Origin: Candidatus Doudnabacteria bacterium
GTDB lineage: Bacteria; Patescibacteriota; Doudnabacteria; UBA920
Assembly: GCA_003151625.1 (NCBI GenBank)
Contig: PLYC01000026.1
Coordinates: 5,552-49,118, forward strand
Length of the DNA stretch: 43,567 bases
Direction: 5' to 3'
The position numbers were made by a program, and so were the translations under genes. The notes below the pieces were generated by a model. That model did no database searches, was not told where the DNA came from, and was given only the letters and a program-made list of their open reading frames with translations. Positions within the stretch are counted from its first letter, which is position 1. Each line of letters begins with the position of its first letter. Shown here piece by piece: positions 1 through 43,567 of this stretch.

Positions 1-50
1 TTCGATTCACATTCGAAAGGTCACAGGTTCGAGTCCTGTCGCGTCCACCA
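1..50 (+). tRNA. tRNA-Val (CAC), 3' portion, cut by the window edge
   Basis: The window opens inside a tRNA. Positions 1-5 and 13-17 pair perfectly as the anticodon stem around a 7-nt loop whose positions 34-36 read CAC, preceded by the expected U33. A 5-nt variable loop follows (18-22), then a perfect 5-bp T stem (23-27/35-39) around TTCGAGT, the 3' acceptor strand (40-46), discriminator A47 and an encoded CCA (48-50). Anticodon CAC reads GUG (Val), and A73 suits tRNA-Val. The 5' acceptor, D arm and start are outside the window, so the identity rests on the anticodon loop only. Confidence 0.85.
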
Positions 51-100
51 CCTTGAGCGCCTCAATTCAGACCGAGGTGTTCAAAGTTTGTGCCAAAGAT

Positions 101-133
101 AAAACATCCTGAGCTTGTCGAAGGGTGTTTTTA
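101..133 (+). terminator. Hairpin downstream of the tRNA, REP-like core
   Basis: AAACATCCT and AGGGTGTTT pair (one G-T wobble) around a loop containing GAGCTTGTCGA, and a short T run ends the structure. The loop and 3' arm carry GAGCTTGTCGAAGGG, a word familiar as a dispersed repeat in many bacterial genomes. It probably ends the tRNA transcript. Confidence 0.5.
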
Positions 134-150
134 GTTTGTCCACGATGGTA

Positions 151-238
151 TCATTGCGAGGAGCCAGGACTTTGTCTGGCCGACGCGGCAATCTTTTCCG
201 CTACATGATAAGATTGTTTCGGCTGCATTCGCAATGAC
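151..238. repeat. REP/MITE-like imperfect palindrome
   Basis: The element begins TCATTGCGAG and ends CGCAATGA, with an inner AATCTT...AAGATT pair, so the roughly 90-bp segment can fold on itself. The end sequence (TCATTGCGAGGAGC) and internal GCAATCTTTTCCG resemble a dispersed intergenic repeat known from unrelated genomes. No transposase is next to it. The rest of 51-480 shows no convincing gene. Confidence 0.6.
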
Positions 239-481
239 ACGCAATGTGTCTATCCCGGCCGAGTGCATCCAAGACCAGATCAGGATTAATCCAGTGCTCA
301 AATTTTGCCTTTCAGTATGAATCTGCATTTTAAAGCCTCTTGTAGCGTTGCCTTTTCCATATGCGTTGAAGATTGGTTAATAATCCTTACAACACAAGGA
401 ATGCCGGAAGGGGCAACGGAAGTCCAGGCTGACCGAAGTTGATAAGAAGAAGGTGACTTATTTTCTCAAAGTACTGAAAAA

Positions 482-490
482 TGCTATAAT
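482..490 (+). promoter_or_regulatory. Extended -10 promoter for the 530 gene
   Basis: TGCTATAAT is a perfect extended -10 (TGn plus TATAAT) about 40 bp before the start at 530. No good -35 is visible at 16-18 bp upstream (461-466 is TTTTCT), which extended -10 promoters tolerate. Confidence 0.55.
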
Positions 491-529
491 TTAGGCAAAT
501 AATAAAGTCCGCATAAGAAATAAAAATTT

Positions 530-1666
530 ATGGAAAATAATGAAAATGTACCCGTTCCCGTTCCTGCCACGACGCAGTCGGTAAAAAAATGGTACAGGCA
601 CAATGGTCTTTTAACTATTGTTGCCTTGGCGATAATAGCTTGTATATCAATTTGGCTCTATTACAGGCAAACACAAAATCAAATTTCTACTAATTCCGGA
701 AATGTTCTGCGTTTGCCAGGAATAGCTCAAAGTAACCAGCCAACCGCACCTGCTCTGAATTATACCGGTCCAATCGCTCAAACTTGTTCTACGGAGAAAA
801 AGTCCTCCGGCAACTATGCGCCTGGGCAAGTTGACATTGGTTTTTCATCAGATATGTCAGTAAGCGATATACATAAATTCCTAAACGATAATGGTTACAA
901 AATTGCTGGAGATGCAGGCGGGTATCTTTTAAATGTTCCAACAGAAGTTGATATACATTGGACAGATGCCTTTAACCAAGAAAACCAAATTACCTTGGAC
1001 GAGGTAAATAACTTTCTTTCAAAATCCGCTCAAGAGCCCTATATCGAAAGTATAAATGTTGATAGCGGTTGGAATCCCGGCCCCGTGCAATTAGCCGACA
1101 AAAATCATGTTCGGGCTATTGATCGCTGGGACTATTTTACTATCACCTTTAAGGACCAGGTTGGAGAAATCCAATTTTTTAAGGATTACCCGGAAGCAAC
1201 TTTATTTGGTGACGGTGAAATACAAGGCCAGTATCTTTTGCAACAAAATGGTATTTTTGAGGCAGTTGTTTTGTATAAAGCCCAACCCGCTTTGGATATT
1301 TTAAATAAAATTAAAACCCAAGCAGGAATTAGCGATGGCCAGGTTCAGCAACAGCCAGCTTTTGGGTCTCATGGTAGTGTAGAACACCAACTGGGATTAT
1401 TTCTTAGTCCATTTTACATTACCGGCTCAACCAACTTCGCGCTTAATGTTCCAGCTAGTGATTCTCAAATCCAAAATATTTTAGCAAACTATCCGGATAT
1501 TGATCTTGCCCAGACCCTTCCCAGTAACACACCTGCCTACGAGCAGCGTCTAAATTTTGTTACTATAGAAGTCCCTGTTGGCGAAGAGCAATGCTACGCC
1601 ACAGAGTTAAGTAAACAAAAAGGTATAGACAGTGCGGAGGTAGATGCATACTTAAGTCCTCAATAA
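530..1666 (+). CDS. Membrane-anchored surface protein, three-repeat ectodomain
   Basis: I do not recognise the family. A cytoplasmic tail of about 20 residues with PVPVP leads into one membrane segment (about residues 27-45, after KKWYRHNG), so the remaining 330 residues should lie outside the cell. The ectodomain seems to hold three diverged beta-alpha-beta units, around residues 100-145, 200-270 and 290-378. Each starts with a hydrophobic strand; the last ends in a V-x-V-G-E-E...GIDSAEVDAY pattern reminiscent of protease-propeptide (inhibitor I9) folds. The start ATG follows an extended -10 promoter; no SD is visible. The next gene, 12 bp downstream, has nearly the same N-terminal anchor, so the pair probably arose by partial duplication and is co-transcribed. 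The fold assignment is inference. Confidence 0.75.
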   Translation: MENNENVPVPVPATTQSVKKWYRHNGLLTIVALAIIACISIWLYYRQTQNQISTNSGNVLRLPGIAQSNQPTAPALNYTGPIAQTCSTEKKSSGNYAPGQVDIGFSSDMSVSDIHKFLNDNGYKIAGDAGGYLLNVPTEVDIHWTDAFNQENQITLDEVNNFLSKSAQEPYIESINVDSGWNPGPVQLADKNHVRAIDRWDYFTITFKDQVGEIQFFKDYPEATLFGDGEIQGQYLLQQNGIFEAVVLYKAQPALDILNKIKTQAGISDGQVQQQPAFGSHGSVEHQLGLFLSPFYITGSTNFALNVPASDSQIQNILANYPDIDLAQTLPSNTPAYEQRLNFVTIEVPVGEEQCYATELSKQKGIDSAEVDAYLSPQ

Positions 1667-1678
1667 TTAATCCGAATA

Positions 1679-3055
1679 ATGGATATGGAAAACCCAAATC
1701 AAAACCAACCTACGCCACAACCTTTAACGCCACCAGAAGTGGAGGGTAAAAAATGGTACCAACATAATGGGATCCTGATCATTATTGTTTTAGCTGTAAT
1801 TGCGGCAGGGGTGAGCTGGTACTATATAAAATCCACTTCGCCAACTAATTATATGGGGCAACAATCTGGTAATGTACCTACGTCACCCCAATGTAGTGAT
1901 AGTGCGGCAAAGACGGCGAGTCAACAAAAAAATTTAAAGCAGCCGCATGATTGTCAGGTAAGTGATATTAGTGTAGATGGCAGCCCTGCAAAGCTTGTAA
2001 TAATTACTTATGGGCCAAAAGTGCCTTTTGATTTAAGCTGGGGCTACGCAAGCTACGAAGGAGTTGTTTTAAATAATAAGACAAGCGATGTCCAAGGCGA
2101 GCCAGAGACCTATCCTGTATTTACCAAAACCTACGGCGATTGGTGTAATGTCCAAAGCCGAGATTTGACTGGATCGGCTGTAACTAAATATTTAACTCAA
2201 GTAAACGGCAGTTATGACTGGGGTTATAAATTTAATAATTTTAACAACGAAGACCGGATAAAATCTCTATTAACCACCTCTCAGATACTTCAATCGGAGG
2301 GTAGCCCTCAATATTGTGTTCTAAATGGCACGATGGTTATCACCAGCACCAGCGAAGGGTATGCAGAAACTATTGATTTCTCAAAACTTTCGATGCAGCT
2401 TCAGCCGCTACCCGGAGCCACGGCACAATCCACTCAAGAATTGCTTCAAAGTTGCAATAATGAAACAGACCCTACTCAAAAATCTCAATGTATAGAAAAT
2501 ATCGCTATGGGGAAACGTGATCCAAGTATTTGCCAAGGGGACGGCAGTTGCATTAGAGGGGTTGCCGTAATGGCGAATGACCCCTCAATCTGCGATAACA
2601 TTCCGGCCAGCAATCTTGAGCATGACCACTGTTATCAAAATGTTGCTTTGGTAATGAAAGACGCTTCCGTCTGTGATAAAATAGTCGATAGTCCGAGCGA
2701 TAAGCAGGGCTGCATTGACCAAGTCAGCAACGCCATTAGTTACTCTCAGCCTCAATCAGCGCCTATTAAGTATCCTGCCAATACTTGGATTTTATACTTA
2801 TCTGGTAATGTGGATGAAAGTAAAGATTATGTATCGGAATTAATTACATTCGCTAAGGCGAACGGTTTTACTCCCATCAACGACTTGTATCCTAACCTGA
2901 AAAATCAGCCAGGCACAACGATGCCAATGAGTCGGTGGCAGTTATATACCATCTCTAGTGAGTATAAAGGTCCGCCAAACGGCGAGAGCCAGAAGTTAGG
3001 AAATTTACCGGACGGACCGGATGTAAATGTAATGCCGGTTTTACTGCCACAATAA
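1679..3055 (+). CDS. Membrane-anchored surface protein with Cys-pair repeats
   Basis: Function unknown. Residues 22-52 (GKKWYQHNG followed by a hydrophobic helix) copy the anchor of the preceding protein, placing about 400 residues outside the membrane. Near residues 258-345 there are three to four copies of a short helical repeat of the type C..(5-6)..A....D-P/A-S-I/V-C...I, e.g. KRDPSICQ, ANDPSICDNI and KDASVCDKI, with paired cysteines that could form disulphides. Such D-P-S-x-C repeats occur in extracytoplasmic archaeal and CPR proteins. The N-terminal ectodomain (85-250) and the C-terminal domain (345-458, starting YPANTWILYLSG) are unrecognised. It lies 12 bp after the previous stop with no promoter between, so an operon is likely, and a hairpin follows the stop. 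Confidence 0.75.
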   Translation: MDMENPNQNQPTPQPLTPPEVEGKKWYQHNGILIIIVLAVIAAGVSWYYIKSTSPTNYMGQQSGNVPTSPQCSDSAAKTASQQKNLKQPHDCQVSDISVDGSPAKLVIITYGPKVPFDLSWGYASYEGVVLNNKTSDVQGEPETYPVFTKTYGDWCNVQSRDLTGSAVTKYLTQVNGSYDWGYKFNNFNNEDRIKSLLTTSQILQSEGSPQYCVLNGTMVITSTSEGYAETIDFSKLSMQLQPLPGATAQSTQELLQSCNNETDPTQKSQCIENIAMGKRDPSICQGDGSCIRGVAVMANDPSICDNIPASNLEHDHCYQNVALVMKDASVCDKIVDSPSDKQGCIDQVSNAISYSQPQSAPIKYPANTWILYLSGNVDESKDYVSELITFAKANGFTPINDLYPNLKNQPGTTMPMSRWQLYTISSEYKGPPNGESQKLGNLPDGPDVNVMPVLLPQ

Positions 3056-3068
3056 AGCGATATTGCAC

Positions 3069-3120
3069 CAAATGCAACGCCTCCAAAACCATGGTTTTAA
3101 CGTTGCATTTGTTGTATTTT
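3069..3120 (+). terminator. Intrinsic terminator of the surface-protein pair
   Basis: CAAATGCAACG (3069-3079) pairs perfectly with CGTTGCATTTG (3101-3111), with an inner AAAACC/GGTTTT pair and a T-rich run after it. It lies 14 bp past the stop of the upstream gene. Confidence 0.7.
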
Positions 3121-3152
3121 AATTAGAATAAGCCGAATGTCTTGAGCGGGTG

Positions 3153-3182
3153 TTTGCATAATTTTCGCCAGTCATTTATAAT
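3153..3182 (+). promoter_or_regulatory. Promoter for lepB
   Basis: TATAAT at 3177-3182 with TTTGCA/TTGCAT at 3153-3159 gives a 17-18 bp spacer. The expected start of transcription near 3189 leaves a 5' UTR of about 75 nt before the chosen lepB ATG. Confidence 0.5.
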
Positions 3183-3262
3183 CACTCTACTCATCTCAAA
3201 TAACATTGATTTTACATATTTTGGCGAGAAGGCAGACCCCCTTTAACTTTAATTATATTTAC

Positions 3263-3877
3263 ATGGACGAAAATCAAAATAAAAATCCGGAAGTTCAGGA
3301 CGGCGGCTCCACTTGGCATGCCGTTGGCGCTTTTATTTGGGATTTGGTAAAAATTTTAGTTATTGCTTTAATCATAATTATCCCATTTCGGACATATGTC
3401 GCGGAACCTTTTGTGGTCTCCGGCTCTTCCATGCTTCCGAATTTTCACAATAACGATTATTTAATAGTTAACCGGCTGACTTATGTAACCGGTAACCCCC
3501 AAAGGGGCGATGTCATAGTTTTGCGTTTCCCCAAAGACCCATCGCAATTTTTTATTAAAAGAGTCATTGGACTGCCGGGGGATAAAGTTTGCTTTGCCCC
3601 AAATTGCCAGGGTCAGGACGGGCATGTTTATATTTTTAATTCCCAGCACCCGCAGGGTTTTGAGCTCAACGAGCCTTATTTAACCGAGGGGACATATGGC
3701 CAATCTCAAACCGTTCCTTTGGGCAGCGATGAGTATTTTGTTTTGGGAGACAACCGAACAGCCAGTTCCGATTCCAGGGTTTGGGGAATTTTGCCGCGCG
3801 ATTTAATAATTGGCAAAGTTTGGCTTAAAGTTTTTCCCTTCAGTGATTTTGGAGTTTCTCGCACGCCGAGTTATTGA
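3263..3877 (+). CDS. lepB: Signal peptidase I
   Basis: Type I signal peptidase, the membrane serine protease that cleaves Sec/Tat signal peptides outside the membrane. One N-terminal transmembrane helix (about residues 23-45) precedes the conserved boxes: SGSSMLP with nucleophile Ser56, RGDVIVLRFP, FIKRVIGLPGD with general base Lys99, and YFVLGDNR near the C-terminus. The length, 204 aa, is normal for the compact bacterial form. The frame is open further upstream to a TTG at 3206, but ATG 3263 (MDENQNK) is preferred because the extra 19 residues fit no family member. Its substrates in this window would include the signal-peptide proteins at 8742 and 20673. Confidence 0.95.
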   Translation: MDENQNKNPEVQDGGSTWHAVGAFIWDLVKILVIALIIIIPFRTYVAEPFVVSGSSMLPNFHNNDYLIVNRLTYVTGNPQRGDVIVLRFPKDPSQFFIKRVIGLPGDKVCFAPNCQGQDGHVYIFNSQHPQGFELNEPYLTEGTYGQSQTVPLGSDEYFVLGDNRTASSDSRVWGILPRDLIIGKVWLKVFPFSDFGVSRTPSY

Positions 3878-3991
3878 TCCGCGGAAGAACGCGGAACTTC
3901 CCGCGGAAAGACGCGGAAGCTAAATAATTATTATATGTACAGAATTTTTCGCGTCATTCCGCGTTAGATTCCGCGACATTCAGCGACAGTA
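3878..3991. repeat. Word-repeat palindrome (CGCGGAA) between lepB and the HisRS-like gene
   Basis: CGCGGAA-like words recur four times on the left (3881-3922), and inverted TTCCGCG/TTCAGCG words recur on the right (3950-3988), so the whole gap can fold into a long imperfect hairpin ending just before TAATATGG. The left half (3881-3922) matches 28519-28560 at 36 of 42 positions by eye. Confidence 0.7.
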
Positions 3992-3993
3992 AT

Positions 3994-5295
3994 ATGGGTC
4001 GACCAAAAAAAAATCAAAGCGCGCAAGGAGTCTATTCCCCAAAAAAAGTTCAAAGTTTGGATTTTTTGGAAGACATAGTCGGAGAAACCGATGATTTATG
4101 GGGCGCAATTTTGCGGCGCTTTGCCAAGTTTTCCCGAATTTATGGGTTTGAAAAAACAGAGACCCCGTTGCTCGAAGACCTTCGGCTTTACGAAAATTTT
4201 TATAAAACCAGTCCCAAGCTTCTTAAAAATTTTTTACAGTTAAATATCCATAAACAGGATCAGGCGGTAATCCGCGGCGATTTTTTGCCAGGACTGCTGC
4301 GGGCTTACTATCAGCGGAAGATTTATGAAAAATCCTCGCTAAGCAAATGGGCAGCTTCGGGATTCACCGTAAAGCTCGATGAAAATGAAAATATAATTTC
4401 CGATTATCAGTTTAACTTTGAAGTTTTTGGCCAATTCAACCATTTAACGGAAGCACAGGTTATTGGTTCGGTCTGGGAGTTTTTGCAGTCCTTGGGCTTA
4501 AAAGACAGCGTGCTGGAAATTAATTCTTTGGGCAACAAGGATTGTCAGATAGCCTACAGCCAAACTCTGCAGGATTATTTAATGACAAAAAAGTACGAGC
4601 TCTGCGACAACTGCAACGAGCACTTGCAGGGCAGGGTGCTGAACGTTTTCCGTTGCGGCAATTTAGACTGCCAGGCATTGCTTAGTGAAGCCCCTGGGGT
4701 TTTAGATTTTTTGGACGAGGAGTCGCGCAAACATTTTACCAATATTTTGGAAGCTTTAGATGAGCTGGGCGTGCCTTATCAGTTAAACCCGCTATACGCC
4801 GGTCCCGACGGATCGGGTAAAACCAATTTGGTTATTAAGTCCAAACTCAAGGGGGAGACGGTTATTTTGGGCGAGGGCGGCTACCACGATGGACTAATGC
4901 AAAATTTGTGCGGTAAAAATTTGAGCTGTTTCGGCTTTACGGGCAGTTTGTCTAAAATCCACGAACTATTGGAAGCCAACAAGACCGTAGTCAGCCGCGA
5001 ACAGAGCAACGATGTGTTTTTGGTGCCGCTTGGCGAACTGGCCGCGAAAAAATCTTTGCGCCTTTTTCGCGACTTAACCGCGGAAAAAATTTCCGTCTAC
5101 GACCATTTTGGCAATGTTGGGGTTAAAAACCAATTAAAACAGGCGGAGAGTTTTCACGCGCCAGTGGCCTTAATTATGGGACAAAAAGAAGCTATGGAAG
5201 AAATGGTTATCTTGCGCGATGTTAAAAGCGGGATGCAGGAAATCATATCTTATGATAAAATAGTATCAGAGGTAAAGAAGCGTTTGGGAAGATAG
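3994..5295 (+). CDS. HisRS-like class II synthetase paralogue, probably non-catalytic
   Basis: The 433-aa protein has the whole histidyl-tRNA synthetase layout: an N-terminal class II core (IYGFEKTETPLLED resembles motif 1), a CDNC...C..C insertion like the LDC region of HisRS, and a C-terminal HGTP-type anticodon-binding domain ending in LRDVKSGMQE. Catalytic signatures are lost. The RPEGT box is RGDFL; motif 2, normally FRYERP...R, reads FTVKLDENEN; and the RGLDYY box is replaced by YAGPDGSGK. It should therefore not charge tRNA-His in the usual way. HisZ (regulatory subunit of ATP phosphoribosyltransferase) is the known precedent, but no his genes are visible here. No SD precedes the ATG, which directly follows a palindromic repeat. 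Confidence 0.75.
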   Translation: MGRPKKNQSAQGVYSPKKVQSLDFLEDIVGETDDLWGAILRRFAKFSRIYGFEKTETPLLEDLRLYENFYKTSPKLLKNFLQLNIHKQDQAVIRGDFLPGLLRAYYQRKIYEKSSLSKWAASGFTVKLDENENIISDYQFNFEVFGQFNHLTEAQVIGSVWEFLQSLGLKDSVLEINSLGNKDCQIAYSQTLQDYLMTKKYELCDNCNEHLQGRVLNVFRCGNLDCQALLSEAPGVLDFLDEESRKHFTNILEALDELGVPYQLNPLYAGPDGSGKTNLVIKSKLKGETVILGEGGYHDGLMQNLCGKNLSCFGFTGSLSKIHELLEANKTVVSREQSNDVFLVPLGELAAKKSLRLFRDLTAEKISVYDHFGNVGVKNQLKQAESFHAPVALIMGQKEAMEEMVILRDVKSGMQEIISYDKIVSEVKKRLGR

Positions 5296-5391
5296 AAGCC
5301 GTGCCAAACGCGGAACTGCAAACGCCGGGCAAACGCTGCCAGCGTTTAACATAGCATTATAATTAACCAGCGTTTAAATTAGCTTCTAATA
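5291..5391. repeat. Word-repeat palindrome (AAACGC/GCGTTT) with -10 in the loop
   Basis: AGAAGC...AAACGC...AAACGC...AAACGCTG on the left faces CAGCGTTTAA...CAGCGTTTAA...GCTTCT on the right. TATAAT (5358-5363) lies between the last two right-hand words and may serve the HIT gene. The repeat ends at the start codon context TAATAATATGG. Confidence 0.6.
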
Positions 5392-5393
5392 AT

Positions 5394-5729
5394 ATGGACG
5401 ACTGCGTATTTTGTAACATTGTTAACCACACCATTGACTCTCAAATTCTCTTTGAGAATGAGCGGCTTATTGTTATTAAGGATATTTTACCCAAAGCGCC
5501 TGTTCATTTATTGATTATTCCAAAAAAACATATTTTGAGCATTACGCATGTGGAGCCCATAGATGAACCGCTGGTTGGGGAGTTGGTTTTAGTCGCTAAG
5601 GAAATGGGTCTTAAATACGGCGTGGGCGAGACCGGATATAAGCTAATTTTCAATGTTGGCCGGGATGGCGGACAGGTTATTCCGCATTTGCATTTACATC
5701 TTTTGGGTGGAAAGCAGATGGGGGAGTAA
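5394..5729 (+). CDS. HIT-family nucleotide-binding hydrolase (HinT type)
   Basis: Small histidine-triad protein of the HINT branch, which hydrolyses nucleoside phosphoramidates and adenylates as a homodimer. At 111 aa it has the usual length. The N-terminal DDCVFCNIV (Cys4, Cys7) is the usual metal-site start of the family. PVHLLIIPKKHI follows, and the catalytic triad HLHLHLL has His98, His100 and His102. The start ATG has no SD and lies right after a palindromic repeat. Neighbours suggest only housekeeping. Confidence 0.93.
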   Translation: MDDCVFCNIVNHTIDSQILFENERLIVIKDILPKAPVHLLIIPKKHILSITHVEPIDEPLVGELVLVAKEMGLKYGVGETGYKLIFNVGRDGGQVIPHLHLHLLGGKQMGE

Positions 5730-5732
5730 GGC

Positions 5733-5842
5733 AAACGAATGGACACGGATTTATAACAAATTAACACGAATACTGCAAACGAATGCACACAAATTAGAGA
5801 TCTGTGTTCATTCGTTTTTTAATTCGTGTTAATTTGTTTTGT
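5733..5842. repeat. Nested palindrome (ACGAAT words), likely terminator
   Basis: A 17-bp perfect outer pair (5755-5771 with 5822-5838, AACAAATTAACACGAAT) encloses a second 12/13 pair (AACGAATGCACAC with GTGTTCATTCGTT). It follows the HIT stop and precedes the rpsU promoter, so it could end the HIT transcript. Confidence 0.7.
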
Positions 5843-5850
5843 CTAAATGG

Positions 5851-5879
5851 TTGCCAAAAATAATTAATCCTGTTATAAT
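5851..5879 (+). promoter_or_regulatory. Promoter for rpsU-yqeY
   Basis: TTGCCA (5851-5856), a 17-bp spacer and TATAAT (5874-5879) preceded by TGT make a strong extended -10 promoter. The start of transcription would be near 5886, about 29 nt before the chosen rpsU start. Confidence 0.75.
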
Positions 5880-5914
5880 CCAATTATCTAAAGTGTGAAA
5901 GGAGAGTGAGTACA

Positions 5915-6154
5915 TTGGTAGAAGTAAAGAAAAAAGATAACGAAAGTTTTGACAGTTTGTTACGCCGTTTTAACCGCAAAATTCAACAGAGCGGCGTGCT
6001 TATACGTGCCCGCAAAACCCGTTTTTTTGAGCCGCCAAAGTCCCGCAATTTGCAAAAAGTCGCGGCTCGAAGACGTAGCCAAATAAAAGCCCAAAAAGAA
6101 GAGTTAAAGAAAATGGGCAAATTGGTACCAACCAAGCGGTATGGCAGAAGATAA
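5915..6154 (+). CDS. rpsU: Small ribosomal subunit protein bS21
   Basis: bS21 of the 30S subunit, about 79 residues, very basic. The N-terminus VEVKKKDNESFDSLLRRF is the family signature, and the C-terminus is Arg/Lys rich (RRRSQIKAQKEELKK, TKRYGRR). The frame opens at GTG 5906, but that codon is 1 nt from the AAAGGAG SD (5898-5904). TTG at 5915 has proper spacing and gives the standard M-VEV start, so TTG is chosen. rpsU next to yqeY is a widely conserved pair, seen here as well. Confidence 0.93.
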   Translation: MVEVKKKDNESFDSLLRRFNRKIQQSGVLIRARKTRFFEPPKSRNLQKVAARRRSQIKAQKEELKKMGKLVPTKRYGRR

Positions 6155-6156
6155 CA

Positions 6157-6246
6157 ATTTTCATTTAACAATTTTCAATTTTCAATTAACTGCAAGTGCA
6201 GCCTTATTGAAAATTGATAAATGAAAATTGAAAATTTTTTGATCAA
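6157..6246. repeat. Word-repeat palindrome (CAATTTT), terminator-like
   Basis: AATTTTCAATTTTC (6170-6183) is perfectly complementary to GAAAATTGAAAATT (6233-6246), with further copies of the same word on both sides, and a T6 tract follows. It ends 3 bp before the yqeY ATG. Confidence 0.65.
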
Positions 6247-6248
6247 GC

Positions 6249-6689
6249 ATGATTTCCTTACAACAAATCGAATCCGATTTAACCGCTGCCATGAAGGCCA
6301 AGAACCAATTGGCTGTAGACACTTTGCGCGGCTTAAAAGTACGCCTGCAGAATGAGAAGATTTCCAAAATGAGGGATTTAACGGAAGCCGATGTTATTGC
6401 TTTGGTTAAATCGGAAATCAAGCGCAGAAAAGAAGCCGTGGAAAGTTTTACCGCCGGTGGTCGGAGCGACATGGCCGAAAAAGAACAGGCCGAAGCCAAA
6501 ATTCTGGAAGGCTATATGCCGGCTCAAATGCCTCGGCAGGAAATTGTAAAAATTATTGATGAAATAATTACGCAAAACAGTTTTGCGGCCGCGGATTTCG
6601 GCAAAGCTATGGGTAAACTTAAAGCGCAGGTGGGTAATTTAGCCGATGGTTCGTTAATGGCGAAGTTGTTGAAAGAAAAATTAAAGTAA
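6249..6689 (+). CDS. yqeY: GatB/YqeY domain protein
   Basis: YqeY family, 146 aa, the expected length. These proteins resemble the C-terminal tRNA-binding part of GatB of the amidotransferase; a stand-alone role in tRNA metabolism is inferred in the family but not settled. Visible hallmarks are the N-terminal helical half with MKAKNQLAVDTLRGLK and EIKRRKEAVESF, then EGYMPAQMPRQEI, and the C-terminal GKAMGKLKAQVG...ADGSLMAKLLKEKL. It follows rpsU as in many bacteria; a palindromic, terminator-like repeat separates the two. Confidence 0.93.
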   Translation: MISLQQIESDLTAAMKAKNQLAVDTLRGLKVRLQNEKISKMRDLTEADVIALVKSEIKRRKEAVESFTAGGRSDMAEKEQAEAKILEGYMPAQMPRQEIVKIIDEIITQNSFAAADFGKAMGKLKAQVGNLADGSLMAKLLKEKLK

Positions 6690-6692
6690 TTA

Positions 6693-6786
6693 TAGAAGCG
6701 AAGTTAGACGCGAACGGCTGCAACGCGAAACTAAACGCCGGCGTCTAATTTCGCGCGAAATACTTCGCGTTTTATTTCGCTTCTAC
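6693..6786. repeat. Word-repeat palindrome (GCGAA/TTCGC) before ftsA
   Basis: AGAAGCGAAGTTAGACGCGAA on the left is answered by TTAGACGC/GCGTCTAA and TTTCGCG...TTCGCGTTTTATTTCGCTTCT on the right. Like the element before the HIT gene, it begins TAGAAGC and ends GCTTCTA, followed by TAATATGG. Confidence 0.65.
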
Positions 6787-6790
6787 TAAT

Positions 6791-8038
6791 ATGGCTAAAG
6801 AACAGTACATTGTCGGCGTGGACGTGGGCACAGCCAGCGTACGCGTGGTGCAGGCTAAGCTTGACCGGGAGACCGGCAGTTTTAGCATTATCGGCGCCAG
6901 CGAGGCGCCGAGTTTTGGTATGCGCCGCGGGGTAATTGTGGACATAGAAGAAGCCGTGTCGGCAATTTCTTCGGGCCTTGAAAAAGTGGAGCGTATGACC
7001 GGTGTGCCCGTAACCTCGGCAAATGTTTCCGTGGGCGGAAATCATATTTCCTCGCTGTCATCCCACGGCGTAATTGCGGTGTCCCGCGCCGACGGGGAAA
7101 TTTCCGAAAATGATATTGTCCGCTGTATAGACGCCAGCCAGGCCATATCTATTCCCAGTAACAAGGAAGTCCTGCACGTTTTTCCCAAAAGCTTTACACT
7201 CGACGGCCAAACCGGAATTAAAGACCCTCTTGGTATGAGCGGCATTCGCCTGGAAGTGGACACAATTATAGTTCAGGCCGGATTGCCGTTTGTTAAAAAT
7301 TTGACCAAAGCAATTATGCAGGCCGGGTTGGAAATAGAAGACTTGGTACTGGCGCCTTGTGCCGCGGCCGAAAGCGTGTTAAAAAAACGCCAAAAAGATT
7401 TGGGTGTTTGTTTGGTGGACTTGGGTGCCGGCACCACATCGCTTGCTGTTTATGAGGAAGGGGATTTACTGCACACCGCTGTTCTACCCATAGGTTGCAG
7501 CCATATTACCAACGATATTGCCATTGGCCTTAGGTGTAGCATTGAAACCGCGGAAAAAGTTAAACTGCAGTTTGGCCACTGCGACCCCAAGGCCGTGGAT
7601 AAAAATGAGGAAATAAATTTATCTTTACTGGATAAAAGTGAAGACCAGGCCACCTCGCGGCAATACGTGGTGGAAATTATTGAAGCGCGTTTGGAAGAAA
7701 TTTTCAGTATGATATCAGGCGAGCTAAAAAAAATTCAGCGCGACGGCAAACTGCCCGCCGGTATAGTTTTAACCGGCGGGGGAGCCAACCTGCCCGGCGT
7801 GGTGGAATTTTCCAAAAAACATTTGCGCCTGCCTTCCGTTTTAGGCACGCCGGAAAATATTACCACAATTATAGACCGCGTTTCCGGCCCCAGCTTTGCC
7901 ACAGCCGCCGGACTGGTTCTTTGGGGTAATAAATATTCCGCGGGCAGCGGCGCCAATTTTGGAGATGCTTTAAAAAATATAATGAGTAACAAAACCGTGT
8001 CCGGCGTCAGGAAATGGCTGAAGTCATTTTTGCCATAA
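6791..8038 (+). CDS. ftsA: Cell division protein FtsA
   Basis: FtsA, the actin-like ATPase that tethers FtsZ filaments to the membrane. The phosphate-1 loop VGVDVGTASVRVV is at residues 8-20, the 1C/SHS2 region follows (VSVGGNHISS), DLGAGTT (phosphate 2) is at 210-216, and the adenosine loop VLTGGGANLPG is near 325-335. The last ten residues (VRKWLKSFLP) form the amphipathic membrane-targeting helix. The length, 415 aa, is standard. ftsZ, normally the next gene, is about 14 kb away at 22164 on the same strand. There is no SD; the ATG follows a hairpin-forming repeat. Confidence 0.95.
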   Translation: MAKEQYIVGVDVGTASVRVVQAKLDRETGSFSIIGASEAPSFGMRRGVIVDIEEAVSAISSGLEKVERMTGVPVTSANVSVGGNHISSLSSHGVIAVSRADGEISENDIVRCIDASQAISIPSNKEVLHVFPKSFTLDGQTGIKDPLGMSGIRLEVDTIIVQAGLPFVKNLTKAIMQAGLEIEDLVLAPCAAAESVLKKRQKDLGVCLVDLGAGTTSLAVYEEGDLLHTAVLPIGCSHITNDIAIGLRCSIETAEKVKLQFGHCDPKAVDKNEEINLSLLDKSEDQATSRQYVVEIIEARLEEIFSMISGELKKIQRDGKLPAGIVLTGGGANLPGVVEFSKKHLRLPSVLGTPENITTIIDRVSGPSFATAAGLVLWGNKYSAGSGANFGDALKNIMSNKTVSGVRKWLKSFLP

Positions 8039-8053
8039 AATTATAGTAGTAGT

Positions 8054-8082
8054 TTGACAAAAGTTTTTTGCTGGAGTAATTT
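8054..8082 (+). promoter_or_regulatory. Possible promoter for the 8089 gene
   Basis: A perfect TTGACA (8054-8059) is followed after 17 bp by TAATTT (8077-8082), a weak -10. Transcription would start almost at the ATG (8089), i.e. a leaderless or nearly leaderless message. Confidence 0.3.
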
Positions 8083-8088
8083 TTAAAT

Positions 8089-8406
8089 ATGAAGAATTTG
8101 ACTAAAAACAAAACTGATGCTCTAAGCAACGGGGATATTGAGAGAATCGGCAATTTGCTGGATAATCGTCTTGCTCCATTGGGTAAAAAACAAGATGATA
8201 TGTTGGAAGTTATGGCTACTAAGGATGATTTAAATAATACTGTAAATGCCGCTAAAGAAGAATTAAAAGAATATATTCATGAAGGAATACAAAGTGTTAT
8301 GGAAGGGATGGATAAACTTTCCGAACAGTTGGCGGAAAAGGAAAAGGTAGAAAAAATGGAGTCCTGGATAAGAAAAGTTGAAGCAAAAGTCGGGGTAAAA
8401 TATTAA
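8089..8406 (+). CDS. Small coiled-coil protein, unknown function
   Basis: A 105-aa highly charged protein, predicted almost wholly helical: residues 17-45 (IERIGNLLDNRLAPLGKKQDDMLEVM) and 46-104 (heptad-like DLNNTVNAAKEELKEYIHEG...). The pattern MATKDDL near residue 42 resembles small coiled-coil proteins sometimes found beside toxin or phage genes, but the similarity is too weak for a function. There is no membrane segment. It sits 50 bp after ftsA and has its own terminator, which contains the promoter of the next unit. Confidence 0.7.
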   Translation: MKNLTKNKTDALSNGDIERIGNLLDNRLAPLGKKQDDMLEVMATKDDLNNTVNAAKEELKEYIHEGIQSVMEGMDKLSEQLAEKEKVEKMESWIRKVEAKVGVKY

Positions 8407-8433
8407 AAAAAGCTTTTAAATAAGACAAATATA

Positions 8434-8468
8434 AAACTCGTTCTCTATTGACAAGAAGCGGGTTTTTT
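8434..8468 (+). terminator. Intrinsic terminator overlapping the next promoter
   Basis: AAACTCG-TTCT (8434-8444) pairs with AGAA-g-CGGGTTT (8454-8465, one bulged G, G-T wobble), and T3 extends the T-run to T6. The 9-nt loop CTATTGACA contains the -35 of the following promoter. Confidence 0.7.
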
Positions 8469-8476
8469 GTTATAAT
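8448..8476 (+). promoter_or_regulatory. Full-consensus promoter inside a terminator
   Basis: TTGACA (8448-8453), a 17-bp spacer and TATAAT (8471-8476) with TGT before it are all consensus. The -35 is in the terminator loop, and the terminator 3' arm plus T-tract form the spacer. It should drive the structured leader and the gene at 8742. Confidence 0.8.
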
Positions 8477-8497
8477 ATTAAGTTATTTTATAATGTT

Positions 8498-8676
8498 TTC
8501 CGTATTTATGATTGTTTTTATATAGAGAAGATTTAAAAACAATAATGAGCACGGAATTTTTCGGCTCAAAAGTGTTCTTTAAAAATTGTTCGGAGGAACA
8601 AACGTTACTTTTATAAGGGGTATCCTTTGCGGCTAGGGACTAATTTTTAATTAGTTTTTGCCTGCAAAGGATACCC
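8498..8676 (+). promoter_or_regulatory. Structured 5' leader: three hairpins
   Basis: Three hairpins lie between the promoter and the gene. H1: TTCCGT (8498-8503) and ATTGTTTTTA (8511-8520) pair with TAAAAACAAT (8534-8543) and ACGGAA (8551-8556), followed by T5, so it is terminator-like. H2: TTGTTC GGAG GAACAA (8586-8601). H3: a 13-bp perfect stem GGGTATCCTTTGC (8618-8630) with GCAAAGGATACCC (8664-8676) and an inner 6-bp stem (8639-8644/8650-8655). I recognise no riboswitch family. The layout suggests attenuation or RNA-stability control of the 8742 gene. Confidence 0.55.
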
Positions 8677-8741
8677 GAAGTTCCAGACGAAAGTTTGGAA
8701 TGTTGTTGCGATGGTATTGCATTTGCGTTCGAGGTTACACA

Positions 8742-10625
8742 ATGTCAGCAGGAAAGGTGTTTGTGAAAGGTTTTTTCGTGTTCTTCGCGATCGGCTTAGT
8801 GCTGATCGCAACCGTAAACTGTCTTTCCGCCCAGGCCCCGACATCTCGGTACGACCCGGAGCAGACTTATGCTGCTCCCGCCAAGTCGGATACCCAGACC
8901 GGCCAGCCCGTAGCGGCCGAGACCGGCTCCGAAAGCGGTTTCTTGGGAATTAGCGGGTGGGTTTGGATTTTGATCATGCTGGGTTCGACGATAGTGTGCT
9001 TCTTCTTGATTCGTTCGCGCTTGCGCGGCCGCAAAAAGGAAGAGGGAGATCCTCAAGAGCCTCCTGTTAACACCTTTAATCCGCCCGTAGATCCGCCGAC
9101 CTGTCGCATCCAACCGGATCCGCCACCTGCAACGACCGAACCCAAAATCACCAATGTTCCGTTGCCGCCGGCTCCGAAAGTTGAAGATTCTGCTTTTGTG
9201 AGCCCGGCATTGTGTAAGCTGGAGCCGGGCGCAAGCAAGAAATTCGTGGTAAAAGTGAACAGGGTTGAACTGGACGGCATGCGTTCACGGTGGGGTTTGG
9301 AGCCGAATATCGGAAGCATTTCCAACCAGGGGCTCTACACCGCACCGGCGCAGTATGTGGGTACGGACACCGTTGTCCGCATTTCCGCATCATCGTTTAC
9401 CGACAGCACGAAGATGGTGTGTGCCTTGGTGACTTTGGTGGCGCCGAAAGGAACCCCCAAAGTGTTGTATCCAAAGACCCCAGGGCAGCCCTACGACCTC
9501 AATCCTCCAGCTCCTCCCGCTCCGCCCGCCGAACCTATCCCGGTTCCGCCGACTGAGTCCACTCCGACTCCGACCGCAGAAGTGACTCCCGCTCCGCCCG
9601 CCGAATCCGGATCCGGCGATGCCACAAGAAAGATTTCTCATGTGGCAATCGCTGTTCTGGCTTTATTGTTTGTCAGCCGTGTTTTTGCGGCCGAATGCGG
9701 CGACTCGAAGTATGGCATGCCGTTCTTTGCAACAGCCGGCCAGTCCGAGAAGGTTGTTTGCACCGGTGTGTCTGGCGCAATTTCGGCCGTCTTGTTCAAG
9801 GATGTACGGACAGGGAATGTCGTCACGGGGATTCATGTGTCGGGCATCGCACCGACCAGTTTCAGCATTACGGTGGATCGTTCGGTTGGCTATTTGCAAC
9901 CGCGCATGTTCATCAACGGCAACGACGCCGGGCGCCCACTAGTTTTTATGCCGCCTGACTGGGCAGTGTTGACCGATGTGAGCACGACGTACACAAAAAA
10001 TCAGATTGCGATTACGCAGGACCAGATCAACAAGCTGACAGCGCGGATCAACGCCCTGCCTGCTTCTAAGCCTGCATCGGCCACTGTCACCACGAAGGTG
10101 GTGGTGGACGCCGAAACCAAGGCGCAGGTTGCCCTTTTGCAGGGGCAAATCCGTGACCTTACGTCAGCACTCACGAAGTTAGCCGAGGCAGGCGGCAAGG
10201 TTGGCGAATTTACTTTTGCCGATCTCAAGCGGATCGCCGATTCAAACCCCGTCGCGTTCAAGGCATTCCTTGCCGAGTACGCGCCGCCGGCACCGGCAGC
10301 AGCGCCGGCAGTGGCAATGCCACTTAGCTTCAGCAAGGCCGAGGTTTTGGCCGAGGCAAACGGGTATACCGACAGCAAGGTTGGGGCCGCTGTCCAGCCA
10401 GTTGCCGATCGCGTCAACGCCCTCCAGGCCGACATTGCCCCTACGGGCAACACGGGCATGAGAATTGCCCGTGCCGATACCGGCACCCAGGCCTTGCTCC
10501 AGGACAAGCTCAAGCCCAAGGGCATGAGCAAGTCCTTCCGGAAGGAAGCGTTGCGTGCCGCGCTGCGTTTCTATCCGCCGGCCACTATGCCGGCAGCCAA
10601 GCCCGACAAACACGCGAAAAAGTAA
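8742..10625 (+). CDS. Membrane protein with Ig-like domain and internal signal-like segment
   Basis: 627 aa, family not recognised. An N-terminal hydrophobic segment (residues 7-25, ending CLSAQA) looks like a signal peptide or anchor; a second membrane helix follows (about 66-88, then the basic RSRLRGRKK). After a proline-rich linker, residues about 150-235 form a bacterial Ig-like domain (LEPGASKKF...GLYTAPAQYVGTDTVVRISA). A second Pro/Thr-rich linker leads to a third hydrophobic stretch (294-316, ending SRVFAAEC) that itself looks like a cleavable signal peptide, then a beta-rich region, a coiled coil (430-475) and an Ala-rich basic tail. GC content and codon choice are clearly higher than in the flanks. 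ATG 8742 is chosen over upstream TTG 8658 because GAGG lies 8 nt before it. It may be a fusion of two secreted proteins. Confidence 0.75.
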   Translation: MSAGKVFVKGFFVFFAIGLVLIATVNCLSAQAPTSRYDPEQTYAAPAKSDTQTGQPVAAETGSESGFLGISGWVWILIMLGSTIVCFFLIRSRLRGRKKEEGDPQEPPVNTFNPPVDPPTCRIQPDPPPATTEPKITNVPLPPAPKVEDSAFVSPALCKLEPGASKKFVVKVNRVELDGMRSRWGLEPNIGSISNQGLYTAPAQYVGTDTVVRISASSFTDSTKMVCALVTLVAPKGTPKVLYPKTPGQPYDLNPPAPPAPPAEPIPVPPTESTPTPTAEVTPAPPAESGSGDATRKISHVAIAVLALLFVSRVFAAECGDSKYGMPFFATAGQSEKVVCTGVSGAISAVLFKDVRTGNVVTGIHVSGIAPTSFSITVDRSVGYLQPRMFINGNDAGRPLVFMPPDWAVLTDVSTTYTKNQIAITQDQINKLTARINALPASKPASATVTTKVVVDAETKAQVALLQGQIRDLTSALTKLAEAGGKVGEFTFADLKRIADSNPVAFKAFLAEYAPPAPAAAPAVAMPLSFSKAEVLAEANGYTDSKVGAAVQPVADRVNALQADIAPTGNTGMRIARADTGTQALLQDKLKPKGMSKSFRKEALRAALRFYPPATMPAAKPDKHAKK

Positions 10626-10686
10626 CGTTTTAAACTAAACTAGGACAGGTCACTGCCAACAAACCTACCTAATTTAGCAGAAGCTC

Positions 10687-10738
10687 GAAAAGGGAGATCG
10701 TCATCGCAACCAGCGATACGTGCCTCCCTTTTCATTTT
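10687..10738 (+). terminator. Intrinsic terminator of the 8742 gene
   Basis: GAAAAGGGAG (10687-10696) pairs perfectly with CTCCCTTTTC (10724-10733), with an inner ATCGC/GCGAT pair; ATTTTGT follows. Confidence 0.75.
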
Positions 10739-10799
10739 GTCCCAATTATGCCATAATAATCTTAACAAAAGCAGAAAAACAAAATAATCCATTAATTTT

Positions 10800-11129
10800 A
10801 TGGCAGACAATCAAGACCCTAAAACATTAATAGATCCGGGATTGGAAGCGTTTTTAGACTCTTGTCTTTATGACAAGGGAATAAAAGATGTTCCAAAAGC
10901 CTTACACGACCAAATGATGCAGGATTTGGCCGCTCGTTTGGAAACGTGGTTAATGCAATCTATATTTAAGAAACTGGAAGAAAAAGACGCCGAGCCGCTG
11001 GAACAGCTAATGGATAAGGGCGCCGGACAGGCGGAAATAATGGAATTTTTGCAAAGCCGAGTGCCGAATTTACAGGAAATTTTCGCGGAAGAAATGGTTA
11101 ATTTTAAAAAAGCCTATGTAGGCGCTTAA
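10800..11129 (+). CDS. Small acidic helical protein, DUF5663-like
   Basis: 109 aa, acidic, predicted all-helical, with no signal or membrane segment. The pattern LDSCLYDKGIKDVPKALHDQMMQDLAARLETWLMQSIFKKL followed by an acidic segment and a C-terminal helix resembles the DUF5663 proteins that are common in CPR genomes and have no known function; the assignment is from memory of the family style and is tentative. It stands 35 bp before the 1664-aa gene, in the same direction and with no terminator between, so the two probably share a transcript. Confidence 0.7.
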   Translation: MADNQDPKTLIDPGLEAFLDSCLYDKGIKDVPKALHDQMMQDLAARLETWLMQSIFKKLEEKDAEPLEQLMDKGAGQAEIMEFLQSRVPNLQEIFAEEMVNFKKAYVGA

Positions 11130-11164
11130 TTTATTTTAGGCGTTTTTTAATTGTTAAAAATCTT

Positions 11165-14100
11165 ATGGCCAAAGAACAATACAGCCAGAGTCCCGATGAA
11201 AAAAAAGTTATTTTAAGCTCCGATCGCGAGCACCGTCCCAGCCGGGAACAGCGCGCGGAAGAAGAGCGCAAGCAGGCGCAAAAGGACAAGGCTCGGGAAG
11301 CCAAAGAAAAAAAAGAGAACGAAAAAAAACGCGAAAAATTACAAAGGACCGTGGGCGAGCTGGAAAAATTGCGCGCGGTTTTTCCGGACGGCAGTCGGGA
11401 CAGAAAACGCCTGGATCATACCGTAGATTCCATAAAAGGCGGCCTGGAAAAAGCCGGCAAAGACGGAAAAATTGACATTGTAGTTAAGGGTTACGACAAC
11501 AATATTTCCTATACTCAAAAAGAAGGCGTGCCGGTGGACGAAGCAATAAATATTTTGCGCAACCGCGCCAAACAGGTTAGGCAGGAAACATCAGGTCGGC
11601 TTTTGGAAATGGGAAAAAAGCGCAACGAATTTTTTGATAAATACAAAGCGGCCAATGAAACCATCGAGAAAGCTAATTTTTACAGCCAATACGACGTAGC
11701 CGACCAAGCCTGGAAAAAAGCACAGGAAGCCGCGGAAGAAGGCAGTCTTGGCCTTTCCGCGTTGGAAGGCTTAGCCGCGGATTTGGAAAAAAGCAGTAAG
11801 GGATATTTTGAAATCCATTATGGTCCAAATCACGGAGAAGATCCGAACGCATGGAATGATGCCGAGCGCGGTAAGCAAGATTTGCGCACGCGCCACGAGG
11901 GCAAACTGGTCTCCCTGGATTATCGCGCCACCGGAAGCGAAGAAGGGGATTACAAAGCCGGAATGAAAATTTTAAAACATCGCCGGGAAATGGATTTGGA
12001 AGAGGAAGAAGAAAAGCCGCCGGTTGTACCGCCAATCCCGGAACCAATCCCTGATCCGGTACCCGAACCAGTTCCCACTCCCGAACCCGTTCCGGTTCCT
12101 GAGCCTGTTCCTGTTCCCGAACCCGTGCCTGTTCCTGAACCGGTACCGGTGCCAAATCCGGACAAACATCCAAAGACCGCGGTCATTGTAGACATTTCCG
12201 AAATCGCCAAACGCATGGCCTGGACAAAGGGCGAGGAAAAATTGCGCCAGTATTACGAAAAATCAAATTGGTTTATGCGCAAGGCTCGCAGTTTAACCGA
12301 GAATTTTTATCGCTTAAAATTTTACCAGGAAGCCCTAAAGGAAATTCAGGAAGACAATAATTTACTCAAAGCTATTGAGGGGCGTTTGGGTGGGGGAGAC
12401 AGCGATAAAAATGAACAGGGGAAAAACAATTCCATTTACGGACTAAATAAGCCGGCTCCCAATGCTGATAAAAAAGATTATTTTGAAATTTTGGACAAAG
12501 TTGTTTTACAGTACGAAAAAGAGCTTTGGGGAGCCCAGCAGGAAATGGGCGAAAAAATCAGCAACGACCCGAATCTGGCCGCGGCGGCTGGGGAATTATT
12601 CTATCGCCACCAGCAGGGCAAGTGGAACGACCTAGGCGGGAAGTTTAATGGCCTAACCGGCAGGGACGCGGTGGAATTATATGTGAAAGAAAAAATTGCG
12701 CCATTGTTGCAAGATAAAAAATGGGCGGTAGATGAAAAAGGTAATAAGGTTAGGGAAAATGAAGTTCAAAAAAATATTGAGAAAAGGCTGTTTGCCAGCA
12801 ATTTTTTTGAACTGGCCGAAGGGTATAAGGATTTAGTTAAAATTGAGATAGACAAGGCAACTAAGGAGTTTGGCCCGGAAAATGAAAAAGCTATTTTGGC
12901 TCACGTGGCCGGCACTATGGATATAAGTTTCCAGCTGGGACTTCAGCAAAGGGATTTGGCCAACAACAAGCCAAAAGGCCTTTTAAGTGTAATGGAACGG
13001 CTACAGAACAGGTTTGAAAATAATCGCTTGTTTGGGACACTTGTGGCCAACCCATTTACGGTTGGCGTTATTGGGGGTGTTATTGGCGGGAAAATAGGCC
13101 GTCGTGTCGGGAAAATTGCAGTTACTGCCGGTTTGGTCGGCTTGGGCGTTGGTGTGTCTTTTGCCGCGCCAATTATAGCCGGCGGCGTTATGGCCGCAGG
13201 TTGGGCTTATTTTGATCACAGCAAGAAGTTGAAAAATGATATGTCTCAGGAGCAAAGGCAAAAAACTTTGGGCGGACAGCCTAGTGAGTTGTTGGCCAAG
13301 ACCGGAGAATATACTAGCTTAATGAGTTTTGAAGACGCCCTTGCTTCTTTGGATTCATTAAAAGGAAAGAAAAATTTAACAGATGCGGAAAAACAGACCT
13401 TGGCCGAAGTTATGGGCAGGTGGCAGATGAGGAAAGCTAGTACTCCAAAACAAGGTTTCTTTGGCAAGTATAAGGGCAAAGACAATGTCGACTTATTCTA
13501 TTTGAGCGAAGAAGAAGGAAATAAATACGGTACTACCGAAGTTGCGGAAACCAATTTGCGCTCTGCGATTACGGAAATATTGGGCGCTACCGGTTTGAAA
13601 GAGGCGGATTTGGAAAAGTTTACCTTGGCTGTCCGCCAGGAATTAATTAAAGACATAGACAGTAAAGATAAAGATTTTGACAAATTCCGTAAGCATGAAT
13701 CGTTTAAGGCCTCGCTTAAAGCTTTGTTACTGGGAAGCGTTGGCGGCATTGTTGGCCAGTATGGCCTAAACAAAGGTTTGGGTTTTGTGGCGGATAAATT
13801 GCATTTGGCTGGAATGCAGCATTATTTTCAGACTCACGGCACAACCGCTGAAAAAATCTTCCATTGGGCCAAGAGCAAAGATCTTGCCCAGCATCCTTGG
13901 GAAATGGCCGCCGCTGGCGGCGTGGTTACGGAACACGTTATGACCGAAACGCATCCGCAATTTTCCCCGGAAGAATGGAAGCAACATTTAGGCGTAGAAA
14001 AAATTCATCATTTTGACTGGCACCATAGCCACGAACACGAAACCCCGGCAGACATTGCGTCCGGCCACCATGTATTTACCGGCAAAGAACTCCAGGCTCA

Positions 14101-16159
14101 GCTAATGCATGAGTCTAGAGGCGATAAGGTTACGCTTAGCTACCAGGGCGCTTTAAAAAATATTATCAAAAATATTAGAGGCGAAACCCATCAGCTGGGT
14201 CAAAATTTTGACGATACCGTTGACAGCCGGTTTGAGCATTTGATGCCCGCGGATTTAAAAAATCAATTAGATGAATTTTTGCAGGCGAAAAATGAGTTTG
14301 TTGTAAAATTCCCCGGATTTAACCCTGATGGTTACGATGAAGATACCGCGCCCGAGGCTTTAAAGGAAGCGGTGAATAAATTAACAAGTTTGCATGAAGG
14401 CTATCAGGCCTCGGCGGATAAGTTCGTTGGGACATTGCATGAGCATATAATAGTCAGAATTATTCCCACAGAGGAAATGAATAGAGCACATGAGGGAATT
14501 ATTGTCGGACATTTGGATGCTCACGGGAAAATTGAAATGACGGATTTGAACCGCCAATTTTTTGGCCCAAATGGCGAGCCGCTGGCTAAATACACCGAAG
14601 AGGGCTTTGTAGATGAAAATGGGCATTTTAACACCCTGGCGACCATTGTCGGTAAAGGCAATGGCTATTTCCCGTCTGCCCCAACTGAGACTGTAGACAT
14701 AACAGAAACCATAACCAAAGTCGTGCCAAAAAAAGACGATTGGACCGGACCGTTTGTTATTCCGGGCAGGAAAGTTTATAAACGCGAGAAGCCAGATAAA
14801 AAGAAAGAGGCGAAAAAGGGCGAAATTATTAAAGAGCCTACCGGACACGAAGGCCCGGGCTTTGATATTTTAGACCCAAAAATAAATAAAAAGAAACCGC
14901 AGGACGAAAAGGGCAAGGATATTTTGGTTGAACTGCCTCATATGGAAGACGACCCTTACGATTCCGAGCCGGAGTTAAAAAAGAAAATAGCCGACAAAAA
15001 AGTCTCAAAAGGTAAAGGCAATCTTAAGGTTGATACCAGAGGCCAAAAAATTCCCACGGACCGGAAAGATTTTGGCAAGGACTATCCGGAAAAGTTTAAG
15101 TTCAAAAATGACCGCCAAATTGCTGAATATATTTTGGACAATCTAGGCAAGCCAGGCATTTACGCCGACCAAAAAGATCAGCAGGAATTAAAAAAACTGG
15201 GCAGCCGTGATGAAAAAATTAAATTTTTGGAAGGCATTATCAAAGAAAATAAGTTCGACTTTTTAACGAACAAAAAGTTTTCGGATTTAAAACTTTTGGT
15301 TGAGTTAACCGTTGGCAAAGTAGATGAAGTTTTTAATGAATACGGAAAGGAAGGCCGCAGTGAAAAGCCGGCTATAGAAAAAATCCATCTTGCCAATATG
15401 TACGAGTACCAGGCCCAGGCGGAAACCAGCGGTAAGGGTACTTACGGTTTATTCTTTAACAACAACGGGGAAATATTTATTAATGTGGATTTGTTGCTTC
15501 AGGTAACCAGCTCGCGCGAACAGGCTGTTATGGAAGTCAAGCATATTATTGCCCACGAGGTTACACACGCCTCTGCCGCTAATAATTATTGGCGATACGG
15601 GCAGGCAGGTTCTGAAGATGGGGTATACTCGCCGCGTAGAGGCGGAATTAAAATGGTGCGCAGGGTAGGGGAAGACGTTAGAGAACGCGGCCGCGCGTTA
15701 AACGAGGCCGTTACCGAAGAGTTGGCTCGAAAAGTTTTGACTAATATTTATACCAAGGAGGAGAAAGGGCGGCCGAAATTGCCGCTGGAAGTATATCCGG
15801 CAGAAATACGGGTTTTGAAACTTTTACAGGACAAATTCCATATTGACTTTGAAGATTTTGCCAAAGGGGCGGTTAACCGCAAAGCATTAAAACCATTGGT
15901 AGAAAAAATGGAAGGCAAAAAGCAGGGACAAAAAGAACGCCCAAGAAAACAATTTATGGAAGTTCTTATGGCCATTATGGATTACGAGCACGACGCGGGC
16001 AGAACCGATTATAACTTTACCAGGCAATTAATTGAAGGCCAGCCTATAATAATCAGTCCTGAAATGAAAGCGTATTTCCCCAGTTCAATGTTTGACCAAA
16101 AGGGCAATATAAAAGACAGTTTAGCCAACCAATATAAATTTCAAAACCCCGCGGCCTGA
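11165..16159 (+). CDS. Giant membrane-associated protein with C-terminal HExxH metalloprotease domain
   Basis: 1664 aa, family not recognised as a whole. Domains in order: a highly charged Lys/Glu coiled coil (1-280); a proline-rich stalk of PVPEP repeats (285-333); a long helical region (340-620); a Gly-rich double hydrophobic segment (about 628-680); a second short hydrophobic patch (852-880); a His-rich stretch with HHFDWHHSHEHE (947-968); a basic Lys/Glu linker (1195-1290); and a C-terminal protease domain. There HEVTH at 1464-1468 (in HIIAHEVTHAS) supplies two zinc ligands and the catalytic Glu, and NEAVTEE at 1513-1519 looks like the downstream gluzincin helix whose Glu1514 or Glu1518 would be the third ligand. 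No N-terminal signal peptide is seen, so membrane topology is uncertain. Genes on either side are small helical proteins. Confidence 0.85.
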   Translation: MAKEQYSQSPDEKKVILSSDREHRPSREQRAEEERKQAQKDKAREAKEKKENEKKREKLQRTVGELEKLRAVFPDGSRDRKRLDHTVDSIKGGLEKAGKDGKIDIVVKGYDNNISYTQKEGVPVDEAINILRNRAKQVRQETSGRLLEMGKKRNEFFDKYKAANETIEKANFYSQYDVADQAWKKAQEAAEEGSLGLSALEGLAADLEKSSKGYFEIHYGPNHGEDPNAWNDAERGKQDLRTRHEGKLVSLDYRATGSEEGDYKAGMKILKHRREMDLEEEEEKPPVVPPIPEPIPDPVPEPVPTPEPVPVPEPVPVPEPVPVPEPVPVPNPDKHPKTAVIVDISEIAKRMAWTKGEEKLRQYYEKSNWFMRKARSLTENFYRLKFYQEALKEIQEDNNLLKAIEGRLGGGDSDKNEQGKNNSIYGLNKPAPNADKKDYFEILDKVVLQYEKELWGAQQEMGEKISNDPNLAAAAGELFYRHQQGKWNDLGGKFNGLTGRDAVELYVKEKIAPLLQDKKWAVDEKGNKVRENEVQKNIEKRLFASNFFELAEGYKDLVKIEIDKATKEFGPENEKAILAHVAGTMDISFQLGLQQRDLANNKPKGLLSVMERLQNRFENNRLFGTLVANPFTVGVIGGVIGGKIGRRVGKIAVTAGLVGLGVGVSFAAPIIAGGVMAAGWAYFDHSKKLKNDMSQEQRQKTLGGQPSELLAKTGEYTSLMSFEDALASLDSLKGKKNLTDAEKQTLAEVMGRWQMRKASTPKQGFFGKYKGKDNVDLFYLSEEEGNKYGTTEVAETNLRSAITEILGATGLKEADLEKFTLAVRQELIKDIDSKDKDFDKFRKHESFKASLKALLLGSVGGIVGQYGLNKGLGFVADKLHLAGMQHYFQTHGTTAEKIFHWAKSKDLAQHPWEMAAAGGVVTEHVMTETHPQFSPEEWKQHLGVEKIHHFDWHHSHEHETPADIASGHHVFTGKELQAQLMHESRGDKVTLSYQGALKNIIKNIRGETHQLGQNFDDTVDSRFEHLMPADLKNQLDEFLQAKNEFVVKFPGFNPDGYDEDTAPEALKEAVNKLTSLHEGYQASADKFVGTLHEHIIVRIIPTEEMNRAHEGIIVGHLDAHGKIEMTDLNRQFFGPNGEPLAKYTEEGFVDENGHFNTLATIVGKGNGYFPSAPTETVDITETITKVVPKKDDWTGPFVIPGRKVYKREKPDKKKEAKKGEIIKEPTGHEGPGFDILDPKINKKKPQDEKGKDILVELPHMEDDPYDSEPELKKKIADKKVSKGKGNLKVDTRGQKIPTDRKDFGKDYPEKFKFKNDRQIAEYILDNLGKPGIYADQKDQQELKKLGSRDEKIKFLEGIIKENKFDFLTNKKFSDLKLLVELTVGKVDEVFNEYGKEGRSEKPAIEKIHLANMYEYQAQAETSGKGTYGLFFNNNGEIFINVDLLLQVTSSREQAVMEVKHIIAHEVTHASAANNYWRYGQAGSEDGVYSPRRGGIKMVRRVGEDVRERGRALNEAVTEELARKVLTNIYTKEEKGRPKLPLEVYPAEIRVLKLLQDKFHIDFEDFAKGAVNRKALKPLVEKMEGKKQGQKERPRKQFMEVLMAIMDYEHDAGRTDYNFTRQLIEGQPIIISPEMKAYFPSSMFDQKGNIKDSLANQYKFQNPAA

Positions 16160-16234
16160 AGAGTTGCCGCCTAAGTAAAACCTCCGGCCAGTCCCCGGAT
16201 AGGGAATTAAACAGTAAAAATAATCAATAAATAT

Positions 16235-17086
16235 ATGTTTGGTAGGAACAAACAAGAAAATCTTTCAATTAATCCGGACACTCGTTCCGAGATCCCAGAA
16301 ACAAAAGCGGAGTCAAAAAAGCTTTCCGGCTCGGAAAGAGCAGCGAGTTTTCGGAAATCAACCTGGGAGGGGTTTAAGGGAGTTTTTAAAAAAGTCGGAG
16401 ATATAGGTAAAAAGTTTGTGGGTGGCTTTGACCGCGTTGTGGGAAAGGGACTAGAAACTTACGATACGGCAAAAGTTGCCGCGGCTAAAGGCGCGGAAAA
16501 GGTTGGAGCGGGAGCAACAGCTTTGGCTGAAGCTCCGGACTGGATTGCGGATAAAGTTGGTGAGGGTTTTGAAATGGCTGGAGAAAAAGGCGCTGACGCT
16601 TTGAATGCCACCGGCAGAGGCTTAAAGAAAACGGCAGAAGTCGGAGTGGGGTTGGGTGCCGCTGCCGTTGTAGGGACTTATGAGGGTGGTAAATATCTTG
16701 TTAATAAAGGCGTTGAAAAAGCCGGCGACGCTTCCGATGCCATAGGAAGAGCCGCTTATAAAGGTTCTATGGAGGCCGCCAACTGGATGGACAGAAAAGC
16801 TACCGATGGCAAGGAGTTTGTCGGCCAACAATACGAAAGTCTAAAAGGCTGGGCCGGCGAGCAGGCCGGCAATATTCAGGAAAAGGCCGGCGCGGCCAGG
16901 GAATCTTTTAGGTCCGGCGTGGAAAAAGTTAAGGGTTGGAAAAATCAGGCCATGGAAGCTTATCATAGTCACCGGTTTGAATCCCATTTCGCCAAGCTTA
17001 GCCCGGAAGCCCAGGCAGATTCATTGGAAAGGCTTAAAGCAATTCAAGGAGGCCAAAATTTGAGACAAGAATTAATGGCCGCTTAA
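16235..17086 (+). CDS. Gly/Ala/Lys-rich amphipathic-helix protein (LEA/apolipoprotein-like)
   Basis: 283 aa, unrecognised. After a polar N-terminus, residues 40-250 form long runs of amphipathic helix with recurring units such as WIADKVGEGFEMAGEKGADAL, VNKGVEKAGDASDAIGRAA and WAGEQAGNIQEKAGAARESF. Composition and 11-residue-like periodicity recall LEA proteins and apolipoproteins, which lie along membranes or stabilise proteins. One more hydrophobic patch (about 133-150, VGVGLGAAAVVG) could insert in a membrane. The gene follows the giant protease gene by 75 bp and precedes another small helical gene by 22 bp, so the three probably form an operon. Its function is not inferable. Confidence 0.75.
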   Translation: MFGRNKQENLSINPDTRSEIPETKAESKKLSGSERAASFRKSTWEGFKGVFKKVGDIGKKFVGGFDRVVGKGLETYDTAKVAAAKGAEKVGAGATALAEAPDWIADKVGEGFEMAGEKGADALNATGRGLKKTAEVGVGLGAAAVVGTYEGGKYLVNKGVEKAGDASDAIGRAAYKGSMEAANWMDRKATDGKEFVGQQYESLKGWAGEQAGNIQEKAGAARESFRSGVEKVKGWKNQAMEAYHSHRFESHFAKLSPEAQADSLERLKAIQGGQNLRQELMAA

Positions 17087-17108
17087 TTTTAAATTAAAAT
17101 TTGTATTT

Positions 17109-17420
17109 ATGGACAAACAAACATTATTGGATAAAATTAATAAGGCGGAAATTACCCCGGAATTAAAAACGGAACTAGTTGCTATGGTGAATTTGGCCAA
17201 AGTAGTGGATAAAAGTTTAATTGATTCTATTGTTGCCGAAATTGATGCTGAAGCGGAAAACTTGATTGAAGAAATTGCCAATTCCGAACTGCAGGTAGAA
17301 ACACAAAAGTATAGCCAAAAAATGGACGATGTTAAAAAGGATGTTGATGAGTTTACGTCGGAACTTAATAAAAAAGCCGATCAAATAGATTTGGAAGACG
17401 CTCGGGCAAAGCTAAAATAG
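17109..17420 (+). CDS. Small acidic coiled-coil protein
   Basis: 103 aa, acidic and wholly helical by composition (e.g. KSLIDSIVAEIDAEAENLI and KMDDVKKDVDEFTSELNKK), without signal or membrane segments. The family is unknown. It is the last gene of the run that starts at 10800; its transcript should end at the terminator at 17448-17490, whose loop carries the next promoter, exactly as after the coiled-coil gene at 8089. Confidence 0.7.
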   Translation: MDKQTLLDKINKAEITPELKTELVAMVNLAKVVDKSLIDSIVAEIDAEAENLIEEIANSELQVETQKYSQKMDDVKKDVDEFTSELNKKADQIDLEDARAKLK

Positions 17421-17447
17421 TTTTAATTAAGCCAAAATTTAACAAAT

Positions 17448-17490
17448 AAACCGTAAGTTCTTGTTGCTATTGACAGAATACGGTTTTTTT
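17448..17490 (+). terminator. Intrinsic terminator overlapping the next promoter (second copy)
   Basis: AAACCGTA-ag-TTCT (17448-17461) pairs with AGAATACGGTTT (17475-17486), followed by T4. The loop contains CTATTGAC, the same word as in the 8434 terminator loop. Confidence 0.75.
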
Positions 17491-17498
17491 GTTATAAT
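17470..17498 (+). promoter_or_regulatory. Full-consensus promoter inside a terminator (second copy)
   Basis: TTGACA (17470-17475), 17-bp spacer, TATAAT (17493-17498) preceded by TGT. It is nearly superimposable on the 8448 promoter, including the TTTTTTGTTATAAT spacer end. Expected start of transcription is near 17505. Confidence 0.8.
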
Positions 17499-17504
17499 AG
17501 TAGG

Positions 17505-17691
17505 TTAATTAAATCCAGCACCAATTTTCCTAAGCCGATTGTATTTTGGTTTTTGTCCCTGCTGCAATGTTAAATAAGTGGCATAGGAACGGTTTGTGAA
17601 AATTAGTGCTGGATAAATAATGTTTGATTTTGCTTGTGGTGGGCAAAACCTGGTAAATTTTATTAAGCCCCGCCAAAGTGCGGGGTTTTTA
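17505..17691 (+). ncRNA. Putative structured RNA: long rod with own terminator
   Basis: From the consensus promoter to an intrinsic terminator there are about 187 nt without a convincing gene. Arms 17514-17529 and 17598-17613 pair at 15 of 16 positions; inside them, GTCCCTGC (17555-17562) can pair imperfectly with GCATAGGAAC (17581-17590), leaving an asymmetric internal bubble of about 25 and 7 nt. A rod with a large central bubble recalls 6S RNA, but I cannot confirm the family. It could equally be an attenuating leader of the 17790-20445 operon. Confidence 0.5.
17668..17691 (+). terminator. Intrinsic terminator/attenuator of the leader RNA
   Basis: CCCCGC (17668-17673) and GCGGGG (17680-17685) around CAAAGT, then TTTTTAT. 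It lies between the promoter at 17470 and the operon, so it either ends a separate RNA or attenuates the operon. Confidence 0.8.
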
Positions 17692-17789
17692 TTTCTTCCC
17701 TTGTGTTACACCACAATATAAAGGAAGATAATTTACCGGGTTTTCCTCTCCATAAGTCGCTTCCATTTAATAATTTATAAGGAAGCATT

Positions 17790-17882
17790 ATGAGAGAACG
17801 ATGGCAACATCGTAGCGGCATTATTTACAACATTGCCGCGAGCGCACACGGACGCATTACCGTGAAGCACCTTAACAATTGA
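17790..17882 (+). CDS. Possible 30-aa leader peptide
   Basis: ATG 17790 has a good SD (AAGGAAG, 17779-17785) and encodes 30 residues, beginning MRERWQHRSGIIYNIAASAH and ending KHLNN, to TGA at 17880-17882. The stop overlaps the SD (GAGGAAG) of the next gene at 17894, which suggests translational coupling. Its own SD lies in the 3' arm of a 6-bp hairpin (GCTTCC 17759-17764 with GGAAGC 17781-17786). The peptide is basic and has no recognised family. It could be a regulatory leader rather than a functional protein. Confidence 0.45.
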   Translation: MRERWQHRSGIIYNIAASAHGRITVKHLNN

Positions 17883-17893
17883 GGAAGATAAAA

Positions 17894-18379
17894 ATGGCAA
17901 CACGAGGAACCCCTCCCCCTGCGGGAGGAACTACTCCGGCGCCAACGCCGCCTGCCGCACCCGTGGCAGGAACGCCAGCGCCTCCGGCTACTCCTGCGCC
18001 CCGCCCCGAACCTTCCCGTCCGACATTTCTGGACGTGGATGTCGATGACGGTGTGCAGAGAATGTTAACTTCCGGCGTTGTGGTTATGCAATATGTCGTA
18101 ACTGTTCAGGTCACTGACCAAAAACATAACGGCATTACCGCATCTGTATGGCACACAGGCACGGGAGCTGTTACAACTCCCTCAAACGGTTTTTTGAGTT
18201 TTACGTTCGATGTCCCTGTTGGTGGCAAGGCCTTACAGGTCCGGCTACTGGGGACAACGGCGTCGGATCAATTCCGATTGCTTGGGCCTAAACCGCCCCG
18301 GCCAATCATAGCTCCATGCTCTGCTAACGCCTCCTTTTGGAGGAGGTTCTTGCAGGGATGGTCAGGGAACAAGGAGTAA
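17894..18379 (+). CDS. Pro-rich N-terminus plus beta domain, unknown
   Basis: 161 aa. The frame opens earlier (TTG 17879), but ATG 17894 with GAGGAAG upstream is the better start. Residues 1-47 are almost only Pro, Ala, Thr and Gly (TPPPAGGTTPAPTPP...), followed by a compact predicted beta domain (48-140, VVVMQYVVTVQVTD...GFLSFTFDVPVGG) and a short polar tail. There is no signal peptide or membrane helix. First full-length gene of a three-gene, GC-richer unit whose two other products are membrane proteins; 7 bp separates it from the next gene. Function unknown. Confidence 0.7.
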   Translation: MATRGTPPPAGGTTPAPTPPAAPVAGTPAPPATPAPRPEPSRPTFLDVDVDDGVQRMLTSGVVVMQYVVTVQVTDQKHNGITASVWHTGTGAVTTPSNGFLSFTFDVPVGGKALQVRLLGTTASDQFRLLGPKPPRPIIAPCSANASFWRRFLQGWSGNKE

Positions 18380-18386
18380 GTCGAGG

Positions 18387-19163
18387 ATGAGTATAATATT
18401 AGTAGCATTAGGGATCTGCCGGCTTCTGGCGGCGCTGTTCCTATTCGCAACCCTGCTAACCGTTGCAGTCCGGTCGGTCTTGTACTGGCTGGATCCAACT
18501 GTCGCACACGGCAGCGGCCCAATCTCTAGAACCTGGCACGCGCTCGGCCTTGGTTTCCATGATGCGCTTCGCGTCAACAACGGGCGAGCCGCCATCTTGT
18601 TTATAATGGCGTTAACCTGCACGTTTTGCTTGCCTTACGTAGTCTTGACCCGGCCGTCCTTAACCGGACTTGCCGTAGATCAAGCCGAACGCATGCAGTC
18701 TCCGCCTATATCCCGTCCTGAGAAGCTGCTTAACATGCTTCTCCACGGTGATGCTTCAGCCTCGGTAAATTTCGAAAAATTCCGGTCGAAAGATGAGCCG
18801 AAACCGGAATTCTATTCGGATTGGCCGTGGTGGAAAACTTTTTTCCTGCTTTGGTTGGTATTCCCAGTATATGGAATCCTGGCCATGAGGGAGGAAATCG
18901 CCCACCTATGGGATACCGCAACGCGGCGAATTCACCGGCAACATCACGCCGGACACGCTGCACCGGGAAGCAGTTGGATTGCCCAGCTGATTACGCGGAA
19001 CCTTCCGGCTCCGCAAACCGCAACGACTGGAACAGGAGTTCCTCCTGCCCAGCCTAACCCGCCTGCAGCTGGCACCGCCCGAGTTTTACTTTGGGCGATT
19101 GTCGCTGACTTTGCGGTTGCTTTTTTGGATCGTATGTTCCGAGGAGTACACCATGCCGCATAA
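18387..19163 (+). CDS. Multi-pass membrane protein, unknown
   Basis: 258 aa with membrane segments at about residues 4-30 (LVALGICRLLAALFLFATLLTVAV), 66-86 (AILFIMALTCTFCLPYVVL), 147-165 (FFLLWLVFPVYGILAM) and possibly 228-246 (RVLLWAIVADFAVAFL). A His-rich basic stretch (RRIHRQHHAGHAA) lies near 180-195, followed by a Pro-rich linker. SD GAGG precedes the ATG. No family recognised. It overlaps the next gene by 11 bp, so the products are probably made in coupled amounts and may form a complex. GC content and codon choice match the 8742 gene rather than the flanking genes. Confidence 0.75.
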   Translation: MSIILVALGICRLLAALFLFATLLTVAVRSVLYWLDPTVAHGSGPISRTWHALGLGFHDALRVNNGRAAILFIMALTCTFCLPYVVLTRPSLTGLAVDQAERMQSPPISRPEKLLNMLLHGDASASVNFEKFRSKDEPKPEFYSDWPWWKTFFLLWLVFPVYGILAMREEIAHLWDTATRRIHRQHHAGHAAPGSSWIAQLITRNLPAPQTATTGTGVPPAQPNPPAAGTARVLLWAIVADFAVAFLDRMFRGVHHAA

Positions 19164-20445
19164 CAACAACGACGCACCGGCGGGTAATACCGCCACAACA
19201 CCAACCTTCGCCGGAATGATTACCCGTATTTGGCATGGTTGCCTCTATGGGGTCGGTCTGGGTCTGATTCTCGGGCTCTTGATCGCTAAAATCTTTCCGG
19301 TGATGGATTTTGGTTTTACGTTCCTCGCGGTCTTCACGTTCGTGCTTATCGCTTCCATCCGCCAGGACATCACGTTTATGTGGAGCGCCCCAACGGCGCT
19401 AGCCGGATTCATCGGCAAGATCTTCTTGTTCATTATTTCCGTCTGGGGCTTTTTTAGCCTGGCGGGTATGGTGACGGGAACAACTTTTGGTGAGTTTTGG
19501 TTGCAGTTCTCCGAGGCCGATGGCTTGCTTGGTCTGTTTGACTCTTCCAAAACCGTCCCTCCAGATGTAGGCATCGGCCTACTAATCTTGGGACTCGCTG
19601 CCTGGTTGGCGATATCGGTGCTTGTTACTAAGACTGTTTCCGCTAAGACAACTTTATTGTTGTGTTTTTTGGTCTTCGTTGCGATAGTTATCGACGAAAA
19701 GTTCGCGGGAGGAACCACAAAGCTCCTTCCCGAACAGAACGCCGTGAACATCGAGGTAAAAAAGTTGCGTGCGGACGCTGCCGAAGATTTTAGGATTAAG
19801 ATGGAGAAGCTACGACACCAACGCAGGCAAAATCCTGCCATTACGACGTTGCAGTTCGACGCTGACGCATTGGCTGCAAAGCAGGAGTTGGTCAAATCAC
19901 AGAATGCTGCGAATAGCTTGCTTGATTCTGAGCCGCCACAAATGCAGCCTCCGCCGCAACAATCCGCGTTGCCGGCTCCAATGCCAACGCCGTCGGCCCC
20001 GACAATTCCGGGAACGCAAGTTACGTCTATTGGGGCGAACAAATGGGAAGTTACTTTCCCGGCGAACTTGGAGTTCCGTACCGATATCCCGATTCCCATC
20101 AATCAGAAAGCAGTCTTTTCTGGTTGGACGGGAGCAGTGAAGTTGAATCCCGGCGATTCTTACACCAGTCCGCCGTCCGGGGGATTTCCTACGGAGAAAA
20201 TGAAGTTTAAAACTCCGACTGGGGAGATTCAAATTCTTCCCCGCGAGTTTTGGGTGCAACCCGAGGCTTGGACCGGAGCCCTGCTTGCCCGGGTAGATGG
20301 GCAGGATTATACGGACGTTGGCAGCCGTGTAAGTAACTCGTTTTTGGCAGTCACGGCGGGAAAAGTAATCTTGTCCGTCAACTGTCTCAAGGACGAACGC
20401 AACAACGCCACCGGAATTCTCCACGGCATCATTGAGGTTCAATGA
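19153..20445 (+). CDS. Membrane protein with LecA-like C-terminal domain
   Basis: 430 aa. The frame opens at TTG 19099, but ATG 19153 with GAGGAG 6 nt upstream is chosen. Four to five membrane helices fill residues about 30-205 (VGLGLILGLLIAKIF, FTFLAVFTFVLIA, IGKIFLFIISVWGFFSL, GLLILGLAAWLAI, TLLLCFLVFVAIVI). A coiled coil (215-275) and a Pro-rich linker follow. The C-terminal domain (about 320-430) has WTGAVKLNPGDSY, then GALLARVDGQ, DVGSRV and GKVILSVNCLKD, an order of motifs like the LecA/PA-IL galactose-binding fold. Whether the calcium and sugar ligands are kept cannot be judged by eye. The hydrophobic and lectin-like parts suggest a membrane-linked binding role, perhaps for host or neighbour glycans (inference). 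Confidence 0.75.
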   Translation: MPHNNNDAPAGNTATTPTFAGMITRIWHGCLYGVGLGLILGLLIAKIFPVMDFGFTFLAVFTFVLIASIRQDITFMWSAPTALAGFIGKIFLFIISVWGFFSLAGMVTGTTFGEFWLQFSEADGLLGLFDSSKTVPPDVGIGLLILGLAAWLAISVLVTKTVSAKTTLLLCFLVFVAIVIDEKFAGGTTKLLPEQNAVNIEVKKLRADAAEDFRIKMEKLRHQRRQNPAITTLQFDADALAAKQELVKSQNAANSLLDSEPPQMQPPPQQSALPAPMPTPSAPTIPGTQVTSIGANKWEVTFPANLEFRTDIPIPINQKAVFSGWTGAVKLNPGDSYTSPPSGGFPTEKMKFKTPTGEIQILPREFWVQPEAWTGALLARVDGQDYTDVGSRVSNSFLAVTAGKVILSVNCLKDERNNATGILHGIIEVQ

Positions 20446-20449
20446 GGCC

Positions 20450-20542
20450 ATGCGACATTTCCGGCACACATATGTCCAAAGGAGGACACGCTATATAACC
20501 ATTCTGCCGCGTTTACCAACGCACTGGAATCGGTCACCCTGA
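20450..20542 (+). other. 30-codon ORF after the lectin-like gene, doubtful
   Basis: ATG 20450 to TGA 20542 is open for 30 codons and ends in the following terminator stem. A GAGG sits only 2-3 nt before the ATG, too close for a good SD. It is listed because another 30-codon ORF begins the same operon; the sequences are not alike. Probably chance. The rest of 20446-20672 holds two hairpins. Confidence 0.15.
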
Positions 20543-20581
20543 AGGCAAAAGAAAGACCCACTGGTCTGACTTTTGCCTTCA
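20540..20581 (+). terminator. Terminator hairpin 1 between convergent genes
   Basis: TGAAGGCAAAAG (20540-20551) pairs perfectly with CTTTTGCCTTCA (20570-20581), with an inner AGACC/GGTCT pair. It ends the operon starting near 17790. Confidence 0.7.
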
Positions 20582-20623
20582 ATTCAAAAACCGTCACCTA
20601 GTTAAGGTGGCGGTTTTTGAATT
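20581..20623. terminator. Bidirectional terminator hairpin 2
   Basis: AATTCAAAAACCG (20581-20593) and CGGTTTTTGAATT (20611-20623) pair perfectly, with an inner CACCT/AGGTG stem. A-rich on the left and T-rich on the right, it can stop transcripts from both directions and serves the minus-strand gene ending at 20673. Confidence 0.75.
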
Positions 20624-20672
20624 CCAACAGGAATTAAGCAGTTGTTAAAGTCTTTTAAAAAAAGTGAATTGT

Positions 20673-21911
20673 TTAAGGGGTGGTAACAGTACCGGGTGGA
20701 ATAGTGACAGTACCCGGTGGAATTGTGACCGTCCCTGGAGTCGTAGCTGCCGGGATATTTACCCCAACCAAATTTTGCACTATGGCGATAATGGCAAAGG
20801 AGAGGACGGCGACCAGGAGGCCGAGGACTGCCCAGGTAATGGTTTTTTTTGCGGCCAGGATGGCTTCTTCCTGGCCTGAAGAAATTACCATTCTAAACCC
20901 GCCAATAACTATAAACGCCACGGCCCACACCGCAATAATTCCTAAAAATCCTTTCATAATATTAACCAGTAAAGCGGTTAGGTTATCGAATTTGGAAATT
21001 GGGTTAACAAGCGTAGCGTAACTGTTACTGGTTTGTCCGCCTACTGCGATGGAGCATGTTCCCCCCGTGGCCGCCGAACAGATTAGTCCAGGACTACAGC
21101 TTCCCTGAAGTGCCGGACCTCCGGTGCAAGGTGTGCTGGCAGCTGCAGACCCGGTAGTTACAGAAATTGGATTTCCTTGGGGAGAGGTCAATTGATTATT
21201 GCTTGAATCAAACAAGTTTACTGTTATGGTATTGGAACCAGATGTCTGAAAGTATTCATCAGTATTAACCGGTATTTGCACAGTAGCCGAACCACCGCTA
21301 TTAGTAAAATTAAAACACTGATTGCCGCTATTAACACAAGCCTCCCCAGATGCCACATTAGAACCCATATTGCTCACCGTTAGATTCATGGTGTCGCCAA
21401 TATTGTAATTGGACTTATCGGCTTTTACTGTTGGGCTTGATGATTGGCTACCAGATCCAGATGCACTGCTATTAGTAATATTAACCGGGCTGCTTTGTGT
21501 TTGTTGAATTGCGTTAGCGTCTAAAATTTTAACAAAAAATCCGTAATTGGCAGGGTTGGCGGGGCTCGGTACCACTTGGCTCGGCACAACACTAAAAGTA
21601 TAAGAAATAGAAGTCCCTCCATTAAAGGACATTACTTTGCCGTCTACCTGGGCTCCACTGGGTGTGGCACTGGTTTGCGCAAACAAGTTTATAATTACCC
21701 GGGGGTCGGCTTGCAGACAGGTTGTATCTGTACGGGTGACTGTGGCCGTAAGGTTTATTGTATCGGCTGAACCGACGGAAGATTTATCGCCGCCAAATTG
21801 TACGCTAACGCAGCCTGCTAAGACTCGCGGGGAGCCAAGCATAAGGAATTCCGCTGCTACAAAAATTAATAGGAAAAAGAATTTGCTAATTTTTATTGTT
21901 TTTGATTTCAT
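20673..21911 (-). CDS. T4SS-pilin-type membrane protein with Ig-like ectodomains
   Basis: 412 aa from ATG 21909-21911 (the frame extends upstream to 22028, but MKSKTIKISKFFFLLIFVAA is a clear signal peptide start). After the signal peptide come two beta-rich Ig-like domains (about 28-145 and 155-255), then a Cys-rich loop (CTGGPALQGSC...LICSAATGGTC). The C-terminal two-helix module (about 300-385: IMKGFLGIIAVWAVAFIVIGGF, SSGQEEAILAAKKTITWAVLGLLVA) is the TrbC/VirB2-like pilin domain widespread in CPR (T4SS_pilin). The tail is a three-copy PPGTVTI repeat. A solitary gene with its own -10 box, convergent with the lectin-like operon. It may build a surface fibre or act as a membrane scaffold; no other T4SS gene is nearby. 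Confidence 0.8.
   Translation of the reverse strand: MKSKTIKISKFFFLLIFVAAEFLMLGSPRVLAGCVSVQFGGDKSSVGSADTINLTATVTRTDTTCLQADPRVIINLFAQTSATPSGAQVDGKVMSFNGGTSISYTFSVVPSQVVPSPANPANYGFFVKILDANAIQQTQSSPVNITNSSASGSGSQSSSPTVKADKSNYNIGDTMNLTVSNMGSNVASGEACVNSGNQCFNFTNSGGSATVQIPVNTDEYFQTSGSNTITVNLFDSSNNQLTSPQGNPISVTTGSAAASTPCTGGPALQGSCSPGLICSAATGGTCSIAVGGQTSNSYATLVNPISKFDNLTALLVNIMKGFLGIIAVWAVAFIVIGGFRMVISSGQEEAILAAKKTITWAVLGLLVAVLSFAIIAIVQNLVGVNIPAATTPGTVTIPPGTVTIPPGTVTTP
20678..20740. repeat. Three-copy 21-bp tandem repeat in the pilin-like gene
   Basis: Units of the form GGTGGAATNGTGACNGTNCCC recur at 21-bp spacing and encode PPGTVTI on the minus strand. Copies differ by a few bases, as expected for a slippage-prone coding repeat. 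Confidence 0.7.
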
Positions 21912-21936
21912 AAAAGAGTTTAATTTTATTACCAAT

Positions 21937-21942
21937 ATTATA
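21937..21942 (-). promoter_or_regulatory. -10 box for the pilin-like gene
   Basis: TATAAT on the minus strand, giving a 5' UTR of roughly 20 nt before the ATG at 21911. No clear -35 is seen. Confidence 0.4.
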
Positions 21943-22020
21943 CAACAAATCGGGCAAATTGGGAATTTAGGCGGGATTTTGTGGGGTTTAATAGGTTTTA
22001 AAGGAATATTGGCAGGGAGT

Positions 22021-22048
22021 TTGTGCAATAATAGTTTTGTGTTATAAT
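22021..22048 (+). promoter_or_regulatory. Promoter for ftsZ
   Basis: TTGTGC (22021-22026), a 16-bp spacer and TATAAT (22043-22048) preceded by TGT. It faces away from the pilin-like gene, and a leader of about 110 nt follows. Confidence 0.6.
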
Positions 22049-22071
22049 CCTGTTAGAGAAAACAAACATCA

Positions 22072-22149
22072 AAAATCAAAAAGCAAGCTTTAGCGAGAGT
22101 TATTCACTTTTTTGCGGGGCTTGATTTTATTTTTTTTATCTATTATTCT
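22072..22149 (+). promoter_or_regulatory. Possible attenuator hairpin in the ftsZ leader
   Basis: AAAATCAA (22072-22079) pairs with TTGATTTT (22131-22138), with an added GC pair after an AAA bulge, and a run of eight T follows (22141-22148). The loop is large (about 45 nt). If formed, it would terminate transcription 15 nt before the ftsZ ATG. Confidence 0.35.
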
Positions 22150-22163
22150 GAACTTAGCAAACT

Positions 22164-23363
22164 ATGAAAAAATCTATGGAAGTGAAACCCAAAATTGAGA
22201 CTTTTGCCCGAATTAAGGTCTTGGGCATTGGCGGCTCCGGCACTAATGCTGTTAATAGAATGACCCAGTTGGGCATAAAGGGAGTGGAGTTTATATCAAT
22301 AAATACCGATGCCCAGGCTTTGCATAACAACCAAGCCGACCGCAAAGTCCATATTGGCAAAGGCGTAACCAAAGGCCTTGGCAGTGGGATGAATCCGGAC
22401 TTGGGCAGGCAAGCCGCGGAAGAAAGCGTGGAAGAGCTGGAAGAAGTTATAGACAACGCCGATATGATTTTTATTACCTGCGGACTTGGCGGCGGCACCG
22501 GCAGCGGCGCGGCTCCTATTGTGGCGGAACTGGCCAAAAATAAGGGCGTGTTAACAGTGGGCGTGGTCACCAAGCCGTTTACTTTTGAAGGCAGCAAGAG
22601 AAAAGAAGTCGCCGAAACAGCTTACGATAATTTAAAAGACAAAGTAGACGCCATAATTTCTATTCACAACGACCGCATATTACAAATAATAGATAAAAAA
22701 ACTTCCCTGATAGATGCCTTTAAAACCGTGGACGAAGTTTTAAGACAGGGGATAGCCGGCATTTCAGACCTTATTACCACTCACGGTATTGTTAATGCCG
22801 ACTTTGCCGACGTAAAAAGCATTATGATGGATGCCGGAACCGCCTTAATGGGTATTGGCAGAGCCAGCGGTGAAAATCGCGCGCAGGAAGCAGCCAAGGC
22901 GGCCATTAATTCGCCTTTGCTGGAAATGACCATAGACGGCGCCAAAGGCGTGCTGTTTAACATTACCGGTGGTCCATCCTTGGGTATGTTTGAAATAGAC
23001 GAAGCCGCCAAGGTTATTACTAAGAGTATAGACACAGATGCCAAAGTCAAATTTGGCGCGGTTATAGACGAAGCCATGGGCGACGAAGTCCGCATTACGG
23101 TTATTGCCACCGGTTTTGACGAGAGCAGTAAAAGAGTCACTCCCGCGGTTATGGTTTTAAACGATGAAGCCAGGAAGCCAAAAATTCAGGAGCCGAAAAT
23201 TATGGCTCCGCCGGTAATGGCTTCGCTGGAATTTAGAAAGCCTATGTTTAACCCCAAACCCGCTCCGCCAATAGAAATTATGAATCCGGATCCTGCGCCT
23301 CCGCTTCAGGCGACAGAAGACGAGTTGGACATCCCGGCTTTTATCCGCAAGAAAATGAAATAA
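22164..23363 (+). CDS. ftsZ: Cell division protein FtsZ
   Basis: Tubulin-like GTPase forming the Z ring. VLGIGGSGTNAVNRM starts the GTPase domain; the tubulin signature GGGTGSG is at residues 109-115, and T7-loop residues (NADFADVKSIM) are near 209-220. The C-terminal linker is Pro-rich (about 335-385) and ends in ELDIPAFIRKKMK, the conserved tail that binds FtsA. The length, 399 aa, is typical. It lies about 14 kb from ftsA and has its own promoter and leader. No SD precedes the ATG. Confidence 0.96.
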   Translation: MKKSMEVKPKIETFARIKVLGIGGSGTNAVNRMTQLGIKGVEFISINTDAQALHNNQADRKVHIGKGVTKGLGSGMNPDLGRQAAEESVEELEEVIDNADMIFITCGLGGGTGSGAAPIVAELAKNKGVLTVGVVTKPFTFEGSKRKEVAETAYDNLKDKVDAIISIHNDRILQIIDKKTSLIDAFKTVDEVLRQGIAGISDLITTHGIVNADFADVKSIMMDAGTALMGIGRASGENRAQEAAKAAINSPLLEMTIDGAKGVLFNITGGPSLGMFEIDEAAKVITKSIDTDAKVKFGAVIDEAMGDEVRITVIATGFDESSKRVTPAVMVLNDEARKPKIQEPKIMAPPVMASLEFRKPMFNPKPAPPIEIMNPDPAPPLQATEDELDIPAFIRKKMK

Positions 23364-23450
23364 GTAAATAAGCTGGTCAGCTAATAAGCTGGTCAGCTTT
23401 TTTAATTAATTAAGCTTATAAGCTAGTATGCTGATAAGCCAATAAGGAGA
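23364..23450. repeat. TAAGC/GCTGATAAGC word repeat; terminator for ftsZ
   Basis: AATAAGCTGGTCAGC occurs twice in direct orientation, followed by T6, and AAGCTG/CAGCTT can form a terminator stem. More TAAGC words follow up to the SD of the next gene. TAAGCCAATAAG (23435-23446) reappears inverted at 23832-23843, flanking the four-helix-bundle gene. Confidence 0.55.
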
Positions 23451-23484
23451 ACGAGGTATGCCCATAAAAAGCTTCTAAGATATA

Positions 23485-23823
23485 GTGGCTTGGAAAAAAT
23501 CGTATGAGTTAGTGTTAGAGGTTTACAAATTAACCGAGAAGTATCCAAAACAGGAAATATTTGGGCTAACTAGTCAGAGCAGACGGTGTGGAGTATCTAT
23601 TCCTTCTAATATTGCCGAAGGGTTTAGAAGAAGGACAGTAAACGATAGTTTGCATTTTTATAATATTTCTCAAGGTTCACTGGAAGAATTACGCTATCAG
23701 ATGATCTTGGCAAGGGACTTAGGTTATATTACGAAAGGGGAGTACGAAAAAATTAGTTTGCTCGCGGAAGAAGCCAGTAAGGTTTTGAATGGCTGGATTA
23801 AATCACAGGGCAAAGTTGCTTAG
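23485..23823 (+). CDS. Four-helix-bundle protein (S23/IVS family), N-terminus broken by a stop codon
   Basis: The product WKKSYELVLEVYKLTEKYPKQE...LTSQSRRCGVSIPSNIAEGFRR...FYNISQGSLEELRYQ is the four-helix-bundle family encoded in 23S rRNA intervening sequences and as free genes in many CPR. Members normally start M-x-IKSF-K-DL-x-VW. Here ATG 23458, with a good SD (AAGGAG), reads MPIKSF and then TAA at 23476-23478 before DIVAWKKS in the same frame. So the original start is cut off by a nonsense codon, possibly a lysine codon changed to TAA. Translation could restart at GTG 23485, giving 112 aa that keep nearly the full fold; otherwise it is a pseudogene. The gene is flanked by 12-bp inverted repeats (TAAGCCAATAAG). 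Confidence 0.75.
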   Translation: MAWKKSYELVLEVYKLTEKYPKQEIFGLTSQSRRCGVSIPSNIAEGFRRRTVNDSLHFYNISQGSLEELRYQMILARDLGYITKGEYEKISLLAEEASKVLNGWIKSQGKVA

Positions 23824-23866
23824 CTGATTAACTTATTGGCTTACAGGCTTATTAACTAAAATGCGC

Positions 23867-23895
23867 TTGATTTTTTAGCGCGGATGTGCTATAAT
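23867..23895 (+). promoter_or_regulatory. Promoter for the 24184 gene
   Basis: TTGATT (23867-23872), a 17-bp spacer and TATAAT (23890-23895) preceded by TGC. It leaves about 280 nt of leader before the ATG. Confidence 0.7.
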
Positions 23896-23901
23896 ATATT
23901 A

Positions 23902-24183
23902 GTAAGGTGTTTCATGGTCGATCGTCCTAAATAAACAGGGGCGGAAATACTCTCGCATAAGAAACAAAAAGTAAGTCAAAAACAAAAAACAATTAAATTA
24001 ACCCGCCTAAACTTTGCCATTTTTATTGGAAAGTTGATTTTATTTAAATAAGGTTAATTACCTAATTTGGTTAAAATTTAACAGCAAAGTTTTGGAGGGT
24101 AAAATAATAAGAAATTCCGTTAACATCGGCTCTTTCAATTGGGGAGCGGATTTCTAGAGGACGGAATTTCTGAACCAAATATT
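23902..24183 (+). promoter_or_regulatory. Long structured leader or ncRNA
   Basis: About 280 nt with no convincing gene. AACTTT/AAAGTT pair near 24010-24035. Close to the gene, AGAAATTCCGT (24110-24120) pairs perfectly with ACGGAATTTCT (24161-24171), enclosing a GCTCT/GGAGC inner stem. No known riboswitch was recognised. The last hairpin ends 12 nt before the ATG at 24184 and could control its translation. Confidence 0.4.
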
Positions 24184-24618
24184 ATGACTCAAGAAACACC
24201 GGCAAAAGTTATAAGCTTGCTTGGAGTGGCGTTAGTTTCATTGTCGTTTATGTTCGCGATAACGTTGAGTAACGCCAGTTTTACCCAAGTCTATAATCCT
24301 ATTCCCGACATTTTTGGGCCGGCAAAAACTATGGCTGTTTTGGACAACGTCTCGAGCAGCTACAGCAATTTTGTCTACGCTCAATTAGTCAGGCCGGAAT
24401 CTCCGGAGTTTGCCATGGCTGCCGATAATCTGGCCTACATTGGCCAGGAGGCGGGCTCGCAAATTTCAAACTACTTAGGATTGAATTCCCAGAGCGTTTA
24501 TTCCCTAAGGCCGCAAGTGGCCGGGGCTTCAACGCAAATTGTAATTAGTAAGTACTATCCCGCGACTTCTGGAGGGGGATTGGGGATATTCTCACTATTA
24601 ATGGGACCAAGTAATTAG
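24184..24618 (+). CDS. Small membrane-anchored or secreted protein, unknown
   Basis: 144 aa from ATG 24184 (the frame extends to TTG 24139, but those codons lie in the leader hairpin). One N-terminal hydrophobic segment (residues 8-28, VISLLGVALVSLSFMFAI) could be a signal anchor; the rest is a polar ectodomain with SSSYSNFVYAQLV and NYLGLNSQSVYSL and a Gly-rich C-terminus. No cysteine or enzymatic motif. No family recognised. It is a single gene between its own promoter and terminator. Confidence 0.7.
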   Translation: MTQETPAKVISLLGVALVSLSFMFAITLSNASFTQVYNPIPDIFGPAKTMAVLDNVSSSYSNFVYAQLVRPESPEFAMAADNLAYIGQEAGSQISNYLGLNSQSVYSLRPQVAGASTQIVISKYYPATSGGGLGIFSLLMGPSN

Positions 24619-24660
24619 AAATTAGGAAATAGAGAAATAAGGAAATTATAACTGAATTTT

Positions 24661-24697
24661 AAAAAGCTTCCGGATGTATCCCCGGAAGCTTTTTTTA
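24661..24697 (+). terminator. Strong intrinsic terminator
   Basis: AAAAAGCTTCCGG (24661-24673) pairs perfectly with CCGGAAGCTTTTT (24682-24694) around an 8-nt loop, and T continues. Confidence 0.9.
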
Positions 24698-24703
24698 TTT
24701 AGG

Positions 24704-24760
24704 ATGTCAAAGGTGCTCTTTGACATCGCGAAAACCAAATGTCAAAGAACACCTTTGACA
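24704..24760. repeat. TGTCAAAG inverted repeat
   Basis: GTCAAAGGTGCTCTTTGACAT (24704-24724 region) and ATGTCAAAGAACACCTTTGAC (24740-24760) are reverse complements with one mismatch, and each half is itself nearly palindromic. It looks like a dispersed intergenic repeat. The rest of 24761-25222 holds the NrdR-controlled promoter and a word-repeat palindrome. Confidence 0.65.
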
Positions 24761-24864
24761 CTCTAGATAGTAGATTTGCCCGGCAAGAGTATTTTTTTAT
24801 TTTTTTTGTGGATATCTCTTTCTCCAAGGTGACAGTTTTTAAAAATGCTAAGCATTTAGGGGTC

Positions 24865-24893
24865 TTGAAAAAAACTATATGTAGTATTATAAT
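24865..24893 (+). promoter_or_regulatory. Promoter of nrdR-nrdJ
   Basis: TTGAAA (24865-24870), a 17-bp spacer and TATAAT (24888-24893). The start of transcription would fall near 24900, giving a leader of about 320 nt before nrdR. An NrdR box fills the spacer and a second lies just after the start. Confidence 0.75.
24872..24887. promoter_or_regulatory. NrdR box 1 (promoter spacer)
   Basis: AAACTATATGTAGTAT fits the known NrdR-box pattern C-w-A-T-A-T-n-T-w-G at its core (CTATATGTAG, 24875-24884). It lies between the -35 and -10 boxes, so bound NrdR would exclude RNA polymerase. Confidence 0.7.
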
Positions 24894-24904
24894 AATATAG
24901 GTAT

Positions 24905-24920
24905 CCACTATATCTAGTGG
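24905..24920. promoter_or_regulatory. NrdR box 2 (just downstream of the start site)
   Basis: CCACTATATCTAGTGG contains the core CTATATCTAG. Its centre is 33 bp from the centre of box 1, about three helical turns, the same-face spacing expected of paired NrdR boxes. Confidence 0.75.
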
Positions 24921-25119
24921 ACAAGTCCATTCGGGGAAATCCAAACAAAAATACAAAAAGGCCGGAAATTTTAGAAAACCCATAAAATATAGGCTTTTAC
25001 ATAATTGTTTATTATATCCTGTCCGCAGGGGTTGTTAAAGATTCGCCAAATTATAGTAAATTAATAAAATAAGGTTTTTAATTTAAGTTTATCGGAGGGT
25101 TTAAAAAGTTTACTTATTA

Positions 25120-25215
25120 TAAATTGGATACTAATAGATATTAAGATATTGATAGATTTGTTTATAACCTATTAATATCAACTAATATCTTAATATCCCA
25201 ATATCTTTCCTAGAA
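25120..25215. repeat. Word-repeat palindrome (GATATTAA) before nrdR
   Basis: ACTAATAGATATTAAGATATTGATAG on the left is answered by CTATTAATATC, ACTAATATCTTAATATC and CAATATC on the right. It ends within 10 bp of the nrdR ATG. Confidence 0.6.
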
Positions 25216-25222
25216 TACAATT

Positions 25223-25669
25223 ATGAGATGTCCCAACTGCCAAAATGAAGATACTAAAGTGCTGGACAGCCGGCCGGTGGATGATGGCGGCGCTATTCGT
25301 AGGCGAAGGGAGTGCGAGAAGTGCGATTTTCGCTTTTCCACTTATGAGGAAATAGAAATATTGGACTTGGCAGTTATAAAAAAGGACGGCAGCAAACAGG
25401 CCTTTTCCAAGGAAAAGCTGGAGAGGGCAATAAGGCTACCTATGGACAAACGGCCTCACACCGACGAAACCTTCCGTAAGTTGGTAGCGGCAATAGAAAT
25501 AGACATCCAGAAAAAAGCCAAAGACGGGGAAATCAAGAGCGCGGATATTGGCGATATAGTTATGAAGAAGCTCAAACGAGCGGACAAAGTTGCCTACATC
25601 CGCTTTGCCGCAGTCTACAGACAGTTCGAGGATGTAGAGGAGTTTAAAGAGGAACTTAAAAAGTTATAA
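25223..25669 (+). CDS. nrdR: Transcriptional repressor NrdR
   Basis: NrdR, the ATP/dATP-sensing repressor of ribonucleotide reductase genes. The N-terminal zinc ribbon has Cys3-x-x-Cys6 and Cys31-x-x-Cys34 with the family string RPVDDGGAIRRRRECEKC; the ATP-cone follows (about 49-139, VIKKDGSKQAFSKEKLERAI). 148 aa is the normal length. Two NrdR boxes overlap the promoter about 300 bp upstream, so autoregulation of nrdR and nrdJ is likely. nrdJ starts 120 bp downstream on the same strand; the gap contains a long hairpin that may lower read-through. Confidence 0.96.
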   Translation: MRCPNCQNEDTKVLDSRPVDDGGAIRRRRECEKCDFRFSTYEEIEILDLAVIKKDGSKQAFSKEKLERAIRLPMDKRPHTDETFRKLVAAIEIDIQKKAKDGEIKSADIGDIVMKKLKRADKVAYIRFAAVYRQFEDVEEFKEELKKL

Positions 25670-25671
25670 CC

Positions 25672-25757
25672 TACAGTTTACGAAGTACGAACAGGTACGA
25701 ACTTACGAAGTTTGTCCGTTCGTAAGTTCGTAAAATTTCGTACTTCGTAAAGTCCTC
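25672..25757. repeat. Near-perfect nested hairpin of TACGAA words
   Basis: TTTACGAAGTACGAA (25677-25691) pairs perfectly with 25737-25751, and inside it TACGAACTTACGAA (25696-25709) pairs perfectly with 25719-25732. The whole 75-nt gap is one hairpin made of a single repeated word. It could modulate nrdR-to-nrdJ read-through. Confidence 0.8.
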
Positions 25758-25789
25758 ACAAAATAAAACCATTAATTATATCTAATACC

Positions 25790-28513
25790 ATGCAATCCAA
25801 ACCAAACCTTCAAACCAGAACAACCAACGCACTCTCTGAACTTGGGGAAAAAATATTTTTAGACCGCTACGCGGTTAAAGATATAAAGCGCGAAACTTTG
25901 GCCGTGGGCGACACGGTGGTGGTTTTGGTAAATCCAAAAACCGGCCAGCGGGAAATTGGGGTAATTGAAAATTTAAATTTAGAAACCCGCGAAGTCAGCG
26001 TGCGCATGCGCGACGGCCAAATTGAGTACAGGACAATTGAGCACGTGGACAAACCGCTGGAGCTGGCCCCTGAACAAATGTTTGACCGGATTGCCAAACA
26101 TATTTCCAGTGTGGAAAAAACCGCTGACAAAAGAACCGAATGGGAAGATAAATTTCGAAAGCTGATGGATGACTGGAAATACGTTCCGGCCGGAAGAATT
26201 TTTACCGGCGCCGGTACCGGACAAAACCTAACCTTTTATAATTGCTTTGTTATTCCGCATCCCAAGGACAGCCGCCACGGAATTTTTGAGACCCTGGGGC
26301 AAATGGCGGAAATTATGTCCCGCGGAGGAGGAGTGGGGATTAACGTTTCTTCTTTGCGTCCGCGTTACGCCTACGTTAAGGGCGTTAACGGCAGAAGCAG
26401 CGGCAGTGTGTCTTGGGCGTCGCTTTACAGTTTTGTAACGGGATTAATTGAGCAGGGCGGCTCCCGCCGCGGCGCGTTAATGCTTATTTTAAATTGCTGG
26501 CATCCGGACGTCATAGATTTTATTAATTCCAAAAAGGAAGCGGGAAAAATAACCAATGCCAATATCTCCGTGGGGATTACCGACGATTTTATGGATGCGG
26601 TAAAAAATGACAAGCCGTGGGATTTGATTTTCCCCGACACTTCCGACGAGCTTTATGCCACCAAATGGGACGGGAACATTAAGCGCTGGCAGTCTTTGGG
26701 CGGTAAAGTAGTTAAACACAAAACCGTGCGTGCCGCCGACATTTGGGATAATATTATTTCTTCGGCCTGGGGCAGCGCCGAACCGGGGATGTATTTTATA
26801 GATCGCGCCAACTACTACAGCAACTCCTGGTATTTTGCCGACTTGCCCTGCACCAACCCCTGCGGCGAACAGCCTCTGCCGGCCTGGGGCGTCTGCAATT
26901 TGGGACACGTAAATTTATCCAAACATATTAATAAAACCACGGGCGAAGTTATGTGGAACGAACTTAAGCAGACCGTGCAATACGCCGTGCGTTTCCAGGA
27001 CAATGTAATAGACGCTACCCCGTACTTTTTTGACGAAAATAAAAATCAGCAAATGTCCGAGCGCAGAGTCGGTATGGGCACCATTGGCCTGGCCGAAATG
27101 ATGATATACAAAGGAGTAAAATACGGCAGTCCCGAAGCCGTGGAATTTATAGACAAGCTTTATCAGTTTATAGCGGTTACGGCTTACGAAACTTCCGTGG
27201 AGCTGGCGCGCGAAAAAGGCGCCTTTCCGGAATTTGTGGCGGAAAAATTTTTGGAGTCCGGTTATATGAAGGCCATGCCCCCGTATATTCGGGACTTGGT
27301 TTACAAATACGGTATCCGCAACGTGACAATTTTAACCCAGGCGCCAACGGGAACCGTTGGCACTATGGTGGGCACCAGTACGGGCATTGAGCCGTTCTTT
27401 TCCTGGACGTATTTTCGTAAGAGCCGTCTTGGCGTGCACGAAGAAAAAATTAAGCTGGCCCAGGATTGGGAGGCCTTGCACCCGGGACAAGAGTTGCCAG
27501 ATTATTTTACCACCGCCATGGAACTTATGCCGGAAGAACACGTGCGTGTCCAGGCCGCGGTTCAGCGCTGGACAGACAGCGCCATTAGCAAAACCTGCAA
27601 CGCGCCATCAAACTACACAATTGAACAAACCAAACAGCTTTATACAATGATGTACGATTTGGGATGCAAAGGCGGAACTATTTATCGCGACGGCTCGAGA
27701 GACGAACAAATTTTGGCAACCGATCATACTAAATTAGGGAAAGACGCTTCCGATCAGGTTGTGGCAAAGCAGGACGCGGATAGCGCTGCTAAAAATTTGG
27801 AAGACAAAGCCATGGCATTATCAGCTAATCCAAAAGAAGTAATGTCAGTATCCGGGGACAAAGTACAAATTAAATTTGCGCCAAGAACAAGACCCGACGC
27901 GATGCAGGGGATAACTTATAAAATGAATACCGCTTATGGTAATTTATATGTCACTATAAACGAGGACGGCCAGGGCCCATTTGAGGTTTTTGCCGCAATG
28001 GGCAAAGCCGGAGGCTTTTTTAGCGCCCAAACCGAGGCCATTACCAGAATGATATCTTTAGCGCTTCGGTCTAACGTGGCCATAGAAGAAATTATTTCAC
28101 AGCTCAAAGGAATTCGCGGACCGGACGTTTCTTTTTCCGACGGCGGCGTGGTGTTTAGTTTGCCGGACGCGATTGCAAAAATTTTGGAAAAGCATATTAA
28201 ACGCAACGACAAACAGTTAACTTTAGACCTGCCTTCTGCGGAAGGCCGCTCCTCGACTTCGCTCGGGGTTTCGGACGCTTCGCGTCCTCAAGAACTAAAA
28301 TTAGAAATCGACACGGTCTCGGAAGAAAAAATGGTACAAACCATTAGTGAAGAAAAAATAAAGAGCAACGGCACATTAACCTACAAAAAAACGCAAAAAA
28401 TTTCCATTGCTAACCTCGGCAACGCCCCGGTCTGTCCCTCCTGCGCCAATATGATGATCCTCGCCGAAGGATGCATGAAGTGTGATTTTTGTGGCTATAG
28501 TAAGTGCGGTTAG
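25790..28513 (+). CDS. nrdJ: Ribonucleotide reductase, class II (adenosylcobalamin-dependent)
   Basis: Makes dNTP precursors with a thiyl radical generated by adenosylcobalamin, so no oxygen or second subunit is needed. Active-site residues fit: Cys152 (FYNCFVIPH), Asn356-Pro-Cys358-Gly-Glu360 (NPCGEQPLP) and Cys369 (GVCNLGHVNL). The substrate and phosphate loops are clear (ILTQAPTGTVGTMVGTSTGIEPFFSWTY, shown here in part by QAPTGTVG). The C-terminus has the TSCPD-type domain and a cysteine tail (CPSC...C..CGYSKCG) for re-reduction. The length, 907 aa, is usual for the large NrdJ form. Residues about 814-834 are encoded by an inserted REP-like repeat. The gene lies behind NrdR and its boxes, and a corrinoid adenosyltransferase follows. 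Confidence 0.96.
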   Translation: MQSKPNLQTRTTNALSELGEKIFLDRYAVKDIKRETLAVGDTVVVLVNPKTGQREIGVIENLNLETREVSVRMRDGQIEYRTIEHVDKPLELAPEQMFDRIAKHISSVEKTADKRTEWEDKFRKLMDDWKYVPAGRIFTGAGTGQNLTFYNCFVIPHPKDSRHGIFETLGQMAEIMSRGGGVGINVSSLRPRYAYVKGVNGRSSGSVSWASLYSFVTGLIEQGGSRRGALMLILNCWHPDVIDFINSKKEAGKITNANISVGITDDFMDAVKNDKPWDLIFPDTSDELYATKWDGNIKRWQSLGGKVVKHKTVRAADIWDNIISSAWGSAEPGMYFIDRANYYSNSWYFADLPCTNPCGEQPLPAWGVCNLGHVNLSKHINKTTGEVMWNELKQTVQYAVRFQDNVIDATPYFFDENKNQQMSERRVGMGTIGLAEMMIYKGVKYGSPEAVEFIDKLYQFIAVTAYETSVELAREKGAFPEFVAEKFLESGYMKAMPPYIRDLVYKYGIRNVTILTQAPTGTVGTMVGTSTGIEPFFSWTYFRKSRLGVHEEKIKLAQDWEALHPGQELPDYFTTAMELMPEEHVRVQAAVQRWTDSAISKTCNAPSNYTIEQTKQLYTMMYDLGCKGGTIYRDGSRDEQILATDHTKLGKDASDQVVAKQDADSAAKNLEDKAMALSANPKEVMSVSGDKVQIKFAPRTRPDAMQGITYKMNTAYGNLYVTINEDGQGPFEVFAAMGKAGGFFSAQTEAITRMISLALRSNVAIEEIISQLKGIRGPDVSFSDGGVVFSLPDAIAKILEKHIKRNDKQLTLDLPSAEGRSSTSLGVSDASRPQELKLEIDTVSEEKMVQTISEEKIKSNGTLTYKKTQKISIANLGNAPVCPSCANMMILAEGCMKCDFCGYSKCG
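28235..28292. repeat. REP-like repeat inside nrdJ, in frame
   Basis: The coding segment contains TCCTCGACTTCGCTCGGGGT at 28250-28269, identical over 20 nt to 40192-40211 inside another gene, with GAAGG/CTTCG-type palindromic ends. It adds the Ser/Arg-rich linker EGRSSTSLGVSDASRP between the reductase core and the C-terminal tail. Confidence 0.7.
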
Positions 28514-28518
28514 TGGTC

Positions 28519-28625
28519 GCGGAAGAAAGCGGAATTTAACGCGGAAAGGAGCGGAAGCTAGGTGTCCTTTCTCCCCCTTTGGGGGAGATGTCCCGAATGC
28601 ATCTGAGGGACAGAGAGGGTGCAGT
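28519..28625. repeat. Composite intergenic repeat after nrdJ
   Basis: 28519-28560 copies the CGCGGAA repeat of 3881-3922 (36/42 by eye). Next to it, TCTCCCC CTTT GGGGGAGA forms a hairpin within a CTCCCCC...GACATC/GATGC-type dispersed repeat (about 28563-28620). No gene is visible from 28514 to 28717. Confidence 0.6.
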
Positions 28626-28677
28626 TGTTTGCTGATTATCTGCAATATAAGAAATAAATATAACTTTATAGTAACAA

Positions 28678-28704
28678 GGCGGGCGGCTGTACCAGCCGCC
28701 CGCC
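28678..28704. terminator. 12-bp GC-rich hairpin
   Basis: GGCGGGCGGCTG (28678-28689) pairs perfectly with CAGCCGCCCGCC (28693-28704) across a 3-nt loop. There is no long T-tract on either side, so its role is unclear; it may reinforce termination of the minus-strand gene. Confidence 0.4.
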
Positions 28705-28717
28705 TAAAAAGTATATT

Positions 28718-28758
28718 AAAAAAGTTGTACCGCCGAATCCCGATGTGGGTTCCGGCGG
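28718..28758 (-). terminator. Terminator of the small minus-strand membrane gene
   Basis: On the minus strand CCGCCGGAACCC and GGGATTCGGCGG (28730-28758) pair with two mismatches, and T6 follows (28718-28723). Confidence 0.6.
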
Positions 28759-28771
28759 CAACAGGCAATGG

Positions 28772-28969
28772 TTACGGTTTGTCAGTCATCCGCCGACGAA
28801 AGCTGTATATCGGCAGGTAGAGGAAGAAATATGCGCACACAATGACTGGTCCAATTATTGGGTGGGCAAAGGCGCTCAAGGCTGCGCAACCGATGGCTAG
28901 CAGGGGATATCCCCATTTGAAATTTGGGTTTATCGCGTTGCCGAAATACCATTTCCAAACTTTTAACAT
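28772..28969 (-). CDS. 65-aa membrane protein, unknown
   Basis: On the minus strand, SD GGAGG lies about 5 nt before ATG 28969. The 65-aa product has a basic N-terminus and one or two hydrophobic segments (about residues 20-52, PLLAIGCAALSAFAHPIIGP and VIVCAYFFLYLPIY) and ends in the basic SFRRRMTDKP. A terminator follows, so this is likely a real single-gene unit. It sits opposite in direction between nrdJ and the corrinoid adenosyltransferase, and nothing ties it to cobalamin. No family recognised. Confidence 0.6.
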   Translation of the reverse strand: MLKVWKWYFGNAINPNFKWGYPLLAIGCAALSAFAHPIIGPVIVCAYFFLYLPIYSFRRRMTDKP

Positions 28970-29013
28970 GTATCCTCCATTCAGAACGACGTTAGGCTTA
29001 ATTTTATCACTAA

Positions 29014-29640
29014 ATGCCTAAAACAAAAAAAATCCAAATCCCTAAAACCTTTTCCGACGAGCCTAAGGGCTTGGTGATTTGTTATATTGGGGTGGGGAAG
29101 GGGAAGACCACGGCGGCTATGGGCATGGCGGTAAGGGCTTCGGGCGACGGGAAAAATGTTTATATTTTACAGTTTGTAAAAGCAGGCAATAAATCGGACA
29201 GCCAAATTAAAGACGGCGAGTGGCCGGTATCATCGGAAATTAATTTTTTTGATAATGTATCTTACGGCCACAACATCGGTAAAATAGAAAATGAACAAGT
29301 CGGCCTTGGCTTTGTGGGCATACTGGGCGATAAAAAAGAAAAAGACATCCACATTCGCCAGGCATTAAAAGGGGTTGAAAGGGCGCGGGAAATTATAACA
29401 TCGGGAGAATATGATTTGGTAATCCTCGATGAAATAATTTCCGCGCTGGAAGTCGGGCTTTTGGAAGAACGGGACATAATCGATCTTATTAAACTAAAAG
29501 CGCCTCTCCAGCACTTGGTAATAACCGGCCACAATAAATATCCAAAAATTTTAAAACTCTGCGACCTGGTTACGGAAATGAAAATGATCCAGCATCCGTA
29601 CTACAAAGGAATTTTGGCGCAGAAGGGGATAGATTACTGA
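29014..29640 (+). CDS. btuR: Corrinoid adenosyltransferase (CobA/BtuR type)
   Basis: Transfers the adenosyl group of ATP to reduced corrinoid, making the adenosylcobalamin that NrdJ needs. The P-loop GVGKGKTT is at residues 26-33 with the family start YIGVGKGKTTAAMGMAVRA, then ILQFVKAG, then VILDEIISALEVGL (Walker-B-like, about 136-150) and LVITGHN. 208 aa is close to the usual 190-200. The residues marking the CobA/BtuR family rather than PduO or EutT are clear. No corrin ring synthesis genes are seen, so this is a salvage step. Next genes on the same strand are a DUF4430 lipoprotein and an ECF-S-like protein. Confidence 0.93.
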   Translation: MPKTKKIQIPKTFSDEPKGLVICYIGVGKGKTTAAMGMAVRASGDGKNVYILQFVKAGNKSDSQIKDGEWPVSSEINFFDNVSYGHNIGKIENEQVGLGFVGILGDKKEKDIHIRQALKGVERAREIITSGEYDLVILDEIISALEVGLLEERDIIDLIKLKAPLQHLVITGHNKYPKILKLCDLVTEMKMIQHPYYKGILAQKGIDY

Positions 29641-29776
29641 GCCGCTGATTTGTCGCCGATAGGGACGCTGATATGGCGCTGAATCTATAAGTGTCTATCC
29701 CGGAATTTTTTACCGTTGGTGGATTATAAAAGTCGGTAAAAAATATCCCTGCCTGCGGCAGGCGGGCGGGATTCAG
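29641..29776. repeat. CGCTGAT word repeat and palindrome
   Basis: GCCGCTGATTTGTCGCCGATAGGGACGCTGATATGGCGCTGA is built from one word that also appears at 34428-34470. TTTTTTACCG (29705-29714) and CGGTAAAAAA (29733-29742) pair, and a CCTGCCTGCGGCAGGCGGG palindrome follows. They may form the terminator of the adenosyltransferase gene. Confidence 0.5.
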
Positions 29777-29787
29777 AACCATAGAAA

Positions 29788-29816
29788 TTGACAATAAGCT
29801 ATTAACAAATTAAAAT
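29788..29816 (+). promoter_or_regulatory. Promoter for the DUF4430 lipoprotein, leaderless position
   Basis: TTGACA (29788-29793), a 17-bp spacer and TAAAAT (29811-29816). The start of transcription would be at about 29823, i.e. at or next to the ATG at 29825. Confidence 0.6.
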
Positions 29817-29824
29817 CAGAAGGT

Positions 29825-30373
29825 ATGAAAAAGTTTTTTATATTATCGGCAACATTATTTTTGTTGGCTGCGGGTTGCGGAAAGCAAGGGGTTCAGCAGA
29901 GAGCCCCCGGTACAGATGACACCAATTTAGAGCAAAGTTCAAACCAACCATCGACACAGGCCGTCTCCGCCCCGACTTCAACCCCGATTGGAAACAAAAA
30001 GAATACTAAGACCTTGCCTAGAATAAGTTTGGTTCACCCGGGCGGCCTGCAGGGAATTAGTGTCGAACAGTCCGTTGAAGGCGCTTATGTAACCGTAGCT
30101 GGTTCAAAATTCACTAATGTAAGTTACACTGTAGATGTTGGAATTACCGCTTTAGACCTTTTAAAAATCTCCTATAAGGTTACCGCTAAAGATTACGGCG
30201 CGGGTATGGGTGAGTTTGTGGAAACAATCGACGGTATAAAACCGGACAGCCAACATTTTTGGGCGTTTTATGTTAACGGAAAATCTTCCAATGTTGGCGC
30301 ATCATCGTACAAACTTGAAGCCAACGACAACATTGAATGGAAGCTCGAAGCAATAAGCTCATCGGGACAATAA
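29825..30373 (+). CDS. DUF4430 (transcobalamin-C-like) lipoprotein
   Basis: 182 aa. A lipoprotein signal peptide ends in LAAGC with lipid-bearing Cys18, followed by a Ser/Thr/Pro-rich linker (20-70). Residues about 80-178 match the DUF4430 pattern: an ITALDLLK strand-helix, ETIDGI, FWAFYVNGKSSNVGASSYKL and NDNIEWKLEAI. DUF4430 is related to the C-terminal domain of transcobalamin/intrinsic factor, which contacts the corrin. So this could be a surface cobalamin-binding protein, consistent with the adenosyltransferase upstream and ECF-S-like gene downstream. Binding has not been shown for this protein, and DUF4430 also occurs in other extracellular proteins. It has its own TTGACA/TAAAAT promoter. 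Confidence 0.85.
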   Translation: MKKFFILSATLFLLAAGCGKQGVQQRAPGTDDTNLEQSSNQPSTQAVSAPTSTPIGNKKNTKTLPRISLVHPGGLQGISVEQSVEGAYVTVAGSKFTNVSYTVDVGITALDLLKISYKVTAKDYGAGMGEFVETIDGIKPDSQHFWAFYVNGKSSNVGASSYKLEANDNIEWKLEAISSSGQ

Positions 30374-30410
30374 AATTTTAGAAATTAGGATATTAAGAAA
30401 TAAAGAAATT

Positions 30411-30923
30411 ATGCTGATATATATAGTAATCATCTCAGCGGTTATTACCCGGTTCATTCCCCATATGCCAAACCTAGCGCCAATAACGGCGCTGGCTATT
30501 TTTAGCGGAGCTTATTTGCCAAAGAAGCAGGCGGTGGGCATAACTTTGGCCGCGCGTTTTATTAGCGACGTTTTTCTGGGTTTCTTTTCTTGGCCGCTTA
30601 TGGCCGCGGTTTACGCTTCACATTTGGTTGGCGTTTTGTTTGGGTTCTGGATAAAGAAAAATGAAAATCATCGCTGGACTAAAATTTTCACTTCTTCCCT
30701 CGGCGTATCGCTGATATTTTTTCTTGTCACCAACTTCGCCTTTTTTTACGGCACTTACGATCATAATCTAACGGGCATAATCGCGGCTTATACAAACGGC
30801 CTGCCGTTTTTTCGCGGTACATTGCTCGGGGATTTAGGCTACACGTCCGTACTGTTTGGTTCCTTTGAATTTGTTAAATGGTTTTTATCCCAAAGGTCAA
30901 AATTCCTAATTCCTAATTCCTAA
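30411..30923 (+). CDS. DUF6580/ECF S-component-like membrane protein
   Basis: 170 aa with five to six hydrophobic helices. The motif RFIPHMPNLAPITALAIFSG at the end of helix 1, then GAYLPKK, RFISDVFLG and a C-terminal GLPFFRGTLLGDLGYTSVLFG pattern fit DUF6580, a family close in size and style to substrate-binding (S) components of ECF vitamin transporters. No energising genes (ecfA, ecfT) are in the window. Its position after the DUF4430 lipoprotein (37 bp) and the corrinoid adenosyltransferase makes cobalamin a plausible cargo; this is inference from context. Confidence 0.8.
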   Translation: MLIYIVIISAVITRFIPHMPNLAPITALAIFSGAYLPKKQAVGITLAARFISDVFLGFFSWPLMAAVYASHLVGVLFGFWIKKNENHRWTKIFTSSLGVSLIFFLVTNFAFFYGTYDHNLTGIIAAYTNGLPFFRGTLLGDLGYTSVLFGSFEFVKWFLSQRSKFLIPNS

Positions 30924-30933
30924 TTCCTTTTCT

Positions 30934-31368
30934 ATGCAAAAGGGTGTGGATTTTGTCGGTATGTCCGTAGTTTACTTTTGCCACGACGGCAAAGGGAATT
31001 TTGTTATGGGTAAAAGATCTTTGCAGGCGCGCGATGAGCACGGGCGCTGGGACATCGGCGGCGGCGGGGTTGAGGTTAGCGATTCAGTAGAACAGACTTT
31101 AAAAAAAGAAATTTTGGAAGAATACTCCACCAATGTTTTGGCCTTTGAGTTTTTGGGTTACCGCGATGTGCATCGTGAGAATCAGGGAGTTAAAACCCAT
31201 TGGATAGCTTTGGACTTTAAAGTTTTGGTAGATCCCGTTAAAGTTAAAAACGGTGAACCTCACAAAATGGATGAAGTTAAATGGTTCACGTTTAATAACA
31301 TGCCTGCTATGGAAGAAAGCCATTCCCAGTGGCCGGAGTTTTTGAGGCTGTATAAAAACAAATTATGA
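30934..31368 (+). CDS. Nudix hydrolase
   Basis: 144 aa. The Nudix box is at residues 43-65: GGGVEVSDSVEQTLKKEILEEY has Gly44/45, Glu47, Lys58-Glu59 and Glu62-Glu63, with Lys in place of the usual Arg before the first catalytic Glu. The metal-binding glutamates are present, so hydrolysis of a nucleoside diphosphate-type substrate is likely; the substrate is unknown. The start is 10 bp after the ECF-S-like gene. The stop overlaps the next ATG (ATGA), so translation is coupled to the YggU gene. Confidence 0.88.
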   Translation: MQKGVDFVGMSVVYFCHDGKGNFVMGKRSLQARDEHGRWDIGGGGVEVSDSVEQTLKKEILEEYSTNVLAFEFLGYRDVHRENQGVKTHWIALDFKVLVDPVKVKNGEPHKMDEVKWFTFNNMPAMEESHSQWPEFLRLYKNKL

Positions 31369-31586
31369 CAATAACCATCATCGCTCACCCAAATTCCAAA
31401 AAGCCCAGAGTGGAAAAAGATTTGTTTGGAACTCTTCATGTTTACGTTAACCAGCCGCCGCTGGAAGGCAAAGCCAACAAGGCAGTTGTTGAAGCGCTGG
31501 CGGTATATTTTAAAATCAGCAAGTCCAAACTCATTTTGGTTCGCGGCGAGAAATCAAAACAAAAAGTTTTTAATATAAATGTCTAA
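31365..31586 (+). CDS. YggU/DUF167 family protein
   Basis: 73 aa, typical of DUF167: an N-terminal strand ITIIAHPNSKKPRVE, then LHVYVNQPPLEGKANKAVVEALA (the conserved P-x-x-G-K-A-N box, about residues 27-44), KISKSKLILVRGEKSKQKVF. Family function is unclear. It overlaps the Nudix gene by 4 bp and ComEC by 8 bp, so the three form a tight operon. Confidence 0.9.
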   Translation: MTITIIAHPNSKKPRVEKDLFGTLHVYVNQPPLEGKANKAVVEALAVYFKISKSKLILVRGEKSKQKVFNINV

Positions 31587-33030
31587 AAGTAAAATTTTTA
31601 TCGGTATAGCAGTAAGTTTTGCGGTGGGGATTTTATTCGCATCAAAGTTTAATATTCCAGGGGAGGCTGTCTATATATTTTTGGGCGCAATGGCCGCCGG
31701 GTTTGCCATCTCGTTTTTTGGGCAGAACAAAAAAATAGCGCTAGCGGCGCTGTTTTTGTTCTGCGCGGGATTGGGGGTTTTAAGGCTGCAGCTTTCCGTT
31801 TTACCCAATCAATATCAGGAATTACTGGACAACAAACAACAGTTGGAAGGTTTTATTACCCAGGATGTGGACTTAAGGAGCAACGAACAGCTAATTACCT
31901 TTACCCCAAACGGATTTAGCCAAAATATTTTAATGACAGTACCTTTAACGCAGAAATTTTTTTACGGTGATCGGGTCGTCGTGGAAGGGAAACCAACAGA
32001 GGCCAAAAATTACGGTGATTTTGACTACCAAAAATATTTGGAGCGGTTTAATGTTTACGCGGTTATGAGTTATCCAAAAATTTTGATTTTAAAAAGCCAC
32101 CAACTTAATCCCTTAAAGGAATTTTTGCTGAAGGTCAAAGCCGCTTTTATTCAAAGAACCAATGAGCTGTTAATGGAGCCTCAAAGCAGCCTGTCAATAG
32201 GAATTTTAATCGGCGGGCATGCCAATATGCCGCAATCGATTGTCGATAACTTCAGTAAAACCGGCGTCTCTCATATTATCGCGGTTTCCGGTTTTAATAT
32301 TACCATCATAATTTATGCCTTGGCCGGTTTGGCTTATTTGGTAGGCCGGCGAGCCAGTTTTTGGTTGGCCATTATCACTATAGTTAGTTTTGTAATTATA
32401 ACCGGAGCCTCGGCTTCGGTACTGCGCGCCTCGATTATGGGATTTTTGTTGCTTATTGCTTTAAATATTGGCCGGCAATATTCCATGGTGCCGGCGTTGG
32501 TCTTTGCCGCGTTTATAATGTTAATTATTAATCCGAAAATTTTATTTTGGGATGTGGGTTTCCAGTTGTCGTTTGCGGCGACCATGGGCATTATATTTTT
32601 TATGCCTCTGTTCGATATTCTCGCCGAAAACATACCAAAACTGTTTGGAATAAAAAATTTAATTTTAACCACGGTTTCGGCAATTATTGCCACTCTGCCG
32701 CTAATTTTGTTTAATTTTGGCGTATTGAGCCTGTCGGCGCCCTTGGTAAACGTATTAATCTTGCCGTTGGTGCCGTCAACAATGCTGTTTGGTTTTTTGG
32801 CCGCATTGCCTTTTGTCGGGCCTGGCTTTGCTTTAGTAGCTAACTGGTTACTGCTATATATTTTGCAGGTGACTTCTTTTTTTGCCGGCTTGCCGTATAG
32901 TTTCCTGAATTTTCAAATTTCCGTCTGGATATTTTGGGCTTTGGCAACCGGAGTTTTTGGAATTTATTTTTTATTAAGATATTTGGTCAACAAAAAATCC
33001 GCGCAGGTTGAACTTAATTCTTTGTTATGA
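31579..33030 (+). CDS. comEC: ComEC/Rec2 DNA-uptake channel
   Basis: The 483-aa protein has the N-terminal DUF4131-like region (two helices, then the soluble beta domain with QLEGFITQDVDLRS and GDRVVVEGKP, about 75-140) and the Competence domain: SLSIGILIGGHANMPQSIVDNFSKTGVSHIIAVSGFNITII (part quoted: SHIIAVSGFNITII), then seven or eight helices to the end. It lacks the C-terminal metallo-beta-lactamase domain of longer ComEC proteins. ComEC moves single-stranded DNA across the inner membrane in natural transformation. In CPR, which lack many nucleotide pathways, uptake may also feed on DNA. It overlaps yggU by 8 bp. Confidence 0.93.
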   Translation: MSKSKIFIGIAVSFAVGILFASKFNIPGEAVYIFLGAMAAGFAISFFGQNKKIALAALFLFCAGLGVLRLQLSVLPNQYQELLDNKQQLEGFITQDVDLRSNEQLITFTPNGFSQNILMTVPLTQKFFYGDRVVVEGKPTEAKNYGDFDYQKYLERFNVYAVMSYPKILILKSHQLNPLKEFLLKVKAAFIQRTNELLMEPQSSLSIGILIGGHANMPQSIVDNFSKTGVSHIIAVSGFNITIIIYALAGLAYLVGRRASFWLAIITIVSFVIITGASASVLRASIMGFLLLIALNIGRQYSMVPALVFAAFIMLIINPKILFWDVGFQLSFAATMGIIFFMPLFDILAENIPKLFGIKNLILTTVSAIIATLPLILFNFGVLSLSAPLVNVLILPLVPSTMLFGFLAALPFVGPGFALVANWLLLYILQVTSFFAGLPYSFLNFQISVWIFWALATGVFGIYFLLRYLVNKKSAQVELNSLL

Positions 33031-33065
33031 TAAGATAATCAGAGAATTAATTAACTATATAAAGA

Positions 33066-33839
33066 ATGAGCAACAAAACTTTAGTTTTAGTAATTATAAT
33101 CATATTAGCGGTGGGAGCGGGGTTGGCCGGATATTTTTATTGGCAACAGACAAGACCATTAAGGGTTCCAGAGACCCAGGATATTAGCCAAACACAGCCA
33201 GATCAGCAACCGGCTTCCGTAAATAACAATCAGCAGGCAGCCAATTCCGCAACCAGTTCCGCTCCGGCCGCAAATACGCCGGCTTGCATCAGAGATTTTA
33301 GCCAAAACAAATTAACAGCAAATTCCAACATGAACATCGTAAATAGAGAAGTACAAATTAATGTCAAGGATTTTGGCAGTATAACCGTGCAGTTGTACGA
33401 TAAAGACGCGCCAAAGGCCGTAGAAAACTTTTTGCGTTTAACCGATTCCGGATACTACGACTGTTTAACCTTTCACCGGGTTGCCCAGAATTTTGTGATT
33501 CAGGGCGGCGATCCCAGCGGCAACGGCACCGGCGGACAGAGCTCTTTTGGCAAACCGTTTGAGGACGAACTCAACGTTAATGCGCCGTCTTATAAGGCGG
33601 GGTATCTTAAAGGAGTGCTGGCTATGGCAAACAGCGGACCCAATACCAACGGCAGCCAGTTCTTTATTATGCTGGCCGACAACAGCCTGCCTCACAATTA
33701 TACAATTTTTGGTAAAGTTATCGCCGGGCAGGACGTAGTCGATAAAATCGGCCAGGTGGCCATAACTCCGCAAATGGGACCCAACGACGGCGCGCCAAAA
33801 GTACCGGTGGTAATGGAATCGGTTAAAATAATTAAATAG
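33066..33839 (+). CDS. Membrane-anchored cyclophilin-type peptidyl-prolyl isomerase
   Basis: 257 aa. One N-terminal membrane helix (about 4-27) and a Gln/Asn/Ser/Pro-rich linker hold an extracytoplasmic cyclophilin domain (about 95-257). Key elements are FHRVAQNFVIQGGDPSGNGTGG (part), GVLAMANSGPNTNGSQFFI and YTIFGKV, with the catalytic Arg in FHRV. It probably folds exported proteins. 35 bp after comEC. Single N-anchored cyclophilins of this type are common in CPR. Confidence 0.92.
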   Translation: MSNKTLVLVIIIILAVGAGLAGYFYWQQTRPLRVPETQDISQTQPDQQPASVNNNQQAANSATSSAPAANTPACIRDFSQNKLTANSNMNIVNREVQINVKDFGSITVQLYDKDAPKAVENFLRLTDSGYYDCLTFHRVAQNFVIQGGDPSGNGTGGQSSFGKPFEDELNVNAPSYKAGYLKGVLAMANSGPNTNGSQFFIMLADNSLPHNYTIFGKVIAGQDVVDKIGQVAITPQMGPNDGAPKVPVVMESVKIIK

Positions 33840-33925
33840 CCAATAAGCTCGTAAGCTAATAAGCAAGTAAGCAGGTTTTCTGTTTAAAGGAGCTTATCAG
33901 CTGACTGCTTATTTGCTTAATAACT
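33840..33925. repeat. TAAGC word-repeat palindrome before ndk
   Basis: TAAGCAAGTAAGCAG (33860-33874) pairs with CTGCTTATTTGCTTA (33905-33919) at 14 of 15 positions, and neighbouring AATAAGCTCGTAAGC/GAGCTTATCAGCTG words extend the stem. An AAAGGAG sits in the loop (about 33887-33893). Confidence 0.65.
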
Positions 33926-33932
33926 AACTTTT

Positions 33933-34427
33933 ATGGAACGAACTTTAGTTTTACTTAAACCTGACGCGGTTGATCGCGGACTGGTCGGAGAAATAATTAC
34001 CCGTTTTGAAAAAGTCGGGTTAAAAATAGCCGGCCTAAAAATGCTTCAAGTCGGTAAAGAACATGCCGCAAAACATTACACGGAAGATTTAGCCCAAAGG
34101 CGCGGCCAGCATGTGCGTGATTTAATGATAGAAATGATAAGCTCCGGACCCATCGTCGCCATGGTCTTGGAAGGCGTTGAGGCTGTGGAGATTGTCAGAA
34201 AAATGGTCGGCACAACAGAGCCAAAGTCCGCCGCTCCCGGCACTATCCGTGGCGATTATTCGCACGTATCCTTCAAACATGCCGACAGCAAAAAAATGGG
34301 CGTCTACAACCTCGTCCACGCTTCCGGCAGTGTTGAAGAAGCCCCGGTGGAAATTGCAGTCTGGTTTGCCCCCGAAGAACTGCATGATCACAAGCCGGGT
34401 TATACCAAGCATACCATTGCGTACTAG
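33933..34427 (+). CDS. ndk: Nucleoside diphosphate kinase
   Basis: Transfers the gamma-phosphate of ATP to NDPs and dNDPs, following the RNR step. The start MERTLVLLKPDAVDRGLVGEI is canonical, and the phospho-histidine is His129 in NLVHASGSVEEA. At 164 aa it is longer than the usual 135-150: about ten residues (FKHADSKKMGVY) are inserted between GTIRGDYSH and the active-site loop, and the C-terminus is extended (DHKPGYTKHTIAY). Such insertions occur in some archaeal and CPR enzymes. A single-gene unit between a word-repeat palindrome and a shared terminator. Confidence 0.95.
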   Translation: MERTLVLLKPDAVDRGLVGEIITRFEKVGLKIAGLKMLQVGKEHAAKHYTEDLAQRRGQHVRDLMIEMISSGPIVAMVLEGVEAVEIVRKMVGTTEPKSAAPGTIRGDYSHVSFKHADSKKMGVYNLVHASGSVEEAPVEIAVWFAPEELHDHKPGYTKHTIAY

Positions 34428-34588
34428 GCCGCTGATACCTCGCTGATATGTACGCTGAATTGACGCTGAAATTAAAAACGCCCGTTATTTTGGGTAACGG
34501 GCGTTTTTTGTAAGTTGACGACTATCTGCTTTATTTTGTAGACGAACTCAGCGACCAATCGGCGTACTTATCAGCGTTAATTCAGCGG
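34428..34588. repeat. CGCTGAT word-repeat palindrome around a terminator
   Basis: GCCGCTGATACCTCGCTGATATGTACGCTGAATTGACGCTGA on the left is the approximate reverse complement of the CAGCG...GGCGTACTTATCAGCGTTAATTCAGCGG block on the right, with the terminator at 34474-34510 between them. It separates the convergent ndk and relA/spoT genes. Confidence 0.65.
34474..34510. terminator. Terminator between convergent ndk and rsh
   Basis: AAAAACGCCCGTTA (34474-34487) pairs perfectly with TAACGGGCGTTTTT (34495-34508), followed by one further T; A-rich on the other side, so bidirectional. Confidence 0.9.
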
Positions 34589-36103
34589 TTACTTCTTCCG
34601 AAAAAATCTCGGCAAAGTAAAGTCTTTAAGCTTAAGTTCTTTAATGCGGTTGATTATGCTTTGATTGTGCTCGTTTAGGTAGTGGCGAATTCTGTTGTGG
34701 GCACTGTGGGTTTTGGCGGCTTTGAGCCAATCGCGGGAAATTACCGCTTCCTTTTTTATTTTAATAATTTCCACCGTGTCTTCGTTTTCCAACTCGTCAA
34801 AAATACTACCCATTTTGCCGTTAATTTTCGCGCCCATCATATGGTAGCCCAAGTCCGTATGGACCGCAAAAGCAAAATCTATAACGCTGGCGCCGGCCGG
34901 CAAATCTTTAATGTCACCTTTGGGCGTAAAGACAAAAATTCGGTCGCGGAAAAAATCAATTTTCAGACTTTCCAAAAATTCTTCCGGGTTTTTGGTCTCC
35001 TCCTGCCACGACTGCAATTCTTTAATCCAGTTGGCTTGAACTCTGCCCACGCCTTCTGGCTTACCCTCTTCGGCGTAAAACCAGTGAGCCGCAACTCCGC
35101 GTTCGGCTTCTTCGTGCATTAAGTCTGTGCGGATTTGAATTTCAAAAGTCTTGCTTTCTTTATTAAACACGGTCGTATGCAGGCTCTGGTAGCCGTTGGG
35201 CTTGGGCGTGGCAATGTAATCTTTAATGCGTCCGGGCAGGGGCTGGAAGTGTTTGTGGATTACACCCAAAGCGGCGTAGCAGTCGGCTGTGGATTTGGTT
35301 ATAATCCGCAGGGCAATTATGTCGTGGACTTTGCTTAAATCCTTTTGGTATTTTTGCAGTTTGCGGAACAGCGAGTACAGACGCTTAATGCGGCCGGTAA
35401 TTTCCAAATATTTAATGCCTTCGGTGCGCAGGATGTGATGGAGCATTTTTTCCATCTCTTTAACGCTTTCTTTCCGGCTTTCCAATTCCTCGTCTAAAAG
35501 TTTTTGGGTTGTTACGTAATCTTTTGGGTAAACAATTTTAAAAGATAAATCTTCCAGTTCGTCTTTCCAACTGCCAATGCCCAAACGGGCGGCAATAGGC
35601 GCGTAAATTTCCAAAGTTTCGCCGGCAACTTTTAATTGTTTGTCCGGAGGGATAAAACTAATGGTTCTCATATTGTGGATGCGGTCGGCCAGCTTAATAA
35701 GAATTACGCGAATATCCTGGCTGGTGGCAATAAATAATTTCCGCAGGTTTTCCACATAAAATTTGTCCTTGCTGTCCTTCATCCGCACCTGGCCAAGCTG
35801 GGTCACGCCGTCTATTAAGTGCGCGATTTCCGGGCCGAACTCCGTTTCCAGTTTTTCAATGGAAAAAGCGGTGTCCTCGGGGACATCGTGCAATAGAGTC
35901 GCGGCAAGAGTGGAGGAGTCGGGGAAAATTTGCCCTAAAGTTATGGCCGCTTCCCTGGGGTGCAAAAAGTAAGGGTCGCCGTTTTTGCGCTTTTGTCCCT
36001 GGTGAGCCTTATAAGAAAATTCATAAGCGCGTTTTAAGACCTGCTCTTCTTTTGGGCCAAATTTGTGCGGGATTGCTTTTAGGAAGTCAGGGAACTGTTT
36101 CAT
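34589..36103 (-). CDS. RelA/SpoT-type (p)ppGpp synthetase/hydrolase
   Basis: 504 aa. Order: the HD hydrolase domain (about 25-180) with AHQGQKRKNGDPYFLHP, LLHDVPEDT and DRIHNMRT; the synthetase domain (about 235-350) with GRIKRLYSLFRKLQK, HDIIALRI, KDYIATPKPNGYQSLHTTV and EIQIRT; then a TGS domain (about 390-450, IFVFTPKGDIKDLPAGASVIDFA). The ACT domain and Zn-finger region of long RSH proteins are missing, so ribosome-based regulation may be reduced. The HD motif H-D...E-D appears intact, so the protein could both make and break (p)ppGpp. Minus strand, with divergent mutM upstream. Confidence 0.93.
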   Translation of the reverse strand: MKQFPDFLKAIPHKFGPKEEQVLKRAYEFSYKAHQGQKRKNGDPYFLHPREAAITLGQIFPDSSTLAATLLHDVPEDTAFSIEKLETEFGPEIAHLIDGVTQLGQVRMKDSKDKFYVENLRKLFIATSQDIRVILIKLADRIHNMRTISFIPPDKQLKVAGETLEIYAPIAARLGIGSWKDELEDLSFKIVYPKDYVTTQKLLDEELESRKESVKEMEKMLHHILRTEGIKYLEITGRIKRLYSLFRKLQKYQKDLSKVHDIIALRIITKSTADCYAALGVIHKHFQPLPGRIKDYIATPKPNGYQSLHTTVFNKESKTFEIQIRTDLMHEEAERGVAAHWFYAEEGKPEGVGRVQANWIKELQSWQEETKNPEEFLESLKIDFFRDRIFVFTPKGDIKDLPAGASVIDFAFAVHTDLGYHMMGAKINGKMGSIFDELENEDTVEIIKIKKEAVISRDWLKAAKTHSAHNRIRHYLNEHNQSIINRIKELKLKDFTLPRFFRKK

Positions 36104-36123
36104 TATACGGTCATTATTAGTAG

Positions 36124-36132
36124 TGTTATAAT
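36124..36132 (+). promoter_or_regulatory. Extended -10 promoter for mutM
   Basis: TGTTATAAT is a perfect extended -10, with transcription expected near 36138 and the mutM ATG at 36186. No good -35 is visible. The region is shared with the divergent rsh gene. Confidence 0.5.
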
Positions 36133-36185
36133 TGTAGCATTAAGATAGTATTGAACAATTATGTCATTTTTGTCAATAACCTTTT

Positions 36186-37118
36186 ATGCCTGAATTGCCC
36201 GAAGTCCAAACTATAGCCAGCGAGCTAAACCGCAAACTTAAGAATCGAATTATAAAATCCGTTGTGGTTAACGCGCCTAAAATGGTGGCGGTTGGGCCGG
36301 GCACTGTGAGTAATATCAGGACAGCCGATAAGCGGTCAACTGATAAGTTTATAAGTTTGCTGGAAGGGGAAAAAGTTTTGTCAGTGCAACGGAGGGCAAA
36401 ATTACTAATCTTCGATCTTTCAGGGTCTTTATGCATCCTTGTGCACCTTAAAATGACCGGTCAATTTATTTTTGAAGATAAAAAATTACGCGCTAAGACC
36501 GGCGGGAAATATCGAATGTTCAATAAGCTATATGCTCCGCTTGTTAAGCTTCCAAGCAAACACACTCACGTGATTTTTAATTTTATAGACGGAAGTACTT
36601 TGTATTTTAATGATATCCGTAAATTCGGCTATATGAAACTTGTTCGGGATGATGAGCTAAATCAAGTTAGGGAATTACAGGAGTATGGCCCGGAACCATT
36701 AAGTAAACAATTTACCTTTAGCACGTTTTTAACGGCCGTTAAAAACGTGCTATCTAATAAGCTTAAAATAAAAATATTTTTAATGGACGCAAAAAAAATT
36801 GCCGGGATCGGAAATATTTATTCCGATGAAATTTTATTTCACGCCGGCGTTCGGCCAATGCGCCGGGTTTCATCGTTAACCAACAAAGAGCTCGCGGCAA
36901 TTTATAAATGGATCAAGCCGGTTTTAATCAAAGGCATAAAAGCTAAGGGTTCCTCGGTAGGCGACTTTGTCCGCACTGACGGTTCCTGGGGCCAAATGGG
37001 CAAGTTCCACTTTGTTTATGGGCGAAAGGGACAGAAGTGCAAAAAATGCGGGAGTATAATCGAAGCTGTTAAATTAGGAGGGAGAACAGGATCGTTTTGT
37101 CCACATTGCCAGAAGTAA
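36186..37118 (+). CDS. mutM: Formamidopyrimidine-DNA glycosylase
   Basis: Removes oxidised purines (8-oxoG) from DNA. MPELPEVQTIASEL gives the catalytic Pro2 and Glu3; HLKMTGQF and a conserved Lys in QRRAKLLIF follow; KKIAGIGNIYSDEILFHAGV is the H2TH region; and the C-terminal zinc finger has C..C...C..C (CKKCGS...CPHCQ) with KLGGRTGSF. The length, 310 aa, is slightly above the usual 270-290 because of a short insert near residues 98-125. Endonuclease VIII (Nei) is the alternative; the GSSVGDFVRTDGS...F.YGR segment favours MutM. Confidence 0.94.
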   Translation: MPELPEVQTIASELNRKLKNRIIKSVVVNAPKMVAVGPGTVSNIRTADKRSTDKFISLLEGEKVLSVQRRAKLLIFDLSGSLCILVHLKMTGQFIFEDKKLRAKTGGKYRMFNKLYAPLVKLPSKHTHVIFNFIDGSTLYFNDIRKFGYMKLVRDDELNQVRELQEYGPEPLSKQFTFSTFLTAVKNVLSNKLKIKIFLMDAKKIAGIGNIYSDEILFHAGVRPMRRVSSLTNKELAAIYKWIKPVLIKGIKAKGSSVGDFVRTDGSWGQMGKFHFVYGRKGQKCKKCGSIIEAVKLGGRTGSFCPHCQK

Positions 37119-37124
37119 AGTTTA

Positions 37125-37223
37125 AACATCATTTTACCATCTTAACATTTTAACATACTAGGTTATGGCTATTTAGCAAATTGTAAGTGTGATAAAATGT
37201 TAATATGCTAATATGTTAAAATG
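37125..37223. repeat. ATTTTAACAT word-repeat palindrome including the next ATG
   Basis: CATTTTAACATA (37146-37157) is perfectly complementary to TATGTTAAAATG (37212-37223), with CATTTTACCATCTTAAC and GATAAAATGTTAATATGC extending it. The 3' arm ends with the ATG of the gene at 37221, so the hairpin could mask the start. Confidence 0.65.
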
Positions 37224-37499
37224 AATACTATGGAAACCAATCAAAATCCCTCCTTCGCTGAAGCTTCGGAGGGCAAGCAAGTGCCGCAGCCAACAGCAGA
37301 AGTCCAAAAGCCAACCCAGGAGGAGATGCTTTTGGCAATTTATGAAAACACGCGTAAGACCAAGAATTACATGAAGTGGTCGCTGTATATTACTATTATT
37401 TTGGTGGTACTTCCTTTGCTGGCCGCTTTGTTTATTTTGCCGTTTGCCATGAGCAGTATAAACAGCGCTTATATAGCGCCGTTGCAGGGGTTGCAATAA
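37221..37499 (+). CDS. Small single-pass membrane protein, unknown
   Basis: 92 aa. The N-terminal half is polar, and one membrane helix lies at about residues 53-75 (LYITIILVVLPLLAALFILPF). Residues 9-18 (NPSFAEASEGKQ region) are encoded by a REP-like repeat (CCTTCGCTGAAGCTTCGGAGG) that often appears in frame in CPR proteins. No family recognised. The ATG sits at the end of a palindromic arm. Confidence 0.65.
   Translation: MNTMETNQNPSFAEASEGKQVPQPTAEVQKPTQEEMLLAIYENTRKTKNYMKWSLYITIILVVLPLLAALFILPFAMSSINSAYIAPLQGLQ
37247..37270. repeat. REP-like repeat inside the small membrane gene
   Basis: TCCTTCGCTGAAGCTTCGGA is a partial palindrome read as SFAEASEG. The same word is a familiar dispersed repeat. 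Confidence 0.55.
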
Positions 37500-37587
37500 G
37501 CTAGCACGGATCTGCGGATTGGATACGGATCTACGGATTACTACTGATTCTAAACTACAAAAGATAATTTATAGTTTGTTTTAATCA

Positions 37588-39021
37588 ATGCGTAAATTTT
37601 TTTTACCCTTTTTGGCATTAGTTATTGTTGTTGGGGGTTTATTTTGGCGCTTTAGTAATTATGAAGCAGCCAATAAAAATAATTATAACGCCGATATTTT
37701 AATTACCAACGGCGAGATTTTAAGTTTGGACGGGCAATCAAATATTTATAACCCCGGCTGGGTGGAAATAAAGGACGGGAATATAGTCGGCTTGGGTGGA
37801 GGTTCTGCTCCAAAATCTATCAGCGCTAAAAAATCCATCAACGCCTCGGGCAAGTTGGTAATGCCCGGGTTGGTTAATACCCATTCTCACGCCGCGATGA
37901 CTCTGCTTCGGGGAGCGGATGACAACGAGCCATTTGAACCGTGGCTAAAAACCATATCGGCTTATGAGCAAAAAATAACCCCGGATGACGTATACTGGGG
38001 AAGCCTTTTGGCCGAAGACGAAATGATACGTAGCGGCACTACGGCTTTCAACGATATGTATTTTTCACCGGACAAAACCGCGCAGGCGGTAACCGAGGCT
38101 GGTATGCGCGCGATACTGCGTGTCCCGATTACAAATCAAAATAATCAATTATCGTTTGACCAAAACATCGTCAGTCAAAATAAAAATAACCCGCTGATAA
38201 CTTTTTCCTTAGCCCCAAATCCATTTTTGGATTATTCTCCGGATCAGCTAAAACAAATTTCCGATTATGCTTTAAAAAATAATTATTTGGTGCACATTCA
38301 CTTTGAGGAAGACCCACAGAATCGCACAGACAGTTTGGCTAAATATAAGCTCACCCCGACGCAGTTAATTGAACAGGCCGGCCTTTTGCAAAACAAGATT
38401 GTTTTGGCGCACTCCGCGGATGTTAATGGAGATGAAATGAATGTCTTGGGCAAATATCCAAATGTCGGCGTATCGTTTAATCCGAAAAGCGAAGCTAAGT
38501 TGGGGCCGTCTTTAACTCCTGTTACCGAAATGCTGGATCACGGGGTAACAGTAGGCATAGGCACGGATGGGGCGGCTTCCAGCAACAGCTTGGATATGTT
38601 TGGGCAAATTAATTTTGCGGCTTATGGCCACCTCAAGTGCCCGCCTCGAGTCGACTCGTCAAAGGCAACAACAACGCGAGTCGAGGCGGCTTCATCAAGT
38701 GACAAATATTGCGCTAACGGCCGCTCAATCGATCCGGAAAAAATTGTCCGTATGGCTACCATAGACGGTGCCAAAATATTGGGACTTGATGACAAAATCG
38801 GTTCCCTGGAAACCGGCAAGCAGGCCGACATTATCATCTTGGGCGTACAAAAGCCTTCTTACGACATTTACTCCACTTTGGTCTATAATACCAGCGGGGA
38901 GGATGTTGTGGGTTCTATTATCAATGGAAAAGTGGTGATGGAAGATGATAAAGTCTTAACCATTAACGAACCGGAGGTTTTTAAGAAAGTTTTGGATATA
39001 TCAGAAAAGCTTAAAAAGTAA
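37588..39021 (+). CDS. Membrane-anchored MTA/SAH-deaminase-like amidohydrolase
   Basis: 477 aa. An N-terminal membrane helix (residues 4-21, FFLPFLALVIVVGGLFW) is followed by a complete amidohydrolase: PGLVNTHSHAAMTLLRG (metal ligands His99, His101), HIHFEE, VLAHSADVN and GTDGAASSNSLDM (metal-ligand Asp), with a C-terminal beta sandwich (ETGKQADIIIL). The order fits the MtaD/SsnA/TrzA family that deaminates methylthioadenosine or S-adenosylhomocysteine. An anchored form is unusual, because family members are normally cytoplasmic. A REP-like palindrome (about 38640-38692) adds residues near 351-368 (PPRVDSSKATTTRVEAA) and does not interrupt the frame. Confidence 0.88.
   Translation: MRKFFLPFLALVIVVGGLFWRFSNYEAANKNNYNADILITNGEILSLDGQSNIYNPGWVEIKDGNIVGLGGGSAPKSISAKKSINASGKLVMPGLVNTHSHAAMTLLRGADDNEPFEPWLKTISAYEQKITPDDVYWGSLLAEDEMIRSGTTAFNDMYFSPDKTAQAVTEAGMRAILRVPITNQNNQLSFDQNIVSQNKNNPLITFSLAPNPFLDYSPDQLKQISDYALKNNYLVHIHFEEDPQNRTDSLAKYKLTPTQLIEQAGLLQNKIVLAHSADVNGDEMNVLGKYPNVGVSFNPKSEAKLGPSLTPVTEMLDHGVTVGIGTDGAASSNSLDMFGQINFAAYGHLKCPPRVDSSKATTTRVEAASSSDKYCANGRSIDPEKIVRMATIDGAKILGLDDKIGSLETGKQADIIILGVQKPSYDIYSTLVYNTSGEDVVGSIINGKVVMEDDKVLTINEPEVFKKVLDISEKLKK
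38640..38692. repeat. In-frame palindromic insertion in the amidohydrolase
   Basis: GCCTCGAGTCGACTCG on the left faces CGCGAGTCGAGGCGG on the right across a short loop; both arms use the same TCGAGTC/GACTCG word. It encodes a Ser/Thr/Arg-rich insert. Confidence 0.6.
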
Positions 39022-39092
39022 TTATAGCGTGCTCAATTTATTGGCCCGCCTGAGGCGGACGATAAATCGGCGCTCTACACTAACATAATTTT

Positions 39093-39437
39093 ATGCAAGA
39101 CGAAAAATGGCAACAATTGGTGGAGGCAGCGGAGAAGCATTTTAAAAACGCCAGCCTCACCCATGAAGACCTGATAATGGACACCCAAGACGGCCCCGTA
39201 AAGCAGGGGACGCAGGATATTTTAATTTTTGAAAATCCGTCGGGGAAATTTAAATTGGTGCGCGAGAATCGTCACGTTGTTTTGGAGAAAAAAGAAATGT
39301 ATTCCCACCGCGCCGGGCAGTCGGCCCAAACCCAGTATAAATTTTCCGAGACCGAATTTTCACATAAACTGAAGGTTTATAAGGAAGACGGATTCGATGA
39401 ATGGGATGAAATTACTTTAGATAAACTCGGACTATAA
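39093..39437 (+). CDS. Conserved-type small protein, unknown
   Basis: 114 aa, cytoplasmic by composition, with no motif that I recognise. Predicted alpha then beta: WQQLVEAAEKHFKNASL, then DILIFENPSGKFKLVRENRHVVLEK strands and a final KLKVYKEDGFDEWDEITL. Similar small proteins of this pattern occur in CPR genomes, but this is from memory of style only. 8 bp ahead of the nucleotidyltransferase gene, so co-transcribed and perhaps functionally linked. Confidence 0.75.
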   Translation: MQDEKWQQLVEAAEKHFKNASLTHEDLIMDTQDGPVKQGTQDILIFENPSGKFKLVRENRHVVLEKKEMYSHRAGQSAQTQYKFSETEFSHKLKVYKEDGFDEWDEITLDKLGL

Positions 39438-39444
39438 GACTGAT

Positions 39445-40464
39445 ATGATAAAGGATCGAATTTTATCGACATTAAAATTTTTCGATTTACAGGACTACCC
39501 GGTGACGCTTTTGGAATTGCATCAATTTTTGTTGGATGATTTGCAGGTTTTAAGGACGAGGATAAATACCAGCTGGGAGTTGATAGACAATAACAATAAC
39601 GATAACAATAAAATTAGCATTGACAAAGTTTTAAAATGTATGGAAACTGAATGCCAAAACGAGGTGCGACAAAAAAACGGATTTTATTGCTTAATCGGGC
39701 GTTTGGCGATTATTGATCAAAGATTGTCCAATTATTTTTACGGTATAAAACGGGAGAGGCGTATTCGCAGGTTTGCCAGGGGTTTAAAATTTTTGCCTTT
39801 TGTCCGCGGCGCGGCTTTGGCAGGTAGCCAGGCCATGGGTCAGCAAAAGGAAACGTCCGATATAGATTTGCTTATAATTTTGGATCCAAAATTTTTGTGG
39901 CTCGGGCGGACTTTGGTCACGGCTTACTTCCAAGTTTTGGGCATTCGCCGGCACGGCAAAAAAATCAGCAACAGGTTTTGCTTGAATCATTATTTAGCCG
40001 GAATAAAAAGTATTATGGAGCTTCGGAATTTGTACACAGCCTGGGAATACATGAAACTCCGGTCGCTGGTTTATCCGCAAACAATCGCGAACTTTCAAAT
40101 ACAGAATCGTGATTGGATTGCGGAGTTTTTTCCGAATTTTAGAATTCAACCTCTCTATCCCTCGGCAGCACTCGGGACATCTCCCCTCACCTCCTCGACT
40201 TCGCTCGGGGTGACCCTGAGCATTGCCGAACGGGTCAAGAGGGGAGAGGGACTCCGCAGACATACTGATGAGCAATCATCGGTACAAAGTTTTTTGGAAC
40301 GGATGTTGTCCGGGAATTTCGGCGTTTGGCTGGAGGCCAAATTGAAAAACTGGCAACTGCCAAAAATCAGGCGGGAAGAATTTATTTTGGTTTTGGACGA
40401 CGAGCTGTCATTCCATCCGCAAAGCAAACAGCAGGAGCTTTTGGCCCGGTTTTTTGCCCTGTAA
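39445..40464 (+). CDS. Nucleotidyltransferase-fold protein
   Basis: 339 aa. The nucleotidyltransferase signature is G127-S128 then D139-I-D141 in AGSQAMGQQKETSDIDLLII, a helix-turn followed by two metal-binding Asp. An N-terminal helical domain (1-105) and a C-terminal helical part surround it. The substrate is unknown (tRNA, antibiotic or protein AMPylation are all possible for this fold). Residues about 236-270 are encoded by a REP-like repeat block (40150-40252) without a frame break. It overlaps nothing and lies 8 bp after the 39093 gene. Confidence 0.82.
   Translation: MIKDRILSTLKFFDLQDYPVTLLELHQFLLDDLQVLRTRINTSWELIDNNNNDNNKISIDKVLKCMETECQNEVRQKNGFYCLIGRLAIIDQRLSNYFYGIKRERRIRRFARGLKFLPFVRGAALAGSQAMGQQKETSDIDLLIILDPKFLWLGRTLVTAYFQVLGIRRHGKKISNRFCLNHYLAGIKSIMELRNLYTAWEYMKLRSLVYPQTIANFQIQNRDWIAEFFPNFRIQPLYPSAALGTSPLTSSTSLGVTLSIAERVKRGEGLRRHTDEQSSVQSFLERMLSGNFGVWLEAKLKNWQLPKIRREEFILVLDDELSFHPQSKQQELLARFFAL
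40150..40252. repeat. REP-like repeat block inside the nucleotidyltransferase gene
   Basis: CCCTCGGCAGCACTCGGGACATCTCCCC, TCCTCGACTTCGCTCGGGGT and CCCTGAGCATTGCCGAACGGGTC occur in a row (first and third shown only to 20 nt: CCCTCGGCAGCACTCGGGAC, CCCTGAGCATTGCCGAACGG). All are dispersed-repeat words; the middle one is identical to 28250-28269 in nrdJ. The block begins CCTCTCTA and ends GAGGGAGAGG-like, so the ends pair. Confidence 0.65.
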
Positions 40465-40524
40465 TCGGCTTGATCGGCCTAAATAAATAGTGATACTATT
40501 CCCTGGTAAAATCTTGGATTTTTC

Positions 40525-40555
40525 TTTTATCACTCAACTTGACAGAGTGATAAAA
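40525..40555. promoter_or_regulatory. CIRCE-like operator (HrcA site)
   Basis: TTATCACTC, a 9-nt spacer and GAGTGATAA form a perfect inverted repeat (40527-40535/40545-40553; 11-bp arms with flanking T/A). The known CIRCE consensus is TTAGCACTC-N9-GAGTGCTAA, so one symmetric base pair is changed. It spans the -35 of the groES promoter. Confidence 0.85.
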
Positions 40556-40566
40556 TCAGCTATAAT
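40539..40566 (+). promoter_or_regulatory. Promoter of groES-groEL
   Basis: TTGACA (40539-40544) lies in the CIRCE spacer and right arm; a 16-bp spacer leads to TATAAT (40561-40566). Bound HrcA would block it. Confidence 0.85.
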
Positions 40567-40602
40567 TATTATTAGATATTAATTAAATAAGGAGAAAAAG
40601 AT

Positions 40603-40908
40603 ATGAAAGTAAAACCTTTAGGAAACCGCGTACTGGTAAAACAGCTTTCCTCGGAGGAAGTTACCAAATCCGGAATTGTTTTGCCTGACACGGCAGACAA
40701 AGAAAAAAAAGCTCAGGGGAAAATAGTGGAATTGGGCAACGGCAGTGAAATCGCCGGTCTTGGACTTAAAGTCGGCGACACGGTAGTTTTTGGCAAATAC
40801 GCCGGCGAAGAAGTGGAAATAGACGAGAGCGGAAAAAAAGTCGAATATAAAATTCTATATGTCGGAAAAGAGAAAGACGATTCCGACATCCTCGCATTAA
40901 TTCAATAA
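40603..40908 (+). CDS. groES: Co-chaperonin GroES
   Basis: 101 aa, full GroES: KVKPLGNRVLVKQL at the N-terminus, the mobile loop region (KSGIVLPDTADKEKKAQG, about 22-39), VGDTVVFGKYAG and the C-terminal LYVGKEKDDSDILALIQ, slightly longer than usual (95-97). SD AAGGAG precedes ATG. Caps the GroEL barrel. It is followed by groEL after a hairpin-filled gap of 139 bp, with control by the CIRCE-like operator upstream. Confidence 0.97.
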   Translation: MKVKPLGNRVLVKQLSSEEVTKSGIVLPDTADKEKKAQGKIVELGNGSEIAGLGLKVGDTVVFGKYAGEEVEIDESGKKVEYKILYVGKEKDDSDILALIQ

Positions 40909-40914
40909 TAATTG

Positions 40915-41036
40915 TCTACTAAATACTAAATTAACTTCATGCCAAAGGCAGATCAGCCTCTGGCGGAAAAAGTACTAAATCAGAAAATTTTAAGTTTAGT
41001 AATTTTCGACTCTTTAGTATTTAGTAGAGATTCTAA
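40915..41036. repeat. CTACTAAATACTAAA palindrome between groES and groEL
   Basis: CTACTAAATACTAAA (40916-40930) is perfectly complementary to TTTAGTATTTAGTAG (41013-41027), and AGTACTAAAT and AAGTTTAGTAA are more copies of the word. An inner hairpin TGCCAAAGGCAGATCAGCCTCTGGC lies between (first 20 nt: TGCCAAAGGCAGATCAGCCT). Confidence 0.7.
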
Positions 41037-41047
41037 AGGAATAAACT

Positions 41048-42721
41048 ATGAGTAAAATGATAAAATACGGCCTTGAAGCCAAGCAGGCCATTAAAGCCGG
41101 CGTGGATAAAGCCGCGAATATTGTAAAAGTAACACTGGGACCCACTGGCAGGACAGTTATTTTGGACAAAGGTTTTGGCAGTCCAACGGTTACCGATGAC
41201 GGAGTAACCGTAGCCAAGGACATTGAGCTGGAAGACAAATTTGAAAATGTGGGCGCTTCGCTTATTCAGGAAGTGGCCAACAAAACCAACGACGAAGCCG
41301 GCGATGGTACCACCACTGCCACGGTTTTGGCCCAACAAATGATAGAAGACGGTTTTGAAATGCTAAAGCGCAATCCGTACAAAGCCAACGACATGAAGCG
41401 CGGTATGGACAAAGCCGTAAAATTTGTTGTTGCCGAACTGCTTAAGGTCAAAAAAGAAGTTAAAGGTAAAGCGGGCATAGAACAGGTTGCCACAATAGCC
41501 TCACTAGATCCGGAAGTTGGAAAACTCATCAGCGAGGCTATGGAAGAAGTCGGCCACGACGGCGTTATCACTGTAGAAGAAGGCCAGACCACCGGTCTGG
41601 AAAAAGAAGTGGTTAAGGGCATGCGTTTTGACAAAGGTTTTGTCTCCTCCTATATGGTTACCAACAGCGAGCGAATGGAAGCTGTTTGGGATGACGCGTT
41701 TATACTCATCACGGACAAAAAAGTTTCCTCGGTTCAGGATATTTTACCCCTGTTGGAAAAAGTCGCGCAGAGCGGCAAAAAAGAACTGGTCATTATTGCC
41801 GATGAAGTGGAAGGCGAAGCCTTAACGACTTTTGTGCTAAATAAACTCCGCGGCACCTTTAATGTTTTGGCCGTTAAAGCTCCTGGTTTTGGCGACCGCA
41901 GAAAAGAAATGCTGCAGGATATTGCGGTTCTTACCGGCGGCACGGTTATAACAGAGGATATGGGTCTTAAATTAGAGAAGGCCGAAATTGCAGACTTAGG
42001 AAAAGCCAGGAAGGTAATTGCCACCAAGGAACATACAACAATTGTTGATGGTGCCGGAGATAAAGAGAAAATTGAAGGCCGTGTCGCCCAAATGAAAGCG
42101 GAGTATAAAGAATCAACATCGGATTACGATAAAGAAAAACTTCAGGAACGCATGGCCCGTTTGGCCGGCGGCGTGGGTGTAATAAAAGTTGGCGCGTTTA
42201 CGGAAACCGAAATGAAAGCCAAGAAATTTAAAATTGAAGACGCCCTTAACGCCACGCGCGCGGCGGTGGAAGAGGGGATAGTTATTGGCGGCGGCGCGGC
42301 TTTGGCTAAAATTGCCCCCAAATTGGAAAATGAAGTTAGCAAGGGCAGTTATTTTACCGAGAATGAAAAGCTTGGCGCCATGATTATTCGCAAAGCTTTG
42401 GAAGCGCCGCTTAGGCAGATTGCGGAAAATACCGGTGTTGAACCTTCGGGGATAGTAACTTACGTCCAGACTTCGGGCGAACACGAAGGTTACGATTTTA
42501 TGGACTACGACGAAATGAATTGGTCCAAGGGTAAAAAGGATTTAATGAAGGCCGGTATTGTAGACCCGGTAAAAGTTACCAGACTCGCGCTTGAGAACGC
42601 GGTATCCATTGCCTCTACCTTGGTTACGTCGGAAGCCATAGTTGTGGACAAACCGGAACCAAAGTCCTCCGAACCTATGCCGGGTGGTATGGGCGGGGGA
42701 ATGGGTCTGGGCGGGTACTAA
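41048..42721 (+). CDS. groEL: Chaperonin GroEL
   Basis: 557 aa, standard GroEL. The equatorial ATP site is clear: [18 protein letters not shown], then [13 protein letters not shown] (catalytic Asp of GDGTTT, about residue 85-90), the apical domain with [37 protein letters not shown], and the C-terminal equatorial part with [10 protein letters not shown]. The tail is [12 protein letters not shown], like the flexible GGM repeats. SD AAAGGA precedes ATG. The 139-bp gap to groES with a long hairpin may set a different amount of each product. Confidence 0.98.
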
Positions 42722-42750
42722 ATTAGATATCGGATATTAATAAAAACATC

Positions 42751-42783
42751 AAAACCCGGGGTTTAACAACCCCGGGTTTTTTG
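42751..42783 (+). terminator. Intrinsic terminator of groEL, overlapping the next promoter
   Basis: AAAACCCGGGG (42751-42761) pairs perfectly with CCCCGGGTTTT (42770-42780), followed by TT. The 8-nt loop is TTTAACAA, which contains the -35 of the next promoter. Confidence 0.92.
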
Positions 42784-42790
42784 GTATAAT
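42763..42790 (+). promoter_or_regulatory. Promoter inside the groEL terminator (third copy of the layout)
   Basis: TTAACA (42763-42768, five of six to TTGACA) lies in the terminator loop; the 3' arm and T-run make a 16-bp spacer to TATAAT (42785-42790). Transcription would start near 42797, before the gene at 42812. Confidence 0.65.
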
Positions 42791-42811
42791 GTTTCAAAGG
42801 AATAAATTATT

Positions 42812-43498
42812 ATGGGTGATATTTATAGAGGTGGAGATGAAGAATTTGAGGCAATGCGAATCGGTTTATTATTTAGGGAACCGGTAATTTCGTTGCTTTC
42901 CGACCAAGAATTGGCTTGGGCCAGGTTTTATGTTGAACATGGGGAGGGCGATATTACCACGCGGCTAGCGGAAATATTTACAAAGGAAAAAAAGGAAGAC
43001 AAAACCTTTTTAGCTAAGAAGTTAAAGGATTCTTTAGACGAACTGGTTACCTTGTCCGTGGAAAGTGCCATAGATTTTATTTACAGAGACGAGGAGGGAA
43101 TGCGTAAAACAGTAATTGAGTGGATGCATGACGGAGAATCTTTTGGGCTTTTGTCTAAAATGGCTCTGGCAGTCAGGACAGACAATATTGGCAGAATTGA
43201 CGAGCTGAAGGCGGAGTTGTTTGCCATGAATAGCCGGAAAAAAGAACTTAAAGCGGAAAGCGATATGGATCCGGAGCTGATAATGCTAAAAATGGAAGTT
43301 ATAATAACTAATTTGCCTTTGGGTTTTGAATTCATTCCTCTTAAGGAAGAGGTCAGGAACTTGGAGACTCTTGCTAAAAAATTAGGATCGGAAAAAACAA
43401 ATTCTTTATTAAACGAAATTATAAGAAAGTCCAAAGAAAACCCAAAACTTGGGCATTTAATTAAAAGATTAAAAAGATATTTGGATTATATAAGATAA
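42812..43498 (+). CDS. Helical protein of unknown function
   Basis: 228 aa, largely charged and alpha-helical, with no signal or membrane segment. Recognisable pieces are only composition: LLSDQELAWARFYVEHGEGD at the start, an IEWMHDGESF turn, and a C-terminal KSKENPKLGHLIKRLKRYLDYIR basic helix (part: HLIKRLKRYLDYIR). Family unknown. A weak SD (AAAGG) is 11 nt before ATG. It has its own promoter overlapping the groEL terminator, so it may be co-expressed with or separate from groESL depending on read-through. Confidence 0.7.
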   Translation: MGDIYRGGDEEFEAMRIGLLFREPVISLLSDQELAWARFYVEHGEGDITTRLAEIFTKEKKEDKTFLAKKLKDSLDELVTLSVESAIDFIYRDEEGMRKTVIEWMHDGESFGLLSKMALAVRTDNIGRIDELKAELFAMNSRKKELKAESDMDPELIMLKMEVIITNLPLGFEFIPLKEEVRNLETLAKKLGSEKTNSLLNEIIRKSKENPKLGHLIKRLKRYLDYIR

Positions 43499-43567
43499 TT
43501 TTTTGTTATAAATAAGCCAAAAATAGGAATTTAAGACCAAAAGGTACGGGGTCAAGACATCTTGTGA
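43499..43567. other. Window end, no gene
   Basis: AT-rich sequence after the last stop, ending in a GGGGTCAAGACATCTTG word that resembles half of a dispersed palindrome. Nothing else is supportable in these 69 bases. Confidence 0.5.

What the first reader, a model, noticed from the sequence alone, without database searches (positions are those of the whole stretch)
24865..30923. Putative cobalamin capture-activation-use module around nrdJ
Seen: nrdR and nrdJ (B12-dependent RNR, active-site Cys152, Cys358, Cys369) followed by a corrinoid adenosyltransferase (P-loop GVGKGKTT), a lipoprotein with a DUF4430 domain and a DUF6580 ECF-S-like membrane protein. Known: DUF4430 is related to the C-terminal corrin-contacting domain of transcobalamin; BtuR makes the NrdJ cofactor. 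Inference: the last two proteins form a surface-binding and import pair for scavenged corrinoid in a cell that cannot make it. No ecfA/ecfT or btuFCD is in the window, so the energising part would be elsewhere or shared.
Basis: partly seen in the sequence, partly recalled or inferred. Interest (0 to 1): 0.78.

Follow-up and report, generated by a model that had tools for sequence, protein, structure and literature searches.

The report
Vitamin B12 scavenging module beside nrdJ
A tiny Patescibacterium that cannot make vitamin B12 carries, next to its B12-dependent DNA-precursor enzyme, a surface protein related to the human B12 carrier transcobalamin and an uncharacterised membrane protein shaped like known B12 transporters, which very probably capture and import B12 without the usual ATP-driven machinery.

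Summary
In detail: nrdR, nrdJ, btuR, a DUF4430 lipoprotein and a DUF6580 membrane protein lie in that order on the + strand. The corrinoid-import reading, only a guess from sequence, is now strongly supported. (1) The DUF4430 profile and model match the transcobalamin, intrinsic-factor and haptocorrin beta domain. (2) The DUF6580 profile hits one protein in the whole PDB, the 182-residue chain of the ECF-CbrT (B12 transporter) entry; its confident model best matches BtuM, a solitary B12 S-component, with cobalamin bound. (3) In 153 genomes of the phylum, 36 of 37 DUF6580 genomes carry DUF4430, adjacent in 31. (4) Half of the cobalamin riboswitches found precede DUF4430 genes. (5) Genomes lacking nrdJ but having the pair still carry another B12 enzyme. 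(6) Outside the phylum DUF6580 sits beside BtuB, BtuG-like, BtuF-like or MetH genes. Most likely DUF6580 is a solitary S-component fed by the lipoprotein, with BtuR trapping the product. Binding and transport are untested. A new variant of a known kind; DUF6580 has no literature in the library searched.

The parts
24906..24919 (.). NrdR-box-like palindrome CACTATATCTAGTG, about 300 bp upstream of nrdR
   Evidence: exact match to CACWATATHTWGTG, a pattern written from memory of NrdR boxes; function inferred only
25223..25669 (+). nrdR, transcriptional regulator of ribonucleotide reductase
   Evidence: TIGR00244 177.9 bits, Zn ribbon and ATP-cone
25790..28513 (+). nrdJ, class II adenosylcobalamin-dependent ribonucleotide reductase
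   Evidence: TIGR02504 587 bits; best PDB match 1XJE, E 2.5e-72, catalytic cysteines aligned
29014..29640 (+). btuR/cobA-type ATP:corrinoid adenosyltransferase
   Evidence: PF02572 173.9 bits; PDB 4HUT and 1G5R, E about 3e-20
29825..30373 (+). DUF4430 (transcobalamin beta-domain-like, SLBB) surface lipoprotein, proposed corrinoid-capture protein
   Evidence: PF14478 63.4 bits; family profile hits transcobalamin-1, intrinsic factor and transcobalamin-2; all 19 fold matches with E below 1e-3 are transcobalamin-type beta domains or the DUF4430 structure 3U7Z
30411..30923 (+). DUF6580 S-component-fold membrane protein, proposed solitary B12 transporter
   Evidence: PF20221 146 bits; family profile's only PDB hit is 6FNP chain A; model pLDDT 94.3 best matches BtuM-cobalamin structures

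Best explanation
The locus is a B12 capture, import, activation and use module. SHOWN by comparison: the DUF4430 lipoprotein has the cobalamin-contacting beta domain of transcobalamin; DUF6580 has the fold of ECF S-components, nearest to the B12-specific ones (CbrT by sequence, BtuM by structure); BtuR and NrdJ are a corrinoid adenosyltransferase and an AdoCbl-dependent reductase; no EcfT, recognisable BtuC or CobS was found in the genome. INFERRED: the lipoprotein, anchored outside the membrane, captures scavenged cobalamin or cobinamide and hands it to the extracellular face of DUF6580 (conserved R14, H18, N21, D53, N108, Y116). DUF6580 moves it inward as a solitary S-component without an ATPase, and adenosylation by BtuR followed by binding to NrdJ traps it, as proposed for the btuR-linked solitary transporter BtuM. 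Within this I hold corrinoid uptake at about 0.9, and the ATPase-independent solitary mode with BtuR trapping at about 0.6.
For: Profile of 30 DUF6580 proteins against the PDB: one hit, 6FNP_A, E 1.1e-5; 6FNP is the ECF-CbrT vitamin B12 transporter (PMC5997447). DUF6580 model, pLDDT 94.3: best fold matches BtuM with hydroxycobalamin and with cyanocobalamin, both probability 1.00, then HmpT, FolT, ThiT, BioY and RibU (the Foldseek E-values are weak, 0.01 to 0.05). DUF4430 profile against the PDB: transcobalamin-1 6e-6, intrinsic factor 1e-5, transcobalamin-2 beta domain 6.5e-4; fold search agrees. The isolated human beta domain binds cobalamin and cobinamide (PMC5599065). Co-occurrence in 153 genomes: 36 of 37 DUF6580 genomes have DUF4430 (p 2e-29); 31 of 37 within 5 kb on the same strand, 23 within 10 kb of BtuR or PduO, 20 within 10 kb of NrdJ. 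Cobalamin riboswitches: 15 of 30 lie 231-1111 bases upstream of a DUF4430 domain. Exceptions without TIGR02504 RNR: G006, G138 and G068 have the other AdoCbl RNR (TIGR02505 type) and G022 a B12-binding radical SAM protein directly next to the pair. Outside the phylum: BtuB, DUF5074/BtuG-like, BtuF-like and MetH neighbours. EcfT in 1 of 153, CobS in 0 of 153, and no NrdD and no second RNR large subunit in this genome. BtuM precedent for solitary transport and btuR trapping: PMC6072759.
Against: No binding or transport data. The window has no detectable cobalamin riboswitch, even at E up to 10. Solitary CbrT, the closest sequence relative, did NOT support growth without its ECF module (PMC5997447), so relatedness to CbrT argues against solitary function. 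DUF6580 lacks the invariant cysteine that BtuM needs. Many BtuR- or PduO-bearing genomes of the phylum (57 of 90) lack DUF6580, so another B12 route must exist there and might exist here. A divergent ATPase or T-component partner below PF02361's reach is not excluded. G040 and G057 have the pair but no adenosyltransferase was found.
Confidence: 0.82

Rival explanations
1. Corrinoid import by the pair, but energised: DUF6580 is an S-component that docks on an unrecognised, divergent ECF-like T-component or recruits an ABC ATPase elsewhere in the genome.
For: CbrT, the nearest sequence relative, needs its ECF module (PMC5997447). The SLBB (DUF4430) operons of Gram-positives contain CbiO/CbiQ genes (PMC1796856).
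Against: PF02361 rings in 10 of 14 control genomes and in one genome of the phylum but not in this genome or any of the other 151. No such gene was seen beside the pair in the neighbourhoods read. The AxxxA motif in TM1 (known to me as the EcfT contact of group II S-components) is present in only 3 of 30 DUF6580 proteins.
Confidence: 0.2
2. The pair imports corrinoid precursors or analogues (cobinamide, other cobamides) rather than, or as well as, cobalamin.
For: CbrT, BtuM and the transcobalamin beta domain all bind cobinamide (PMC5997447, PMC6072759, PMC5599065).
Against: CobS, needed to finish cobinamide into a cobamide, is absent from all 153 genomes, so cobinamide import would be of no obvious use.
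Confidence: 0.12
3. DUF4430 and DUF6580 serve a different ligand (for example cobalt, heme or another cofactor) and are near nrdJ and btuR only by operon history.
For: Some SLBB relatives were suggested to bind other ligands (PMC1796856). S-components as a fold class carry many vitamins.
Against: Cobalamin riboswitches precede the pair in many genomes. The pair is followed by a B12 radical SAM enzyme where nrdJ is missing, and DUF6580 follows btuB outside the phylum.
Confidence: 0.05

Closest known systems
ECF-CbrT of Lactobacillus delbrueckii (nrdJ-cbrS-cbrT-pduO cluster; PDB 6FNP)
   Same: B12 S-component in a cluster with nrdJ and a corrinoid adenosyltransferase; distant sequence homology of DUF6580 to 6FNP chain A (E 1.1e-5)
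   Different: CbrT requires EcfA/A'/T; no EcfT here. BtuR instead of PduO. DUF6580 is a separate Pfam family. What cbrS encodes was not found, so whether it is a DUF4430 protein is unknown.
BtuM (Thiobacillus denitrificans; PDB 8OVV, 8C7P)
   Same: Solitary S-component fold, best fold match; gene linked to btuR; host without an ECF module
   Different: BtuM has an invariant, essential cysteine (Cys80); the window DUF6580 has no cysteine at all. No DUF4430 partner is described for BtuM in the paper read.
Transcobalamin, intrinsic factor and haptocorrin beta domain; SLBB superfamily, transcobalamin-like clade (Pfam DUF4430)
   Same: Homologous beta-grasp domain by profile and by fold; predicted in 2007 to scavenge B12 in bacteria (PMC1796856)
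   Different: The window protein is a membrane-anchored lone beta domain without the alpha/alpha toroid; toroid-DUF4430 proteins do occur in relatives
BtuB-BtuG-BtuCDF uptake of Gram-negative bacteria
   Same: Surface capture followed by inner-membrane import; in Ignavibacteria and Bacteroidota DUF6580 itself sits beside BtuB, BtuG-like or BtuF-like genes
   Different: No outer-membrane receptor and no BtuCD in the window; the capture protein is transcobalamin-like instead of a BtuF or propeller protein

Membership tests
DUF4430 / SLBB transcobalamin-like clade | Pfam PF14478 above its curated cut-off | tested here: met
   63.4 bits against 23.8
DUF4430 / SLBB transcobalamin-like clade | Beta-grasp fold of the transcobalamin beta domain | tested here: met
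   domain modelled with pLDDT about 90; 5NO0 TM 0.75 by target length, E 3e-5, probability 1.00
DUF4430 / SLBB transcobalamin-like clade | Secreted or membrane-anchored | tested here: met
   N-terminal hydrophobic stretch and lipobox-like LAAGC in the window protein; relatives have a lipobox-like site or an N-terminal hydrophobic helix (read by eye)
DUF4430 / SLBB transcobalamin-like clade | Binds corrinoid | not testable with these tools
   needs a binding assay
Complete transcobalamin-type protein | Alpha/alpha toroid joined to the beta domain | tested here: not met
   182-aa protein with one domain; toroid-DUF4430 proteins exist only in relatives
ECF S-component fold | Six-helix S-component fold | tested here: met
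   model pLDDT 94.3; the top three fold matches are S-components, TM 0.58-0.61
ECF transporter (group II) | EcfT (PF02361) in the genome | tested here: not met
   none in this genome; 1 of 153 in the phylum sample; controls ring in 10 of 14
ECF transporter (group II) | AxxxA motif in TM1 for EcfT contact (recalled from memory) | tested here: not met
   3 of 30 members; absent in the window protein
CbrT | Significant sequence similarity to the 6FNP chain | tested here: met
   profile E 1.1e-5, the only PDB hit, covering 111 of 180 profile positions
CbrT | Dependence on an ECF module | tested here: not met
   no EcfT gene available in the genome
BtuM | Invariant cobalt-ligand cysteine (Cys80) | tested here: not met
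   the window protein has no cysteine; none among the conserved columns
BtuM | Solitary operation and link to btuR | tested here: inconclusive
   no EcfT in the genome and btuR is two genes upstream; activity not tested
NrdJ (class II RNR) | TIGR02504 above cut-off and catalytic cysteines | tested here: met
   587 bits; Cys152, 358 and 369 aligned to 1XJE
BtuR/CobA | PF02572 above cut-off and GxGKGKTT P-loop | tested here: met
   173.9 bits; P-loop aligned to 4HUT; below the stricter TIGR00708 equivalog cut-off (147.2 against 167.75)
Cobalamin riboswitch regulon (RF00174) | Riboswitch at this locus | tested here: not met
   none in the window; present upstream of DUF4430 in 15 relatives

The most novel reading that the evidence does not exclude
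A two-protein, ATPase-free B12 importer widespread in Patescibacteria, in which a membrane-anchored transcobalamin beta domain and a solitary S-component (DUF6580) together form a composite corrinoid site: the membrane protein plays the part that the toroid domain plays in animal transcobalamin, and uptake is driven only by adenosylation and enzyme binding inside the cell.
Probability: 0.35. Interest if true: 0.78.

Novelty: new variant of a known kind. Interest (0 to 1): 0.62.

Why it matters
Many Patescibacteria depend on AdoCbl-dependent ribonucleotide reductase, yet none of the 153 sampled has CobS, only one has EcfT and none has a convincing BtuC, so how B12 gets in has been open. This assigns a probable function to DUF6580 (no paper found in the library searched), extends the 2007 SLBB prediction to an ultra-small phylum with riboswitch support, and gives a compact system for testing whether S-components can import without ATP. 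It also adds a bacterial setting in which the domain that animals use to carry B12 is paired with a membrane transporter.

Tried and rejected
FecCD (BtuC) matches were rejected as cross-hits: all at most 44 bits, most below the cut-off. The one EcfT genome (G045) lacks DUF6580. The first broad alignment was too diverse for a genome scan, so a six-member alignment was used. Weak Rfam matches in the window were dismissed: none is a cobalamin riboswitch, and they match small-RNA families or repeats near 24700. The DUF6580 hit in G107 was dropped (19.9 bits, below cut-off). Literature on DUF6580 gave nothing, nor did CPR with B12 uptake, and the identity of cbrS could not be settled. A histidine (H18) as cobalt ligand was considered and left as a guess: it is nearly invariant (105 of 109), but one of the two scan patterns required it.
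Full report
OBSERVATION. Gaps between coding regions are 120 bp (nrdR-nrdJ), 500 bp (nrdJ-btuR), 184 bp (btuR-DUF4430) and 37 bp (DUF4430-DUF6580). NrdJ scores 587 bits on TIGR02504, and its cysteines 152, 358 and 369 align with the conserved cysteines of T. maritima NrdJ. BtuR aligns with the solved adenosyltransferase 4HUT including the P-loop. The lipoprotein has a lipobox-like LAAGC and one PF14478 domain, and the membrane protein is PF20221.

GENOME. The window lies in a 1.5 Mb, 34-contig genome rated 100% complete. This placement is an inference.

WHAT THE LIPOPROTEIN IS. A profile of 30 DUF4430 domains from the phylum finds transcobalamin-1 (6e-6), intrinsic factor (1e-5), the isolated transcobalamin-2 beta domain (6.5e-4) and the bacterial DUF4430 structure 3U7Z in the PDB. 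The AlphaFold model is poor in the linker but confident in the domain. All 19 Foldseek matches with E below 1e-3 are transcobalamin, intrinsic-factor or haptocorrin structures or 3U7Z. That DUF4430-type proteins scavenge B12 in bacteria was predicted in 2007 (PMC1796856). The isolated human beta domain was crystallised with cyanocobalamin and with cobinamide (PMC5599065).

WHAT THE MEMBRANE PROTEIN IS. A profile of 30 DUF6580 proteins has exactly one PDB hit at E up to 10: 6FNP chain A, E 1.1e-5. 6FNP is the ECF-CbrT vitamin B12 transporter (PMC5997447); that chain A, a 182-residue 'membrane protein', is the CbrT S-component is my inference. The AlphaFold model (pLDDT 94.3) matches BtuM bound to hydroxycobalamin and cyanocobalamin best (probability 1.00 each, TM about 0.6), then S-components for other vitamins. 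The Foldseek E-values (0.013, 0.049) are weak on their own; the weight lies in the agreement of two methods on B12-specific S-components. Conserved polar residues (R14, H18, N21, D53, N108, Y116) fall in or beside the loops after helices 1, 3 and 5, which positive-inside charge places outside (loops 2-3 and 4-5 carry the positive charge), where S-components bind substrate.

CO-OCCURRENCE. In 153 genomes sampled across the phylum, 37 have DUF6580; 36 of these have DUF4430 against 4 of the other 116 (Fisher p 2e-29, phylogeny not corrected, but the hits span more than 25 families). In 31 of 37 the two lie within 5 kb on the same strand, mostly within 300 bp. 33 of 37 have a BtuR or PduO adenosyltransferase; 23 of 37 have one within 10 kb and 20 have nrdJ within 10 kb.

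Five DUF6580 genomes lack an above-cut-off TIGR02504 reductase. G006 and G138 carry the other AdoCbl-dependent reductase (best NCBIfam family TIGR02505, 293 and 308 bits, below its 340-bit cut-off but with the B12-RNR insertion domain), in the same neighbourhood as PduO and the pair. G068 has a 393-aa fragment of the same enzyme. G022 has neither reductase nor adenosyltransferase, but the pair is followed directly by a B12-binding radical SAM protein. G014 is 81% complete with a weak DUF6580 hit and a PduO gene. So no clear pair without a B12 enzyme was found.

REGULATION. Cobalamin riboswitches were found in 30 genomes; 15 lie 231-1111 bases upstream of a DUF4430 domain on the same strand (binomial p about 1e-34 under random placement, a rough model). 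Two more (G112, G040) precede secreted proteins that resemble DUF4430 by eye. None is detectable in the window.

OUTSIDE THE PHYLUM. The genome scan returned DUF6580 loci from Ignavibacteria, Bacteroidota, a deltaproteobacterium and Thermomonas. They lack adjacent DUF4430, but in most the neighbour is a TonB receptor. Two of these receptors were tested and match BtuB best. Other neighbours are DUF5074 propellers, one of which matches BtuG-type structures weakly, a BtuF-like binding protein just upstream (L179), and B12-dependent methionine synthase directly downstream (L206). That DUF5074 and the PDB entries are BtuG proteins is my own knowledge. This ties DUF6580 to B12 independently of nrdJ.

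HOW IT GETS ENERGY. EcfT occurs in 1 of 153 genomes, not this one. FecCD matches are weak throughout. CobS is absent from all. This genome shows a single RNR large subunit and no anaerobic NrdD, so it appears to depend on imported corrinoid for DNA precursors. BtuM, also without an ECF module, supports B12 uptake, and trapping by BtuR has been proposed for it (PMC6072759). Against this, solitary CbrT did not support growth. I therefore put the solitary mode at about 0.6.

NOVELTY. The parts resemble known kinds (S-components CbrT and BtuM, SLBB/transcobalamin domains, nrdJ-adenosyltransferase clusters). The combination, namely DUF6580 as a B12 S-component without an ECF module and paired with a transcobalamin-like lipoprotein in Patescibacteria, was not found in the literature library. 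It is a new variant of a known kind.

Noticed in passing
L136 (G097:C90), L138 (G083:C2), L148 (G090:C6): A cobalamin riboswitch precedes a 720-850 aa protein without any Pfam match, followed by a ClpB/Cdc48-like AAA+ ATPase, in three genomes of the phylum. The three long proteins are not detectably similar to one another.
   Followed up: partly
L139-L147, L149, L150: Further cobalamin riboswitches precede Pfam-less, apparently cytoplasmic proteins (some with Zn ribbons), in several unrelated families, mostly in genomes without DUF6580. A B12-controlled function in Patescibacteria that is not an obvious transporter.
   Followed up: partly
L101, L102, L103, L093, L104, L105, L106, L107, L108, L111: Secreted alpha/alpha-toroid plus DUF4430 proteins (transcobalamin-like architecture) occur in relatives, in several genomes between the small DUF4430 gene and DUF6580.
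   Followed up: partly
window 24700-24770: Strong inverted repeat (GATGTCAAAG...TTTGACATC type) between the upstream gene and nrdR; several weak Rfam hits pile up on it.
   Followed up: no
window 23485-23823: A 23S rRNA-intervening-sequence / four-helix-bundle protein gene just upstream, with weak similarity to the Avd protein of diversity-generating retroelements.
   Followed up: no
window 28772-28969 (- strand): Small ORF of 65 aa with two hydrophobic stretches in the unusually long nrdJ-btuR gap; may be a real small membrane protein or chance.
   Followed up: no
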